A stretch of 64,000 nt of DNA from Rhodothermales bacterium (GCA_958296045.1 CATQHT010000003.1:879246-943245); one strand, 5' to 3'; positions 1 through 64,000 are shown, numbered from the stretch's first letter. Notes: generated by a model from the letters alone, not told the origin. Numbers and translations are program-made.

Positions 1-410
1 AGCTGGAAGGGGTCCTGACGGACGAACCGGGCCACAGTCGTGCAAGGATCAGGCTGGCGCAACTATTGGCCCTTTCGGATCTGACGCGCGCATTAACGCT
101 GCTGAAGGGGACCGACCCCGAAGCGGACCTCTTGCAGGTCGTGGAGGCCATTCGGGCGCTTGACCGCTTTCAACCGGGCAATCCGCTCCCAGACGGCCCG
201 GGGCAAGGGCCCTTCGGGCGCGCCTGCGCGGCATTTGCCCATGGCGATGCGGACGGAGCAGCAAAGAGCATCATCGAATTGCTGCAGGCGGACCGGTACT
301 ACCACGATGATGCGGGCCGTAAGTTCGGCGTAGCCATATTCACCATCCTTGGCCCCGGGCACCCGGTGACGAAGGCGCACCGGCGCACCTTCGACATGTG
401 GCTCTACTGA
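1..410 (+). CDS. C-terminal part of YbbN/CnoX-like co-chaperone (5' end outside window)
   Basis: The reading frame is open from base 3 with no stop, so the gene starts before the window; about 135 residues are visible. The visible part looks like the TPR-type C-terminal half of thioredoxin-fold co-chaperones of the YbbN/CnoX family. It has a helical repeat region and then the family's typical ending, where a DDAGRKFGVAIFTILG segment precedes a short Arg-rich last helix (HRRTFDMWLY). Known members guard substrates against oxidation and hand them to GroEL or DnaK. The thioredoxin domain cannot be seen. The gene converges on arsS, with 45 bases between the stop codons. Confidence 0.7.
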   Translation, partial: LEGVLTDEPGHSRARIRLAQLLALSDLTRALTLLKGTDPEADLLQVVEAIRALDRFQPGNPLPDGPGQGPFGRACAAFAHGDADGAAKSIIELLQADRYYHDDAGRKFGVAIFTILGPGHPVTKAHRRTFDMWLY

Positions 411-455
411 AGGCTGCGTACCACCCGCGTGCGGGTGGCCGGATGTACATCAGCG

Positions 456-1580
456 TCACGAAATCGCCCCGCCGCAGCTGCTGCCGGCCCCGGCAGTGCA
501 TCCGTAGCAGTGTCGTCCGGTACGGATAGTATGCTGACGCCATGCCTGAAGGTCAAAGTCCCCCACATGGGCGTTGCGCCCATTCAGGTCCATAACCATG
601 TCAAGCTGCTGATTGAAGTCACAATCATAGAGATAGCCGTCCCATGACACCGACAGCGTGCTGCGGCACATCAGCCCCGCGATGGTTGCCGGGTTAAAGG
701 CAGCCAACAGCCTGTCAAGGTAGGAGGTCACCTGGCCCGTCTCGAGCAGCCATTCCAGAAACCTTGACATCGGGATATTATTCAGCGTCAGCAGGCGATC
801 AAAGCGCACGCTATGGTTGGACAGGAGCGCTGCCTTCCATTCGCGTTCCAGCGAGCTCTGCCGGCCGGACAGGTATGCACCCACAGGGTTGGTCACCAGC
901 GTCAGCACACGGCGCGGGTCACCAAACCCGTAGCCGGCCTCGTTGAGGCGCGTAAGCGCCAAGAGTGATTTGCGGTAAGCGCCGGTGCCCCGCTGGGCGT
1001 CGGTCTTCAGTTGCCGATAGTGCGGCAGGGAGCACACTACTTCGACGCCCCGCTCGGCAAACCACTGCGGCAGGTGCGTGAACCGCCGTGCCAGAAGGAT
1101 GGTAAGGTTACAGCGGTCCATGACGTGGATGCCGCGTGCCACACACTCTTCTATGAGGTATTCAAAATGCGGATTGAGCTCCGGCGCGCCGCCTGTCAGG
1201 TCCACCACGCGTGGGCGGGTACGAATGATAAGATCAAGGCAGGCTTCCGCTGTGGCCTGGTCCATATTCTCTTCTGTGCGGTCCGGCCCTGCATCCACGT
1301 GGCAATGCCTGCAGGTCATGTTGCAGAGCTTGCCCAGGTTGAGCTGCACCACCTCTAGCGTTTCGGGCCGCAGCGCTGGCCAGCCGGATGCGGCCAGGTC
1401 GCTGTCAAAGTGGCCTGTCCCGGTGGGGCCCCCGCGAGTCTCTGCAGCGTTGAGGACACGGAACTGCTCGCGCGGCTCCACCAGGGGCGTTCCTCGCCAT
1501 GCCATCGACGAGGTGGCTCGCGGGCCATTCGCCGCGGGGGCAAGCGTATCCAGCGCGATAAAGTCGGTAGCAACCGTCAT
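456..1580 (-). CDS. arsS: Arsenosugar biosynthesis radical SAM protein ArsS
   Basis: Radical SAM enzyme of about 374 residues. The 4Fe-4S motif CNMTCRHCHV sits near residue 86, and the C-terminal Cys-rich ending CYGCTAGAGSSCGG is characteristic of ArsS. Known members join a 5'-deoxyadenosyl radical to dimethylarsenite on the way to arsenosugars. ATG at 1580 was preferred over an upstream in-frame start because it follows the neighbour's stop by 5 bases and has AGGTG just upstream. It is the last gene of the arsM-CMD-arsS group, which fits its use of the methylated product of ArsM. Confidence 0.9.
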   Translation of the reverse strand: MTVATDFIALDTLAPAANGPRATSSMAWRGTPLVEPREQFRVLNAAETRGGPTGTGHFDSDLAASGWPALRPETLEVVQLNLGKLCNMTCRHCHVDAGPDRTEENMDQATAEACLDLIIRTRPRVVDLTGGAPELNPHFEYLIEECVARGIHVMDRCNLTILLARRFTHLPQWFAERGVEVVCSLPHYRQLKTDAQRGTGAYRKSLLALTRLNEAGYGFGDPRRVLTLVTNPVGAYLSGRQSSLEREWKAALLSNHSVRFDRLLTLNNIPMSRFLEWLLETGQVTSYLDRLLAAFNPATIAGLMCRSTLSVSWDGYLYDCDFNQQLDMVMDLNGRNAHVGDFDLQAWRQHTIRTGRHCYGCTAGAGSSCGGAIS

Positions 1581-1585
1581 CACAC

Positions 1586-1918
1586 CTACATAGAAAGGCG
1601 CTTGGCCTGATCGGCCATCTGGATGCCATGCACCAGTGAGGCGCCTCCGCGCAGGGCGCACGCCACGTGCACGGCTTCGGTCATCTGCTCCAGGTCGGAT
1701 CCGTGCTCGAGAGCGCTTGTGGTGTGCGCATCAATGCAGTACGGGCATTGCAGTGCGTGCGCCACCGCGAGCGCGATGAGCGCTTTCTCCCGTGCGGACA
1801 GCGCACCGTCTTCGAAGACCTTGTTGTAGTACGCAAAAAAGGCGTCCGCCAGCTCCTTGCCGCCCTCGCCTATCTCACCGAAGCGCGGCAGGTGGTTTCT
1901 GTGGTAATAGTGGTCCAT
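1586..1918 (-). CDS. Arsenosugar biosynthesis-associated peroxidase-like protein (carboxymuconolactone decarboxylase fold)
   Basis: A 110-residue AhpD/carboxymuconolactone-decarboxylase-fold protein with the redox motif CPYC followed by IDAHT, as in alkylhydroperoxidase-like members. Proteins of this type are regularly encoded beside arsS and are named arsenosugar-biosynthesis-associated peroxidase-like proteins. Their exact reaction is not established; a thiol redox role during arsenical handling is inference. The gene lies 5 bases upstream of arsS and about 175 bases downstream of arsM, all on the minus strand, so co-transcription is likely. Confidence 0.85.
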   Translation of the reverse strand: MDHYYHRNHLPRFGEIGEGGKELADAFFAYYNKVFEDGALSAREKALIALAVAHALQCPYCIDAHTTSALEHGSDLEQMTEAVHVACALRGGASLVHGIQMADQAKRLSM

Positions 1919-1978
1919 ACCCTCAACAGGTGCGTATTATACCCGGGCGCTAACGGCTGTTCCGGCCACGGCCGCGGA

Positions 1979-1998
1979 CCTGGTCCATCAGGACCAGG
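1979..1998 (-). other. Perfect 8-bp hairpin between arsM and the CMD gene
   Basis: CCTGGTCC-ATCA-GGACCAGG forms a perfect 8-bp stem with a 4-base loop, 95-114 bases after the arsM stop and 61 bases before the next start. No T-run follows on the minus strand, so it is not a classical intrinsic terminator. It may stabilise or attenuate the intercistronic transcript. The role is inferred. Confidence 0.3.
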
Positions 1999-2092
1999 CG
2001 TGGCAGCGCCTCCACGAGTGCAGCCTACAAGGTAACCACGCCACCGGCAGCCTGAGAGCCGTGCCGGAATCTGCATATCCCGTGCGACCTCA

Positions 2093-2911
2093 TTAAGCCA
2101 GAGCGCCCTGGGGCTTCACTCCGCGCACGGTGATGCTCAACGCGCCATCCGCCCCTGCAATCTCACGCTCGGTCATCACACGAACTTCCTCAAACCCCGC
2201 CTCAGCGATCAGGCGCAGGTACGCGTCTCGCAGCATGGCACCTGCTACGCAGCCGACATATGATACAACGCTTTGGCGCACTGCCTCTGGAAGCGCGCGG
2301 GCTAGCACGACGTCACTGATCGCGAAGTGGCCACCGGGGCGCAGCACGCGCCAGACTTCGTCAAAGGCCGCCTCCTTGCGCGGCACCAGGTTGAGCACAC
2401 AGTTGCTGATAACGACATCTGCCGAAGCATCGGCCAGCGGCATCTGCTCGATATCTCCCAGCACGAAGTGCACGTTGTCGAACCCCAGATTTGCTGCGTT
2501 CTGGCGGGCGTTGCGGACCATGGCGCCCGAGAAGTCTATACCGGTAACCTGCCCGCTGGGCCCGACAATCCTACGAGCCACGAATGCATCGAGACCCGCC
2601 CCGCTACCCAGATCCACGACCGCCTGCCCTTTGCGAAGCCCCGCGTGATCCACCGGGAGGCCGCAACCCAGTCCCAGATCTGCCTCCTCGACGTACCCCT
2701 CCACGCTGCTGTACGCATCGCCTATCATAGTGCAGCCGCAATGGTCATCGCCTGCCGCAATTCGCGAATATTTGTCGTGCACCACATCCTTGATGTTCGC
2801 CTGTGCGGTTGCATCGGACCACGAGCTGCCACAGCAGGCTGGATCGCTTTCGCGCAGCGCTACAGGTGCCAATGGCTGCTGTGGGATTGCGCAACATTCT
2901 GCAAGGGGCAT
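2093..2911 (-). CDS. arsM: Arsenite S-adenosylmethionine methyltransferase ArsM
   Basis: A 272-residue class I SAM methyltransferase: motif I is VVDLGSGAGLDAF, followed by the acidic GIDFS motif. Cysteines expected of ArsM are present in the contexts GLGCGLP, SNCVLN and YVGCVAG, plus a Cys-rich N-terminus (CCGSS, CGCT). ArsM methylates arsenite stepwise to mono-, di- and trimethylated species. Downstream on the same strand lie the CMD-like protein and ArsS, so the dimethyl product probably feeds arsenosugar synthesis. No ArsR-type regulator is visible nearby. Confidence 0.9.
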   Translation of the reverse strand: MPLAECCAIPQQPLAPVALRESDPACCGSSWSDATAQANIKDVVHDKYSRIAAGDDHCGCTMIGDAYSSVEGYVEEADLGLGCGLPVDHAGLRKGQAVVDLGSGAGLDAFVARRIVGPSGQVTGIDFSGAMVRNARQNAANLGFDNVHFVLGDIEQMPLADASADVVISNCVLNLVPRKEAAFDEVWRVLRPGGHFAISDVVLARALPEAVRQSVVSYVGCVAGAMLRDAYLRLIAEAGFEEVRVMTEREIAGADGALSITVRGVKPQGALA

Positions 2912-3123
2912 GGGGGCTGGGAATAGTCGGGTGCACGGAAGGCCAGTCTATACCCCGCCGCAACCGCAGGTTCCGTCTGTTTCAGACGCTGCGGCTCGCT
3001 GGCCCAGGCCGATGCCTGCTCTGCACAACACCCACGGAGACCCTACGCCCACTCCAGCCAGGTGCCGCATGTGCCGCGCGAGCCTTTCCGGGTCGTCTGT
3101 AGCCACTGCAACGCGCCCCGTCG

Positions 3124-3129
3124 TATAAT
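3124..3129 (+). promoter_or_regulatory. Possible -10 box (TATAAT) upstream of aconitase X
   Basis: A perfect TATAAT lies 68 bases upstream of the chosen aconitase X start at 3197, in the divergent region shared with arsM. No convincing -35 element stands 16-18 bases upstream, so the assignment is weak. Confidence 0.25.
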
Positions 3130-3196
3130 GGGATGGGCCGCGAATAAGATGGGCCGCGGCTCAGCATCGTCCTACCCGTCTGGCCGAAACTTCACC

Positions 3197-4462
3197 ATGG
3201 AAAGGGCACTCAGCTCCCGGGACCACGCGATGCTTGAGGGCGAATGTGGGCCCGCAGCGCAGATGGCGATGCGCATCCTGGAGCGCATGCGACCCATTAT
3301 GGGAGCGCAGTCGTTTCTCGACATCAGCGGCGCCCATATCGACAGCGCTCTCTACCAGGGCGAAGCTACGCTGGCCTACGCGGAGCACCTGGCGGACCTG
3401 GGCGCCCGCGTCCGCGTGCCGACTACGCTCAATGTCAGCGGCGTGGACGAGCACGGATGGCAGGCCTGGGCCGTGCCTCCAGACTGGGCAGCAGGGGCCA
3501 GACGCCAGATGGTCGCGTATCGGTCGATGGGATGCAAACCGACGTGGACGTGCGCGCCCTACCAGGAGTCTCAACGACCCGCCTTCGGCGAACAGGTGGC
3601 CTGGGGGGAATCAAGCGCCGTCGTTTTTGCCAACTCCGTGCTGGGCGCGCGCACGGCACGGTACCCGGACCTCCTGGATATCTGCGCCGCGATCACCGGA
3701 CGCGTCCCGGCAGCCGGACTCCACCTCAGGCGGCGCCGCGCAGGACAGGTACTCTTCACGCTGCGCCACGTACCCGTTGCGCTGCAGCAGGCGGATAGCT
3801 TCTTTGGCGTGCTGGGACACCTGATCGGCAAAGCGGTCGGCAACCGCATCCCTGTGATACAGGGACTGGAAGTGGCGCCCTCAGAGGATCAGCTAAAGGC
3901 GTTCGGTGCCGCGAGCGCATCTAGTGGAGCTGTGGCACTCTTTCATATGGTTGGTGTCACGCCGGAGGCCGAGACACTTGCAGCTGCCACCCAGCGACGG
4001 CCAGCAGAAGCCACCATCGACGTCACTATGGAGGCGCTGCGCGCCACCCGCTGTGAGCTCTCTTCTGCAGCGATCGGCCCCCTCGACATGGTGGTGCTGG
4101 GCAGCCCTCACTTTTCATTCGAGGAGTTTCGGAAGCTGGCTGCCCTTGTCAGTGGCCGCAAGCGGCATCCAGGTACGCAGCTGCTGGTGACCGCCAGCCG
4201 CGTAGTGAAAGCGCTGGCCGCGCGCGCCGGCTTTCTGTCCTCCTTGGAGGCCTTCGGAGGTAAAGTGACCGTCGACACATGCATCCTGACCACACCTATG
4301 CTGCAGCCTTCGGTGAAGACGCTTATGACGAACTCCGCCAAGTACGCGTACTATGCGCCTGGCCTGCTCGGCACCGCCATCGTGTACGGTAGCTTGGAGG
4401 ATTGCATCCGCTCAGCAGAACGAGGTGGCGTAGACAGAGACGACTCGCTGTGGCAGCCGTAA
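3197..4462 (+). CDS. Aconitase X catalytic (large) subunit
   Basis: About 421 residues matching the DUF521/aconitase X catalytic domain: it has an ISGAHIDSALYQGE segment, the SMGCKPTWTCAPYQ segment containing iron-sulfur-type cysteines, WGESSAVVFANSVLGART, and a late Cys in VDTCILTTP. Family members are dehydratases: cis-3-hydroxy-L-proline dehydratase in bacteria, mevalonate 5-phosphate dehydratase in archaea. The substrate here cannot be read from sequence. ATG 3197 (MERALSSRDHAML) is chosen because the upstream extension lacks family character. The gene overlaps the small swivel subunit by 13 bases, the split arrangement also seen in two-subunit members. Confidence 0.85.
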   Translation: MERALSSRDHAMLEGECGPAAQMAMRILERMRPIMGAQSFLDISGAHIDSALYQGEATLAYAEHLADLGARVRVPTTLNVSGVDEHGWQAWAVPPDWAAGARRQMVAYRSMGCKPTWTCAPYQESQRPAFGEQVAWGESSAVVFANSVLGARTARYPDLLDICAAITGRVPAAGLHLRRRRAGQVLFTLRHVPVALQQADSFFGVLGHLIGKAVGNRIPVIQGLEVAPSEDQLKAFGAASASSGAVALFHMVGVTPEAETLAAATQRRPAEATIDVTMEALRATRCELSSAAIGPLDMVVLGSPHFSFEEFRKLAALVSGRKRHPGTQLLVTASRVVKALAARAGFLSSLEAFGGKVTVDTCILTTPMLQPSVKTLMTNSAKYAYYAPGLLGTAIVYGSLEDCIRSAERGGVDRDDSLWQP

Positions 4463-4872
4463 TCGAAGGCCACCCCGTAGTGGCTGGAGAGGCAGCGGGC
4501 ATGTCGCTGGTTTCGTCCGAGCCGCTCAGCTTCTGGGGCGGCTACGACCAGAATACGGGCACTATTATCGACCGACGCCATCCCCTGTCGGGTCGGGTAG
4601 CCAGTGGCAAGGTGCTCGCCATCGGTGGCACGCGCGGCTCCAGTACTACGACAGCGGTGCTGCTCGAAGCGGTACGCCGGGGCACTGCGCCGGTCGCCCT
4701 GCTGACAATCGGCACCGATGTCTTTCTGGCACTTGCTGCCATTGTGGCCGACGAGCTCTACCGGCGTAGCCTTCCAGTAGTCGCGCTTTCGGACCCCGAC
4801 TTCGCGCGGTTAAGCAGCGGACAGCTCCTGAAGGTCGCCACCTCTGGGCGTATCATTATCGTGGATCCATGA
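4450..4872 (+). CDS. Aconitase X swivel (small) subunit, DUF126
   Basis: About 140 residues with the swivel-domain pattern: SFWGGYDQNTGTIID, then HPLSGRVASGKVLAIGGTRGSS, followed by a hydrophobic segment and a final strand ending in IIIVDP. In intact enzymes this domain closes over the active site of the large subunit. GTG 4450 is the best start; it overlaps the large-subunit stop by 13 bases, suggesting translational coupling. The last 115 bases overlap, on the opposite strand, the C-terminal coding region of the MnmD-like gene. Confidence 0.85.
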   Translation: MAAVIEGHPVVAGEAAGMSLVSSEPLSFWGGYDQNTGTIIDRRHPLSGRVASGKVLAIGGTRGSSTTTAVLLEAVRRGTAPVALLTIGTDVFLALAAIVADELYRRSLPVVALSDPDFARLSSGQLLKVATSGRIIIVDP

Positions 4873-5639
4873 TTGCGTGCCGGCTTCGTTGCGACGAGCA
4901 CCTCGCGCTTGCCTGGAGGTCCCCGGCGACGCGCAACAGCAAACCCGGCGACCTGCAAGGCGCGCCGCACATGCCCAGCCGCCGAATATGTAGCCAGCCT
5001 CCCTCCCGGTACCAGCGCGGCATGCAGCTGCTGCAGAAAGCCCGGGGACCAGAGCTCTGGGTTGACCTTCGGACTAAACCCATCCAGATATACCGCATCA
5101 AAGTGCTCTCGAGGCAACTGCTGCCGGCGTGCATCACCGATCAGGAGGGCCAGCCAGCAACCCGGCAGCACATCGCACTCATATCGCCCTAAAGAAACAT
5201 TGTGCGGCAACCTGTGGCGGCGCCACCGAAGCCAGGCCCGGCTTACTGTGCGCACGTCATCGATCAAGCTGTAATCCAGAAGCTCCAGCGCGGGCGCGGC
5301 AGGCAGCCTCGACTCGAGGCCGGTATACGACAGCGTCACGCCGGCTTTGGCCACGGCTGCCGCCGTCACAAGAAAGTTCAGCCCTGATCCGAAACCGACC
5401 TCAAGCACCCGCAGGTGGCTTACCCCCGGAAGCTGCGGCGCCACCGCACCTGCATGAAACACGTACAAAGCCTCGGTAAACGCTCCATGCATTGATCGAA
5501 ACGTCTGCCCATACTCGGCGCTGTACAACGTCTTGGATCCGTCGGCTGTGCGGCGCACTTGCGGCGCCTGCAATCGCGATGTCTTGCGCAAGGGATCAAG
5601 CCCTGCGGCGCCCTGTTGCACCTGCGTATTCTGACCCAT
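4758..5639 (-). CDS. MnmD-like tRNA 5-aminomethyl-2-thiouridine methyltransferase
   Basis: A 293-residue SAM methyltransferase resembling the MnmC N-terminal domain (DUF752/MnmD). DGSKTLYSAEYGQTFRS is the substrate-side signature, VLEVGFGSGLNFLV is motif I, and FDAVYLDGFSPKVNPELW is the Asp-rich catalytic region. Members complete the 5-methylaminomethyl modification of wobble uridine in tRNA. There is no fused FAD oxidase domain, as in lineages with a stand-alone MnmD. The final 40 or so residues run beyond the usual fold end and are overprinted on the aconitase X small-subunit gene. Its start codon overlaps the divergent regulator's start within one CATG. Confidence 0.8.
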   Translation of the reverse strand: MGQNTQVQQGAAGLDPLRKTSRLQAPQVRRTADGSKTLYSAEYGQTFRSMHGAFTEALYVFHAGAVAPQLPGVSHLRVLEVGFGSGLNFLVTAAAVAKAGVTLSYTGLESRLPAAPALELLDYSLIDDVRTVSRAWLRWRRHRLPHNVSLGRYECDVLPGCWLALLIGDARRQQLPREHFDAVYLDGFSPKVNPELWSPGFLQQLHAALVPGGRLATYSAAGHVRRALQVAGFAVARRRGPPGKREVLVATKPARNHGSTIMIRPEVATFRSCPLLNRAKSGSESATTGRLRR

Positions 5640-6324
5640 GGTGTCGATGCTGAGCCCAGCGATCGAGGATTACCTGAAGACGATATATAAGCTTCAAGGT
5701 GAAGGTACGGTATCTACCACCAGTGTCGCACAGGCTATGAACGTCAGCCCAGCGTCGGTTACCAACATGGTCAAGAGGCTCGCGCGCCTTAAGATGGTCC
5801 GCCACAAGTCGTACCGAGGCGTCCGCCTGACCGAAGCTGGCGAAAAGATTGCGCTGGAAATCGTCCGCCACCACCGGCTCCTGGAAACATACCTGAAGCA
5901 GTTTCTGGGATACTCGTGGGCCGACATGCACGCGGAAGCGGAGCACCTGGAGCACCATATTTCGGAGGAATTTGAAAAAAAGATCGATCAGCTCTTGGGC
6001 TATCCCACACACGATCCCCACGGACACCCCATCCCGACGGCCGACCTTACCATGGAGCAGCCCAAGGTGCGGCCGCTGTCTTCTGTGGAGGTTGGGTGCT
6101 GCGTCCGCGTCAGTTCAGTGGCCGACACCGATGCTGGCATGCTGGAATACCTGGAGTCCGTGGGTTTGATGCCGAACCAGAAGGTGACGATCGTGGCCAA
6201 AGCACCCTTTGAAGGTCCGATCACCCTCACGGTCAAAGGCGGAGAGCTTGTGCTTGGCAACTACGCGGCCACCCACGTCTATGTAGACGCTGCCGAGTCA
6301 GAGGATCGTCTTGCCAAGAAGTGA
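5638..6324 (+). CDS. DtxR/MntR-family metal-dependent regulator
   Basis: A 228-residue DtxR-type repressor. The winged helix is at residues 5-65 (IEDYLKTIYKL, VSPASVTNMVKRL, RGVRLTEAG), the metal-binding dimerisation region contains HHRLLETYL and AEHLEHHIS, and a C-terminal FeoA/SH3-like domain starts near residue 145. Such proteins sense Mn2+ or Fe2+ and control metal uptake and efflux. No transporter is adjacent, so the targets are unknown. The start overlaps that of the divergent MnmD gene; ATG 5647 is an alternative start. The 3' end overlaps the convergent arginase by 27 bases. Confidence 0.85.
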   Translation: MVSMLSPAIEDYLKTIYKLQGEGTVSTTSVAQAMNVSPASVTNMVKRLARLKMVRHKSYRGVRLTEAGEKIALEIVRHHRLLETYLKQFLGYSWADMHAEAEHLEHHISEEFEKKIDQLLGYPTHDPHGHPIPTADLTMEQPKVRPLSSVEVGCCVRVSSVADTDAGMLEYLESVGLMPNQKVTIVAKAPFEGPITLTVKGGELVLGNYAATHVYVDAAESEDRLAKK

Positions 6325-7188
6325 GGCTAGAAGGTCCGCCGCCAGGGTAGCGGTACGATTCTGTATGTCGAGGATGGGGTTAATTTCCACGACGTCGATT
6401 GACCCCAGGCGCCCGTCTTCCGCAATCAGCTCCATCAGCAGGTGGGCTTCGCGTGTATTGAGCCCGCCAGTGACAGGAGTACCCACGCCTGGCGCATAAT
6501 GAGGATCCAGGCTGTCCATATCGAGGCTGACGTGCAGCCGCGCCACATGGCTTAGGCGCTCCAGCGCCTCGCAGGCCACAGCGGCGATGCCACGCTCATC
6601 GATTTCGCGCATGGTGTAGATCCCCATTCGGCTTTCGCGTAGCTTGCGGCGTTCGGCAGCGTCGAGGTCTCGGACCGCAATAAGCACGACATTTTCCGGT
6701 TCCACTTTCGGGCCAAGGCGGCCTGCATTCACAAGCTCAGGAGCACCCCGACCAATCAGGATGGACAGCGGCATCCCATGTATGTTGCCGCTGAGCGATA
6801 TGTCAGGAGTGTTAAAGTCTGCGTGTGCATCAATCCACAGGAGACCGGCTGGGCAGTCGTGTGTGGCGCCGCCCACGCTGCCGACAGCGATGGAATGGTC
6901 TCCGCCCATAACCAAGGGCAGATAACCGTCCGAGATTACACTGGCCACCTGTCTGTACAGCAACTCGCACACCTCGCTAATAGGCCGAATGAAGTCCAGA
7001 CCATGGTGCAACGCCAGCGTGTCCCGGACCGGGACGGTCATGTTACCGCAGTCCACTACTATGTAGTTGAGCTTCTGCAGCATTTGAGTGAGCCCAGCAT
7101 AGCGGATAGCGCTCGGCCCCACATCGACGCCACGCAGGCTCTGTCCTAAGTCCATTGGGACCCCGATTAGGTGAATGGTGCGCTGCAT
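6298..7188 (-). CDS. rocF: Arginase
   Basis: A 296-residue ureohydrolase with all Mn2+ ligand motifs: GGDHSIAVG, DAHADFNT and SLDMDSLDP, plus GTPVTGGLN near the end. Length and motif spacing match bacterial arginases, which hydrolyse arginine to ornithine and urea. Agmatinase or formimidoylglutamase are less likely given the N-terminal GQSLRGVDVGPSAIR pattern typical of arginase. Its 3' end overlaps the DtxR-type gene by 27 bases. Confidence 0.9.
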   Translation of the reverse strand: MQRTIHLIGVPMDLGQSLRGVDVGPSAIRYAGLTQMLQKLNYIVVDCGNMTVPVRDTLALHHGLDFIRPISEVCELLYRQVASVISDGYLPLVMGGDHSIAVGSVGGATHDCPAGLLWIDAHADFNTPDISLSGNIHGMPLSILIGRGAPELVNAGRLGPKVEPENVVLIAVRDLDAAERRKLRESRMGIYTMREIDERGIAAVACEALERLSHVARLHVSLDMDSLDPHYAPGVGTPVTGGLNTREAHLLMELIAEDGRLGSIDVVEINPILDIQNRTATLAADLLASLLGKTIL

Positions 7189-7348
7189 ATTGGTATTAAA
7201 CGTGGTGCGAATACGTCGATATTATCTTGCTGGCGCTGGTGCGCATCGCGACCCAGCCTCGGCGCGTGCCCGGTGCATGTGTACCCAGGCGTCCGCGTTG
7301 CGGATCCGCAGGGGCGCCGGATTCGTATAGGCGGACTGTTTCCAAGAC

Positions 7349-9151
7349 GTGATGCGCCCGCTCGCCCGCACCCTTCATTATTTTGTTGACTATCAGCGTC
7401 TCTTTGTACCGGGCCTGCTATACACGGTAATCGGTGCAGGATTCACTATAGCGGTGCCTGTGGTGGTACGTCAGGCCGTGGACAGCATTCCGCGTTTCGT
7501 CACGTTATTTCGCCAGTTCGAGGGTTCCGAGGTACAGGGGCAGCTGTTTGCGGACTTTTTCTGGGTGCTGTTATTGTTCGGTCTTGTGGTGGCTGGACTG
7601 AGCATTTTGAGCGGCTACTGCACCTTTCTGATGCGCCAGACCGTGGTGGTGGCTTCACGCCATATTGAGTTTGACCTTCGCAACCGACTGTTCAGCCATC
7701 TGCAGACGTTGTCGCGCGACTTTTACCTGAAGAGCGCCACCGGCGACCTCATCACGCGGTGCACCAGCGATATTGAGCAGGTACGGCGCTACATCGGTCC
7801 CGCCGTTATGTACATCACGCGCACCGTGGTGATCATTGTGGTGGCAATCGTTGCGATGTTCCTTATTTCGCCCACGCTGGCGCTGTACGCGCTGCTCCCG
7901 ATGCCCTTTCTCACGGTGGCAGTTTTCTATGTTTCCAAGTACATCCATATCAGAAGTGAGCAGCTCCAGCGGCAGTATTCCAAGCTAACCAGCCGGGTGC
8001 ACGAGGCACTGACCGGCATCAGAGTCCTCAAAGCCTACACGCGCGAAGAAGGGGAAGCCAAGGCTTTTGAAAAGGAGAGCGCCCTGTACAAGGAGCGCAT
8101 GCTTGGCTTCGCGATCGTGGACGCGGCATTTCGTCCGCTGTTTGTCCTGGTGGTGGCGGTGTCGGAGATTTTGGTCGTCTGGATCGGTGGCGGTCTGGTG
8201 GCCGAAGGTGCAATAACTATAGGCAACATCGCGGAGTACATCATCTATGTGGCGCTTATGACATGGCCTGCCGCCACCGTGGGCATGGTGGTAACCATGG
8301 TGCAGCGGGCTTCAGCGTCGATGGAGCGCATCACCGAGGTGCTCGACCAGGAGCCTGCCGTCTGCGACGGAGCGCAGACCAACACCGGTATCCGCGCCAT
8401 ACGGGGTGCTGTCTCGTTTGAAGATGTGTCGTTTCGTTACGAGGGGGATGATGCCTGGGCACTCAGGCATGTGTCGTTTGACATCCCTGCAGGCAGTACG
8501 CTAGCGATTGTCGGCCGTACGGGTTCAGGTAAGACGACGCTAATTGAGCATGTTGTGCGCCTTCTGGACCCAACCCAGGGCACCGTGCGCGTGGATGGCC
8601 ACGACGTTCGCACCTTGCCACTTGGGATGTTGCGCGAGGCGGTGGGCTTCGTTCCGCAGGATGTGTTCTTGTTCAGCGACACGGTAGGCGGCAACATTGC
8701 CTTTGGTCGTACGGGAGCAGCTCAGCCCGACATCGAAACGGCCGCGTATGAGGCCGAGCTTCTGGACAATGTACAGGACTTCCCCGCCGGCTTTGACACG
8801 CAGGTTGGCGAGCGTGGCGTCGCCCTGTCTGGGGGTCAGAAGCAGCGCACGACCATCGCTCGTTCGCTGATACGCGAGTCGCAGATCCTGATTTTGGATG
8901 ATGCGCTCAGTAGTGTTGATTCGAAAACGGAGCACCGTATCCTCGGCCATCTGCGGCGGCGTTTTGGCAGGCAGACGCTGGTCATTGTCAGTCACCGCAT
9001 CTCCACCGTTCAGGACGCAGACCTGATTCTGGTGCTAGAGCAGGGTCGCGTCACGCAGCGCGGCACGCACGAGTCACTGACCGCGGTTGATGGCCTGTAT
9101 TCCAGGCTCTATCGTCGGCAGCAGCTGGAGGCGGAACTGGAGGCGTTATGA
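7349..9151 (+). CDS. ABC exporter half-transporter with degenerate Walker B site
   Basis: About 600 residues: a six-helix exporter membrane domain (residues 15-310), then a nucleotide-binding domain. Walker A is GRTGSGKTT, the signature is canonical LSGGQKQ, and the H-switch is VSHRIST. Walker B ends ILILDDALSSVD, with Asp where the catalytic Glu normally stands. That makes this the degenerate partner of a heterodimeric exporter of the BmrC/TM287 kind. Starts at GTG 7349 or ATG 7352 are equally possible. The stop overlaps the ribonuclease Z start (ATGA), and the second half-transporter follows immediately after. Confidence 0.9.
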   Translation: MMRPLARTLHYFVDYQRLFVPGLLYTVIGAGFTIAVPVVVRQAVDSIPRFVTLFRQFEGSEVQGQLFADFFWVLLLFGLVVAGLSILSGYCTFLMRQTVVVASRHIEFDLRNRLFSHLQTLSRDFYLKSATGDLITRCTSDIEQVRRYIGPAVMYITRTVVIIVVAIVAMFLISPTLALYALLPMPFLTVAVFYVSKYIHIRSEQLQRQYSKLTSRVHEALTGIRVLKAYTREEGEAKAFEKESALYKERMLGFAIVDAAFRPLFVLVVAVSEILVVWIGGGLVAEGAITIGNIAEYIIYVALMTWPAATVGMVVTMVQRASASMERITEVLDQEPAVCDGAQTNTGIRAIRGAVSFEDVSFRYEGDDAWALRHVSFDIPAGSTLAIVGRTGSGKTTLIEHVVRLLDPTQGTVRVDGHDVRTLPLGMLREAVGFVPQDVFLFSDTVGGNIAFGRTGAAQPDIETAAYEAELLDNVQDFPAGFDTQVGERGVALSGGQKQRTTIARSLIRESQILILDDALSSVDSKTEHRILGHLRRRFGRQTLVIVSHRISTVQDADLILVLEQGRVTQRGTHESLTAVDGLYSRLYRRQQLEAELEAL

Positions 9152-10092
9152 AGCTTGTTCCTCTTGGCACCAGTGCGGCTTCGCTGGCGCATGGACGCCA
9201 CCCGGCCTCCCTGGCTTTGGTGAGGGAGGGGCAGATCCTTTTGTTCGACTGTGGGGACGGTACGCTTTCGCGGCTCATCAGCGCTACGCTCAATCACGGA
9301 AAGATCGCGGCCATCTTTATTTCGCACCTGCATGGCGACCATTATCTGGGCCTGTTCGGACTGCTTAATGCGATGTCGCGCAGGGATCGCAGCGCTCCGC
9401 TAGTAGTGGTAGCTCCAAAGCTCCTATCCCAGGTGATGGCACAATTGCCTGGGGTAAGAGCACGCGACTTAACTTTTCCTGTTGAGCTTGTTGCCACTGA
9501 GGAGGCCATAGCGCAGCCTGTTGTATACCAGACCCGGGCGTACAAGGTGGAGGCACGGCAAATGGACCACGGGACAGCTTTTGCGGTGGGGTATCGCTTG
9601 GAGGAGCATGTTCGCCCAGGCCGCCTTGACGTGGCTTCTGCGATGGAGCTGGGCATCACTGGCTTTAGAGACTTCTGGCGCCTGAAGAACGGTGAATCGG
9701 TCCATAACGCTGATGGCCGTCTAGTAACGCCCGATATGGTACTGGGCCCGCCCCCTCCTGTCCAGATCTTTGCGTATACGGGGGATACGCGCCCATGTAG
9801 AGGCGCCATCCAACTGGCCCAAGACGCTACGTTGTTCGTCCATGACGCTACGTTTGCTGATGAGCATCGGCGAAAGGCTGAACTCACCGGGCATTCCACG
9901 GCGGTGCAGGCCGCAAAAGTCGCGCAAGAGGCGGGGGTCTCAAGGCTGCTGCTCACACATTTTAGCGCCCGATACAAAGATCTAGCACTACTGGTGAACC
10001 AAGCCCGGCAGGTATTTCCAGAGACAGAGGCGGCGCGGGAGCTTCATCCCGTCATTTTAGATGCCCGCCCAACCCCATTGCGGGTGGAGTGA
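9148..10092 (+). CDS. rnz: Ribonuclease Z
   Basis: A 314-residue metallo-beta-lactamase-fold nuclease: N-terminal LVPLGTSAA, the metal motif SHLHGDHYLGLFG, later AYTGDTRPC and HDATF, and the C-terminal motifs GHSTAVQAA and LLLTHFSARYKD. RNase Z matures tRNA 3' ends. It overlaps both neighbouring ABC genes (ATGA at the front, TGATG at the back), so it is translated from the same transcript as the transporter. This context has no obvious functional explanation. Confidence 0.9.
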   Translation: MKLVPLGTSAASLAHGRHPASLALVREGQILLFDCGDGTLSRLISATLNHGKIAAIFISHLHGDHYLGLFGLLNAMSRRDRSAPLVVVAPKLLSQVMAQLPGVRARDLTFPVELVATEEAIAQPVVYQTRAYKVEARQMDHGTAFAVGYRLEEHVRPGRLDVASAMELGITGFRDFWRLKNGESVHNADGRLVTPDMVLGPPPPVQIFAYTGDTRPCRGAIQLAQDATLFVHDATFADEHRRKAELTGHSTAVQAAKVAQEAGVSRLLLTHFSARYKDLALLVNQARQVFPETEAARELHPVILDARPTPLRVE

Positions 10093-11861
10093 TGGCAGAT
10101 AAGAGGGGTTTGGACGGTCGCATCTTGCGTCGCATTGTAGGGTATCTCATGCCCTACAAGCACTGGGTGCTTCTGGCGTTCGTGTTGGTGATGGTGGCTG
10201 CTTTTGTGGGGCCGGTGCGGCCGAAGCTCGTGCAGCTTGCCATTGACGACTACATCGTTCCGAACGACCTCACAGGGATCCACGTGATTATTCTGCTGCT
10301 GCTCGGTGCAGCAGTGGTCGAGGCAGTACTCGGATTCATCAATGCGTACTTCACGCAGTGGATTGGTCAGAGCGCCATCTATGACGTGCGCGTACGTGTG
10401 TACCGCCACATTCAGCGCCAGCCGCTGGGCTTCTTTGACCGCACGCCGATCGGGCGACTGATTACGCGGACAACCAGCGATGTGGAGTCACTGAGCGATG
10501 TGCTTTCTGCCGGGGTTGTCCTGATTATGGGAGACCTGTTTCGGCTGGTCTTCATCACGGCCTTCATGTTTTCCTTAGACTGGGTGCTGGCGATCGTCAC
10601 TTTGTGCGCGATGCCGTTCATGTTGTGGGTTACCAACTGGTTCAAGCGAAGTGTCCGCGCGGAGTATCGCCAGGTGCGCAAACAGGTGGCCCGCCTCAAC
10701 GCGTTCCTCCAGGAGCACATCACGGGGATGAAGATCGTGCAGCTCTTCGGCCGGGAAAAGGAGGAGATTAAGGCCTTTGTCAAGATCAACGACCATCACC
10801 GCAGCGCGCACCTCAAGACGGTGTTTTACCACTCGCTGTTCTGGCCAGCCGTGGACATCCTGGCCACCTCCACCATCGGACTTGTGCTTTGGGTTGGCGG
10901 GATCCGTGCACTGGCGGGCGGGCTGACTGTGGGCGTGCTTATCGCCTTTGTGCAGTACGCCCGCCAGTTTTTTCAGCCGATACGTAACCTGTCCAACCAA
11001 TTCAATACGCTGCAGTCGGCTATGGCGGGCGCCGAGCGCATCTTCGATGTTCTTGACCGCGACTATTCGCTTCGCGAGCCTTCGGGCCCCATCCCTGCCG
11101 ACGTGATCGAGGGACACATAGAGTTTCGCGGCGTATGGTTCAGCTATTCTGAGGAGCCCGATTGGGTGCTCCGTGACGTGTCATTCACGATCACTCCTGG
11201 GCAGACCGTGGCCATCGTCGGTGCGACTGGCAGCGGCAAGACCACCATCATAAGCCTGCTGTTACGTTTCTACGATATCCAAAAGGGTCAGATACTTTTG
11301 GACGGGCGCGACATCTGCACGTACAGGCTGGGCTATCTCCGTTGGCGTATCGGGCTAGTGCTGCAGGATGCTTTTCTGTTTTCAGGGTCTGTGGAAAGGA
11401 ACATATCGTTGGGCCATCCAGATGTCACGCTGGATCAGGTACGTCGGGCGGCAGAGTCTATTGGTGCCAATGAGTTTATTGAGCGTTTGCCGGGGGGATA
11501 CCAGCACGATGTGCATGAGCGTGGCAAGTCGTTGTCACATGGCCAGCGGCAGCTGCTTTCGTTTATCCGCGTGTTGGTATATGATCCAGACTTATTGGTG
11601 CTGGACGAGGCGACATCCAGCGTGGATACCGAGACAGAGCACACGATTCAGCGCGCGCTGGGCAAGCTTTTGAAGAACCGAACATCGCTCATTATTGCGC
11701 ATCGTCTTTCCACGATCCGCCACGCTGACATGATTCTGGTGCTGCACAAGGGCAAGTTGCGCCAGCGCGGCACGCACGACGAGCTAATCGCCCAGGATGG
11801 TCTGTACCACACGTTATACGCCCTCCAATACAAGCACCAGGAGGTGGCAGCCGCTGCTTAG
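10092..11861 (+). CDS. ABC exporter half-transporter with degenerate signature motif
   Basis: About 589 residues with exporter membrane domain and NBD. Walker A is GATGSGKTT and Walker B LLVLDEATSSVD has the catalytic Glu, but the signature is LSHGQRQ instead of LSGGQ. Paired with the upstream half-transporter, this predicts one competent site (this Walker A/B with the partner's LSGGQ) and one degenerate site (the partner's Asp with this LSHGQ), the standard layout of heterodimeric exporters. The substrate is unknown; lipids or drugs are typical. ATG 10092 overlaps the rnz stop; GTG 10089 is an alternative. Confidence 0.9.
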   Translation: MADKRGLDGRILRRIVGYLMPYKHWVLLAFVLVMVAAFVGPVRPKLVQLAIDDYIVPNDLTGIHVIILLLLGAAVVEAVLGFINAYFTQWIGQSAIYDVRVRVYRHIQRQPLGFFDRTPIGRLITRTTSDVESLSDVLSAGVVLIMGDLFRLVFITAFMFSLDWVLAIVTLCAMPFMLWVTNWFKRSVRAEYRQVRKQVARLNAFLQEHITGMKIVQLFGREKEEIKAFVKINDHHRSAHLKTVFYHSLFWPAVDILATSTIGLVLWVGGIRALAGGLTVGVLIAFVQYARQFFQPIRNLSNQFNTLQSAMAGAERIFDVLDRDYSLREPSGPIPADVIEGHIEFRGVWFSYSEEPDWVLRDVSFTITPGQTVAIVGATGSGKTTIISLLLRFYDIQKGQILLDGRDICTYRLGYLRWRIGLVLQDAFLFSGSVERNISLGHPDVTLDQVRRAAESIGANEFIERLPGGYQHDVHERGKSLSHGQRQLLSFIRVLVYDPDLLVLDEATSSVDTETEHTIQRALGKLLKNRTSLIIAHRLSTIRHADMILVLHKGKLRQRGTHDELIAQDGLYHTLYALQYKHQEVAAAA

Positions 11862-13091
11862 CGCGGCAGGTACGTCCTGCGAACCGCCGGAGCTATCATC
11901 TTTGTTCTTGGGCTGCAGTGACTGGCGGAGGAATCAGATGGCGTTGGGAGAATACTCATGTCGCCGACGTAACTGCCACTGAGATCCAAGGCGATGCCGG
12001 ATCGGAACGATACGGCGCATCAGCGTACGGGTCTCACCGTGGACGAGTCATCAGACCATCACGTGCATATCTCGATCCGTTGGCGACCTATGCCTCGTGG
12101 TTTGCCGGATCCTCAGTCTGGTCGTAGTCGAGACCATTGCGCTCTTGGATTCAACGGCACAGCCCGGTTTGGCACGGTTGCCGCAGGCAGACAATGCCCA
12201 TGCATGCCCGAGAGGCAACTGATGCAAAAGCCGAATCCGTAGTTCAAGATCAGATGGGAGGACTAGTATTCGGCAGCTGCGTGTTGGGATACAGACTCGA
12301 TTTCCTGCAGGCTGCCTTCCTTACCCTTATCGAAGCGGCGGGAATGCCTTCCGCGATACACGCGCCAGCCGTTTCAGGGCTTGCTGTGCGCCACGGACGG
12401 GCCAGCCACCGAGACTGACGGCCATGCCGGGCCAGAGACCTGGCCAGGGTCGCCATTCGCGAGTAGCCCGCATGCCACCGAGATGCGGTTTGGGATCAGT
12501 GATTCCGAATTTGGGTTTTCGGTGGAGGAGAGGAATGGATCTGTTTTCGGTAGGCTACACGCACGCGGGTTGCAGAGGAGGCTGTCGAATGGTTCGAACG
12601 GGCAACAAGAAGCCACATTTGCGGCGCCATCTGTCCGCCCAATAGACTGCGACGGTCTTCCAGGAATCTAGAATCCCCGGTTCTCGTGTTCTTGACGTGC
12701 AATCCTTGAGGATCTGGAAGCGGAAGGCTCCAGCGGAGGCGGATGACAATACAACCTACCCCTCAACGCCACCCAAATTTGGAATCGCTGCTCTGGGACC
12801 CGTCGGCGGGCTTGATCCGAGGAGATGCCTTACTATATCGCCTTACGTATGCTTCGTACTCGCGAACAGCCAGCGGTTGCATTGGGCGAATGGCCGGCGG
12901 CGGGTCTTGCAGCGGCATGCCCGCACGTTTCCCACTGGTGCTGAGCTCCACCAATTCGCTGCCTTCGGCCTCTGATCGGATGCTCCGAGGGATGGAACCT
13001 GGACTTCTGCCACATCGCGGCTTTGCCGTGACGCAACCGATCCGACCCAGAGCCGTAGTACAATTCGCTACTCGTTCAGGCGATTGCTATT
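11862..13091 (+). other. 1.2 kb gene-poor stretch
   Basis: No reading frame here is long or family-like enough to support a gene. Short open segments occur on both strands but none shows a motif I recognise. Given the decayed mobile DNA elsewhere in the window, a degraded insertion is possible, but nothing in the sequence identifies one. Confidence 0.5.
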
Positions 13092-14441
13092 ATGAATAAT
13101 GCGTATCGACAGGCTCCGGGATCGTCTGGAATCCGAAGCTCTGGGCTCGCGCTTCCTGCCGTATTGGGATGCTTCGTTATTGCGGCCTTCATTGCTGTTT
13201 CGTGCGGCCCTGCGCAAGCGCCACCGGACTCCGCTGTGATCGACACCACAGGCGTACAAATCGTGGCGGACAACCATGGGTTGAATTTTTCACAGCCCGA
13301 ATCGATTATCGAAAGCGCCCGCGCACGGATCCTGACAAGCGATCCGCTAGGCAGTACAGCCCGGTGCACGCTGGGCGATTCGCCTGTTTTCCGAGTCGGC
13401 GATGACGAGACCGAAGAGGCGCAAATGTTTTCCAGGGTTCGGGGGATGGGCCGACTTACCGATGGATCGGTGGCGGTCGCCGAGCGGGCGAGCCGTGAGA
13501 TACGCATCTTCGGGGGACACGGCCGATTTCTTCGCTCAATGGGCGGTCCGGGCGATGCTCCGGGGGAATTCCGCGATCCCTTCGTCCTCTGGGTACTTCC
13601 TGGCGACACTCTCTGGGTTGGCGATTATAGTCCCTATCGTTTCGTGGTATTCACCTCCGCGGGCGAGTTTGTACGCAATGTTGCGTTGGACCCGGTCTAC
13701 GTGAATCCCTCGCACGCTGGAGGTGTGCTTGACAATGGAAGCTCTGTGAACGCATGGCAACAGCGCGCTCTCATTCGTGACTTCTCCGCTCCCGATACGC
13801 TAGTTGTAGAGATGCATGATCGGGACGGCCATCGGGTCAAGGAACTCTCCAGAATTGCTGGGCGCTCGTTTGGCCAAACTCGCGCGTCGGAACAATCAAA
13901 CTTCTACTTCGGCAGGATCTTCGATTCCGACGGTTGGGCTGACGCGAGAGAACGCACTATCGCGCTGGCACACACCGCGACCCCCGAGGTCTACCTCTTT
14001 GACGAGACCTTCCGCCTCCGTTCGATCGTGCGTTGGCACGTTCCCGACCAAAGGGTGACCGCCGCCGATGTGCGGGCTTGGCGCAAGGAGTACATCGAGA
14101 GACAAAGCACAGCCGGCAGTACTTGGAGTGAGGAATTCGATAGTCCGCTGGTCAGCCGGGAACGTCCAGCAGCCGACCGGTTCCCGACATTCTCGAGCAT
14201 ACAGGTAGGACGAGACGGGCGCCTGTGGGTAAGACCGTACCGACGGCCGCGCGCGGAGCCTACCCGGTGGATGGGCTTTTCTCGCGATGGATCATTCCTT
14301 TGTCACCTTGAGCGCCTGCCGGAGGAGTCCAGCATCGATATATGGGAATTCGGGGCGGATTATGTGCTCGGGGTTTCCGTCAGCGTTAACGGGACTGATA
14401 CGGTCGTAATGTACGCACTCACAACGCCTGGGGAGGCTTGA
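13092..14441 (+). CDS. 6-bladed beta-propeller lipoprotein, function unknown
   Basis: A 449-residue secreted protein: an N-terminal hydrophobic stretch ends in a lipobox (FIAVSCGPAQ), followed by repeated propeller-type units such as GSVAVAERASREIRIFGGHG, GDTLWVGDYS and DGRLWVRPY. This is typical of the 6-bladed beta-propeller lipoproteins found in multiple copies in Rhodothermota, Bacteroidota and Gemmatimonadota. No enzymatic residues can be assigned. It lies between a gene-poor region and the candidate defence pair, which is on the opposite strand. Confidence 0.7.
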   Translation: MNNAYRQAPGSSGIRSSGLALPAVLGCFVIAAFIAVSCGPAQAPPDSAVIDTTGVQIVADNHGLNFSQPESIIESARARILTSDPLGSTARCTLGDSPVFRVGDDETEEAQMFSRVRGMGRLTDGSVAVAERASREIRIFGGHGRFLRSMGGPGDAPGEFRDPFVLWVLPGDTLWVGDYSPYRFVVFTSAGEFVRNVALDPVYVNPSHAGGVLDNGSSVNAWQQRALIRDFSAPDTLVVEMHDRDGHRVKELSRIAGRSFGQTRASEQSNFYFGRIFDSDGWADARERTIALAHTATPEVYLFDETFRLRSIVRWHVPDQRVTAADVRAWRKEYIERQSTAGSTWSEEFDSPLVSRERPAADRFPTFSSIQVGRDGRLWVRPYRRPRAEPTRWMGFSRDGSFLCHLERLPEESSIDIWEFGADYVLGVSVSVNGTDTVVMYALTTPGEA

Positions 14442-14735
14442 CCCATTTGTTATGCACTGCAGACCTGGGTAGCCGCTGCCGTTTACACAAACCGAGTGGC
14501 AGCATGTGCCGCATCGATACGGAGATTTCCGCATGCCGCCGATGCGGTGGCTATTGAGAGCAAGAGCGATCGCAGGCCCACCCAAGGTGTACTGAAATCA
14601 TAACCAGTGGATATTGCCAATGGGACGCTCATCAGTGAGCGTCGAGAGGCCGTACAGCAAGAGTAGGAGTTATGAAGCGGCCTCGTCGCTACCACTTGTG
14701 CATCCGAGTCTGTTGCTTGGACGCGTCTAGGACCA

Positions 14736-15974
14736 TCACACCGGTTGCGCCGCATAAATCGTGAGCATTACTTCCGCATCGTCGAACACCCGAAACATTG
14801 GTCGCCGCCCAGAGAGCTCCAGACTCTCCTGCAATATGATGGGCACACCTTCCCCGCGTCCCTCCATCAGGAATTGACGGCCGATCTTCCCTGTTGGATC
14901 CTCGACCCGGCACTTGGCCAGCAGTGTCGTCAGCAGTTCATTGCGAGTTGATTGCCGAAACTCAATGGAATCAACCGTGACAGAGTTCGGTAGCGGGCCG
15001 GGCGAATAGAGTTCCAGCCGATCTGCGAACATCAACAGGCGAATCTTTGATCCGTGCACGGAATAGTCGCGATGCGCCACCGCGTTCACGATAGCCTCAA
15101 AGGCGGCACGCAGACTGAACTGCGGGATGTCCACGCGCCCGGGGGCCTTGCGAGCGGCCACCCTCATGTTGCGCCGAACAAAAGTCATCGCCTCTGCGAC
15201 CTGCTCGTCCAATGATCCAGTGATATCTCGGGCATCTACCTGATAGTTTCCATCCTGGCGAGTTCCTTGATAGCATACTGCTTGAATAAATGCACCAGGG
15301 AGCCACCGCTGCGGACTCGAAGAGCACATCAGGATTCCGCCTACGGTTGCACGCGCTTCCCTTGACTCGTCGTTCGTGACGAGCTTCATTTTCTTGAACG
15401 TAACAAGGTCGGCAGCATCGGGCATTGAGAAGCAGCGCCGCCGATCCGGTTCGAGATCGACGAACGTCGTCCCAGGCACCGCCTGTTCCTCGAATCGGTA
15501 CCGATGGGCCTGACTTCGCTGCTGACCGAGGCGCAGCAGGTAGTCGGTAGGGATCTGTCGCTTTGAACTGCCCTGCCTATGAAAGTAACCTCCGGGGCTT
15601 TTGTGAAGGTACAGGCCGCGCGGAACTTCGACCTTGAGGAGGGGCCGCAACTCACCCGCTGCATCAGGGAGCTCCACGCGGATAGCATAGAACCGCAGCG
15701 GTGGTTCGATGCTATCGTTGCAAATTTCGGAAACGTACTGATCGACCAAGTCTAGTCGCTCGACCGGTATCCCGACGATGTCTCGCGTCCTATCATCAAC
15801 GCCAAGCACCAGGACTCCACCTCGCGAATTGGCAAACGCCGCAAGTTCGTCTGCCAGCGTTTCGCGGCGTGGACCCCTTACTCTGTCTCCCTTGAATGAC
15901 ACATCCTTCAGCTCAAGCGAACTGTCTTCGCCCAGCTTTATCCTGCGTAGCAACTCCCCAGGGCTATCAGTCAT
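14736..15974 (-). CDS. AlbA_2 (Schlafen-type) plus GHKL ATP-binding protein
   Basis: A 412-residue protein. The N-terminal AlbA_2 domain (about residues 15-130) has ELKDVSFKG and DELAAFANSRGGVLVLGVDD. The C-terminal GHKL-type ATP-binding region has FEAIVNAVAHRDYS, LELYSPGPLP and RGEGVPIILQES. AlbA_2/HATPase proteins are usually annotated as putative regulators and are common in defence islands; related Schlafen domains can bind or cleave RNA. The start overlaps the stop of the upstream PHP-ATPase gene by 8 bases, so the two are very likely co-translated. A joint anti-phage role is inferred. Confidence 0.8.
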   Translation of the reverse strand: MTDSPGELLRRIKLGEDSSLELKDVSFKGDRVRGPRRETLADELAAFANSRGGVLVLGVDDRTRDIVGIPVERLDLVDQYVSEICNDSIEPPLRFYAIRVELPDAAGELRPLLKVEVPRGLYLHKSPGGYFHRQGSSKRQIPTDYLLRLGQQRSQAHRYRFEEQAVPGTTFVDLEPDRRRCFSMPDAADLVTFKKMKLVTNDESREARATVGGILMCSSSPQRWLPGAFIQAVCYQGTRQDGNYQVDARDITGSLDEQVAEAMTFVRRNMRVAARKAPGRVDIPQFSLRAAFEAIVNAVAHRDYSVHGSKIRLLMFADRLELYSPGPLPNSVTVDSIEFRQSTRNELLTTLLAKCRVEDPTGKIGRQFLMEGRGEGVPIILQESLELSGRRPMFRVFDDAEVMLTIYAAQPV

Positions 15975-18756
15975 CCGATACCCCGGCGACTATGCGGCGA
16001 TACCGCTCCTTGAAGGCATCCAGGCCTCCTTCCATAAGCGTGCAAATGCTTGCCCGTACGCCCTTTTTTAGAAGACTGCCTTCAGACTCTATCTTCGTAT
16101 CGTTGTCCTTAGCAGCAAGCGCTACCACGAGCTCGGCATCGCCGTTGACGACAATGTTAGGGTTGTGCGTTACCACAATGATCTGCCGGCGCTGTTTTTC
16201 TTTACGTATCTGATTGACGATCAGTTCGTGAACCAACCGGTTATCAAGGTCATCCTCGGGCTGATCCAGTACGAGGGGTTGCTTTCCGTATGAGAGCAGA
16301 AACGCCAAAAGCGCTGCGGTCTTCTGACCTGGCGATCCCGCACTGATGGGTCGAAGGTGCCTACCATCTCCGGTCGGACTGTACTCGACTTTAAGGTGAT
16401 CTTCGGGAAACCACATGTCGAGGCGATCAAACACTTCTGGCTGTAAATTGCCAAGGTGGTTCGCGAATCTACGGTCCACGGGACTACAAGTGCCTTCACG
16501 AATGCGACGAACCTTTTCCGTAATGCCTGTAATCGCCGTTTCGACTGCTGCCGAGCCGCTCTGGTTCTCTTGAGCCTGTTTGAGCGCCTGCAGGAGACGA
16601 TCAATGTCCCCCCTGAAGGTGTCGTCCTCTTTCTGGATCAGGCGACGGAAGTCAGCCTCGACGGTCTTTTGCTCTCCGTAGGGAACGATGTGCATACGCA
16701 CATAGGGATTCCCTTGCAGTACGCCTTCCAGGAAGCGGCGGCGGATCCTGGTACGCTCCCTGCGGATATTCAATAGCTCACGCCGGCTGTCGTCTGCTTG
16801 GCACTTTAGCTTCACCACTTCCGTTTTCCGACTCTTCAAACGGTCCAAGTCCTGCTCGATGAGCTGCCGGCGTTGCACGAGCAACCCATAGTCGGACGGA
16901 TCACTGATCCCTTCTTCTGCCAGCTGCTTGGAAAGAGATTCATACGCAGCTACAGCCTCGTTGGCCGCTTTTTTCCAAGCCGACTTCTCGAGTTCTTTCT
17001 TCCACCGTGTTACCGTCTCGTCCGCTTCGTCTGCGACTTGTTCCAGCTGCTTACGGATTGCTCCAAGCCGGTCCCGAGCACGATGTGCCTGTGTTAGGAG
17101 CTGCAAGTCCGCCTGAGACCCACCAAAGGTGTTAGCCTCGTCAAGAGCGTCTGGAACAATGTCCGCTGCCGTGGTCCGTATTCGCTTGCCCGCGTCGACC
17201 CATTGCTCCTCCCACATCCGAATTTCTCTCTGCTGGCGCCGGTTCTGCTGATAAGCTCGTAGGATATCTGCATGGCCACTCCTCTCGAAGACCGCCAGCT
17301 TCCTTTTCACATCGTCAAGTTCCCCCTTAAGCTTATTCTCATCCTGCAACTCGGCGCCGATCTGTCGAACCTTCACCCGTATTGACAGAATGTTGTGTTC
17401 CTCCCGACTCCAGCGGCTTTTCAAAGGCTGCTGGTCCCCGTCCGACGCCTCGTCCACGATGCGAAGCAACTCGCCAGGTGTGGTCGCTGCGTGAAAGATC
17501 TGTTTCTGACTGTATATGCGAACAGGAAAACGCTGGACCACCTTACCAGGCGCCTGCGACCACACTCCGTTTGCCGTCTCTTCCTCGATGGCATCCAGTG
17601 CGCCCTTTGGGTCCCACTGTACCCGAAATCTCGCCCCATTCTTCAAATAGATCACGCGAAACTTCGTCCGTTCTGTTAGCAGCCCATTGCCGTCTGGAGG
17701 CTCATTGGAATACATTGCAAACTCCTTACGCAACTCCTCGGGCAACTCGCCATCGCGGCGCAAGGCAATCCGCAGAAACTCAACCAGCGACGATTTTCCG
17801 GTGCCTCGTCCTCCGATAATGGCATTCAACCACGGGTTGAGGTCCACCTTGAATGGGCTTCCCTGACCCATGTACTTTGTGCCCGTCACCTCGATAGACT
17901 CCAGTACCGCCTCGGCATGTTGCTCGTTCGGCGAAGTGGGGTGGGTATCGGAGCGACGCACCGACAGGGAGCCATCCAGCAAAGCCAGCCGCAACCCCTC
18001 AATATCTGGAGGGTCGCCCATCTTAACCCAAGTGAAATGGCTTCCAGGATAACGTTGCCCCTCCTTGCCGGAACAATGGTGAGAATCGGAGCCGACAATC
18101 TCGGTCCAGCCCACCTTCATGTCGCGGTAGAGCTGCGGCTTTTCGCTTTGGGGGCACCGGATCTCCGTGGCAAATACCTGATCGCAACGCAATGCCTCTT
18201 TCAATGTGTCGCCACTAGCCTCCGTGAGCAGGCCCTTTTCGCAGTCAGCGTGCGCTGGAATGGCTATACCACCCGAATTCACAATCTGTTTGACCACCTT
18301 CCTGAAGGGCTCCCTTGTCTGTGTACTCGTCCCCTCAACAACTCCAACAGCACCAAGCAGACCGATTATATCTGACCTGGTTTTCTCACGGGAGAAAATA
18401 GCAAGCAGGTGCACGTTTCCATGCACAGCAATCTCGACCCCTGGAAACAAGTACAGAGGCCGGAATCCCGCAGGTCTTGCCAGCACCAATTTCTCTAGGT
18501 CCGCTTTAAGACGATCGATCCAGCCACCGCCGTTGTGGTCCGTAACCGCTACACAGTCAACTCCTGCACGCATGTAGCCGAGTAGCCAATCCCGCGGCGT
18601 ACACTGCTGTTCTTCCTCTTGATTCGGTCCCTTCCCGTAGTCTGTTGATGCTGGGGTATGCGTGTGAAGGTCACACTTCCACCATCGGGCTCCGTTCCAG
18701 CTCTGCAGCGACATTACCTCAGCGTCTTGGATTGATCCTTTTGAAGGGGACGACAT
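15967..18756 (-). CDS. PHP phosphoesterase fused to SMC/Rad50-like ATPase (TrlF-like)
   Basis: A 929-residue protein. Residues 28-230 form a PHP domain: DLHTHTPAS near 30, AVTDHNGGG near 70, PGVEIAVHGNVHLLAIF near 105, IPAHAD near 166 and VGSDSHHCS near 221. The ATPase has Walker A GGRGTGKSS (315-323), a long charged coiled-coil region (about 430-740), an ABC-like signature SAGSPGQKTA, Walker B LVLDQPEDDLDNR (about 828-840) and an H-loop VVTHNPN. This matches TrlF-family AAA-like ATPases. PHP domains are metal-dependent phosphoesterases, so a DNA- or RNA-sensing nuclease is plausible. ATG 18714, with GAGG close by, is an alternative start and keeps all motifs. Confidence 0.85.
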   Translation of the reverse strand: MSSPSKGSIQDAEVMSLQSWNGARWWKCDLHTHTPASTDYGKGPNQEEEQQCTPRDWLLGYMRAGVDCVAVTDHNGGGWIDRLKADLEKLVLARPAGFRPLYLFPGVEIAVHGNVHLLAIFSREKTRSDIIGLLGAVGVVEGTSTQTREPFRKVVKQIVNSGGIAIPAHADCEKGLLTEASGDTLKEALRCDQVFATEIRCPQSEKPQLYRDMKVGWTEIVGSDSHHCSGKEGQRYPGSHFTWVKMGDPPDIEGLRLALLDGSLSVRRSDTHPTSPNEQHAEAVLESIEVTGTKYMGQGSPFKVDLNPWLNAIIGGRGTGKSSLVEFLRIALRRDGELPEELRKEFAMYSNEPPDGNGLLTERTKFRVIYLKNGARFRVQWDPKGALDAIEEETANGVWSQAPGKVVQRFPVRIYSQKQIFHAATTPGELLRIVDEASDGDQQPLKSRWSREEHNILSIRVKVRQIGAELQDENKLKGELDDVKRKLAVFERSGHADILRAYQQNRRQQREIRMWEEQWVDAGKRIRTTAADIVPDALDEANTFGGSQADLQLLTQAHRARDRLGAIRKQLEQVADEADETVTRWKKELEKSAWKKAANEAVAAYESLSKQLAEEGISDPSDYGLLVQRRQLIEQDLDRLKSRKTEVVKLKCQADDSRRELLNIRRERTRIRRRFLEGVLQGNPYVRMHIVPYGEQKTVEADFRRLIQKEDDTFRGDIDRLLQALKQAQENQSGSAAVETAITGITEKVRRIREGTCSPVDRRFANHLGNLQPEVFDRLDMWFPEDHLKVEYSPTGDGRHLRPISAGSPGQKTAALLAFLLSYGKQPLVLDQPEDDLDNRLVHELIVNQIRKEKQRRQIIVVTHNPNIVVNGDAELVVALAAKDNDTKIESEGSLLKKGVRASICTLMEGGLDAFKERYRRIVAGVSDD

Positions 18757-19095
18757 GGGGGTGGAGGGTCATATTGAGTGGATGGTACGCCATTCCAAGG
18801 GGAATTGTGGCAGGACCAGGAGGGGGAGATTATCCGGTCTCCCTCAACGCAGCATCCTTTTTCCATGCCACTACCGGAACCTGATCCTGCATCTCCTGCG
18901 ATATGCGGCGAAGAGATGGCATGCGCCGGCGGCCGGCGGTTGTATTTGCTGAAGCAATGCAACCTGATTATCGAGTTGCTGGGTCGCGAGTGGCCCGATC
19001 CTCCGTTGCAATCCTTGGCGGCGTCTGGCAACGTCACATCAGCATTGCAGGGGGCCACAGAGGCCTGGTAGCAGCTCTTTCAGAATGCGCCTACA
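18757..19095 (-). other. Intergenic stretch between the PHP-ATPase gene and a dead IS3 copy
   Basis: About 340 bases upstream of the PHP-ATPase gene that should carry its promoter. I see no gene, no clear promoter boxes and no recognisable repeat. Confidence 0.4.
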
Positions 19096-19862
19096 ATAAT
19101 GATTCACTTTTGGAATCGGCGTAAGATTGCATGGCGGGCTGGTTTGCACTTCGGATTGCGGGAGGTTCGCTCCTGAAGCCAGCGAGTCATGGCATTCAGA
19201 GTGTCCGTTTGGCTTGTTTATCCTGGCGGAATTGGGCGGTGTCGCGGCGGTGGGTGGTCACTTGGGAAGCGTTCGGGTTGATCGTCGCAAGCCTTGTTGA
19301 GCACGACCAGACGGGCGTTTTGCACGGTCTCAGCGAGTTCGTAGGGTACCACATCGGGATACGCGAGCGCCAGACCGGTGTGGTGATATTCGCGATTTCA
19401 CCATTGACAGAACCCGTTGGCCCATGCTTTGGCATCCTCGAGTGGTCCGAAGCGCCGCGGATAGGTTGGCCGGTACTTCATGGTCTTGAATTGTGCTTCT
19501 GGATACGGGTTGTCGTTGGAGGTGTACGGGCGTGTGAACGATCGTTCTTCGCGCAGATCGTTGAGCAGCTGCACGACAGGCGTCGATGTCATGGGACTTC
19601 CCCGATCGCTGTGGATCACCAGTTGATCGGGCCGTATGCCTTGGCGGTGGCAGGTGGTCTTGATCAAGGCGTGTGCCAGACGGAAGGACTCGCAGTCGGC
19701 GAGGGTCCATCCCACGACGAATCGGCTGAAGACGTCTATGATAGCGTAGAGCGCATAGTGGGTCCATCTGCGCGGTCCCTTGAGCGTGGTGATTTCCCAC
19801 GACCCGAGCATGTAGCTGCGCGAAGGCCACAGCTCCGGGCTGCTCACCCCTGCGGGTTCAGG
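19096..19862 (-). mobile_element. IS3-family remnant, copy 1 (orfB C-terminal half)
   Basis: The minus strand keeps the integrase core of an IS3 orfB: SSPELWPSRSYMLGSWEITT, YAIIDVFSRFVVGW, IHSDRGSPMTS, RSFTRPYTSNDNPYPEAQF and YPRRFGPLEDAKAWANGF. A TGA at 19398-19400 interrupts the frame just after FCQW; beyond it the usual tail continues (EYHHTGLA, DDQPERFPS). The end near 19096 (AATAATGATTCACTTTTGGA) resembles the ends of the copies at 52.5 and 57.4 kb. orfA and the front of orfB are missing, so the element is dead. Confidence 0.8.
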
Positions 19863-20202
19863 ATCGGACCTTCAGAGTCGTGTGGGCGCTGGGCGCGCCT
19901 TACATCTGGCCCCATTGCCGCAGCAGCATTTACGCGCTCGTATGGGAAGGCCCTTGCAGCACTATCATAAGCGAACAAACCCGAGCCGGACAGCCACGGC
20001 CCCTGGCATCCACATTCGTGACCAGCAGCCATGGACAGGCATGGCCCACAAACTCAGGCAGGTCCCGATCTTCGATGGGGCGGCACCTTATGGCAGTGCG
20101 TCGGACGGGTCACCTTCAACAAGAGGCGCTGGGGTGCCGGTTGTTGCGTTCACTGCTCGCTCATCGTATCCTACCAGTATCTTGTAACTATCCCCTCCTG
20201 CT
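19863..20202 (+). other. Intergenic stretch upstream of the DUF6797-like cytochrome gene
   Basis: About 340 bases between the truncated IS3 copy and the next gene. No coding motif, repeat or convincing promoter was recognised. Confidence 0.35.
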
Positions 20203-20205
20203 TTG

Positions 20206-22911
20206 ATGCGTGCCTGGCCGCAATGTCTGCTGTTCCTTGTCGCCCTTATGCCCTTTGGCTGCATGCAGCCAGCCCCCGAGCCGAACCGGGCTGCCGAAGC
20301 AAAAGACCTGCTGCTGGATCTGGCCGATCTGCCCGACTACGAGCGCCATCTGGATCATGCCGCGTTGGCAGAAAGGCTCAGTGAAGAATTCTACTACATG
20401 GGAGTGTCCGTTTACCGGCGTGCCTGCTTCAGCTGCCACGGTAACATTGAGCAGCCGGGCTCTTTGCCGCAGTCACGGCAGTTCTGGACAGAGCCCTTTA
20501 AAGGGGGCAGCGATCCGTTCGCGATGTATCAGACGCTCACGCGTGGCCGCGGCCTGATGCCCCCGCAAGTGAGTCTGACGCCCCGAGAAAAGTATGCCGT
20601 AATCGGATTTATCCGCGAAGAGTTTTTGCGTGAACACAACCCGTCGCAGTACTTCAAGGTCTCCCGACGATGGCTCCGATCCTTGCCCATAGGCGATTCG
20701 CTAGGCCCGGCGCCCACCCGCCAGCGGCCCTGGAGAGCGATGGACTACGGCAGCTTCCTGATGCGCACGTACGAAGTCGCCGACGCGGACGCCGGACCCA
20801 AAGGCATCACCAACCGCGGGCCAAGCCCCTTGCGCAACGAAGATTTTCGGGACCGGAACTTCGCATACAAGGGCATCGCGATGCGTTTGGATGAAGGTCC
20901 GGGCGGTGTTGCCGCGGGCAACGCCTTCGTTCTGTTTGACCACGACCTCATGCGCGTGGCAGCCTTTTGGACCGGAGAAGGTTTCATCGACTGGGAAGAT
21001 ATTCTCCTCGATGACCAGCACAACGTGTTTCCGCGCATCGTGGGCGACCTGCAGTTCGAGAATCCTCCCGTTCCTGGATGGGCAGACCCCGAGACCGGGC
21101 AGTACAAAGATCCGCGGTTTCGCGCAGTGGACGGACGGCAGTTTGGTCCGCTGCCGCAACAATGGGCGCAGTATCGCGGCGTATACCGGCATGAGCAACG
21201 CCTTGTAATCCGATATACCATAGGCCAAGCGTCCGTTCTGGAAACCTTTGATTTGCCCTCAGAACGGGTTCTACAGAGAACAGTGAATGTGAGCGGCGCA
21301 GGCGAATCGCTCGCGATGAGAGTCGCCCCAGAGAGTATGGCAGTGGCCATGCGCAGCGAAGGCGCCACCTTGGCGACTGAGGATGGATTCCACGTCCTGC
21401 GTACCACGCCTGGATCCGCAGCGCGCGCATCACTCTGGATAAGCTCCTCCCGCCCAGAAATAGTGCAGGAGCTGGCAGACGGCAGCGGTGCACCAGAGGA
21501 CCTGTCCAGGTATACCCGTGGCGGCCCGGCGCTGTATGACACGGTGCTGACAGCACCCGTGTATCCAGGCAGCGGAACCGGATACGTGGTAGATGTCCTG
21601 ACCCTTCCTCAGGATAACCCTTGGAAGAGCCGCATGCGGCCCACGGCCATTGACTTTATCGGTGGCGGCACCGAAGCAATCGTCACCACTATTGACGGCG
21701 AGGTGTGGCGCCTGGAAAACATCACCGCGCCTGACGGGCCGGTTCGCTGGTACCGCATTGCGACAGGGCTATTCCAGCCGCTTGGAGTCAAAGTGGTGGG
21801 CGACGACATCTTTGTAGGATGCCGCGACCAGATCGCCGTCTTGCGGGACCTGAACGGGGACGGAGAAACGGACTTCTATGAAGCCTTCAACAGCGACCAC
21901 CAGGTCACTGAGCACTTTCATGAGTTTGCTATGGGCCTGCAGGCCGATGATGAAGGCAACCTATACTACGCCAAGAGCGCCCGGCACGCCCGTACCGCAC
22001 TGGTGCCGCAGCATGGCACCCTAATCCGAGTCAGGAGCGACGGCGCACAATCCGAAATTATTGCCAACGGATTTCGTGCCGCCAACGGGGTACTAATCAA
22101 TGATGACGGCTCATTCGTCGTCACAGATCAGGAGGGGCACTGGAACCCGATGAACCGCGTCAATTGGGTGGAGGAAGGAACATTCTACGGCAACATGTTT
22201 GGCTACGGTGCCCCAGAAGACTCCACCGACGCGAGCATGGCGCCGCCACTGCTATGGATAGATCGCAAGTTCGACCGCTCGCCAGCGGAGTTGCTATGGG
22301 CAGAAAGTGATCGCTGGGGACCACTGGAGGGCAAGCTGTTGAGCTTCTCCTATGGCTTCGGTAAGATTTTCGTCGTTATGCCGCAGTTTTTCGAGGATGT
22401 GCAGCAGGCTGCCATCGTGGAGCTGCCGGTCCCGGAGTTTCCTACCGGCATCCAGCGCGGCCGCTTTAATCCGGCAGACGGCCAGCTCTATGTCGCAGGT
22501 ATGTCAGCCTGGGCCACGAGCAAGATGGTCCAGGTTGGCGGCCTGTATCGCGTACGGTTCGCTGGAGGACCCGTGCACCTGCCCGTCGCCTTCGAAGCTG
22601 TCGAAACTGGAATACGCCTCACATTTGCAGCACGCCTAGAACCCGAAGCAGCGTCAGACGCGTCCCGCTACACGGTCACTACATGGGACCTGGAACGCAC
22701 GCGCCGCTATGGCTCCGGCCGCTTTAACGTCCAAGAGCATGAAGTGAATGCAGTGGATGTGTCACCTGATGGCGACAGCGTCCTGCTGCACATCCCAAGC
22801 CTTGCGCCCGCCTGGGTCGCGACCATCACCTACTCCCTTCTTGATCCAGAGGGCGATGCAGTCAATGGCACGGTGCAGGGCACCATCTACAAACTAGCAC
22901 CGATGCCATAG
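20206..22911 (+). CDS. Cytochrome c/propeller lipoprotein (DUF6797-like)
   Basis: About 901 residues. The signal peptide ends in a lipobox (LMPFGCMQP), a haem c motif CFSCHG lies near residue 77 within a small cytochrome-like domain, and the long C-terminal part carries propeller-type repeats (GEVWRLENITAPDG, FVGCRDQIAVLRDLNGDG, NLYYAKSARHA). It resembles DUF6797-containing haem proteins found with PQQ/sorbosone-dehydrogenase-like propellers. An extracytoplasmic oxidase or dehydrogenase role is inferred; the substrate is unknown. ATG 20206 is chosen over TTG 20203. It is convergent with a second haem/propeller gene. Confidence 0.75.
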   Translation: MRAWPQCLLFLVALMPFGCMQPAPEPNRAAEAKDLLLDLADLPDYERHLDHAALAERLSEEFYYMGVSVYRRACFSCHGNIEQPGSLPQSRQFWTEPFKGGSDPFAMYQTLTRGRGLMPPQVSLTPREKYAVIGFIREEFLREHNPSQYFKVSRRWLRSLPIGDSLGPAPTRQRPWRAMDYGSFLMRTYEVADADAGPKGITNRGPSPLRNEDFRDRNFAYKGIAMRLDEGPGGVAAGNAFVLFDHDLMRVAAFWTGEGFIDWEDILLDDQHNVFPRIVGDLQFENPPVPGWADPETGQYKDPRFRAVDGRQFGPLPQQWAQYRGVYRHEQRLVIRYTIGQASVLETFDLPSERVLQRTVNVSGAGESLAMRVAPESMAVAMRSEGATLATEDGFHVLRTTPGSAARASLWISSSRPEIVQELADGSGAPEDLSRYTRGGPALYDTVLTAPVYPGSGTGYVVDVLTLPQDNPWKSRMRPTAIDFIGGGTEAIVTTIDGEVWRLENITAPDGPVRWYRIATGLFQPLGVKVVGDDIFVGCRDQIAVLRDLNGDGETDFYEAFNSDHQVTEHFHEFAMGLQADDEGNLYYAKSARHARTALVPQHGTLIRVRSDGAQSEIIANGFRAANGVLINDDGSFVVTDQEGHWNPMNRVNWVEEGTFYGNMFGYGAPEDSTDASMAPPLLWIDRKFDRSPAELLWAESDRWGPLEGKLLSFSYGFGKIFVVMPQFFEDVQQAAIVELPVPEFPTGIQRGRFNPADGQLYVAGMSAWATSKMVQVGGLYRVRFAGGPVHLPVAFEAVETGIRLTFAARLEPEAASDASRYTVTTWDLERTRRYGSGRFNVQEHEVNAVDVSPDGDSVLLHIPSLAPAWVATITYSLLDPEGDAVNGTVQGTIYKLAPMP

Positions 22912-23047
22912 GCGGCGCTCCACCCCAGGTGACCCCGCGAAAAGGCACAGATTCCGTGCTGAGAGCTACGTTGGATAGTCGAGGGAAGGGGGACTTGAGC
23001 CAGTGTTCCTGCAAGTGATCTACGGCGCTGGAGCACGGTCCAATGCA

Positions 23048-25672
23048 TCACTCATCTTCATCGCGAGTGTTGCACCCTTTGTCGCCCGTAAAGCACTTAT
23101 GCTCGCTATCACCGTTGGCGACCAGGAATGCCAACAGGTCCAGCACCTCATCGCCGTTGAGACGGTCAAGCAGCCGGGATGGCATAATTGAAACGGGGGA
23201 CAACGTGCGGCGAACCACCTTAGCCTCCTGTACCGTCACCGCCTGGCTTGGATCATAGGGATTCTGATTCAATCTGATCACACCATTTCCTACGCTTACA
23301 ACGCGCCCGGTTACCATGTTGCCGTCGCTGAGCTCGAGTAACGTAGCTGCGAACCGGTCCGACACCGCGTCGCTCGGGGAGTCAATGGCCTCCAGAATCT
23401 CGTCGCGCCCAAAGCGTGTTCCCACCATGGTAAGGTCGGGGCCGACGCCGACGCCTATCGAGCCCAGCCGGTGGCAGGCACTGCAAAGCGCGGCGGCATA
23501 CATCCGCTTACCGTGCGCAAAGTCCCGCGGCTCGTCAAAGCCATCCTCCAAAAGCTCCCAAAACTCCTGACGGTTCCAACTCTTACCAGGTCCTTCCGGT
23601 TGAGGCAGCGTCGCCAGAAAATCAGTTCTGTCGGAAAAAGCGTCGATCAGCCCCATCAAAGAGTCTCTCTCAGCTCCAACAATGTTGGCCACAGCGTCGT
23701 CACGCATATCCTCAATAAACCCTACATAGCTGCGTCCGCCGCTCTTGCGCAATGCGTCGTAAAACCACTGAAGGTAGGAGCGACGTTCCTCCAACGTCCA
23801 TCCCGTCCGCACATGGCGCAAGTTCATCGCTACATCAATCTCTTGCGCACTAGGCATGTTGGCGCGCATGTCAGTGATCACTCCTCCGTACTCATCGCTG
23901 CGGCCAGCCACCGCGTCTTTCACAAGCAACGCAGCCTCCGGTCCACGCTCGCTTAGTGCCTCCAGGTGCGCGACCATCGTGCTAGTGATGCCCGGCGCCT
24001 GCAAGGCCACCAAGAGGCGCCCCCGCTCACGGTTCAGTAAGTCGTCGCCCTCTGGATAAGCGCTTACCAGCCTTCTCGTCAGACGCTGCTTCAGGTCTCC
24101 TTCCGGCAGACCCCAGCGGGCTATCACCAGTCCGTAGGCACGTAGCAGATCCAGCTGCTGCGCACGAGAAAGACTGTGCTCTTCAATAAGCATCAGCTCC
24201 TCGAGCGCAGCCGGAAGATGCTCCTCGCCCCCAGATCGCGCCAAAGCGATGATCGCATACAAACGCCGCAACGGATCGGGTTCCCCCAGCGCCCGCGCTG
24301 CCCACGAGGATACCGGCTGATGCTCTATCGCGACGCGCGCCGCCCAACGAACAAAACGGTCCGCATGATCCAGATGCGGCCAAGCCTCCCGCAAGGCCTT
24401 AGGATCCTCGACTCCGTGCAATGACTCCAAGTTGCGCCGCAGTGTATGCTCCACGCTCATGCGGCGCGGCAGCGGCGAGTCCTTCCCCACATCCCGTTCG
24501 TACCATACTCGATACAGGAATGAATTCAGACGTCGCCCGCCCGTAGCAAAATACAAAGCTCCATCCGCTCCAATAACGCCGTCCGTCACCGGTAGCGGCA
24601 CACCGGAAAGAAACTCCTCCGCCACTGCCTCATAGGTGCTGCCACTTGGACGCAAGGCGACCCAATAGATGGTACCGAAGCTCCAGTCAAATACGAACAG
24701 ACCGCGCCGATACCGCATAGGAAAGTGGGCAGCGCCTGCTGCCACCACACCCGTCGGTGAACCCTGCCCAATGTCCACCGCGGCAGGCAGGTTGTCTGGA
24801 TAATAGGCAGGCCATTTTCCAGAGCCGGTGCGCCACCCGAATTCGCTGCCGCTGGTGACATGCACCACGCGAATCGGTCGGTACCAAGGCATGCCCAGAT
24901 CCCATTCCATGTCAGAATCGAATGTGAAAAGGTCGCCCTCGGCATTGAATGCTAGGTCATAGGCGTTGCGATAGCCCACACTGAAAAGCTCTCGGTTCGC
25001 CCCATCTGGATCGGTTCGCAACACCCAGCCCCCTGGCGCCTGCCGGTCTGCCGCGTGTCCGCGCGGATCGCGCAAGACCGGCAGTAGCTGATCCTCCGCC
25101 CAGTTGCGTGGAACGCGAGAAGTGTGCACCTCAGGCAGCTCCGTATGATTGCCTGCAATGATGTACAGGCTGGCGCTGTCGGGTCCAAGGATTATGCTGT
25201 GAGGCCCGTGTTCGCCCGAGCCATCAAAGCCCATTAGTGAATCCACGCGGTCAAACTCGTCATCACCGTCCGTGTCGGTAACTCTGAATAGCCCGCTGCC
25301 CCTACCCTCTTCGGCTTCCTCCCAATTGTTGACCACTACATACAGGCTGCCAAATGCCCAGAGCAGCCCCTGTGCACGTCCTATATCCAGGTCTATACGC
25401 TCCACCTGCGTACGTCGAGGGTCAGACCCAAGAGGTGGAGGTACAACACGATACAGTGCACCAAACTGGTCGGAAGCAATCAGGCGCCCCTCGCCGTCCA
25501 CCGCCAGTGCCACCCACGAGCTGCTGTCCGCGGCCATCGGGCTGTGGAGCACCTCATAGCGAAATCCGTCTGGCAAGGTGAGCTCCGCCGAAGGTGACTC
25601 ATCGCCTTCCCTCTGGCAGGCGCTCAAGAGGAGCACCATACACCATGCCACCACAACATATTCATACCGCAT
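23048..25672 (-). CDS. Sorbosone-dehydrogenase-like propeller with HEAT-like region and cytochrome c
   Basis: An 874-residue lipoprotein (lipobox LLLSACQRE). The N-terminal half is a propeller of the L-sorbosone/glucose dehydrogenase type: GEGRLIASDQFGALYRV, GEHGPHSIILGPDSASLY, SVGYRNAYDLAFN. A helical HEAT-like middle follows from about residue 410. The C-terminus has haem c motif CSACHRLGSIGVGVGPDL with a later GRVVSVGNGVIRLNQN element, as in the PVC-type haem-binding domain. Such proteins are thought to oxidise sugars or alcohols in the periplasm. It converges on the other haem/propeller gene with 136 bases between the stops. Confidence 0.8.
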   Translation of the reverse strand: MRYEYVVVAWCMVLLLSACQREGDESPSAELTLPDGFRYEVLHSPMAADSSSWVALAVDGEGRLIASDQFGALYRVVPPPLGSDPRRTQVERIDLDIGRAQGLLWAFGSLYVVVNNWEEAEEGRGSGLFRVTDTDGDDEFDRVDSLMGFDGSGEHGPHSIILGPDSASLYIIAGNHTELPEVHTSRVPRNWAEDQLLPVLRDPRGHAADRQAPGGWVLRTDPDGANRELFSVGYRNAYDLAFNAEGDLFTFDSDMEWDLGMPWYRPIRVVHVTSGSEFGWRTGSGKWPAYYPDNLPAAVDIGQGSPTGVVAAGAAHFPMRYRRGLFVFDWSFGTIYWVALRPSGSTYEAVAEEFLSGVPLPVTDGVIGADGALYFATGGRRLNSFLYRVWYERDVGKDSPLPRRMSVEHTLRRNLESLHGVEDPKALREAWPHLDHADRFVRWAARVAIEHQPVSSWAARALGEPDPLRRLYAIIALARSGGEEHLPAALEELMLIEEHSLSRAQQLDLLRAYGLVIARWGLPEGDLKQRLTRRLVSAYPEGDDLLNRERGRLLVALQAPGITSTMVAHLEALSERGPEAALLVKDAVAGRSDEYGGVITDMRANMPSAQEIDVAMNLRHVRTGWTLEERRSYLQWFYDALRKSGGRSYVGFIEDMRDDAVANIVGAERDSLMGLIDAFSDRTDFLATLPQPEGPGKSWNRQEFWELLEDGFDEPRDFAHGKRMYAAALCSACHRLGSIGVGVGPDLTMVGTRFGRDEILEAIDSPSDAVSDRFAATLLELSDGNMVTGRVVSVGNGVIRLNQNPYDPSQAVTVQEAKVVRRTLSPVSIMPSRLLDRLNGDEVLDLLAFLVANGDSEHKCFTGDKGCNTRDEDE

Positions 25673-25750
25673 GCATATAAGGTGTTGTCCTTTTGACCCC
25701 GGCGCAAGTTAGTGATTTGCGCCATCCTTGCCCTTGCCATACCCCCCAAC

Positions 25751-26929
25751 ATGCTTTCGTGCCAACGTGACCTCTTCACGCTGCCGGATGATGCGCACTA
25801 CATCAATTGCGCGTACATGTCCCCGCTCCTTAAGTCCGCAGAGCGTGCAGGAATAGCAGGCCTCCATCGTAAGCGCGTCCCCAGCGTGATTCGGCCAGCC
25901 ATGTTTTTTGAGGAAAGCAGGCAGGCTCGCCAGCTTTTTGCTGCGCTTGTTGGGGTGCAGGCCAGCGATGTCGCGATCATTCCTTCAGCCTCATACGGAA
26001 TCGCTACGGTTGCCCGCAACATCCAAGTCAAGCCGCATCAGAACATCGTGCTGCTGCATGAGCAGTTTCCGAGCAACGTGTACGCATGGCGACGCTTGGC
26101 CCGTGAGCGCGGTGCGACCATCCGCACTATCGCACCACCGCCAGGGCTGGCGCGCGCCGCCGGGCTCAACGATCGCCTCCTCGCGGCCATTGACCATGAT
26201 ACCGCAGTCGTGGCGGTGGGCCCGGTTCACTGGGCTGACGGCACCTGCGTGGACCTGAAGGCGCTTAGCCAACGTGCCCGCCATGTGGGCGCCGCCTTTG
26301 TTGTCGATGGGACCCAGTCCGTAGGCGCGATGCCAATGGATGCCGATGCTCTTGGCATCGATGCCTTGATTTGCGCAAGCTACAAATGGATGCTCGGTCC
26401 GTATGGTATGGGGGCCATGTTCGTTGGCCCACGCTTCAGGCAAGGAATACCCTTGGAAGAGACGTGGCTGGCTCGGCAGGGGAGCGAAGACTTCAGCGCA
26501 CTGGTCGCCTATGGCGACAAGTATCGCCCAGGCGCCGAACGGTATGATATGGGTGGACGAAGCAACTTCATTCTGCTTCCCATGATGATTGAAGGGCTTA
26601 AACAGCTTTTAGCCTGGGATCAGTCCAGCATCCAGCGCTACTGTCGCCACCTTATGAAAGAAACGCTAGTGGAAGTCCGTTCACTAGGGTACCAAGTCCT
26701 GGGCGGCACCAGCGCACACCTCTTCGGTCTGCGCGTGCCAGACCACGTCTTAAGGCCACGGCTGCAGCAGGCACTGGCGGATCGCGGGGTTTCCGTATCG
26801 CTGCGTGGTAAAGCAATTCGGATCTCGCCGCATGTCTACAACAATGTGCAGGACGTGGAAGCGCTTCGCGACGCGCTCGAAGCGGCCGCGGCGCGAGCCA
26901 CCGACCGCACCTACAGCGTATTGACCTGA
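25751..26929 (+). CDS. Class V aminotransferase-fold PLP enzyme
   Basis: About 392 residues of the cysteine desulfurase/kynureninase-like class V fold: YINCAYMSPL at the front, SASYGIATVARN, VDGTQSVGAMP (the Asp that contacts the PLP ring) and CASYKWMLGPYGMG with the Schiff-base Lys. There is no conserved Cys loop of a dedicated IscS-type enzyme that I can identify, so the reaction is unassigned. ATG 25751 fits the family start better than the upstream in-frame codon. The 3' end overlaps the convergent neighbour by 19 bases. Confidence 0.75.
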   Translation: MLSCQRDLFTLPDDAHYINCAYMSPLLKSAERAGIAGLHRKRVPSVIRPAMFFEESRQARQLFAALVGVQASDVAIIPSASYGIATVARNIQVKPHQNIVLLHEQFPSNVYAWRRLARERGATIRTIAPPPGLARAAGLNDRLLAAIDHDTAVVAVGPVHWADGTCVDLKALSQRARHVGAAFVVDGTQSVGAMPMDADALGIDALICASYKWMLGPYGMGAMFVGPRFRQGIPLEETWLARQGSEDFSALVAYGDKYRPGAERYDMGGRSNFILLPMMIEGLKQLLAWDQSSIQRYCRHLMKETLVEVRSLGYQVLGGTSAHLFGLRVPDHVLRPRLQQALADRGVSVSLRGKAIRISPHVYNNVQDVEALRDALEAAAARATDRTYSVLT

Positions 26930-27441
26930 CCGGCACTTTCTGAGAGCGCGAACAGCGATTCCAGAAAAGCATGTGCGTGCCTGTATACGCCTGGCTGTTC
27001 GCTTTCCCGGGGTCCTGCCACGTTGAGCGTCCGAATCCGGTGCCGCCGCAACCATCGAGCCACAGTCAGGAGTGCGTCATTTCGCTTTTGGTCCCAGTCG
27101 GCCTGCAGCAGCGGCTTGCCGAACTCCCGAGCCGCTTCTACGGTGGCTGCTGTGCCCACTGAGGTGGCCACGGTGCCCAGAATCAGGGTACCGTCACTAT
27201 CGCGCACATTCCACCGCGTCCGCAGCAAATACCGGGCTGAGGGTGTCTCTCGTAGCGGATAGGTGGCACTGATTGTGCCATCTTCTGCTCTGCGCTCGGC
27301 TGGACACCAGCCCCCGATCGGAAGCCCGCATGCCTGCGCTGCATCCAGCGCGGCCCGGTCCACTCCCGTCTGGCCACCGGACACCACGGCTACCGGGAAC
27401 ACGTCATGCCCCATTGCGCAATTCATTGGCTCGTCGAACAT
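26911..27441 (-). CDS. Putative molybdenum carrier protein (YpsA/SLOG-like)
   Basis: A 176-residue Rossmann-like protein with the hallmark VVSGGQTGVDRAALDAA near the N-terminus, followed by GGWCPAERRAEDG and SDGTLILG. These define the putative molybdenum carrier family (Pfam PF12694), related to molybdenum-cofactor carrier and SLOG nucleotide-binding proteins. The biological role is uncertain. ATG at 27414 (MGHDVFPVAVV) is an alternative start. The divergent LolA-like gene begins 30 bases upstream. Confidence 0.75.
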   Translation of the reverse strand: MFDEPMNCAMGHDVFPVAVVSGGQTGVDRAALDAAQACGLPIGGWCPAERRAEDGTISATYPLRETPSARYLLRTRWNVRDSDGTLILGTVATSVGTAATVEAAREFGKPLLQADWDQKRNDALLTVARWLRRHRIRTLNVAGPRESEQPGVYRHAHAFLESLFALSESAGQVNTL

Positions 27442-27471
27442 CGGCCCGGCGCACCAGTTGCAGGGTCCACC

Positions 27472-28098
27472 ATGATGACATCCAAGATAATCAGGCTCTG
27501 CCTGCTTACGGCTTTGTCGGCTCCGTTGACCGTACCGGCCGCTGCACAGGGGTTGGCGTGGCTACAAACGCTGGCCAGCGCGCAGGATGGCTTCCGTGCA
27601 GATTTCCGGTGCACCATATCCTCGCCTTACTGGGAAGAGGGCCAATCATTTAGCGGAAGTCTGCTTATGCAGGGCGATCGCTACCGCGTAGATACCGGCG
27701 GCGAGATTATCATTGCGCACGGAGCGGACACGTATGTCTATAGACCCGTAGACAATCAGGTGCTTATCACCGGGCAGGACCCGGCGTTTTCGCCTGCCAC
27801 CCTCCTGGGCGATTTTGACGAGCATTACCGGGTCACAGATACCGAAAGGGTTGTCGTCGGAGGCACCGGCTACCACCTGGTCCATCTTGCTCCACTTTCG
27901 CAGGCGTCTACCCTTGTGGAGGTAAAGCTCTGGATGCGAGCCGACGATGGCGCCGTCACACGCACTGTGTCTATGGATGTTAATGAAACCACGATGGATA
28001 TTGAGTTAACAGCAATAGATCTGCGCCCCCGCATTGGTCCAGACACGTTTGCGTTGTCCTTCCCGCAAAGTGTCGAGTTCATTGACCTCCGCAACTGA
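27472..28098 (+). CDS. LolA-like outer-membrane lipoprotein carrier
   Basis: About 208 residues: a cleavable signal peptide (hydrophobic LCLLTALSAPLTVPAAAQG), then a LolA-type half-barrel pattern (FRADFRCTISSPYWEEGQSF, RYRVDTGGEIIIAHGADTYVY, LRPRIGPDTFAL). LolA shuttles lipoproteins across the periplasm to the outer membrane. ATG 27472 and 27475 are adjacent; both leave the signal peptide intact. It is followed 28 bases later by a UPF0104-type membrane protein gene on the same strand. Confidence 0.75.
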   Translation: MMTSKIIRLCLLTALSAPLTVPAAAQGLAWLQTLASAQDGFRADFRCTISSPYWEEGQSFSGSLLMQGDRYRVDTGGEIIIAHGADTYVYRPVDNQVLITGQDPAFSPATLLGDFDEHYRVTDTERVVVGGTGYHLVHLAPLSQASTLVEVKLWMRADDGAVTRTVSMDVNETTMDIELTAIDLRPRIGPDTFALSFPQSVEFIDLRN

Positions 28099-28126
28099 CA
28101 GCACGGCGGGAAGACGCTTGCGGCGC

Positions 28127-29134
28127 ATGGTCATGCGGGCCGGTCCGCTCGTCATTGCCGCCTTCCTTGTCTACCTCACGCTTCGGCGGACCGACTTGGC
28201 GGAAATCTCCAACGCCTTTGCCGGAGCCGACTATTGGTGGTGCATCCCACTTATCGCAGTCACCGTTGGCAGCCACTGGGTGCGCGCATGGCGCTGGCAG
28301 GCATTCCTTGAGGTGCTGCCGGAGGCCAAGCGGCCGCCCCGTGTCGCGATAGCCTTCGGCTCTGTCATTATCGGCTTCATGGTCAACTTCGTGCTGCCTA
28401 GGGTGGGCGAGTTTGTCCGGGCAGCCAAGGTCGCCCGCAGCGAGCGCCTTCCCTACGCTGGCGTCTTGGGCACGGTCGTAACCGAGCGTGTGATTGACCT
28501 GCTTACCCTGGCGGCTGGATTAGCCATTTCTGTGCTTCTGCTTACCGGTGAACAGCGAACCAGCCTGAACGATTCAATGCTGATGCCAGCCTATGAAAGG
28601 CTGGTATCACTCCCAGTGCCAGGCCTAGTGGCCGGAGTCTTGGCTGGTGCAACACTTATGTGGTGGATCACCACCCGCAGGCCTGTCAGGCGCTGGGCGT
28701 CCACACATCTGGCGTCGCGATGGGCCTCATTCGCGAAGGGATTGACCAGTGCCCACCGGTCCCGACGCAAAGTGCGGCTCGCCGTCAGCACAGTCATTAT
28801 GTGGCTTATGTACACGCTTATGGCCTATATCCCACTGGAGATGTTTCACATTGCAGACGTATACAACCTCCGCCTGGTGGACGGTCTGGTGATCATGTTT
28901 GTTGGCGTCCTTGGGGTGGTCGTACCCACTCCAGGTGGTGCCGGGTCATTTCACTATATCACCGTCCTGATGCTGACTACATTCTATGGTGTACCCGACT
29001 CGCTGGCTGCCACCTACGCGGTGTTTGTGCATGGTGCACAGCTTGTCTTGTATCTCGCGCTTGGACTGTTGATGGTCGCCATCCAGGACACCAGGATCGC
29101 CCAGCTACGCGCGGATATGCGACGAACCGGATGA
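28127..29134 (+). CDS. Lysylphosphatidylglycerol synthase TM-region-like flippase/membrane protein (UPF0104)
   Basis: About 335 residues with some eight membrane helices. It carries family-type segments HWVRAWRWQAFL, GFMVNFVLPRVGEFVRA, VVTERVIDLLTL and VVVPTPGGAGSFHYI. UPF0104/AglD-type proteins are the membrane half of MprF-like systems or stand-alone lipid-handling proteins. No aminoacyl-transferase domain is present, so lipid aminoacylation cannot be claimed. ATG 28127 follows the LolA-like gene closely; a longer form overlapping that gene is possible. Confidence 0.75.
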   Translation: MVMRAGPLVIAAFLVYLTLRRTDLAEISNAFAGADYWWCIPLIAVTVGSHWVRAWRWQAFLEVLPEAKRPPRVAIAFGSVIIGFMVNFVLPRVGEFVRAAKVARSERLPYAGVLGTVVTERVIDLLTLAAGLAISVLLLTGEQRTSLNDSMLMPAYERLVSLPVPGLVAGVLAGATLMWWITTRRPVRRWASTHLASRWASFAKGLTSAHRSRRKVRLAVSTVIMWLMYTLMAYIPLEMFHIADVYNLRLVDGLVIMFVGVLGVVVPTPGGAGSFHYITVLMLTTFYGVPDSLAATYAVFVHGAQLVLYLALGLLMVAIQDTRIAQLRADMRRTG

Positions 29135-29303
29135 ATGCGAGGTCAGACTGGTGGGATAGATCTTAGGGGCACTGAATTTTTCCAGATATCCGTCCAGTAG
29201 TCCGGCTAATTGAGCGCATTTCAGCTGATTGGTGCCGCGGGGGTGGCTTAGCGCCATTTATTGGTTTCAGGCCGGGTACTGCAAGGTTGTGGGGAGCGGA
29301 ACG

Positions 29304-30071
29304 CTAACGCTGGTCGCTGTGCTCATTAACCGGGCGGGTTGCGGCGAAAAGGATGATCGCCGCCGCCACCGACACGTTAAGCGAATCCACCTCCCCTGGC
29401 ATCGGAATCGTCACCAGGCAATCGCACTCCGCCGTCACCTGACGACTTAGACCTTTTCCTTCGCTGCCTACCACTAGCGCGGTGGGCCGGTCCCAAGGAG
29501 CCGACCAGACTGAAACATCTCCTTTCGCGTCGCTTCCCGCCACATAGTAGCCTCGCTCCTTGAGCTGATACAAGGCGCTAGGCAGATCCTGTGTCCGGGC
29601 GATGCCGATGCGCATAGCAGTGCCTGCGCTGGCCTTGATAACCACGGCACTTATTGGCGCCATGTGCCGCGCTCCTACGATGATGCCACACACTCCTGCC
29701 GCAACCGCGGTTCGTATCAAAGCCCCAAAGTTGCGAGGATCCTGAATGCCGTCTAGCACTAGAAGGCGCGGCTTCAGCACCTTCACCGCGTCCGGGCTGG
29801 CCGCGATGTGGTGAAGCATGCGGTCCATATCTTTGTACGCAAGCTCCGCACGGATTGCTACCACTCCCTGATGGGGCAGCCCACGCGCCATGCGGTTTAG
29901 CCTGGAAAGAGGCACATCCTGTACCGGAACGTTCGCCTGGCGGGCTTTCCTGCGCAAAGGCGCCAGACTTCGCAGGCCCTGCTGCAGGAGCACCCTCGTA
30001 AACCGCTCCGGCTCCATAGCCAGCGCTTCACGCACCGGATGACGGCCGACCACACAAAGGGGAGCGCTCAC
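29304..30071 (-). CDS. rlmB: 23S rRNA 2'-O-methyltransferase RlmB-type (SpoU family)
   Basis: About 255 residues: N-terminal substrate-binding domain (VVGRHPVREAL) and a SPOUT domain with the three motifs LDGIQDPRNFGALIRTA, ALVVGSEGKGLS and IPMPGEVDSLNVSVAAAI. RlmB methylates G2251 of 23S rRNA; other SpoU 2'-O-methyltransferases are close alternatives. GTG 30071 is chosen because it overlaps the upstream stop as GTGA and removes an N-terminal extension that only repeats the neighbour's coding region in another frame. Confidence 0.85.
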   Translation of the reverse strand: MSAPLCVVGRHPVREALAMEPERFTRVLLQQGLRSLAPLRRKARQANVPVQDVPLSRLNRMARGLPHQGVVAIRAELAYKDMDRMLHHIAASPDAVKVLKPRLLVLDGIQDPRNFGALIRTAVAAGVCGIIVGARHMAPISAVVIKASAGTAMRIGIARTQDLPSALYQLKERGYYVAGSDAKGDVSVWSAPWDRPTALVVGSEGKGLSRQVTAECDCLVTIPMPGEVDSLNVSVAAAIILFAATRPVNEHSDQR

Positions 30072-31438
30072 AGGCTCTGGGCGTGCCAATCCAAGCGTTG
30101 CACAAGGTTCTCTGCCACCTCCTCCTGCTCCGGCCTCATAAGTACGCTCCGAAGGATACGTGCCCGGCGACTGTCGCACGCTACCCAAGGATGTCTTCCC
30201 CGAAGAGCCGCATCGGACACCGACAGCACACTGAGATAGATGGGGTCGCGGTTCACCATGGCTGCCTCGAAAAGGAACTGCGATCTGGCATCAATCTCGC
30301 TGGTCGTGCGCCCTCTTGGAAAGTACGTGACGATGTCGAGCGCCGGCTCCTGGTATACCTCCAGCCAGCGGGCACCCTCAAGCGCCACGCACCAGCGCCG
30401 CGTCGCCCGCAGACAGCCCGCCAGGATGGCCCCCAAGCCGCGATCTGCCTCCAGCGGAAGCACCTGAAGCGTCAGCCACAAGGCGGCGGCCGCCGCACCG
30501 GCTCGGGAACACTCCAGACTGATTTCGCCCAGATGCAGCTCGTCCGAAGTGAAGTACGTGTATGCCGAATCGTGCTTGTAGACCTTCCCTACGATCGGAT
30601 CTCTAAACAGGATGGCTCCGCACCCGTACGGCTGAAGCCCGTGCTTGTGTGGATCAACAACCACTGAATCCGCCTGCGCAATAGCGCGGTAGTGCCGTGC
30701 AGCCTCTCCGCCGAGCATTCCATCCTGCTCCCTAGCCAACAGCGCATAGAATCCGCCATAGGCCGCATCAACGTGCACGCGCGTGCCATATCGCCGACAA
30801 AGAGGCACCGCGTCCGCAATTGGATCCACCGCGCCAAGCGCGGTAGTGCCCGGCGTTACCACAACCGTACCTACCTTGCCGGTCTTCAGCTGCGCCTCCA
30901 GCGCATCCATGTCCATGCGCCCTATGCGATCATTGGGGATCTTAACCAGCTCCATCCCGAGCACGTCCGCCATGCGGCCATGGTTGTAATGGGCCGCAGC
31001 ACCCACAGCCACCGACATGCCCGGCTTGAAATGGCGCGCAACCCACAGCGCCTCGAGGTTAGCTACAGACCCACCACCGGTCAGATGCCCCAGCGTCTGT
31101 TGTGGAAAGCCAAACATGGCGGCCAGTTGGCGCACGACTTCTTTTTCCATCTCAGCGGTCGGAGGCCCGCCATCTAACGCATGGTTGTTGGGATTAATAA
31201 GCATCGCCGCCGCATACCCGAGTGCCGCCACCGGATGCGGGGGCTTCAGCATCTGGCCCGCGTAGCTTGGATGGAAAAACGGATAGTTACCATATAAGCG
31301 ATGCATAAAGCGGTCAAAGGCGGCGCGCACCTCCTCCTCGGCTACCTGCAACGACGGATCCGTAACGAACGGGGACCATCGCCCCTCCCACTGTCGCACA
31401 CACCGAGCCGCTTCGTGCAGCCACTCTCCGATGTCCAT
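30068..31438 (-). CDS. PLP-dependent group II amino-acid decarboxylase
   Basis: A 456-residue decarboxylase: LTGGGSVANLEALW, VTPGTTALGAVDP, VHVDAAYGGFY and the Schiff-base motif DPHKHGLQPYGCG are those of the aromatic/glutamate/aspartate group II decarboxylases. The substrate (for example tyrosine, aspartate or glutamate) cannot be decided here. It sits 4 bases after lgt and overlaps rlmB by GTGA, inside an otherwise housekeeping operon led by hisS. Confidence 0.8.
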   Translation of the reverse strand: MDIGEWLHEAARCVRQWEGRWSPFVTDPSLQVAEEEVRAAFDRFMHRLYGNYPFFHPSYAGQMLKPPHPVAALGYAAAMLINPNNHALDGGPPTAEMEKEVVRQLAAMFGFPQQTLGHLTGGGSVANLEALWVARHFKPGMSVAVGAAAHYNHGRMADVLGMELVKIPNDRIGRMDMDALEAQLKTGKVGTVVVTPGTTALGAVDPIADAVPLCRRYGTRVHVDAAYGGFYALLAREQDGMLGGEAARHYRAIAQADSVVVDPHKHGLQPYGCGAILFRDPIVGKVYKHDSAYTYFTSDELHLGEISLECSRAGAAAAALWLTLQVLPLEADRGLGAILAGCLRATRRWCVALEGARWLEVYQEPALDIVTYFPRGRTTSEIDARSQFLFEAAMVNRDPIYLSVLSVSDAALRGRHPWVACDSRRARILRSVLMRPEQEEVAENLVQRLDWHAQSL

Positions 31439-31442
31439 GCCG

Positions 31443-32360
31443 TCATGCCCCGCCTAACGCCGACGCCCTTCGCCGCGTGGTACGCACCAACCCTACCAGA
31501 CCCACAACGATTAGAAACACCGAAATGAGCATAGCCTGGGACACATCAAAGCCCACAAAATCGTTCCTGGCAGTGACGCGAATCTGCTCTATAAGGAATC
31601 GCTCCATACCAAAAAAGATCAACGTCATCGACATGATCCAACCCCGCCGGAACGGGTGCTTGCGCAGGGCGAATAGGATGCCAAACAGCACAAGCGCCAT
31701 GCCGAACTCGTATAGCGAGGTGGGATACACACCGGTTTCGGGCAGCGCGACGCCAAGGATGTTGTTGGGATAGGTTTCGCCCCAAAGCCAGACCGGCACA
31801 AAGGACGGACGCGCCGCCGGGTTCGACGCGATGCCCCAGTCGCCGTCTCCCGCTAGGTGGCACCCGATGCGTCCGATGCCATAAGCGAGGAGCACGTTGG
31901 GGATGAGCGCATCGACAAACGTTATCAGATGGACACCCTTTTTGCGCACATACCATGCTATACCGATGCCTGCGACCAGCAGGCCGCCATAAAAGGTCAG
32001 CCCACCTTTCGAGAAAAGCATGCCAGCGGGGTCAGCCCGAAAGTCCGACATATTTTCCAGGATGTGGAAGAGCTTGGCCCCTGCGAGGCCGCCCACCACT
32101 GCGATGACCACCACGGTGCCCACCAGATAGGAGGGGCTAACGCGAACGGTCTTGCGCCGCCCCTTGCCCTGCGTTTTCTTGGCAAGCATCGGTACGCTGT
32201 TAAGCGCCTTGTCCTTATAGAGCCGGTCCAGCTCCATTCGTGACAGCCAGGCCGCGACAAGAAACGCCACGGCCATCATGACACCAAACGAGTAAATCGT
32301 CAGGGTTTCAGTACCCAGGACCTCAAACGGCAGCGGGATTTCCAGAAATCGCGGATACAT
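31443..32360 (-). CDS. lgt: Prolipoprotein diacylglyceryl transferase
   Basis: A 305-residue multi-spanning membrane protein with Lgt motifs: GGLTFYGGLLVAG, YGIGRIGCHLAGDGDWG with the conserved Arg, YPTSLYEFG, and the late GMERFLIEQIR. Lgt attaches diacylglycerol to the lipobox Cys of prolipoproteins, several of which are encoded in this window. A basic insert near residues 60-72 (KKTQGKGRRKT) is longer than in E. coli Lgt. The gene begins 3 bases after hisS. Confidence 0.92.
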   Translation of the reverse strand: MYPRFLEIPLPFEVLGTETLTIYSFGVMMAVAFLVAAWLSRMELDRLYKDKALNSVPMLAKKTQGKGRRKTVRVSPSYLVGTVVVIAVVGGLAGAKLFHILENMSDFRADPAGMLFSKGGLTFYGGLLVAGIGIAWYVRKKGVHLITFVDALIPNVLLAYGIGRIGCHLAGDGDWGIASNPAARPSFVPVWLWGETYPNNILGVALPETGVYPTSLYEFGMALVLFGILFALRKHPFRRGWIMSMTLIFFGMERFLIEQIRVTARNDFVGFDVSQAMLISVFLIVVGLVGLVRTTRRRASALGGA

Positions 32361-32363
32361 CTG

Positions 32364-33650
32364 TTATCGGAGATAGCTGAGCAGGTAGTCGGGCAGCGCA
32401 TCGAAGGATACGAGTTGTTGCGTACCCTGCGCCATATCTTTAGCGGTAGCCTGCCCAGTGGCCACCTCGTTGTCCCCTACAATCACGCAGCAGCGCGCCT
32501 TGAGGCGGTGAGCGGTCCGCAGCTGCGCCTTCATGGACCGCCAGCGGGGTCCCTGTATCACGCTGAGCCCTTTGCGCCTGAGCTGGTGGGCCAGCACGAA
32601 TAGCACGGGCGCTGCGGCTTCGCCGAGGCCCAACAGGTAAGTGTCCACCACCCCGGCGGCAGGCCAAGGCTGCCCACCAGCCTCGAGCGCCAGAAGCAGC
32701 CGTTCCATGCCCGCGGCAAAGCCGACAGCAGGAACAGATCGGGAGCTTCCTATAGACTGCGACAACAGGTCGTATCGTCCTCCGCCAGCCAGAGCATTCT
32801 GGGCCCCCAGGCCAGCGCCTTCAATCTCGAAAGCGGTTCGTGTATAGTAGTCCAATCCACGTACCAGATGAGGGTCTTCGGTGTACGAGATGTTCACCTC
32901 GTCCAGTAGTGCCTTGACGGCCTCATAGTGCGCCCGGCTTTCGGAGTCCACGTAGTCGATCAGCCGAGGGGCCTCGCGTACCAGTGCGCGTTCCGCTTGG
33001 ACTTTTGTATCCAGGATACGTAGCGGGTTTTTCTGTAGTCGCTGCTGGCTTGCCGATGTCAGCTTCGCTTCATACGGCGCAAAGTAGGCGCAAAGTGCCT
33101 CGATGTACCGGACCCGGCTGTCGGCATCACCCAGCGTGTTTATACGCAGCGTCGTACCCGTAAGGCCCAGCGCACCATAAATCTCCAGTGCGCAGGAGAT
33201 CACCTCCGCGTCTGCGCGCGGGTCGATCGCGCCCAAGATCTCCACGCCGAACTGGTGAAACTGGCGGTACCGCCCCTTCTGCGGCCGCTCCGCGCGAAAG
33301 CACGGCCCCATATAGAACAGTCGCTGCTCGCCCGGGTGCTGCTCCAAGTGATGCTGCAAATACGCGCGCATCACCGGGGCTGTCATTTCCGGGCGCAACA
33401 CATAGTGCGTCCGTCCACGGATGAAGGCGAACATCTCCTTGGTCACGATGTCAGACGCCTCCCCGACGCCTCGCGCGATAAGCGACAACGGCTCGAGGAC
33501 GGGCGTCCGGATCTCCTGAAATGCGAACCGCTGCATCATATCCCGAATCACGCCTTCGACATGCTGCCAAGCCTCAGACCGTCTGACCGCTCGCCTGCTG
33601 GTCGGCAGGATATCGTAGGTCCCTTCGATGGATCGGAACGTAGCTTTCAC
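32364..33650 (-). CDS. hisS: Histidyl-tRNA synthetase
   Basis: A 428-residue class II synthetase: motif 2 region CFRAERPQKGRYRQFHQFGVE, the His-binding HisA motif LVRGLDYYTRTAFEI, motif 3 with VPAVGFAAGMERLLLAL, and a C-terminal anticodon-binding domain. It is the first gene of the hisS-lgt-decarboxylase-rlmB operon, judged by 3-4 base spacings and the final GTGA overlap. Confidence 0.95.
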   Translation of the reverse strand: MKATFRSIEGTYDILPTSRRAVRRSEAWQHVEGVIRDMMQRFAFQEIRTPVLEPLSLIARGVGEASDIVTKEMFAFIRGRTHYVLRPEMTAPVMRAYLQHHLEQHPGEQRLFYMGPCFRAERPQKGRYRQFHQFGVEILGAIDPRADAEVISCALEIYGALGLTGTTLRINTLGDADSRVRYIEALCAYFAPYEAKLTSASQQRLQKNPLRILDTKVQAERALVREAPRLIDYVDSESRAHYEAVKALLDEVNISYTEDPHLVRGLDYYTRTAFEIEGAGLGAQNALAGGGRYDLLSQSIGSSRSVPAVGFAAGMERLLLALEAGGQPWPAAGVVDTYLLGLGEAAAPVLFVLAHQLRRKGLSVIQGPRWRSMKAQLRTAHRLKARCCVIVGDNEVATGQATAKDMAQGTQQLVSFDALPDYLLSYLR

Positions 33651-33952
33651 GACGTGCAGAGGGGTGGATGGGAGTCGTTTTCGCGCGACACGGCGTTTCT
33701 ACGCACCGCAGTGCACTCGGGTCGGTTCGCCCTTAGGTAACACTCTGCAGCCGCCCCCTCACATGCCTGTGCCCACTGCAGGACCCAGCCATGTGCGGGC
33801 ACCATCTTATTAGGGTCTTATCAGGTTTGGCTCTTGTCTGGCTCCCATTGCTCAGCAGAACATGAGCGCACATTGGCCCTGAAACAGGTCCGCGCCCGCG
33901 CCGGGACACATCGCGGCCGCTGGAGACCGACATTGCGCCGCAATAGTGGTCC
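33651..33952 (-). other. Intergenic stretch between hisS and rluD
   Basis: About 300 bases that must hold the hisS operon promoter and the end of the obg-rluD transcript. I recognise no gene, clear terminator or promoter boxes. Confidence 0.4.
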
Positions 33953-34993
33953 TTATTGATCGGCGCGCTGCAGCATCTGAAGGGCCGCCAGCATGTCGTC
34001 TGGCAGCGGACAGGTCACGTCAATAGCTTGGCCGGAGTGGGGATGCTCAAATCCCAGGCTGCCAGCATGCAGCGCTTGGCGACCAAGCCTACTGAACACA
34101 TGGCGGAACGTAGCTCTGCGGCGGCTGGTGGTCGGGCCCCGGCGAATCGCGCGTCCGCCATACGTCGGATCACCTAGAATCGGATGACCTATATGCTCTG
34201 CATGCACTCGAATCTGGTGCGTTCGACCTGTCTCTAGGCTGAATGCCATAAGCGCGACATGAGTGAGCGGCCGCTGCACCCGGTACCGCGTCGCTGCGCG
34301 CTTGCCGCGCGGCGCTGGTACTACGGCCATCTTCCGGCGGTCCTTTGGGCTGCGCCCGATTTGGGTCACCAGGCGACCCTCTGGCGGATTCGGGACGCCC
34401 CAGACAATGCCATTGTAAGTGCGGCGCGCCGTGCGCTGCGCAAACTGAAGCGCCAGTGCGCGATGAGTCACATCGTCTTTCGCTACCACCAAGAGCCCCG
34501 TGGTATCCTTGTCTAGACGATGTACAATGCCTGGACGGATACAGGTATGGTCATACAAGCTGCTCAGCCCGATCTCCTGATCCTTTGGCCGATGGTGAGC
34601 CGCCACAGACGGGCTTCCCGTATGATGCAGCAACGCATGCACGAGCGTGCCCGAATGGTGGCCAGTACCCGGATGCACTGGCATCCCCGCCGGCTTGTTT
34701 ACTACCAGCAGCCTGGAATCCTCATAAGGGATGGCAAGCGGAATAGGCTCCGGCTCCACCTCTGGCAACCTAGGCTTCGGTACCGTCCACGCGATGCGAT
34801 CACCCGCCGTTATGCGGACGGACGGACGGCGCACCTGTCGGTCATTGACCCGCACAGCGCCTAGTCGGATACTTTCCTGCACCTTCGTGCGCGAAGCCGC
34901 TGGTAATGCAGCAGCTATGTACACATCAATGCGCTGCGGCGGTCCATCCTGCACAGTCAGCCTGATAACCCTGTCCTCTACGGGAGCGTTCAT
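33953..34993 (-). CDS. rluD: RluD-type 23S rRNA pseudouridine synthase
   Basis: A 346-residue RluA/RluD family enzyme: N-terminal S4 domain (RTKVQESIRLGAVRVNDRQV), the catalytic Asp motif HRLDKDTTGLLVVAKD and the late ETGRTHQIRVHAEHIGHPILGD. RluD modifies U1911/1915/1917 in helix 69 of 23S rRNA; other RluA-family substrates cannot be excluded. It overlaps obg by ATGA. Confidence 0.9.
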   Translation of the reverse strand: MNAPVEDRVIRLTVQDGPPQRIDVYIAAALPAASRTKVQESIRLGAVRVNDRQVRRPSVRITAGDRIAWTVPKPRLPEVEPEPIPLAIPYEDSRLLVVNKPAGMPVHPGTGHHSGTLVHALLHHTGSPSVAAHHRPKDQEIGLSSLYDHTCIRPGIVHRLDKDTTGLLVVAKDDVTHRALALQFAQRTARRTYNGIVWGVPNPPEGRLVTQIGRSPKDRRKMAVVPAPRGKRAATRYRVQRPLTHVALMAFSLETGRTHQIRVHAEHIGHPILGDPTYGGRAIRRGPTTSRRRATFRHVFSRLGRQALHAGSLGFEHPHSGQAIDVTCPLPDDMLAALQMLQRADQ

Positions 34994-36009
34994 CCCTGCG
35001 CCCTGGCCTCACGCTCCTGCCGGACGCGCTCCCAAAGCTCCCGCTTAAGACGCGTCAGCCCGAATCCCGTGACGCTGCTGATCAGGTGCACGTCTTCGCC
35101 AGAGGGCAACGCCGCACGCGCCTCGTCCAGCCAAGAGCGGCGCTCATCTGGAGCCAATAGGTCCACCTTGCTGAAGGCCACCAAGCGGGGCTTGGCGACT
35201 AATGCCGGGTCAAACGTGCAGAGCTCATGCAGTAGTGCATCGTACTCCGCTCGGAGCTCAAACGAATTGACAGGAATCAGAAACAGAAGCACCGCGTTGC
35301 GCTGAATATGCTTGAGAAAGCGCAGCCCGAGTCCCTTGCCCTGGCTGGCCCCAGCGATAATTCCCGGGATATCGGCAATAACAAATGACCGATACCCTTC
35401 AACATTTACGACGCCAGGCATTGGTGCCAGCGTAGTGAATGGATAGTCCGCCACCTTGGGCCGCGCCGCGGATACAGAAGACACCAGCGTGCTCTTGCCC
35501 GCATTGGGCTGGCCCACCAGGCCGACATCCGCCAGCATTTTGAGCTCTAAGGTTACGTCTTTCTCCTCACCAGGCTCTCCGGGCTGCGCAAATTGCGGCG
35601 CCTGCCGGGTGGCGCGCTTGAAAAACGTGTTTCCTTTGCCGCCCTTGCCACCGCGCACTAGAACCAGCTCGTCCCCGGAATTCATCACTTCGCCCAGTGT
35701 CTCCGAACCTCCGGTTGCACGAACCACGGTGCCACACGGCACACGGAGCACTAGGTTCCGTCCGTCTTTGCCGCTGCGGTTACTGCCCTCGCCAGGCTTG
35801 CCATGCGGCGCGAAATGGTGGCGATTGTAGCGCAGATCCAGAAGCGTATAAAGGTTGCGATCCGCGCGGATCAGCACGGAGCCGCCGCGCCCACCATCGC
35901 CGCCTGACGGTCCCCCCTTAGGAACGAATTTTTCGCGACGAAAAGCGACACAGCCTGATCCTCCAGACCCGCTTCGTACCTTAACGGTCACATAGTCGAC
36001 AAATCGCAT
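34990..36009 (-). CDS. obg: Obg-family GTPase (ribosome assembly/stress)
   Basis: About 339 residues. The N-terminal glycine-rich Obg domain has FVPKGGPSGGDGGRGG and the GTPase has G1 GQPNAGKST, G3 DIPGI and a G4-like FSKVD. Obg assists 50S assembly and responds to (p)ppGpp. The protein ends soon after the G domain, so the variable C-terminal domain of some Obg proteins is absent. ATG 36009 (MRFVDYVTVKV) is chosen over a start 12 bases upstream; it leaves only 11 bases to the divergent rnhA start. Confidence 0.92.
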   Translation of the reverse strand: MRFVDYVTVKVRSGSGGSGCVAFRREKFVPKGGPSGGDGGRGGSVLIRADRNLYTLLDLRYNRHHFAPHGKPGEGSNRSGKDGRNLVLRVPCGTVVRATGGSETLGEVMNSGDELVLVRGGKGGKGNTFFKRATRQAPQFAQPGEPGEEKDVTLELKMLADVGLVGQPNAGKSTLVSSVSAARPKVADYPFTTLAPMPGVVNVEGYRSFVIADIPGIIAGASQGKGLGLRFLKHIQRNAVLLFLIPVNSFELRAEYDALLHELCTFDPALVAKPRLVAFSKVDLLAPDERRSWLDEARAALPSGEDVHLISSVTGFGLTRLKRELWERVRQEREARAQG

Positions 36010-36020
36010 CCTTACACCCA

Positions 36021-36485
36021 ATGGCTGCGCCCCGCAGCAAAGTCACCATCTATACGGACGGTGGCTGTAAACCTAATCCGGGCCCTGGCGGCTGGGCCGC
36101 TCTGCTTATATACGGCAAACACGAACGCGTTCTGACCGGCGCTTCTCGCAGGACCACCAACAACAAGATGGAGCTGACCGCAGCACTGAAGGCGCTGCAG
36201 GCCCTCAAGTGGCCTTGCGCCGTGCAGCTGCACACCGACAGCACGTACCTGCGCAACGCGTTCGCCCAAGGCTGGTTGAAAAATTGGCAGAAAAACGGCT
36301 GGATGACGGCCAGCCGGCTGCCTGTTCGCAACAAGGACCTCTGGTTAGAGCTGCTGAAAGAGTCTCAGCGCCACGAAGTCCGTTGGATCAAGGTGCGCGC
36401 GCATGCCAATAACGCGCGCAACAACAGGGTGGATGCCTTGGCTACCAAAGCGAGAAAGCACATGCTTGCCCAAGGTCGACGGTAA
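36021..36485 (+). CDS. rnhA: Ribonuclease HI
   Basis: A 154-residue enzyme of standard RNase HI length with the catalytic carboxylates in order: YTDGGCKPNPGPGGWAA, NNKMELTAAL, HTDSTYL and NNRVDALA. It also has the basic handle region (GWLKNWQKNGW). It degrades the RNA strand of RNA-DNA hybrids. The start is 11 bases from the divergent obg start, so its promoter must lie inside obg. Confidence 0.95.
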   Translation: MAAPRSKVTIYTDGGCKPNPGPGGWAALLIYGKHERVLTGASRRTTNNKMELTAALKALQALKWPCAVQLHTDSTYLRNAFAQGWLKNWQKNGWMTASRLPVRNKDLWLELLKESQRHEVRWIKVRAHANNARNNRVDALATKARKHMLAQGRR

Positions 36486-36595
36486 CCCCCCACTTGAAAC
36501 CCCAGGACCTGAGATTCCGTAATGCTGTTTGCTAATGGTATGCCTACACCTGGGCACACTGCATGCCATCTCCACTCACCTGAAATTCTCTGCTC

Positions 36596-39097
36596 ATGCT
36601 TCTGACCGCCCTTGTTTTGGGCGCGGTGCTGTCTGTTGACCCTGCATGCCCCGAGGATTGTGTCCTTACCGCGCAACCGACATCTGGAAGCATCAGCGTC
36701 GACGGGTTCCTAGATGAGCCGGCGTGGGCCGCAGCAGCGGTAGCTACCGACTTTGTTCAGTACTCTCCAGACGAAGGCGCGCCAGCCACGCACACTACCC
36801 ATGTGCGTGTGCTGTACGGGCAGTCCGCCTTGTATATCGGCATCGCCCTGCACGACAGCGAACCGGATCAGATTCGCCGGCCGCTGGGCCGGCGGGACGA
36901 ATTCAATCAAGCGGATTGGTTTGTCGCCTCGATCGACTCATACCTCGACCGCAAGACCTCCTACAACTTTGCTATTAGCGCGGCCGGCGTTCAGGCTGAC
37001 GGAATCTATGCGGGCCGCATGTTCGGAGGGGGCGGAGGAGGCTTCGGTTTTGATACCTCCTGGGACGCGGTCTGGCGCTCTCAGGTGCGCGTCACCGAGA
37101 CGGGTTGGTATGCGGAACTCCGCATTCCCTATTCCATGCTGCGCTTTTCGGATGCACGTGTGCAGCGCTGGGGCATCAATTTCAAGCGCATCATCCCGCG
37201 CCTAAGCGAAGTCAGCGAGTGGGTGATGGTCCCGCGGGCCGAGCGCAGCAGCGGCACCGTCGCCCATTACGGCACCCTGGAAGGGATCGTCGACATCCGT
37301 GCCCGCCGCAATTTTCAGATCACCCCCTATACCGTGGTAAGCACTCGTACAGAGGAAGGTGACCTAGCAGGAAGCCGGCTGCGCAGCTCAACCGCAGAGG
37401 TCGGCGGCGACATGAAGGTCGGTCTGTCGACAAACATCACGCTGGACGCGACGGTCAATCCAGATTTCGGGCAGGTGGAAGCGGACCCGGCAGAGCTGAA
37501 TCTGACAGCCTTCGAGACCTTCTTTCCCGAGCGGCGCCCCTTTTTCACCGAGGGTACGCAGATTTTCCGGTACAGCCTGGACCGTGGCGGATCCCTGCTC
37601 TATACACGCCGCATCGGCGCCGACGCCCCTATCGTGGCCGCATCCAAGGTGTCCGGGCGGACTACAGGAGGCGCCAACTTCGGCTTCTTCGGAGCCGCCA
37701 CCGGCAACGATTTCCGCCCTTCCAACTATTACGGCGTCGCACGGGGCCAGAAGCAGATCGGAGAGCTTTCCAACGTTGGCGGCATGGTGACCTACTTTGA
37801 TAACGCTGCGGACCGACGAAGCTTGGCTGGAGGAATGGACTGGGACCTGCGTTTCAATGAGAACCGGTACAGCGTGGACGGCCAATTCAGTGCCACCCGA
37901 CGCACCGTGGACGGTGACACCGAGTCCGGCTTTGCGCTGACGGCGGGATTTGACCGGCAGCGCTCCGTCTGGAACTACTCGGTCGGCCTTACCATCATCA
38001 GTGACCGGTACAACCCTAACGATCTGGGGCGCTTGCGCCAGAACAACCATACCAACCTGTTCGGGGGTGTTTCGCACCAAGTCAATGGCGGGCGGCCCGT
38101 AGGACCCTTTCAGCGGGGCAACTTCCGCCTTTATGCTGGCAGCGGCCTCTCTTACAGGGAAGGCATCTCCAACGGCACCGGCTTTTTCTTCAGCTCAGAC
38201 TGGACCACACGCACATTTCAGGAGATTGAGATCGGCATCCGCAGTGACTATCTCTTCGGGGGCTACGATGTGACTGAGACGCGTGGGCTCGGACCTAGGG
38301 CACGGCCGCGAGAAATTTCCATTGATCTGGAGCTGACCACCGACACGCGGCACCGCTGGCTGCTACGTCCCCAGGCAGAGACTGAGATCTATGGTGATGG
38401 CGGCTATGCATTGTCTGCCAGCCTCGAGGGTGAATGGACCGTGTCATCCCAGGTCAGCCTGTCGCTAAAGGTGGGCACCGGACGCGAATTTGGCACCACC
38501 GAATGGGCTTCCAATGAGGCATTCGCCACGGTGGATGGCACTTGGATGATCGGAGAGGAATCCCGGAATTCCCCAGAAGATGTGGAACGCTGGGTACCGT
38601 TCGCAGTCAGCCCGGCCGTGGGCGCCCTGCTTCATGCCCGCGCTCCCTATGACGAGGAGGGACGTCACTACATCCCCGTTTTCGGGGAACGCAACACCCA
38701 GTCGGCGGACATCACACTGCGCGGCAACCTGACGTTAACCCCAACGTTGGGCATCCAGCTATACGGCCAGCTCTTTGCGGCGCGCGGCGCCAATCAGGCG
38801 TTTTCCCTGTTGCAGGACCGCGACACTTTGGTACCGGTGGAGAGTTTCCCCAAGCGATACGACTTCGCATTCAACAACTTTCAGACCAACACGGTGCTCC
38901 GATGGGAGTACCGACCAGGCTCGACCCTTTTCGCGGTATGGACACATTCGCGGCGCAGCAGCTCCGACGTGTCGCCGCTGGATATTTCGACGCGCTCGCC
39001 CTATGACCAGGGCACCGTAGATCAGCTCCTGAACACGTTTGATGTGTTCCCCACCAACGTGCTGCTGATCAAGCTCAGCTACAAGTTTCTGCGCTAA
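36596..39097 (+). CDS. DUF5916 outer-membrane beta-barrel with CBM9-like domain
   Basis: An 833-residue exported protein: short signal peptide (LTALVLGAVLS), N-terminal CBM9-like sugar-binding-fold domain (SVDGFLDEPAWAAA, LYIGIALHDSEPD, residues about 30-230), then a DUF5916 barrel rich in alternating strands with FFPERRPFFTEGTQIF and RRIGADAP, ending in an aromatic strand (LLIKLSYKFLR) as in outer-membrane proteins. The function of DUF5916 proteins is unproven. They are abundant in Bacteroidota-related lineages, which supports the taxonomic guess. It overlaps the convergent purS stop by 4 bases. Confidence 0.8.
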   Translation: MLLTALVLGAVLSVDPACPEDCVLTAQPTSGSISVDGFLDEPAWAAAAVATDFVQYSPDEGAPATHTTHVRVLYGQSALYIGIALHDSEPDQIRRPLGRRDEFNQADWFVASIDSYLDRKTSYNFAISAAGVQADGIYAGRMFGGGGGGFGFDTSWDAVWRSQVRVTETGWYAELRIPYSMLRFSDARVQRWGINFKRIIPRLSEVSEWVMVPRAERSSGTVAHYGTLEGIVDIRARRNFQITPYTVVSTRTEEGDLAGSRLRSSTAEVGGDMKVGLSTNITLDATVNPDFGQVEADPAELNLTAFETFFPERRPFFTEGTQIFRYSLDRGGSLLYTRRIGADAPIVAASKVSGRTTGGANFGFFGAATGNDFRPSNYYGVARGQKQIGELSNVGGMVTYFDNAADRRSLAGGMDWDLRFNENRYSVDGQFSATRRTVDGDTESGFALTAGFDRQRSVWNYSVGLTIISDRYNPNDLGRLRQNNHTNLFGGVSHQVNGGRPVGPFQRGNFRLYAGSGLSYREGISNGTGFFFSSDWTTRTFQEIEIGIRSDYLFGGYDVTETRGLGPRARPREISIDLELTTDTRHRWLLRPQAETEIYGDGGYALSASLEGEWTVSSQVSLSLKVGTGREFGTTEWASNEAFATVDGTWMIGEESRNSPEDVERWVPFAVSPAVGALLHARAPYDEEGRHYIPVFGERNTQSADITLRGNLTLTPTLGIQLYGQLFAARGANQAFSLLQDRDTLVPVESFPKRYDFAFNNFQTNTVLRWEYRPGSTLFAVWTHSRRSSSDVSPLDISTRSPYDQGTVDQLLNTFDVFPTNVLLIKLSYKFLR

Positions 39098-39369
39098 CTT
39101 GCTGCTGCTATTTCCGGCACGCGGCGGACGGTCACCGCATAGTCTTCCATGACCGGGTTGGCCAGAAGCTTCTGGCAGGCCGCTTCGGCCGCGGCACGCG
39201 CTGCTTCTAGCGAAGGCTCGTGCAGCACCATCTCTACGACTTTGCCTACGCGCACCTCCTGCACGGTGCTAAACCCCAGGTTCGTGAGTGCTCGGTGCGC
39301 CGCCTTGCCTTGTGGATCCAGTATCGAGGGGCGGAGCGTAACCGTGATTCTGGCTTTGTAGCTGTGCAT
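39094..39369 (-). CDS. purS: Phosphoribosylformylglycinamidine synthase subunit PurS
   Basis: A 91-residue protein of typical PurS size and pattern: KARITVTLRPSILDPQG, then ALTNLGFSTVQEVRVGK, and a final LANPVMEDYAVTV. PurS is the small subunit of the PurLQS complex of purine synthesis. No purL or purQ is next to it; the upstream DNA is mobile-element debris, which may have separated it from its usual neighbours. Confidence 0.9.
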   Translation of the reverse strand: MHSYKARITVTLRPSILDPQGKAAHRALTNLGFSTVQEVRVGKVVEMVLHEPSLEAARAAAEAACQKLLANPVMEDYAVTVRRVPEIAAAS

Positions 39370-39429
39370 ATGTCGGGACGTTGATTCGAGCGTTGGCGCT
39401 CAGGTAGACGATTCTATGCTGTAGCAGTG

Positions 39430-39660
39430 TCAGGTGCTTTCCGTTAGCGTAGCCTGGGACCCCAGCAGGTACCAAGCTAATCCAGCAGATTGGGCCACAA
39501 GCCGGCGCGCTGCACCCCTGCGAAAGATATTGATCATAGCATCAAAATCACGATCGGCCGCTGTGCCGCAACACTCGCGAATCGGCTCACCCTGCCCTTT
39601 AGTCAACTCAGGGCCTTAACAACGGCATTTGCATCGGTTAGCATGCCGATATTGATACGC
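39430..39660 (-). pseudogene. TnpB-like (IS200/IS605 orfB) C-terminal remnant
   Basis: The minus strand reads PELTKGQGEP, then CCGTAADRDFDAMINIFRRG and a short tail. The CG...DRD.(D/N)A..NI pattern is the end of the TnpB zinc-ribbon/RuvC-III region. A TAA lies 5 codons upstream of this segment, one Cys pair is altered, and nothing else of the gene remains. Conservation of the motif rather than length is the evidence. Confidence 0.5.
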
Positions 39661-40166
39661 AGCATCAGATTCTGTGCACGCCGAATAATTCGGTGCTGGC
39701 CTTGTTGGAGACGCTGGAGCAGCATCGTAACAAGTGCCGCCGTACTTTCGGCTCCCTCGTTCGTGAAGCATTACGATTCTATGGTGCCCGAGCCCGTCAG
39801 CAGCGGGCGGGCTATATGAAGGCATTGCGGGCACTCGAGTCCGAGAACCGCATCGTTCTTCCGGCGCCGCAGCCTTCAGCGCAGACTAGGCGACCGCGGT
39901 TGTTGGATGAGGCCGCCGCAGTACTGGATCAAGGCCGCGGCGTCAGAGATCTGGCCGATCTCTCATGACCAACGCACACGACCGCGCGATATGGCACACC
40001 CTGATGGATCAAGAGCATCCGCGGGGCACCACGACGTTTGCGCGCGCCCAACTGCGGTACTTGTTCCTGAGTGCACACGGACTCTTAGGTGCAACCATTT
40101 GGAAGCAGCATGGTATACCCTTAGTGGCAATGGTACTGCGCCTTGATGCCGTCCGGGTCGGATGAC
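39642..40166 (+). pseudogene. DUF4338/DruA-like protein remnant, frameshifted
   Basis: Two overlapping frames (stop at 39968, second frame from 39965) together resemble the N-terminal half of DUF4338 proteins. The first has a basic helical region FGSLVREALRFYGARARQQ with ALRALESENRIVLPAP; the second has WHTLMDQEHPRGTTTF and AQLRYLF. DUF4338 occurs both in transposase-associated proteins and in DruA of Druantia. The frameshift and truncation mean it is not functional, and no other Druantia genes are present. Confidence 0.5.
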
Positions 40167-40247
40167 CTGTGATGACAAGAAGTGATGCGCGGATTACCAC
40201 GTTGCGACGGCTTACCACCTTTCGTATCAGAGCTGCCATACCCATCT

Positions 40248-40454
40248 ATGAACGCGGATAGCAAACCGGGGACATCTAACTCCAGTGAAAAACGTCACGC
40301 TGGGCGTGAGGCCGAGGCTGTCTTTACCAAGCCAGACCGTATCAACGAGAATTGGTTTGACTTGGTTCAGCAGGCGCGCAAAGCACGGGAGCAGGGAAAC
40401 AAGATGCGTGCTCATCTTCGAGCAACTGGCAAGGGCGGCCGCATTGCCCCGTGA
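40248..40454 (+). CDS. Small charged protein upstream of SDH-type protease, copy A
   Basis: A 68-residue hydrophilic protein without signal or membrane segment. The central segment W-(6)-AR-x-AR-(4)-KMR (around residues 37-55) is repeated with identical spacing in the damaged reading frame beside the second protease copy at 57 kb, so it belongs to a two-gene module. Its TGA overlaps the GTG of the protease frame (GTGA), implying translational coupling. The family is unrecognised. A regulator or substrate of the protease is only a guess. Confidence 0.55.
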   Translation: MNADSKPGTSNSSEKRHAGREAEAVFTKPDRINENWFDLVQQARKAREQGNKMRAHLRATGKGGRIAP

Positions 40455-41323
40455 GTCACATTCCCAAGAACTCGTAAGCAGAATCTACTGGGAGAAGCCC
40501 GTTATTTGAAGCGACCAACTACGCTCGCTTTGTGCGGCAGAAGCAGATACGAGATTACCAGGACAAGTTCGACTGCCGTCTGATAGTATTCATCGGCTCG
40601 ATTCACTCCGCGGTAATTACGCCCTTCGAAGAGACCTTATACGAAGCTGATTCCACTCATGATCTGCACCTCATGCTTTGCACGCTCGGTGGGGACCTGG
40701 AGACAGCTTTGAGACTTATACGACAGGCGCAGTCCCAATGCAAGAAACTCACGGTGATCGTACCTGACCAGGCCAAGAGTGCGGGAACACTGGTTACGCT
40801 GGGGGCACACCACATTCTGATGGGACCTACCAGCGATCTCGGGCCTATAGATCCACAGCTAAGAGTGGGGAATCCCTGGGTTGCCGCGCGTACTATAATG
40901 GACGCTGTTGAGGATGTGGAGGAGCGCATCTAGGAAAGCCCTGCGACTTTTCCCGTGTACGCTTCGATGCTCGGGCATGTTACGGTGCTCCTTTTAAGCC
41001 AAGCACGCAGCGCCGTGGCCCAAGCCGACGATCTGTTGCGCAAGGCTGTTGCATGCGTGCCGGATCGAGGCTCCGATGCCATAGATCAACTCGTAGCGAG
41101 GCTTAAAGGACCATTGATTAAGGACCACCAGAGCCACAACGCAACCATTTCAGCGATTGACGCCAAGGAATGCGGATTACCAGTGACATTGATGCCACCA
41201 TCCGACGACCAGTGGAAGAAACTCTGGCTACTTTGGACGCGATACGTGTCATTGAGCCCAAACAGCATTTATAGCGCGCAGATCTATGAGGGAGAGAAGG
41301 CTTCCTTTACTCACTTTCCATGA
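40451..41323 (+). pseudogene. SDH-type Clp-fold serine protease, copy A, two in-frame stops
   Basis: Read from GTG 40451 as one frame of about 290 codons, it aligns along its whole length with the copy at 56.2-57.0 kb: SPLFEATNYARFVRQ, DLHLMLCTLGGDLETALRLIRQ, DQAKSAGTLVTLGAHHI, MGPTSDLGPIDPQ, SHNATISAIDAKECGLPV. The catalytic Ser is expected in KSAGT. Two stops break the frame: TAA at 40475-40477 and TAG at 40931-40933. The family resembles serine dehydrogenase proteinase (SDH_sah, Pfam PF01972). Both stops lie at positions where the paralogue reads through, so it is a recent pseudogene. Confidence 0.75.
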
Positions 41324-41334
41324 CCGCATGCACG

Positions 41335-42050
41335 ATTCCCACCCGACGCGGTCGTGTAAGTCAGCCAAACGCGCTGACAGTCCAACCTCGTATGCCACCC
41401 ATGATATGCGGTCCACGCCTGTCGCTGCCTTCTTCTTTAGCTGACAGGAGGCATGCCGCAGCGATTTCACCGTGACATGGTGCAGAAGCGTTGTGAGCTT
41501 CTCCTTGGGTTTCCGCTTAACAAATTGTCGCAACCGGTCCACTCCACGTTGCACCGCTACCCAATCCCGCGCTCAGACAGTGTTAGGGTTTTCCAGTTGC
41601 CCCTCAGGTGCAGGACTTGGTCTGGCAACCCCGCCGGGCGGCTACGCCCCTTGTTCGCTGCTTTCATAGCTACCATTGCTGCATCAGATTACTCCATGTC
41701 GGTCATCTCCAGATACGGGGATAAACCCTTTCCTTTGCGACCCTGAGCGACTCCAGGGTGACACGGAGACCTCCCAGGTCCCGGCGTAGTACGTACGTGC
41801 GCGCCTGGGTTCTTGGACACCGCGGGATCCTCCTCCGCCTCACCATTAGCGGCGAAGAAGGTGTTGCCGTCAACCATGGGAAAAGCCTCGGCATCCCGGA
41901 CTAGAGCTCTTTCGGTGCTCAATTGCCCTGCCCACACGCGCCTCTAACGACGCTTCGCCTGTGCCCTCGCGAGTACAGACGCCCGGCGAGAGGAGCTGTG
42001 TAGTTGGTTACTCTTTCACAACGGGGGACTTGCACTTCCTGTACTAACGC
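41335..42050 (-). mobile_element. Group II intron 5' fragment with truncated reverse transcriptase
   Basis: On the minus strand, about 41554 down to 41340 encodes the start of a group II intron RT/maturase: QRGVDRLRQFVKRKPKEK, LTTLLHHVTVKSLRH, ATGVDRISWVAYE, LSARLADLHDRV. The frame is cut off before the RT catalytic motifs. The approximately 500 bases upstream on the same strand are non-coding with short open segments, as expected of the 5' ribozyme domains, and reach within a few bases of the pssA stop at 42054. The ribozyme boundary itself is inferred. Confidence 0.65.
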
Positions 42051-42053
42051 CAG

Positions 42054-42917
42054 TTAGCCTGGCGCACTCTCATCTTGCTGCCTTTCCTGAGCGGGCACCC
42101 AGTCCGTCGTAGATCGCCGCCTCCGAACCGCGTGGATGGCCCGCATAAGCGCGCGAATGATGCCCGTCAATAGATACGCGACTAGACCGATCAGCAGGCC
42201 TAACTCTCGCAATACCAGAATCAAGACGATAGCGACGCAATAGCTGGCAGCCGCAAGTGGCCGCGCCGCCAAGTACGCTGCCGTTGGCTTGGGCGCACCC
42301 TCAAAAGGAAGTGTGGTCACCATGAGCGCCGAGAGGACAAGCACCAACGGAATCAGTACGCCGGCATCAAGCATCCCAGGAGCCAGAAGCCAGCTTTCGC
42401 CCATGGTACAAAGGACAAATGTGATAAGAAAAAAGGCCTGAACCGGCGCGGGTAATCCGCTGTAGTATTCTTGGCTTACGTCTTCAATTGCTAGGTTGTA
42501 GCGGGCAAGCCGCACCGCGGCGCATAGTACCGGCAAGGCGGACACTACCACACCCAGCACGCCGTACTCGCTCAGAGCAAATGCATAGACTAGCAATGAA
42601 GGCGCCGCACCGAACGATACCACGTCACTAAGGGAATCAAGCTCCACACCGAACAGGCTCTGCCCTTGGGCGAGGCGGGCCATCATGCCGTCCAAGAGAT
42701 CGAAAAAGCCAGCGAGCACAATCAGGTAACAGGCATAGGCCAGTTGCCCTTCGTACACCTGAACGATGGCGACGAACCCGCAGAAAAGGTTCATCAGGGT
42801 GAATAATGACGGTACAGCCGCCCGTGGCAGCGGTCTGCCAGACCATCGAAAGCGGTTGGCCGCGGTCATCCTCTGTCGCAATCGGGGCCTGCGCGAACGT
42901 GTCTCAGTTCGTCGCAT
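42054..42917 (-). CDS. pssA: CDP-diacylglycerol-serine O-phosphatidyltransferase
   Basis: A 287-residue membrane enzyme with the CDP-alcohol phosphotransferase signature (D-G-x2-A-R-x8-G-x3-D-x3-D) visible as LLDGMMARLAQGQSLFGVEL followed by DSLSD. About eight hydrophobic segments follow and a charged tail ends the protein. It makes phosphatidylserine, which the upstream psd product decarboxylates. The start ATG shares one base with the psd stop (TAATG). A shorter start at MTAANRF is possible. Confidence 0.9.
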   Translation of the reverse strand: MRRTETRSRRPRLRQRMTAANRFRWSGRPLPRAAVPSLFTLMNLFCGFVAIVQVYEGQLAYACYLIVLAGFFDLLDGMMARLAQGQSLFGVELDSLSDVVSFGAAPSLLVYAFALSEYGVLGVVVSALPVLCAAVRLARYNLAIEDVSQEYYSGLPAPVQAFFLITFVLCTMGESWLLAPGMLDAGVLIPLVLVLSALMVTTLPFEGAPKPTAAYLAARPLAAASYCVAIVLILVLRELGLLIGLVAYLLTGIIRALMRAIHAVRRRRSTTDWVPAQERQQDESAPG

Positions 42918-43582
42918 TAAGCTTCAGGCATGCGTCCCATCACCGATTCTCCTGCGCGCACGCGGTCACCCACCTTCACGGTTACCGAAAGCTCCAGAGG
43001 CACCAGCACATCCAGACGTGACCCGAATCGGATGATGCCGAACCGATCGCCAGCGTTTACGCTGTCACCGGCGCTGACATGGTACACTATGCGTCGGGCC
43101 AGAGTGCCCGCAATCTGCTTGAAAAGAATCTTCTGGCCCAACGGGTGGCGCACGCCAAACAGCGACTGCTCGTTGTGGCTGGAGGCTTTGGCTTGCCATG
43201 CCTGGCGGCGAGTACCTCGCTGGTAGTGCGCATATTCGATGACGCCAGCCGCGGGGATGCGGTTGACATGCACATTAAGAGGAGACAGGAAGATAGATAC
43301 CCTACGTGCGGGACCCTTCAGAAAGTGAGGTTCCTCCTCCATCGTTACCGCCACCACACGGCCATCCGCTGGCGCTAAGAGCACCGTATGGGCATCTGGA
43401 GGCACTTCGCGGTGCGGATCGCGAAAAAAGTACAGTGGAAAGATCCCCAAAAACAGAATGATCGCCGCGACAGCGGCTGTACGCCCGCTAGGGGGAAGCG
43501 GCAGCACCGCTGCGGCCGTCACCGCCAGCGCCGCCAGGATCCAAGTCAGGCCGATCACCGGATAGCCCTCGCGCGCTATCAT
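42917..43582 (-). CDS. psd: Phosphatidylserine decarboxylase (short archaetidylserine-type)
   Basis: A 221-residue proenzyme with two N-terminal membrane segments, LYFFRDPHREVP, LLAPADGRVV, SIFLSPLNVHVNRIPAAG and the self-cleavage site in IIRFGSRLDVLVP, where the Ser becomes the pyruvoyl group. It forms phosphatidylethanolamine from the PssA product. The one-base overlap with pssA shows they are one operon. Confidence 0.92.
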   Translation of the reverse strand: MIAREGYPVIGLTWILAALAVTAAAVLPLPPSGRTAAVAAIILFLGIFPLYFFRDPHREVPPDAHTVLLAPADGRVVAVTMEEEPHFLKGPARRVSIFLSPLNVHVNRIPAAGVIEYAHYQRGTRRQAWQAKASSHNEQSLFGVRHPLGQKILFKQIAGTLARRIVYHVSAGDSVNAGDRFGIIRFGSRLDVLVPLELSVTVKVGDRVRAGESVMGRMPEA

Positions 43583-43658
43583 CCGTCCTTAAAGATCAAT
43601 GCCGGGAGCCTCGATCCGCCTCGTTAGTTTCCAGCTGCACAAGGTAAGAAAATTGCCC

Positions 43659-44963
43659 ATGCCCCGTGTCACGTTTCACACGCTGGGCTGCAAGCTCAAC
43701 TTTGCAGAAACCAGTGGCATCCGCCGCCGATTCGCTAACCGCGGCTATGTCGTGGTCCCATTCGGCCATGTGGCAGATGTAGTCGTCATCAACACCTGCT
43801 CAGTGACGAGCGAGGCGGACCGCAAGTGTCGCCAGGTGATCCGGCGCGGGAGAAAGACCAGCCCAGAGGCTTGTCTCATCGTTACCGGCTGCTATGCGCA
43901 GCTGAGGCCTGAAGCAGTCGCCGCCATTGAGGGCGTTGATGTAGTCCTTGGCACTCGCGAGAAAGCCCGCCTCTTTGAGTTTGTCGACTCATTTGAGCGT
44001 CGTGACGAGGCCCAGGTCAACGTATCGTGCACCGACGACCTTCAGGACTTTGATCCGGCACTTCTCTCTTTTGAGCGTACGCGTGCCTTCTTGAAGGTCC
44101 AGGACGGGTGCGACTATTCCTGTGCGTTCTGCACGATCCCGCGTGCGCGCGGCGGAAGTCGCAGCGCGTCGCCGAACCAAGTCGTTGAGCAGGCTCGTGC
44201 CATTGCCGTACGAGGCATCCAGGAGATCGTACTGACAGGCGTGAACATAGGCCTCTACGGCCAGGGCCGCCATGACGGTGCCGGTGGCAATGGCACGCTG
44301 CTGAGGCTTCTCGAAGACCTTAGCCGGGTCGAGGGCATCGCACGCTTTCGGATTTCGTCCATCGAGCCGAACCTGTTGAGCGACGATATCATCGACTTTG
44401 TGGGTCGCACACCGTCTTTCGTTCCGCATTTCCACCTTCCGCTCCAGAGCGGCGACGACACCATGCTGGGCATTATGCGCCGCCGCTACCGCCGGAGCGT
44501 GTATGTAAGCCGCGTAGAGCGGATCCGGCAGGCGATGCCCGACGCTGGGATTGGCGCGGACGTGATCGTCGGGCATCCAGGAGAATGCTCAGAGCGGTTT
44601 CAAACCACGGTCCGCTTCCTGCGAGACTTGCCGGTCACCTACCTGCACACTTTTACTTATTCGGAGCGCCCCGACACCGTGTCAGCCACGACCACACGCC
44701 ACCGCTCAGTCCCGGTGCCTGAGCGTCGCGCGCGCAACCGCACCCTAAGGACGCTATCCGACCGGAAGCTGGCCGCCTTTGTGGATTCCCAGGTTGGGAC
44801 GATACGCCCGGTGCTCTGGGAACGCGGCAGAAAGCGCGACCTGATGCGCGGATATACGGACAACTACATTCAGGTGCAGCGCCCCTTTGACGCGCAACGG
44901 GCTGGTCAAGTAGAGCATGTGCGGCTAAGACGCCGCGAAGGACTCACGGTCGTGGCTGGATAG
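43659..44963 (+). CDS. mtaB: tRNA t6A37 methylthiotransferase MtaB
   Basis: About 434 residues of the MiaB/MtaB family: N-terminal cluster cysteines in HTLGCKLNFAETS, INTCSVTSEAD and VTGCYAQ; radical SAM motif DYSCAFCTIPRARG; and a C-terminal TRAM-like region. MtaB converts t6A37 to ms2t6A in tRNA. LGCKLN and the overall length favour MtaB over MiaB or RimO. ATG 43659 gives the usual family start; the in-frame upstream extension is not conserved-looking. Confidence 0.9.
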   Translation: MPRVTFHTLGCKLNFAETSGIRRRFANRGYVVVPFGHVADVVVINTCSVTSEADRKCRQVIRRGRKTSPEACLIVTGCYAQLRPEAVAAIEGVDVVLGTREKARLFEFVDSFERRDEAQVNVSCTDDLQDFDPALLSFERTRAFLKVQDGCDYSCAFCTIPRARGGSRSASPNQVVEQARAIAVRGIQEIVLTGVNIGLYGQGRHDGAGGNGTLLRLLEDLSRVEGIARFRISSIEPNLLSDDIIDFVGRTPSFVPHFHLPLQSGDDTMLGIMRRRYRRSVYVSRVERIRQAMPDAGIGADVIVGHPGECSERFQTTVRFLRDLPVTYLHTFTYSERPDTVSATTTRHRSVPVPERRARNRTLRTLSDRKLAAFVDSQVGTIRPVLWERGRKRDLMRGYTDNYIQVQRPFDAQRAGQVEHVRLRRREGLTVVAG

Positions 44964-44965
44964 CG

Positions 44966-46408
44966 TCACGCTGCGCACGCTGCTTCCACATCCAGTACCG
45001 CCTTTGGTATCGGCGGTCCCAAAATGCACGACCCGGAAGGAGTAACCAGCACGTCGTCTTCGATCCGTACTCCCCCGAACGTGCGCCATCGCTCAACTTC
45101 CGCATAGTTGATGAAAGCCGCATGCCGCCGTTTTGCACGCCATTGATCGATGAGCGCCCCTATGAAATAGCATCCCGGTTCGACCGTAATCACATGTCCT
45201 GCGCGGAGCGCACGTGCCAGGCGCAGGTACGCCAGCCCGAACTGGTCCGAACGCTTCACTGAGTCGCCATACCCCACTAGGTCCTCGCCCAAGCCTTCCA
45301 TATCGTGCACATCCAATCCCATCATGTGACCTAACCCATGTGGAAAAAAGAGCGCATGAGCTCCCTGGGCCACCGCTTCATCGGTATCTCCGTGCATCAG
45401 ACCCAGATCTTTGAGGTCAGCTGCAACAGAGCGCGCCGCCAACAGGTGCGCGTCAAGAAAACGGTACCCGGGTCGTAGTGCACCTATGGCGGCCTCCTGA
45501 GCGCGCAGCACCAAAGAATAGATCGCTCGCTGGCGCGCCGAAAAGGTCCCGCTAACAGGAATGGTCCGAGTGATATCACTGGCATACTGCATCGGTGACG
45601 ACGCACCGCTGTCGTGCACTACCAGATCGCCGTTCCGCAGGCGGTTGCCGTAATAGTGATTGTGGAGAATTTCGCCCCGCCTGGTGAGGATGCACGGGAA
45701 TGCCAGCCGCCCGCCGCCGGCGATCGCAATGCCTTCTATGTGGCCCGCGATGTCGCGCTCCAAGGCACCCGTTGTTACCAGCCGCATCGCCGCCGTATGC
45801 ATCGCATGTGATACCTGGAGCGCGGACTCAATCTGGCGAACCTCTCGCGACTCTTTGACAGATCGCTGCCGTACTATGGCACGTATCAGCTTCGTTGACG
45901 CATGGTGCGGAGCCGAACCGGTACCCAGGCCTAGCAGCGACTCTACCCGCACCTGCGTGTTAACCCGGTACGGCGGCTCATAGTGTACCCGACGACCGGC
46001 TGCCTTCATGGTACGCAACGTCTCTTCCAGATCGCCAGACGGGCGAACCTCATGGGCCCCGACCCGATCTGCGAGCGCTGCCGCCTCTGGCTGGGGTCCG
46101 CTCCATATGACGTCGTCAACGCTCGGGCTGTCGGCAAAGAGGATGTGGCGTCCTTCGTCCGCATCAACCAGCGCTGCTAGGTCAGCGATAGGGTGTCCCC
46201 AGTAGTAAAGGAAGGAGCTGTCCTGCCTGAAAGGGTACCAGTTGTGTGGGTAATTCATGGGAGCATGGCGTGCACCCATAAACAGGACCACGCCATTGCT
46301 GATAGTCCGAGACAGCTGGTCCCGGCGGTTGGCATACACGGAAGCGGAAAACACAGGCAATAGAGTCTGGCAATATGCTGCGGCAATATACGACGGCACC
46401 TGCCGCAT
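44966..46408 (-). CDS. Xaa-Pro aminopeptidase (M24B)
   Basis: A 480-residue metallopeptidase: N-terminal creatinase-like domain (RRDQLSRTISNGVVLFMGA, FRQDSSFLYYWG) and a pita-bread catalytic domain with metal ligands in VVHDSGASS, SDITRTIPVSG, HGLGHMMGLDVHD, TVEPGCYF and GGVRIEDDVLVT. It removes N-terminal residues preceding proline. The N-terminal 16 residues may be overpredicted. It converges on mtaB with 2 bases between stops. Confidence 0.9.
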   Translation of the reverse strand: MRQVPSYIAAAYCQTLLPVFSASVYANRRDQLSRTISNGVVLFMGARHAPMNYPHNWYPFRQDSSFLYYWGHPIADLAALVDADEGRHILFADSPSVDDVIWSGPQPEAAALADRVGAHEVRPSGDLEETLRTMKAAGRRVHYEPPYRVNTQVRVESLLGLGTGSAPHHASTKLIRAIVRQRSVKESREVRQIESALQVSHAMHTAAMRLVTTGALERDIAGHIEGIAIAGGGRLAFPCILTRRGEILHNHYYGNRLRNGDLVVHDSGASSPMQYASDITRTIPVSGTFSARQRAIYSLVLRAQEAAIGALRPGYRFLDAHLLAARSVAADLKDLGLMHGDTDEAVAQGAHALFFPHGLGHMMGLDVHDMEGLGEDLVGYGDSVKRSDQFGLAYLRLARALRAGHVITVEPGCYFIGALIDQWRAKRRHAAFINYAEVERWRTFGGVRIEDDVLVTPSGSCILGPPIPKAVLDVEAACAA

Positions 46409-46502
46409 GCAGGCTGCACGCGACTGGCAATTCGACCATGCAAGGAACCTGACGTGCTGAACCGGGTAAACACAGTATCAGGCGTTATAGCGAGGTTGCT
46501 GT

Positions 46503-46976
46503 ATGAAATGCGTCCTCAAAGTCTTCTTGTTCGCGCTGTACGTTGCATTCATAGCGAGCGCGTGCGACGGTCCATCAACGCCCAAGCCCATCGATCCAGA
46601 AGTGGTCCCCAAGCCGCGATATGTGGCGGACGAGGATTACATCGAACTGGTTGATGGAATCAAGTACTACGACTTCAAGGTTGGCACCGGATCGGGTGCC
46701 AAAGCTGGTGACCATGTCGCGGTGCACTACCACGGCTGGCTTGCCGACAGCACCCTGATTGACAGTTCCTATCCGCGCGAGGAGCCGTTCGAGTTTCTTG
46801 TGGGCACAGGGACGGTCATCAGCGGATGGGACATTGGCATCCTTGGCATGAAGGAAGGCGGCGAACGGCAGCTGGTGATTCCGCCGAAGCATGCCTACGG
46901 CTCTACAGGTCGGCAGAACATCCCGCCTAATTCGACGCTGATCTTTGAGCTCGTGATGGTCCAGATCAACTTGTAG
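46503..46976 (+). CDS. FKBP-type peptidyl-prolyl isomerase lipoprotein
   Basis: A 157-residue protein: signal peptide with lipobox IASACDG, a proline-rich linker, then a single FKBP domain (VHYHGWL, DSSYPREEPFEFLVGTGTVISGWD, GMKEGGERQLVIPPKHAYG, IPPNSTLIFELVMVQI). Likely an envelope-anchored folding helper. It is divergent from the Xaa-Pro aminopeptidase gene. Confidence 0.88.
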   Translation: MKCVLKVFLFALYVAFIASACDGPSTPKPIDPEVVPKPRYVADEDYIELVDGIKYYDFKVGTGSGAKAGDHVAVHYHGWLADSTLIDSSYPREEPFEFLVGTGTVISGWDIGILGMKEGGERQLVIPPKHAYGSTGRQNIPPNSTLIFELVMVQINL

Positions 46977-46990
46977 GCATCAGGCCAACT

Positions 46991-49900
46991 TTAGGCGCCA
47001 TCCCTGCTGCTTAGAGCGACGAAGTCCTCTGACAGGATCTCATCGAGCGTCTCGACCAAGCGGTCCGCGTCTTTGGTGTTAAACACCAGCGGCGGCTTAA
47101 TTTTGAGCACATTGCCCCAGGGGCCGTCCGTAGAGATCAGCACTCCCCGCTCCCGCATCCTGTTGGCCACGTAGGCGGCTTGGGCCTTAGCCGGCGTCCG
47201 CAGCGCTCGGTCGAGCACCAGCTCCACCCCCAGAAACAGTCCGCGGCCGCGCACATCACCCACTGCCGCATGCGCCTCCCCTAGTGCATGAAGGCGCGCC
47301 TTCAGGTGGTTACCGGTTCGGAACGCATGATCCTGGAGATTCTCGTCACGCAGTACATCTAGCACCGCCATGCCTACAGCGCAGGACACGGGATTACCTC
47401 CAAACGTGCTGAAAAACTCCATCCCGTTGTTGAATGAATCCGCGATCGCGCGCGTCGTCACCACGCCTGCGAGCGGATGTCCATTCCCCATCGGCTTACC
47501 TAAGACGACGATGTCGGGCACCACATCCTGCGTCTGAAAACCCCAGAAGTGGGATCCTACCCGTCCGAACCCCACCTGCACCTCGTCCGCGATGCAGACA
47601 CCACCCGCTTGGCGAACAAGTGTGTAGACCGCCTGCAGGTATCCCTCGGGAAACTCCACCTGACCTCCGCATCCGAGCAGCGATTCGCAGATAAAAGCGC
47701 ACAGCGGGTGCTCTAGACGATCTATGGCGTCGCGCACACTTTTAGCATATTGCAGCGCGGCTTGGCTCCCGCGGTACTTTCCCCGATACGGGTCTGGGGC
47801 CAGCGCCATCTGAACGTGGGGCGGCGCCCCTTCACCACCCGGACCGGCAAACTTATACGGACTAATTGCGATTAGCGAGGTCAGGTGACCGTGGTATGCG
47901 CCATCGAGGACTACCATGCCCGTGGCCAGGGTATGGGCACGCGCTAGGCGCAGCGCTAGGTCGTTGGCCTCGCTCCCGGAATTGACAAAAAAACACACGG
48001 ACAACGGATCCGGCATCGTGGCAACCAGCCGCTGGGCATACTGCACTAGCGATGCATGCAGGTAGCGCGTGTTGGTGTTCAGAACCAACTGCTGCCGCTG
48101 CGCGGCGCGCACCACCCGGGGGTGGCAATGTCCCACATGAGGCACGTTGTTGACGGCATCCAAGTAGGCGCGTCCTTCGGCATCATACAGGTGCTGCGCC
48201 AGGCCTCGTACGATATGGAGCGGCTCGCGGTAGCTGACGCTGAGATTCGCGCCGACATGGTGTGCTCGCGAGCGCCTGACTTGCGCCGCTGTCCAACGCC
48301 TGGGCAACTCCCGAAAGTAATGCTCTGGAATCCTCAGAATTAGGTTAGGGTCTGGACAGATCGCCAGCCATACCGCGCGCTGACTCGCTGGGGCTACGCC
48401 CAGGCAAACGTCGGTCGCTGCGTCATCAAAAAGGTCCGCAAACAACTGAAAATGCAGGTGCGGTATCCACCCTCCGTTTTCTTTGATAGTGCCGAGTGCA
48501 CCGAAGGCCTGGCCCTTCAGGACTGGCATGCCCGGCACCAATGCGTCGACCGACTTGTGACTCAGATGCCCATAAAGGGTGTAAAAGGTGTCGCCTTCCG
48601 CCTCGTGGCGCAGTACGACAAGCCCGCCGAAGTCGAGCGGTAGGTTGCACTGGCGCGCGACATGCACGGTGCCCTCCATGGGCGCAAACACGGGGCTACC
48701 TGCGGCCTGAAACAGGTCGATGCCCAGATGAATGGTCCGGCGTTCGTTGTACTCGTTATGGGGGTGTCGAAACTGGTCGCTGCCATAGATCAGGCGCGCC
48801 TCATTGTAGCGTCCGACGCCAATGCTTGCTCCTTTGCGCTTTAGCTGGGCGAATAGAGCTTGCGACGCACTGACCGGATCCTGCGCGGGCGAGCCCAGCT
48901 CCGGGCTGGCCACACTGAAGTCAAGCACCAGTGGCACCTTGCGATTTGGAGCCTGCTGCACTACGGGCGCAAAGGTGCCCGCTTGCCGCTTGAGCCATCC
49001 GACCACGCGCGTAGAGGCGGGGCAGATGTCGAAGTTGCAGGCTTCGCGGAACCGGTACGTCGCTAAGGATCGAGATTCCGCGCTGAGGCGCGCAAGAAGC
49101 TGCCAGGCCGGTGCTTCAGAAATCTTCAGATACCGGTTGTCCGGCTGAGAGCGGCCGCGATATGCAGACACTAATACGCTGCTGCAGAGCCTAGCTAAGA
49201 CTAGGTCATACAATTGCGCTATCTCTTCCTCGAGCAGCGGAAATGCTTGGTGATATCCACGAATGACATGGACCGCCGCACCCACAGGGTCCGCCTTGTT
49301 CATCATCACGTAGGTCGCCGCTATGGCGACTTCGCAGATCAATGATGTATGCACCATGTCACCGAAATCCACGATCCCGCTGATGCGAGACTGGTACCCG
49401 GCCTGTTCTACTAGAATATTCTGATCATTGGCGTCGTTATGAATCACACCTCGGCGCATTGGCCAGAGGCGGGGCAGAACGGACACTTCATAGTGATCCA
49501 GGCAGCGCGCCGCTAATGCTCTCCGCTCTGCTCCGGTCACAAACGGCACTAGGTCCTGAAGCTCAGGCGCCCGCAACAGGTCCCAGGGCAGGCTCCGCGA
49601 AGCGTGAGGATGGCGAAAGTCTGCCAGATCCCGATCGAGACTGCCAAGGACAGTGCCCAGTCCTTCAAGAAGGTGCGGCATGGCACTAGGCCGCACCTCG
49701 CCCAAGGGCCTGCCTTCGAGGAAGGAAATCATCCAGATACGATGGCAGGCTCCACGGGCCCGGTGTGCAACGACTACCGGCTGCCCATCAGTGGCCATCA
49801 CGACGCGCGGACAGTCGCTACGGCGAGTGGCAAGGAACTGCAGCGCGGCTACCTGCAGATCCAGTTCCGCCATGTCCGTGCGCGCATTGGACACCTTGAG

Positions 49901-50074
49901 TACATAACAAGAGTCCTTGGTCTGAATCAGGAAGTTCTGATCCATGTAGGACGGAAGGACAGCCGCCACGCCCCGTATGCCATACCAATCCGCGGCCAGC
50001 CTTGCGGCTTCCTCGGTGGTGAAGGCTGGCGGCTCTCCGCTCAGCGCTGCGCCAATAAAGGAGTCAGTCTTCAT
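46991..50074 (-). CDS. Three-domain fusion: APH-type kinase, M23 peptidase fold and class III aminotransferase
   Basis: A 1027-residue protein. Residues about 25-330: aminoglycoside phosphotransferase/choline-kinase-like domain with [14 protein letters not shown] and VDFGDMVHT. About 440-570: M23/LytM-like fold with [17 protein letters not shown] and HLHFQL. About 590-1015: class III PLP aminotransferase with [37 protein letters not shown] and the Lys in [11 protein letters not shown]. Fusions of this type are known; the aminotransferase resembles ethanolamine-phosphate phospho-lyase relatives. A kinase followed by PLP chemistry on an amino-alcohol is inferred. It overlaps the upstream dapA-family gene by 11 bases. 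Confidence 0.85.
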
Positions 50075-50975
50075 CGTTCCATGGCCGGAAGCATTGTGTC
50101 ACTATGCTGTCCAATGAGGTACTCAGGACCTCCTGCAATGCAGCCAAAGGCGGTCGCACATGGCGCCATTCTGGATCACGGGTCCGGTACGCCATTATGG
50201 CCTTGAGCATGGGAATTACGGATTGCGCCTCCACGGCTGCCCGGATGCGGGTAATCCGGCGCAAGAGTTCTGCTGCGCGTCTTTCGTGCGCCTCCCGGTA
50301 GAGCGCCTGCACAAGGATACAGGTCACGTTGACGGTGGCACTGATGCATCCCGCGCCCCCTGCGCGGAGTACCGGGGGTAACAGCGTTTCTGTGCCAGCA
50401 AAGAAGCGAAGCTCCGGCAATCGGTCCATCACATCCAACATGTGATTCAGGTTTCCGCTCGAGTCTTTCAATCCGGCGATGGCCTTCGGATAGGTCGACT
50501 TCAGGCATGCCACGAGCGCATGACTCAGTGGTACCGCGCTCATCTGAGGAAAATGGTAGAGGTAGATTCTAAGTCTGGCGTCCGCGACCGACTGTATCAC
50601 CTGGTCGTACGCTGCATAAAGACCCTCATCGCCGGGGCGCTTATAATAGAAGGGAGGCAGCATGAGCACGGATGTGATGCCACACTGGAGCGCATGCCGC
50701 GTAAGGGCTACCGTGTCAGGAATCGCCGCGCAGCCGGTCCCCACCATCATGCGCTCTGGGGGAAGCCCGGCCTCGAGCAGCTTTTCCAAGGTGTGTTGGC
50801 GCTCGGCCACGCTAAACGATGTGGCCTCCCCGGTGGTACCCATCAGGGCAACGCCGTCGCAGCCATGATTCAGCAGCCATCGGACATGCGCGGCGAAGCG
50901 ATCTTCGTCAATGGACAGATCCGCGCGCAGCGGCGTCAGGCTGGCGGCATGAACACCGTCCGGTATTTCGCACAT
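50064..50975 (-). CDS. DapA-family (dihydrodipicolinate synthase/NAL) aldolase
   Basis: A 303-residue TIM-barrel class I aldolase: GVALMGTTGEATSFSVAER near the N-terminus, the Tyr in LYHFPQMS, the Schiff-base Lys in IAGLKDSSGN and FAGTETLLPP. True DapA has a different substrate loop, and coupling to the kinase/aminotransferase fusion rather than lysine genes suggests another pyruvate-type aldolase or lyase. Substrate unknown. The 11-base overlap with the fusion gene indicates a two-gene operon. Confidence 0.85.
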   Translation of the reverse strand: MCEIPDGVHAASLTPLRADLSIDEDRFAAHVRWLLNHGCDGVALMGTTGEATSFSVAERQHTLEKLLEAGLPPERMMVGTGCAAIPDTVALTRHALQCGITSVLMLPPFYYKRPGDEGLYAAYDQVIQSVADARLRIYLYHFPQMSAVPLSHALVACLKSTYPKAIAGLKDSSGNLNHMLDVMDRLPELRFFAGTETLLPPVLRAGGAGCISATVNVTCILVQALYREAHERRAAELLRRITRIRAAVEAQSVIPMLKAIMAYRTRDPEWRHVRPPLAALQEVLSTSLDSIVTQCFRPWNDED

Positions 50976-51289
50976 CAGGGCACCAGACCTAAAGAAGGGG
51001 GGTCTTTTTCTGCGCGCGGGTCGGACGCATCACATGGCACGAGGGGAACCGCCCCTGTCCGCCTCGCAGCGGAAAAGTACTGATTCGGTCCGAAGTATTT
51101 CGCTCGCCTGCGTGCTCCGCAGCAGCTGAACGCGCTGGCGCCCCTGTGTGCCAGCAAATGATGCGACACTTTCTGGTCTTGACCTAAGCAGGGCTTCGGT
51201 CAGCCGCGCGGCCGACTTTCCACTAAGCCAGTCACTACCTAATTATGACACCTGCTGACCCTCCTGGCAACACCCGTCTGGCCCATGCG

Positions 51290-51645
51290 CCGCCCACCGA
51301 AGTGGTGACGCGTCCCTCCCGTAGTCACTTTTCCAGAGCGTGCACGGAGCGCATCGTTTAGGAAGCGGATGCCTGTACGCGCCGCGGCCACTTCGGCGCA
51401 CTTCTGCAACGCGAAGGGCTCTACAGTTCCGCGACTTCCCGCTGGCGAAAATAGCTCAACAAGAAGGCGCCAGTCATTACCCAAGCCAAGTGCAGCGTCC
51501 ACGACGCTCAGACCCGGCGGCTAAAGGGCCTGGAGATTGCTCGACTACGGCGAAGACTGGCCAAAGCCATGGCCTCCTTGATGCCCAAAACCCCGCTCAC
51601 CGAAGTATTCTTGGACAGCGCGACCGTGCTGGAAGAACCGCCCTG
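51290..51645 (+). pseudogene. IS3 orfA remnant (copy 3)
   Basis: The plus strand encodes EADACTRRGHFGALLQREGL followed by YSSATSRWRK, the standard helix-turn-helix segment of IS3-type OrfA, and then, after a frameshift near 51525, LEIARLRRRLAKAMASLMPK. A TAG at 51378-51380 precedes EADAC. The last segment ends at a TGA near 51645. Confidence 0.7.
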
Positions 51646-51738
51646 ATGCAAGACCTTGCCAACACGTCGGTCGGACTGAGCATATCGCATGCCTGTCGGT
51701 AGCCGGGCGTGTCACGATCATGGTAATATCGCGCCATT

Positions 51739-52540
51739 ATGCCCACACCCGCCTCCATGCCGCGCAAATTGTATGAGGGAGGCCGGCGCATATCAGAACC
51801 GGAGCAGGCGCACATGCGCAAGGTGTTAAGCTGCGAGCGCTTCTGCGATATGGTGCCACGTCACGTTTTTGCCTCCCTTCTGGACGAGGGACGCTACCTG
51901 TGCCATCGGCGAACGATTTACCAGATCCTATCCGAAGGCGACAGCACCCGCGAAAGACGCCGTCAGCGCTAGCATCCACGCTATCGCAAGCCAGAACCGC
52001 TGGCTGCGCGCAGCAATACGCTGTGGTCCTGGGACAACACCAAACTCATAGGGACCGTACAAGTGGAGCCGCCGTGCACTCCAAGTCATCATAGATTTCT
52101 TCAGCCGATACGTCGTGGGATGGACCCTCGCCCGAAGGGACCCTCCATTTTGGTGCATACCTTGATCAAGATCACCTCCCACCGCCAAGGCATACGACCC
52201 GGCCAACCGGTGATCCAAAGTAATCGGGGAAGTCCCATGACATCGAAGGTCGTCGCCCAGCTGCCCCACGATCTGCAAGTCGAACGATCGTTCACACGCC
52301 CGTACGCCTCCAACGGTATAATCCTAGGCAAGCTGAACGGTGAATCCGATCCAAGATGGACACCCAACCCGAACGCTTTGCAACGGACCACCCACGGCCG
52401 AAATGCCGCCCAAATCCGCCTGGATTAACAATCCAAACGCAGGCCCTGACAGCCTGGAAACGGCGACATCAGGAGCGAACCTATCGCAGTCCAAGGCGCA
52501 GTCCCACCCGAAATGCTACCGAACGCCGATTCCAAAAGGT
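51739..52540 (+). pseudogene. IS3 orfB remnant (copy 3)
   Basis: Fragments of an IS3 integrase in order: KVLSCERFCDMVPRHVFASL and LLDEGRYLCHRRTIYQIL, a stop at 51970, then QSNRGSPMTSKVVAQL with the second catalytic Asp of HADRG changed to Asn, RSFTRPYASNG, and a tail in changing frames. Stops and frameshifts rule out an active transposase. Confidence 0.75.
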
Positions 52541-52579
52541 GTGTCATAATCGTTGACACCTTCCGGCTCGCGGAAATAT

Positions 52580-52742
52580 GTGCTCGGTTCAAGCTTCATA
52601 ACTCGGGACTCTCGCCCGCTCTATTGTACCCATTAGCCTGGCGCACGTACAGAGCACCCTCGGACACCAAGGCCTTACCGCTACCTCCCGATATGTGCAT
52701 GCACGACCCCACGGCTCCATCGGAAACTATCAGGTACTCTGA
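52580..52742 (+). pseudogene. Tyrosine recombinase/integrase C-terminal remnant
   Basis: The frame ending at 52742 reads ISLAHVQSTLGHQGLTATSR and then YVHARPHGSIGNY. LGH, T.TSRY and the adjacent YVHARP are the final box of XerC/phage-type tyrosine recombinases, containing the catalytic His and Tyr. The upstream catalytic Arg region is lost or frame-shifted. It follows IS3 copy 3 by about 30 bases. Confidence 0.6.
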
Positions 52743-52840
52743 AGACCGCGTCAGCCGGTCTCCCGACCCCGCCGCGCTGTCCGCTCCTTGGTTGGGACAT
52801 TCGCCGCTGCAGAAGTTTCAAGCAGCTGGACGCCGTCCAA

Positions 52841-53053
52841 TCAGGTAGCATCCTTGGGTCGCCCACAAGCATGGCAATGACTGGGAGGCGTCGCCGGCAG
52901 TGGCGGCAACGTAATGTACTTCCGATCCGAAGTAGATTTCATGACCTGAATGTCCTTAACGATGGCTTCAGGATCGTAGTTGAACTTCGCTGCATACGCC
53001 TCGCGTCTTGCACGCAACTCAGCCAAAATCGGGTCCGCCGGTGGGTTTTTCAT
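52841..53053 (-). CDS. Small partner of PIN toxin (putative antitoxin)
   Basis: A 70-residue protein with DPILAELRARREAYAAKFNY followed by DPEAIVKDIQ and a tail SHCHACGRP. Short proteins with the same EVRxxREAYAxKFNYD pattern are commonly encoded next to PIN-domain genes. It starts 35 bases inside the end of the PIN gene. The antitoxin role is inferred from context; the CxxC tail is unusual. Confidence 0.55.
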   Translation of the reverse strand: MKNPPADPILAELRARREAYAAKFNYDPEAIVKDIQVMKSTSDRKYITLPPLPATPPSHCHACGRPKDAT

Positions 53054-53528
53054 AGGGTACCTCCATTAATGCAGCCGGTGTGCAGATCACTGCCGGCCTG
53101 TGGTTCAATGCACGATATGCGCGATTAATCCTGGGAAGTTGCACCGGATTCGCAATATGCTTGAAATTCCACGTCACCAGGTAATTCGTACGATTGACCG
53201 CGGCGATGGCGATATGGGTCGCATCGGCGGCTGCCTTGCGTGGCAAAGCGCCTTGACTCAGCAATTCATCGACCAACGCTATCACCGCTGCAGTGGTGTC
53301 GAGCACCATAACACTATTCAATACTGCCATGCGGGCGCGTACTCCATGCGCATTGCCCGCTCCGGCTTCATCCACTACCAAATCCGATGCCACCAGGGTG
53401 TACTGCTGCGCCGCCATACGCCCCCAATCACGGGTGGCCTGCTGACGTCCCGCGACAACCAAGTCACGGGAAGGATGTGCCACCAGATAGCTGACCACGC
53501 TGGTTTCCAGATACACAGAAGGCAGCAT
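53019..53528 (-). CDS. PIN-domain (VapC-like) ribonuclease toxin
   Basis: A 169-residue PIN domain: YLETSVVSYL at the start, an acidic VVDEAG, AADATHIAIAAVN and the final LVTWNFKHIANP. PIN toxins are Mg2+-dependent RNases acting on tRNA or rRNA. The first acidic residue is Glu rather than Asp, as in one subgroup. The toxin is upstream of its presumed antitoxin, the reverse of most VapBC operons. The ORF is intact amid debris, consistent with selection for a TA pair. Confidence 0.75.
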   Translation of the reverse strand: MLPSVYLETSVVSYLVAHPSRDLVVAGRQQATRDWGRMAAQQYTLVASDLVVDEAGAGNAHGVRARMAVLNSVMVLDTTAAVIALVDELLSQGALPRKAAADATHIAIAAVNRTNYLVTWNFKHIANPVQLPRINRAYRALNHRPAVICTPAALMEVPYEKPTGGPDFG

Positions 53529-53789
53529 ACCGCGGGAATAAACGCCACGACAAAATACGGGAGACGCATCTTACAGCCCCAGATCTTGCTCATGGATCCG
53601 TTCCTGGTGCACGAGGTAGTTCACCATATCCAGGATTCCGCTTTCAATGCCGCGCTCATGCGCCTCTCCTGTTACCTCGCTATACTGATGCTCCGGTGTC
53701 CACCTCCAACACCGTGCCAACAGCCTGGTCGCGCTGCTGCTTCACCTGGTGCACATCGCATTGGTGTTCCTTCCGCGTTTGGGTTAGCG

Positions 53790-54065
53790 TCTCTTCGCCC
53801 AATCCAGAGTGGACCTGCGGGTGCCGTAAGTCGAGGCCACCGCATACATAGGCGAACCACGGCAGCGGGAAATGAGATGCAACTTGGCTCGGGGACAATT
53901 CTGCAGACGACGTCTGCAGAATTGGCGGACGGCCAGACGCTCCAGACGCTGCCTGGAGGATTCGCTCAGGTGGATACACTTGGTAGAATAAACGTATCTG
54001 CCGATACTCTGGCGAGAAAACCCTCGACAAAATCGCTTCGTCAAATTTTCCGACAGCCTTTAAAT
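53790..54065 (-). pseudogene. YhcG/DUF1016-type nuclease N-terminal remnant
   Basis: Minus-strand fragments in two frames match the DUF1016 N-terminal domain: RLSENLTKRFCRGFSRQSI, then after a shift YRQIRLFYQVYPPERILQ, LQTSSAELSPSQV and FPLPWFAYV. These are the conserved segments of YhcG-type PD-(D/E)XK proteins, which are frequent in restriction and defence loci. The nuclease domain is gone. Downstream, an unidentified in-frame tail (EAHERGIESGILDMVNYLVH) ends at 53571. Confidence 0.6.
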
Positions 54066-54365
54066 GAGCATTGCCACCAGCAGGCCGCCGACGCCGTACA
54101 GCTCAGGAAGGCTTAGGGCAGTTTTCCGAGGGTCCGCGCCTGATCCAATCCAAGCGGCGGGAGTCAAACAGCGGGAATTCAGACAAGATTTGGTCGAGGC
54201 CTTCGATGCTGCTGCCGGGCTGCCGGGATAGCTTCACAACCGAGACCTAGACGGCCCTCGACCACGCTTTGGATCGCTAATTCGACCGCAGCTCCTGGGG
54301 TGACTTGGGGATAGGACAGCGTCCTCTCTTCCGAAATCCAACCCCAAGTCAGTGGGGGCATGTCG
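54066..54365. other. Stretch without a recognised gene between the YhcG remnant and the split gene
   Basis: About 300 bases. A minus-strand frame of 60 codons (54179-54361) has no recognisable motif. Nothing else supported. Confidence 0.35.
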
Positions 54366-55361
54366 TTAGACTTTGGCCGTGAACATTCTCAACTCGTCCG
54401 ATATGGGGAGCATGAAAGTTTCCGTTCGCGACGTTCCGAGAGTGGATACCGCGAACCGGTATTCCCGCTCGCCAGAGAACCTTGTCCTCTTCGTGAACCA
54501 TGCCCGCGACGCCGGAGAGAGGTCGACGTAGTCCTCCTTCGATCTCACGACGCCGGATTGGTCCTCGTATACGACGGGGCCGTGGTAGACGTGGACGAAC
54601 TTGTCTACTCAATGCTCACCTTCCCACAGGCTCGTTGAATATGAGCTTTGTCGATAGGCCCGTTCGTCTGGGTCGTCGAGCTTAACATGCTTGAACTTGT
54701 CGACACTGATCGCGAAATCGATGCCCAACTGCATTGCGAAATCTTCCAGATCCCGGATCGAAGTGATGGCTCCATAGTTGGGGAATCTCGCCCTCAGTCG
54801 CTGCGTGTCGGCGTCATTTGCAGGTGCAATTGACGTGCAGTAAATCCATGGTTCGCCGGGCCAAGAGGAGAGCCTCAACGATACCCTGGAAACGTGGGGG
54901 TAGGAGCCAGCCGTCCCCAAGGCAAGCTCCTGCTGCAACCAAGGCGTGCCGTCCTTCGTTAAGCAACCATCGTGCGGATCAATGGATTCGTGATTGGGGC
55001 TCTCGCTTTTTCGATAGTAAGCTGGCGTTGCCAGCCGGAGTTCTCGCGCACGATATGGGGCAAAGCGCCGGTACGATAGCTTCACGAGGTTCTCAACCTG
55101 TGGCAGCGCGACCGAGCCGCCGTTGACTCTGTGAATGAGAACTAGGTAGCATTCCCTACGAAGGACGTTGTGGACCAAGATCACCTGGGTGATAGGCAAA
55201 GGTTTCGCTTGCTTGATCCCGATGCTGGCTCTCACCTGTTGCTCAGCCTCAATGGCTTTCTGGTTCAGCAAGTCTGGTACGTCAGAGCCGCATCGGGTAA
55301 AGATCCAGTCTCCCTGGCGCCAGCTATAGCCTTCCTCGATGCGTCTATTGTTGCTCATCAT
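54366..55361 (-). pseudogene. Unrecognised gene interrupted by one in-frame TGA, 5' side replaced by IS debris
   Basis: One continuous frame runs from about 55361 to the TAA at 54366, broken only by TGA at 54609-54611. Before the stop it reads INxQ-poor, ordinary globular sequence (ITSIRDLEDFAMQLGIDFAI, WEGEH); after it VDKFVHVYHGPVV and KRTRFSGEREYRFAV. The last motif recalls the C-terminus of DUF2971-type proteins, but the family call is weak. Upstream, the frame runs into IS3 copy 4, so the true start may be lost. A pseudogene is more likely than readthrough. Confidence 0.5.
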
Positions 55362-55419
55362 CTGCAAATTTACGGGTTTCAATGGGTGGTGACTTCGAAT
55401 CAGCGCACGATCAAAATTC

Positions 55420-55545
55420 CAACTGTGCGCATAAGAGTAGCGGATTGGTCTGCGCTTCGAATTGCGGGAGGTTCGGTCCTGGTGCCAACGCTTCACGGCG
55501 CTCCGGGTATGCGTTTGGCATGTTGATTCAGGCGGACAATAGGAA
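55420..55545 (-). mobile_element. IS3-family terminal fragment, copy 4
   Basis: About 120 bases collinear with the orfB 3' ends of copies 1 and 2; for example ATTGCGGGAGGTTCG is shared exactly with copy 1 and the GCATGTTGATTCAGGCGG stretch resembles copy 2. Only the terminal piece is left, wedged between the split gene and an IS30 fragment. The remnant is recognised by nucleotide rather than protein similarity. Confidence 0.65.
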
Positions 55546-55574
55546 GGCATTTGCCCATCACCGGCAAATCGCCC

Positions 55575-55796
55575 GGGCCCTTTCGGCCTTGTTTTACCCT
55601 GCAGCCGCACCACTTAAAGGAGCGTGGCCTGAACAAGCACACCAATGGTCTGGTACGGCAGCCCTTTCCGAAAGCAGCCAACTTCCGCACGCCTACACCG
55701 GCAGCGGTAATGCGAATCCAGACGATATTGAACGATTGTCCACGTAATGGCTTGGCTTACCGCACATCGGCGGACGTCTCCTTTGGTGTATGGTAG
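55575..55796 (+). pseudogene. IS30-family transposase C-terminal remnant
   Basis: The plus-strand frame ending at 55796 encodes RGLNKHTNGLVRQPFPKAAN and then FRTPTPAAVMRIQTILND, NGLAYRTSADVSFG. IS30 transposases end with RG.NENTNGL.RQYFPKG.D and RPRK.LGY.TP.EVF, so the match is clear. The rest of the gene is missing. The first Glu of NENTNG is changed to Lys, affecting the catalytic DDE triad. Confidence 0.7.
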
Positions 55797-56197
55797 ACGG
55801 CAGCAGTCGCTGTTGATGTGTGCACAGGGTCTGACCTAGACCGTGAGCAGAAGCCATCGCACCCAGATCCGCTCCTCGCAGCAGTCCAGCGTACGTAGAT
55901 GGACTGACTCTGGCGTGTTATCACCTGGACTTGTAAGCCACGATACCGTCGACAAACGGCATCATGCATGCGTGCGCGCAGAGGGAAGGGTACGCTTGCC
56001 CCGCTGACGCCGAAGCTCTTGGGGCCCCAAGCGCTGTTTCAGTCTGCTCGACGCCGTTCCATCTTTGATCGGGCTTCGCCCTCCCTTCAATGGAACGGCC
56101 CCCTTCCTGCTCTCTTCGCTAACCTCTGACCTCTGCCTCTATTTGCGAACACACTGACCTGATTGCATATGTTCCGCTTCGGAGTAAAATTGGGAAA
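55797..56197. other. Gene-less stretch with a nested inverted repeat
   Basis: No coding motif seen in about 400 bases. It contains GCCGTTCCAT (56053-56062) matched by ATGGAACGGC (56090-56099), with an inner GGGC-TTC-GCCC hairpin at 56071-56081. This could be a mobile-element end or a structured RNA piece. Confidence 0.4.
56053..56099. repeat. 10-bp inverted repeat enclosing a GC hairpin
   Basis: The arms at 56053-56062 and 56090-56099 are perfectly complementary; the 27-base interval holds a second 4-bp stem with a TTC loop. The whole could fold into a branched stem. It lies about 100 bases downstream of the protease copy B stop on the minus strand, but has no T-run. Confidence 0.45.
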
Positions 56198-57041
56198 TCA
56201 AGAATCAGGCTGCTGATTGCCAAAGACATGTGAGGCGGTCTGCCCTTCGTAGACACCGACCTGCCCCAACACCACGTACTTCATATACAGGCGCCAAATT
56301 GCCTGCCATTGCTCGGACAAAGGGTCGGCTATTTCCACCGGCAGGCCAAACTTCTCCGCGTCCGCTGCGGAAATCACCGCACTATGGCTCTTTGACCCTT
56401 TTATCAAGGTCTCCCTGAGGGCATCACACAGCTTTTCAATCGTCTCATTGCTGCGACACGACACCGACGCTAATGCCTCTTTGACCATGTCTTCGGTTCG
56501 GTCAATCTGGTCACGCGCCTGCTCCACCATCAGCGCGGTCACCGGCTCCAGCAGGGAGATATAAAACTGGAAGGCTTGGGGATTCTGCCGGATGCCATTC
56601 TCCGCCCCATCAACGGCAGCGATGATAGCCCGGGCGGAGGCCAACGATCCATCGCGGAGTCGAAACTGAGGATCCACGGGACCGAGATCACTAGTTGGCC
56701 CCATGTAGATTCGGTGAGCTCCCAACACGAGGAGCGTGCCCGCGCTCTTAGCTTGATCGGTTACAATGACCGTGAACCTTTGGCACCGGGCTTGGATCTG
56801 CCGAATAAGCCGAAGTGCGGTCTCACCGTCGCCGCCCTGTGTAACCAGTATCAGGTGGAGATCCTGGTCTGGACTGGCATCAAAGAGGGTCTCCTCGAGC
56901 AAAGATACGCTGTGCGGATAGAGCCTATCGGACATAACTACCAATCGGCAGTTATGCTCTTCCTGATACTCGCGGATCAGGGCTTGACGCTCGTAACGTA
57001 ACAGCGTGGACGGCCTCGTAGAAAGGGCTGCGAGCACTCAC
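56198..57041 (-). CDS. SDH-type Clp-fold serine protease, copy B, with 5' frameshift
   Basis: A frame of 279 codons (from 57037) with ESLLEETLFD-like region, DLHLILVTQGGDGETALRLI, the nucleophile motif DQAKSAGTLLVLGAHRI and MGPTSDLGPVDPQF, like serine dehydrogenase proteinase (SDH_sah). The expected N-terminus SPFYEAVH, matching SPLFEATN of copy A, lies in another frame starting at GTG 57041. One extra base near 57005 joins the two frames, and removing it restores residue-for-residue alignment. Translation from GTG 57037 still gives the whole catalytic part. GTG 57041 overlaps the preceding stop (GTGA) as in copy A. Confidence 0.65.
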
Positions 57042-57290
57042 GGTCGTCGCGTAGGTGACTCCACTGTAATAGGAAACTTTGGATGTTGAAAGACGATGGG
57101 CTTGTTCTTGCGCATCTTGCGGGCTAGGTCCCGTGCTTAGCGAGCGAGTGCGATCTGCTCACGCCAATCGGGGTCAAAGTCAGCTGGGGGCTGCAGCACG
57201 GGGGATCCCTTGGGATTTGGGGATGTCGTCTGAGCGTCGGGGTATTGCCCTTCCAAAGGGCGTGATTCAGCAATTTCGCATCTCCTCCGA
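57038..57290 (-). pseudogene. Small charged protein of the protease module, copy B, with in-frame TAA
   Basis: The minus strand reads PPADFDPDWREQIALAR, a TAA at 57137-57139, then ARDLARKMRKNKPIVFQHP and a short tail to the TGA at 57038-57040. Around the stop, the W-(6)-AR-x-AR-(4)-KMR spacing equals that of the intact small protein at 40248. The 5' boundary is unclear. The last 25 codons could be translated alone from ATG 57115. Confidence 0.55.
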
Positions 57291-57384
57291 GTCGTGGTCG
57301 GTATCTCAATGTACGATTCTCCTCGGACACAGCCGCGGATTGTCTGGATAGGCCGTACCTGGAGTCGAAACTGCGGAATGTGTC

Positions 57385-57768
57385 AGTAATTGTGACACAC
57401 TCTTCGGAACCAGCGTACGGTGGCATTTCGGGTTGTTCTACGTTTCGGAATGCGAGAGGTTCGCTCCTGATGCCAGCGTGTCATGGCTTTCGGGGTACGC
57501 AATGGGCGTGTTGATCCAGGCGGATTCGGGCGGCATCGCGGCGGCGGGTGGTTCGTTGACAAAGCGCTCGGGCTGATCGTCGTACGCCTTGCTGAGCTCG
57601 GTCTGTCGAGCCGTCTTTACAGTCTTGGCGACTCCGTAGGAAACTGCAGCGGGCTGCATGAGCGCCAGTTCAGATGTAGCAACGTTCGTGATTATATCAT
57701 TGAAAGAAGCGGTCAGCCCAGGCTCTGGCATCCTGGAATGATCCGAAGCGCCGCGGGTAGTTGGCAGC
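57385..57768 (-). mobile_element. IS3-family remnant, copy 2 (orfB 3' end)
   Basis: Two frames on the minus strand give the end of an IS3 orfB: YPRRFGSFQDARAWADRFFQ, then after a shift SYGVAKTVKTARQTELSKAY, DDQPERFVNEPPAAAMPPES and AWINTP. The terminus near 57385 (inverted, AATTGTGACACACTC) resembles both ends of copy 3. Upstream it is fused to an ISNCY fragment. Confidence 0.75.
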
Positions 57769-57769
57769 C

Positions 57770-58150
57770 TGCCAGGCTCTTCGATTCGCTTCTTCCTCTT
57801 GACCACTTTGCCTAGTCGGTGAATGATTCCAGAGGACACAGCCAACCCTATCGACTGATCGAAACCCTCCTTGTCGCGGGTGCCTACCAGCCCATCCCCC
57901 GCTGTTGCAGGTTGTTGATAGCTGACTCGACCGCAGCATGCTGTGGGCGCGCCTTGACGAATGCGGGCTATGACACGAATGCTGTCGCCAAATCCTCGAA
58001 GGTATCGAGAGCCTCCGCCATCGCCGACTGCATCTCCCCCAGCATGTTGGCAGAGTTGACGGGGCTTGTTTTGGCGGTTCCCAAGAGTTTCCGCGGCAAT
58101 ATTGAGCGCGCAGGCACCGGGAATCAGCTCCCTGCCTCAATCTAAAGTGG
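57770..58150 (-). pseudogene. ISNCY-type transposase C-terminal remnant
   Basis: The minus strand encodes ANMLGEMQSAMAEALDTFED, a TAG, then ARPQHAAVESAINNLQQRG and, after a shift, KEGFDQSIGLAVSSGIIHRL followed by GKVVKRKKR. H.AVESAIN.L..RG.D followed by GF...V.L.V...N.HR.G is the usual ending of ISNCY-type transposases. The stop and frameshift make it inactive. Confidence 0.5.
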
Positions 58151-58276
58151 TAAGCCATTGGAAGCGTACCACAGGCACGCTTGAATCCCGCGCGGTGGCC
58201 TTCCGCCATCGCAAGTAGAGACTTACTCCGGCTTACTACGCAGTCCATCCAGTCTGAGCACCGCACCGTGCCGCCG

Positions 58277-59551
58277 TCATGATCCATGAGGCAGGTCGTG
58301 GAACGACTCCCCCGGGATCGGCGCTACGCGGCCCGCCTGCAGGCTGGCGCCCAGCACCATGGTCCGCGCCTCACACCCGAACACCTCGCGGTACCGCTCG
58401 GCCACCTCGATGCAAAGCCGTTCTACCGCCGAGGACGCGACTAGGTTGATCGTGCACCCCCCAAAGCCGCCGCCCGTCATCCGCGCGCCAAGAACGCCAG
58501 GCACCTCAAGCGCCGCGTCAACTAGGCAATCCAGCTCTGGACAACTGACCTGATACAGATCGCGCAGGCTCCGATGAGACTGTACCATCAGCCGGCCAAG
58601 AACCTCCCATTCGCACTTTTCCAAGGCTCGCGCAGCAGCAAGCACACGGACATTCTCTCGTACCACATGCGCCGCCCGCATCCAGTGCATTCCGCCCCCT
58701 AGATCCGGCAAATCGCTCTCGCTCGCATCACAGAGGTGACGTAGCTTTGGCCTGCTCTGTTGCAGGCATCTCAGCGCATCCGCACACTCCTGGCGCCGCT
58801 CATTGTAGCCGGTGGCCCCTAGTTTGCGCCTTACACCGCTGTCAATCAGCACAAATTCCACCTCGCCCAACTTCACCGGAACATGGTGCCATTTTAGCCT
58901 GCCACAATCAAGCAGCAACGCGTGGCCTGGGCGCGCCAAGAGACATGCCAACGGATCCATGATCCCGCACCTGACCTTCGCCCACTCATGCTCCACACGC
59001 TGCGCACGGAGCGCCATCCCCACAGGCGTCGAACATCCGCTGGCGATGGCATCTACCACCATCCCCGTAGCCACACACAAGGCGGCAGAACTGCTCAAGC
59101 CCGCACCTGACGGAATGTCCCCGCATATATGCAGTGACAATGGGCGCAGCCGCCTGCCCGCTCGCTCCATCTCCTGCAACATGCCAGCCACATATGCCGA
59201 CCACCTCCCATGAGGGGTCGCCTCTGGGCCGCCGCCTGGTAAGACGCTAGTTTCCTCCTGGTAATTCAGGGACAGTGCCCGATGGTGCGCACCTACGCGA
59301 CGACGCGCAGCCACTCCGATCGCGTATCCTGTCGCCATGGGCAGCGCATGCCCCCCATTATAGTCAGTATGCTCTCCAATAAGGTTGACGCGGCCTGGCG
59401 CCTGCACCAGCATAATGTCGCCACGCGACTCAGCATCCCCCCTTGCCGATTCCAGCGCTCGTAACGCAGCCTCGCTGACATGAGGAACACTACAATTGAA
59501 TGGCCATATCTCCTTCGAGCCGCTCGACCGTTGTAGATTGGGGGATCGCAT
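58277..59551 (-). CDS. galK: Galactokinase
   Basis: About 424 residues of the GHMP kinase family: PGRVNLIGEHTDYNGG (galactokinase signature), PSGAGLSSSAALCVATG (phosphate-binding loop) and GARMTGGGFGGCTINL. It phosphorylates galactose at C1. No other Leloir gene is adjacent. The start is uncertain: ATG 59551 is the only in-frame ATG that gives a normal length, and it lies 14 bases from the divergent GcvT-like start, although a GGAGATATG at 59513-59505 is out of frame. Confidence 0.88.
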   Translation of the reverse strand: MRSPNLQRSSGSKEIWPFNCSVPHVSEAALRALESARGDAESRGDIMLVQAPGRVNLIGEHTDYNGGHALPMATGYAIGVAARRRVGAHHRALSLNYQEETSVLPGGGPEATPHGRWSAYVAGMLQEMERAGRRLRPLSLHICGDIPSGAGLSSSAALCVATGMVVDAIASGCSTPVGMALRAQRVEHEWAKVRCGIMDPLACLLARPGHALLLDCGRLKWHHVPVKLGEVEFVLIDSGVRRKLGATGYNERRQECADALRCLQQSRPKLRHLCDASESDLPDLGGGMHWMRAAHVVRENVRVLAAARALEKCEWEVLGRLMVQSHRSLRDLYQVSCPELDCLVDAALEVPGVLGARMTGGGFGGCTINLVASSAVERLCIEVAERYREVFGCEARTMVLGASLQAGRVAPIPGESFHDLPHGS

Positions 59552-59565
59552 CAGGACATGCAACA

Positions 59566-60768
59566 ATGGTCGGGACGCCTTTCTATTCGCGGCAACTGCG
59601 GTTGTGCCAGAGCATGCGATGGAAGCTGTGGTCTGGCTTCTACGCAGTCGACAGCTACCTGCTCGAGCATGATCTGGAGTATTTTGCTCTGCGCAGCGCC
59701 GCAGGGCTGATCGATGTCAGCCCGCTCTGCAAATACCTGGTGCGCGGCCACGACAGCGCCGCGCTGCTGAGCCATATCATGGTGCGAAACATCGCGAAGC
59801 TGGGGGTGGGTCGCGTAGCCTACACCTGCTGGTGTGATGACGCTGGCAAGGTGATCGGCGACGGAACGGTCATGCGGCGAGACGAGCATGAGTTTCTGGT
59901 AACCACCACCGACCCGTGTTTCAGCTGGCTTTGTCGCTTCTTATACGGGTACTCCGCCCGCGTGCATGATGTCACCGACGACCTGGCGGCTCTGGCCTTG
60001 CAGGGACCTTACGCACGCGACATCCTTGTCTCTGTTTCAGGCACCGCCATTGGGGACATGCGCTACTTTGCTGCCCGCGACGTCTTAGTGGCTGGACGAC
60101 CCATCTGGGTTTCGCGTACGGGATACACCGGTGACCTGGGATACGAGCTGTGGATCCCGCGCGCTGATGCCCTGGACGTATGGGATGCGCTGCTGACTGC
60201 TGGGCAATCGTATGCCCTGAGGCCAGCCGGCCTTATGGCGCTTGATATGTGCCGGATCGAAGCAGGCTACATCCTCAAACATGTGGAATATCATAGCGCG
60301 CTGCACGCGCTTATCGAGGCCCGCAAGTCGTCGCCCTACGAGATCGGACTGGGCTGGACCGTGCAACTGGATCGATCACCATTCGTCGGGCAAAGAGCGC
60401 TGCAGCTGGAAGCAAGGACCAGATCACCGTGGAGGCTTGCAGGGCTTGACATCGACTGGAGCGAAACGGAGGCGCTCTATCGGCGACACGGCCTGCCTCC
60501 AGCTCTCTCCACCGAGCCGTGGCGCACCTCCATTCCTGTGTACCGCGATCGCGCACGACAACACCAAGTCGGCTATGCCACAAGTGGGACCTGGTCTCCG
60601 CTGTTGAAGAAAAACATCGCACTCGCTACCCTTCGGACGAACTGCGCTGTACCCGGGACACGGCTCCAGATTGCGATGCAGGTGGAGCACGAGCGCCACG
60701 CCGTTACCGCCACGGTCCATTCGCCGCGTTTCTTCGACCCGGCACGCAAGACCAGCGTTGCGATATGA
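59566..60768 (+). CDS. GcvT-family aminomethyltransferase-like protein
   Basis: About 400 residues with the folate-binding T-protein fold: GTPFYSRQLRLCQSM, LRSAAGLIDVSPLCKYLV, LALQGPYARDIL, VSRTGYTGDLGYELWIPR and the late VGYATSGTWSPLLKKNIAL. Several family positions differ from genuine glycine-cleavage T-protein (SPL after VS in place of the usual HMG-type turn), and no gcvH or gcvP is near, so a demethylase or other folate-dependent role is likely. ATG 59566 is chosen. The stop overlaps the next gene (ATGA). Confidence 0.8.
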   Translation: MVGTPFYSRQLRLCQSMRWKLWSGFYAVDSYLLEHDLEYFALRSAAGLIDVSPLCKYLVRGHDSAALLSHIMVRNIAKLGVGRVAYTCWCDDAGKVIGDGTVMRRDEHEFLVTTTDPCFSWLCRFLYGYSARVHDVTDDLAALALQGPYARDILVSVSGTAIGDMRYFAARDVLVAGRPIWVSRTGYTGDLGYELWIPRADALDVWDALLTAGQSYALRPAGLMALDMCRIEAGYILKHVEYHSALHALIEARKSSPYEIGLGWTVQLDRSPFVGQRALQLEARTRSPWRLAGLDIDWSETEALYRRHGLPPALSTEPWRTSIPVYRDRARQHQVGYATSGTWSPLLKKNIALATLRTNCAVPGTRLQIAMQVEHERHAVTATVHSPRFFDPARKTSVAI

Positions 60769-62351
60769 GCTTTGGCCACCGGTACGATGTCATCGTCATA
60801 GGCGCGGGCCATAACGGGCTGATCTGCGCTGCGTACCTGGCAAAAGCCGGGCGACGCGTGCTCGTTCTCGAACGACGCCATGTGCTGGGAGGCGCTGCGG
60901 TGTCCGAAGAGCTGTACCCCGGATTTACGTTCTCTGTCGCTTCCTATGTCGTAAGCCTGTTTCGGCCGCACATTATCCGCGACCTTGACTTGGCGCGTCA
61001 CGGATATCACGTTATTCCGATGGACTGCGCCTTTCAGCCGCTTCCACAAGGCCGTGGCCTGGCGCGCTGGTCCGATCCAGACCGAACACGCCGCGAGGTC
61101 GCACATTTCAGCCGCCATGACGCGGAGGTGTACCCCGAATTCAGCCTTGCTATGACGCGCATGGGCCTCCTTGCCAAAGCCGTCATTGACCGCGCACCTC
61201 CGGTGCTTGGCTCGCTGCGCCCGTCCAATGTCAGAGCTTGGGCGCGATTGGGCAGAGCATACAGGCATCTTGGTCCGCACCTGCAGCATGTGGCGCAGAA
61301 GCTTTTCACGATGAGTGCTGCGGACTTTTTAGATCTCTGGTTCGAGTCCCCCATCCTGAAGGGACCACTCGCCGCCAGCGGCATCATCGGCACCTTCAAA
61401 GGTGTTCGCACGCCCGGCACTGCCTACGTTTTGCTTCACCACTACATGGGTGAGATCGATGGCGCGTTTCGCTCCTGGGGGTTTTCGCGTGGGGGTACCG
61501 GAGGCGTCAGTATGGCCTGCGCGCGCGCCGCCTGTGCCTATGGCGCCGAGATTCGCACGGAGGCTTCGGTTTCTAAGGTTCTGGTGCAAGGTGGACGCGC
61601 CAGAGGTGTGGTGCTCGACAACGGCGATGACTTCGAGGCAGAGGTGATCGTCTCCAACCTGGACCCTCGGCGCACCCTGGAGGGCCTCGTCGGTGCGCCG
61701 CACTTGCCTTCCCGCTTGACAGAGCAGCTGCGCCGCTACAAGTACGACGGCAGTTCAGGCAAGGTGAACCTTGCCCTTGATGGCGTTCCCACCTTCGCGT
61801 GCCGGCCCAGCGTGGGAGACCATATGCGCGGAGACATCGTTATCGCACCCGACGTAGACTACCTGGAGCGTGCGTATGACGAGGCTAAGTATGGTACGTG
61901 GTCTTCCCGCCCATTCATCAACGCTGTAATTCCGTCACTGACCGACCCATCTGTGGCACCTCCTGGCAAGCACATTCTCTCTTGCTTTGTACAGTACGCG
62001 CCCTACCATCTGAATCAAGGCACGTGGCAGGAAGAGCGAGACAGGTTCGGCGATGCAGTCGTCGACACACTCGCGTCCTACATGCCAGATCTGAAGGACA
62101 GGATTCTCTTCCGCCAGGTGCTCACGCCCTGGGACATGGAGCAGCAGTTCGGGCTCACTGAGGGCAACATCTTTCATGGAGAGCTGAGTCTAGAACAGCT
62201 CTTTTTCCAGCGCCCAGTGCCGGGCATGGCGCACTATCGGACGCCCATCGCTAGCCTCTTCTTGTGCGGCTCCGGTACCCATCCCGGTGGCGGCATCATG
62301 GGTGCCAGCGGCGAACTGGCGGCAAAGACGATCTTGGGTCACCCTACATGA
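60765..62351 (+). CDS. Phytoene-desaturase-like FAD/NAD(P) oxidoreductase 1
   Basis: About 528 residues: dinucleotide-binding motif YDVIVIGAGHNGLICAAYLA, then RVLVLERRHVLGGAAVSEE, YMGEIDGAFRSWGFSRGGTG and a C-terminal FAD motif FLCGSGTHPGGGIMGASG. These are features of the carotenoid isomerase/phytoene desaturase superfamily (PYROXD2-like). The substrate is unknown. It is coupled on both sides by ATGA overlaps to the GcvT-like gene and a second oxidoreductase. Confidence 0.85.
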   Translation: MSFGHRYDVIVIGAGHNGLICAAYLAKAGRRVLVLERRHVLGGAAVSEELYPGFTFSVASYVVSLFRPHIIRDLDLARHGYHVIPMDCAFQPLPQGRGLARWSDPDRTRREVAHFSRHDAEVYPEFSLAMTRMGLLAKAVIDRAPPVLGSLRPSNVRAWARLGRAYRHLGPHLQHVAQKLFTMSAADFLDLWFESPILKGPLAASGIIGTFKGVRTPGTAYVLLHHYMGEIDGAFRSWGFSRGGTGGVSMACARAACAYGAEIRTEASVSKVLVQGGRARGVVLDNGDDFEAEVIVSNLDPRRTLEGLVGAPHLPSRLTEQLRRYKYDGSSGKVNLALDGVPTFACRPSVGDHMRGDIVIAPDVDYLERAYDEAKYGTWSSRPFINAVIPSLTDPSVAPPGKHILSCFVQYAPYHLNQGTWQEERDRFGDAVVDTLASYMPDLKDRILFRQVLTPWDMEQQFGLTEGNIFHGELSLEQLFFQRPVPGMAHYRTPIASLFLCGSGTHPGGGIMGASGELAAKTILGHPT

Positions 62352-63856
62352 GCTCTCCCTGGGACACCATAGTGATTGGCGGTGGCCTAAGCGGCTTGAG
62401 CGCCGCTGTAACGCTTGCACGCGCCGATCAGCGTACGTTGCTCCTTGAGCAAAGAGCTGCAACTGGTGGGCTGGCCGCCCCGGGGCGTTTCGACACGGGT
62501 GCGGTGGCGCCACCCGTACGGCAGGATAATGGCATGCTGCCCTTAGGGCTGCTACGTCACCTTCGCCTTGCGAAACACGGGCTGACGGCAAAACACGCCG
62601 TACCCGCTTTGCATGTATTGCTCCAAGAAGGGGGCTGCATCACTGTCCGCTCCAATGCCTCTCAGACGGAGGCATCCATCGCACGACACCACGCCGCCGA
62701 CGCCAAAAACTACCGCCGCTACGCTGGTCTGGCACAGAAGGTGGCACCCGCGCTTGCCCGGCTGCTGCAGCATCCTGGGCCTGCGAACGGCATTCGGGCT
62801 CTACCCTTGATCCTCAAGGGTCTGCGCTGGTGGAAGATGCCCGCGATGCATGAATTGCTGCGGCTGGCCCCGATGAGCGCCCAGGACTTCTTAGACCAGT
62901 GGTTTGTGACGGACTCCTTGAAGGCGGCTCTGGCCATTCCGGCCTTCCAGGCCGCGTGGGGCGGCCCCTTTTACCCGTTCGGAGCGCTGCACATCCTGAT
63001 CCAAGAAGCTCTGTCATCACATTTTGTCACCGGTGGTATGGCCGCTGTGGCTACATCCCTAGAGCGCGCAGCAGTGCATCACGGCGTGACGATACAGACT
63101 GGGAACCGTGCAGAAAGAATCCTTCTTGCTTCCGACGGCACCGTGCGCGGCGTACAACTGGCCGATGGCGCAACCATTGCCGCACCATCAGTGATCGCCG
63201 CGTGCAGCCCCAGAGTGGTTTATCAGCAGCTGATCGAACACCGCCATCTGGACCAGGGCTTTCTGTGGCAAGCCAGGCACCTCAAGAGCCGAGGCACCAC
63301 GGCGCACCTTGCGCTGCTATTGAATTCGGTGCCAGAGGCGCTGGCGCCGCGAGCGCGCTGCGCGCCGGGCATTGAAGCTTTGGAGCAATCTTTTGACAAA
63401 ATGAAGCAAGGCGAAATCCCTGAAGCGTTTGCCTTGGAAATCGAGGTGCACGCCGATCCTCCGGCGCTTTCGGTGCTTGCGCACTTTGTCCCGCACACGG
63501 TCCAGGGCGGGTGGACCTCAGAAGCCAGAAGGGAGCTGGCACACCGTATCCTGGCGCCCCTTAAGCCCCATTTGCCCGGTCCGGTGCTTTCGTCCCGGCT
63601 CCTTACCCCTGAGGACCTCGAACTGGACTATCAGCTGCCCGGTGGCCACCTGTACCACGTGGAGCGCTCACCAGACCAGATGCTCGCACAACCTTTGCAC
63701 GGCTGGAAACCCCCAGCAAAAGGGTTATACCTCGCGAGCAGCGGCACAACGCACGGAGGCGGCAGTGTCTGCACCTCTGGCTTGGTGGCCGCGCGTGCGC
63801 TGCTGCGGGCAAAGAAACAGAGCCGCCTGGAAATGCGTAGGACGCGACGATTCTGA
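62348..63856 (+). CDS. Phytoene-desaturase-like FAD/NAD(P) oxidoreductase 2
   Basis: About 502 residues, paralogous in layout to the preceding gene: DTIVIGGGLSGLSAAVTLA, TLLLEQRAATGGLAA, FGALHILIQEALSSHFVTGG and the C-terminal YLASSGTTHGGGSVCTSG. It is more divergent than the first, with a shorter middle. The two enzymes may act together or as a heterodimer; this is inference from coupling (ATGA at 62348). Confidence 0.82.
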   Translation: MSSPWDTIVIGGGLSGLSAAVTLARADQRTLLLEQRAATGGLAAPGRFDTGAVAPPVRQDNGMLPLGLLRHLRLAKHGLTAKHAVPALHVLLQEGGCITVRSNASQTEASIARHHAADAKNYRRYAGLAQKVAPALARLLQHPGPANGIRALPLILKGLRWWKMPAMHELLRLAPMSAQDFLDQWFVTDSLKAALAIPAFQAAWGGPFYPFGALHILIQEALSSHFVTGGMAAVATSLERAAVHHGVTIQTGNRAERILLASDGTVRGVQLADGATIAAPSVIAACSPRVVYQQLIEHRHLDQGFLWQARHLKSRGTTAHLALLLNSVPEALAPRARCAPGIEALEQSFDKMKQGEIPEAFALEIEVHADPPALSVLAHFVPHTVQGGWTSEARRELAHRILAPLKPHLPGPVLSSRLLTPEDLELDYQLPGGHLYHVERSPDQMLAQPLHGWKPPAKGLYLASSGTTHGGGSVCTSGLVAARALLRAKKQSRLEMRRTRRF

Positions 63857-63869
63857 CTCTGACCCTGCC

Positions 63870-64000
63870 GTGCGCCTATTTGTCTATTTGATCGTTGCGC
63901 TCTGCGTCGCATGCAGCAACAGTGCCCGTTCTCAGGAGCAGCCTGAAGCACATGTGACCCCGTCAGTGGAAACGGCCAGCGCCAGTGTTTCCGACTCTGT
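63870..64000 (+). CDS. Start of probable exported/lipoprotein gene (truncated by window end)
   Basis: From GTG 63870 the frame stays open to the window end: MRLFVYLIVALCVACSNSAR, then a Gln/Glu/Ser/Thr-rich stretch (SQEQPEAHVTPSVETASAS). The hydrophobic start followed by Cys resembles a lipoprotein signal peptide, although the lipobox (CVAC) is imperfect. It begins 13 bases after the oxidoreductase stop. No function can be given. Confidence 0.5.
   Translation, partial: MRLFVYLIVALCVACSNSARSQEQPEAHVTPSVETASASVSDS

Follow-up and report, generated by a model that had tools for sequence, protein, structure and literature searches.

The window, a stretch of 64,000 nucleotides from a Rhodothermales bacterium that was analysed as a whole, carries on its minus strand two intact, overlapping genes (Table 1). 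The first, called gene A here, encodes a protein of the TrlF/Ppl family in which a PHP domain is joined to an ABC ATPase of the SMC/Rad50 kind; the second, gene B, encodes a TrlG-type protein with a Schlafen/AlbA_2 domain and a GHKL domain. The two frames of 929 and 412 residues and their 8-base overlap, described in an earlier note on this DNA, were confirmed in the sequence. Gene A ends with GAT GAC TGA and gene B starts with ATG ACT GAT, and the shared bases, ATGACTGA, likely serve to couple translation of the two genes. Upstream of the pair lies a dead IS3-type transposase remnant (19131-19970), which had also been noted before, and an rve integrase fragment was found within it on the minus strand (19398-19847). 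The pair in the window has no defence-gene neighbours and does not lie within a defence island. A sigma-70 promoter scan of the locus found none, the sigma-70 model being uninformative for this lineage.

Table 1. Features of the two-gene locus, in window coordinates
Feature	Position	Strand	Basis
Gene A: TrlF/Ppl-family PHP + SMC/Rad50-like ABC ATPase, 929 aa	15967..18756	-	NCBIfam, PADLOC, AlphaFold, Foldseek
Gene B: TrlG-type, Schlafen/AlbA_2 (16-141) + GHKL HATPase_c_4 (308-405), 412 aa	14736..15974	-	Pfam, phmmer, AlphaFold, Foldseek
Stop/start overlap of genes A and B, 8 bases	15967..15974	-	Sequence; homologues keep close spacing
Gene A PHP-domain region, residues 20-233, nine of nine candidate metal ligands present	18058..18699	-	
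Gene A Walker A, GGRGTGKS, residues 315-322	17791..17814	-	
Gene A Walker B / D-loop, DQPEDDLDN, residues 831-839	16240..16266	-	
Gene B Schlafen catalytic region, residues 16-61, including E16, E21, K23 and D61	15792..15929	-	

Gene A is assigned to the TrlF family by its match to the NCBIfam model NF045780 (TrlF_fam_ATP; 602 bits against a cutoff of 350, residues 21-922). It also matches the Ppl model NF042955 over its full length, but the score of 532 bits falls short of the curated cutoff of 1000, and so gene A is not Ppl proper; the PADLOC Ppl model gives 445 bits. The candidate PHP metal ligands are H31, H33, D73, H74, E108, H116, H169, D224 and H226, and the ABC signature SPGQK is present. 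The AlphaFold model (pLDDT 90.1) has long coiled-coil helices, and in Foldseek it matches the heads of SMC, Wadjet JetC, Rad50 and RecN. The PHP metal motifs, Walker A and B motifs and SMC-like coiled coil that had been read from the sequence are thus all present. Ppl is homologous to gene A over the full length, with PHP and ATPase motifs intact in gene A, and is nested within the TrlF tree; it differs in being a single gene, whereas gene A has a Schlafen-type partner. The E. coli Ppl protein is described in a review as a 3'-5' exonuclease of single-stranded DNA that is set free when nucleotides are depleted and 3' ends are present (PMC12904381).

The AlbA_2 plus GHKL architecture reported earlier for gene B is borne out by Pfam, with matches to SLFN_AlbA_2 (E 4e-17, 63 bits, cutoff 25.3) and HATPase_c_4 (E 8e-17). 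In a phmmer search of the PDB, gene B aligns with Schlafens. Foldseek relates its AlphaFold model (pLDDT 87.7) to DIP2311 (4e-21), to the cores of Schlafens (about 5e-6) and to the SAMD9 tRNase (4e-4), as well as to GHKL domains from pyruvate dehydrogenase kinases and histidine kinases; the fold corresponds to that of SLFN5, SLFN11, SLFN13 and SLFN14. The catalytic acids of SLFN13 are E205, E210 and D248 (PMC5862951), and E16, E21 and D61 of gene B correspond to these, D61 having been placed by sequence alignment. Among 59 paired gene B proteins, E16 is conserved in all 59, E21 in 53 and D61 in 58. The AlbA_2 domain named in the earlier note therefore stands, but the generic nucleic-acid binding or signalling role given to it there is the less fitting reading. 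By its sequence and its modelled fold, gene B is best read as encoding a putative Schlafen-type RNase effector rather than a generic binding or signalling protein.

The likeness of gene B to the Schlafen/SAMD9 RNases (SLFN13, SLFN11, SLFN14 and SAMD9) thus consists of the AlbA_2 fold and the E/E/D catalytic acids. There are also differences: gene B has one AlbA_2 lobe while SLFN13 is a pseudo-dimer, it has a GHKL ATPase domain where Schlafens have a helicase, and its RNase activity is predicted. Gene B likely belongs to one class with the RNases that combine a Schlafen domain and a minimal histidine kinase in BREX/DUF499 systems and that occur at similar loci (PMC12839542); the main text of that paper mentions neither PHP nor histidinol phosphatase. 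Lone proteins of 580-610 residues with AlbA_2 and HATPase_c_4 domains are numerous in the family of this genome (L060, L062, L064 and L066, where L numbers denote individual loci, and L022 at 6260-8011), and that of L022 has a C-terminal extension of about 170 residues with no Pfam match.

Homologues of the two genes are frequently adjacent. All six TrlF loci of this genome have a gene B homologue downstream, four of them as intact pairs (the window, L017, L019 and L020) and two decayed (L018 and L021). The wider sample consisted of genomes of the window's class, 23 of 245 of which have a TrlF match, together with plasmids and 80 named loci from a species genome collection; these 80 came from an alignment-based scan, a scan with a single protein having matched none. 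The DNA downstream could be tested for 102 full-length TrlF genes, and in 62 of these, from many phyla, gene B comes directly after TrlF. This proportion of 61% is not a census because the survey covers the best-matching loci and counts a few of them twice under two names. The remaining TrlF genes, about 40% of those surveyed, are lone. In the pairs the spacing is near-constant, with gene B mostly starting no more than about 20 bases from the stop codon of TrlF, and annotated examples include Pseudomonas savastanoi plasmid pPsv48B and Yersinia ruckeri plasmids. Since overlapping or abutting pairs recur in tens of genomes, the pair is not a product of chance. The idea that genes A and B are merely incidental neighbours, which would have called for rare adjacency, is rejected by this survey, had nothing in its favour and retains next to no probability.

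On a TrlF tree of 106 rows, from which double-named loci had been removed, pairing is spread throughout and is strongly clustered (15 changes, against 34.7 in shuffles). The window falls inside a fully paired group of seven, and the single-gene Ppl is placed among unpaired rows. In one wholly paired clade (L019, L035, L036, L038, L052 and L053), the HxH motif of the PHP domain is replaced by QxN. Decay of the PHP domain was considered as a mark of pairing, but the difference is not convincing: by hand count, an early ligand is missing in 14 of 60 paired and 5 of 40 lone TrlF proteins.

Many pairs lie inside restriction, Hma or BREX loci, so that nearness to defence genes, which the earlier note had also expected, was found outside the window. 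For at least 13 of the 44 pairs from outside the window's class, a gene of the restriction or BREX type lies close by and runs in the same direction, a lower bound because of contig ends. Adjoining genes are of the Hma (L086, L091, L093, L098, L105, L133 and L142), type III (L073 and L076), type I (L106 and L154) and type II (L075) kinds, and PglZ adjoins the pair in L131 and is one gene farther away in L077. E. coli AR_0137 and Nord122 carry the pair inside a Tn7-like element, with hsdR of a type I system on one side of it and hsdS on the other; at locus L200, the E. coli pair of the Tn7-like element spans 11962-15746. The Yersinia pair is matched in part by 161 of 5426 E. coli genomes. Within the class, the 117 neighbours of pairs match 178 PADLOC families, compared with 64 for 117 control proteins of the same genomes; this test counts families rather than proteins, its control is positional, and it carries supporting weight only.

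Sequence and comparison establish which families the proteins belong to, that they form an operon, that their catalytic residues are intact and in what genomic context they occur. It is reasonably probable that the two genes make up a TrlF-TrlG defence module. TrlF would be a Ppl-like sensor, in which a PHP nuclease is fused to an SMC/Rad50-type ATPase, and its trigger would be a sign of infection, probably DNA ends and falling nucleotide pools by homology to E. coli Ppl. TrlG would be an RNase of the Schlafen type that also has an ATP-binding domain of the GHKL kind and that, once activated through TrlF, could cut tRNA or other RNA and bring translation and growth to a stop, while the PHP domain of TrlF might meanwhile degrade DNA. 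The pairing and the defence context of the two-component anti-phage system proposed in the earlier note are supported by the survey, and from these we infer an anti-phage activity of the pair.

The position of the module inside restriction, Hma and BREX operons, like that of PrrC beside type I systems, hints at a guard role, with firing set off by the failure of restriction. PrrC is kept silent by the type I enzyme to which it is linked, and an anti-restriction factor of the phage activates it (PMC2610378). A broader proposal, advanced tentatively and with somewhat less than even confidence, is that TrlF-TrlG is a general guard module, a counterpart of PrrC divided between two proteins, with a Schlafen tRNase controlled by a DNA sensor of the Ppl kind. 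On this view the module would have been inserted repeatedly in operons of the type I, II, III, Hma and BREX kinds, and the Photorhabdus phenotype described below would be anti-phage misfiring. PrrC and RloC likewise couple an ABC ATPase to a tRNase, and PrrC is linked to type I systems, a placement like that of the many TrlF-TrlG pairs found within restriction operons. However, PrrC and RloC are single proteins with a HEPN nuclease and without PHP, and Pfam found no HEPN domain in gene A or gene B.

The trlF-trlG operon is already known genetically, from the temperature restriction locus trlR-trlF-trlG of Photorhabdus, which its authors interpreted in terms of temperature adaptation, not defence (PMC7554251). 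The gene order is the same, with TrlF (annotated as a histidinol phosphatase) followed by an AlbA_2 plus HATPase_c_4 TrlG, and the pair in the window has this layout. A close homologue is found on Yersinia ruckeri plasmid pYR3, and the Y. ruckeri plasmid locus L152 has the same pair. In the window, no convincing open reading frame for a small TrlR-like regulator was found between 18757 and the IS3 remnant in a list of frames of at least 100 residues, a limit above frames of about 79 residues. The clade of the window differs in keeping the PHP aspartate and the three Schlafen acids, which is not so for the Yersinia, Pseudomonas and E. coli members.

In Photorhabdus, the operon is induced upon temperature upshift, and growth at 36 C returns once trlG is mutated or the operon is deleted; in selections at this temperature, trlG was mutated repeatedly and in both domains, but the larger trlF never (PMC7554251). 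When the Photorhabdus residues were placed via the E. coli and Yersinia homologues, 10 of the 11 published TrlG substitution positions could be matched to homologous residues by a single, constant shift in numbering, A193 being the misfit. N335D corresponds to N345, which is invariant, and S16N to S18, which lies between E16 and E21. The induction and the restored growth favour the view that the pair is a host operon for growth arrest under temperature or other stress, with no role in defence. That view is nonetheless quite improbable: presence is patchy, at 23 of 245 class genomes, and the pair is carried on plasmids and on a Tn7-like element and is embedded in restriction, Hma and BREX operons, all of which would suit a mobile module for defence. 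The arrest of growth on heating could equally reflect a toxic effector that misfires.

One might instead ask whether TrlF alone is the defence protein, a Ppl-like DNA exonuclease, with gene B encoding an accessory DNA- or RNA-binding regulator that has no RNase activity. Ppl does work as a single gene (PMC12904381), the partner is missing from the lone TrlF genes of the survey, annotation often labels AlbA_2 plus HATPase proteins RNA-binding or RecG-like, and Schlafen acids are substituted in one clade. Yet E16, E21 and D61 are nearly invariant across pairs, gene B matches the Schlafen and SAMD9 tRNase folds, toxicity in Photorhabdus maps to the gene B counterpart (PMC7554251), and the QxN clade has lost the PHP HxH motif while retaining the gene B acids. 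An accessory role for gene B is accordingly considered unlikely.

A further arrangement, less probable than not but deserving weight, is of the toxin-antitoxin type, in which TrlF holds the gene B toxin inactive until phage disturbs TrlF. It overlaps the favoured TrlF-TrlG defence module and differs solely in how TrlF controls gene B. The model is PARIS (AriA ATPase/AriB tRNase), which also consists of two genes for an ABC ATPase and an RNA-cutting effector, although AriB is a Toprim protein where gene B has AlbA_2, and AriA is of the OLD type without PHP. The overlap of the genes and this layout are consistent with such control, as are two decayed TrlF copies (L021 and L046) with partners substituted at E21 or K23, but these two cases are anecdotal and one comes from a metagenome bin. 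Gene B relatives with intact Schlafen acids occur without TrlF (L061, L063 and L065), so TrlF is not a strict antitoxin and the simple form of the model is weakened, and deletion of the whole operon in Photorhabdus is uninformative about trlF alone. The partner substitutions at the broken TrlF genes, E21A and K23N (L021, 7315-8571; L046), are rare in the Schlafen motif.

The proposed nuclease mechanism may differ in an enterobacterial and plasmid clade (L039, L040, L151, L152, L154 and L200), because both nuclease centres are altered there. The PHP residue D73 of TrlF is replaced by N and E21 of gene B by Q, with D61 additionally replaced by N in E. coli, so that the PHP aspartate and the partner Schlafen acid have both become amides. 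Either these members work differently or the nuclease reading is incomplete. Photorhabdus TrlG, a relative of this clade by residue matches only, nevertheless arrests growth (PMC7554251).

If the guard reading is true, it joins three literatures, on the temperature restriction locus, on the anti-phage Ppl protein and on the antiviral Schlafen RNases of animals, and it makes the concrete prediction that bacterial restriction systems are guarded by a Schlafen relative. Because an E. coli Tn7-like element already carries such a pair, the idea is directly testable in laboratory strains.

Other arrangements of TrlF were also seen. Elsewhere in this genome, a gene of the HmaA-like/NOV_C kind (L171, 12535-13863) overlaps the start of another TrlF gene and is possibly a third member of that operon. 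Lone TrlF genes (L103, L115, L118, L121, L127 and L145) often directly adjoin type III restriction genes, and in L103 an SbcD-like nuclease comes next after this arrangement.
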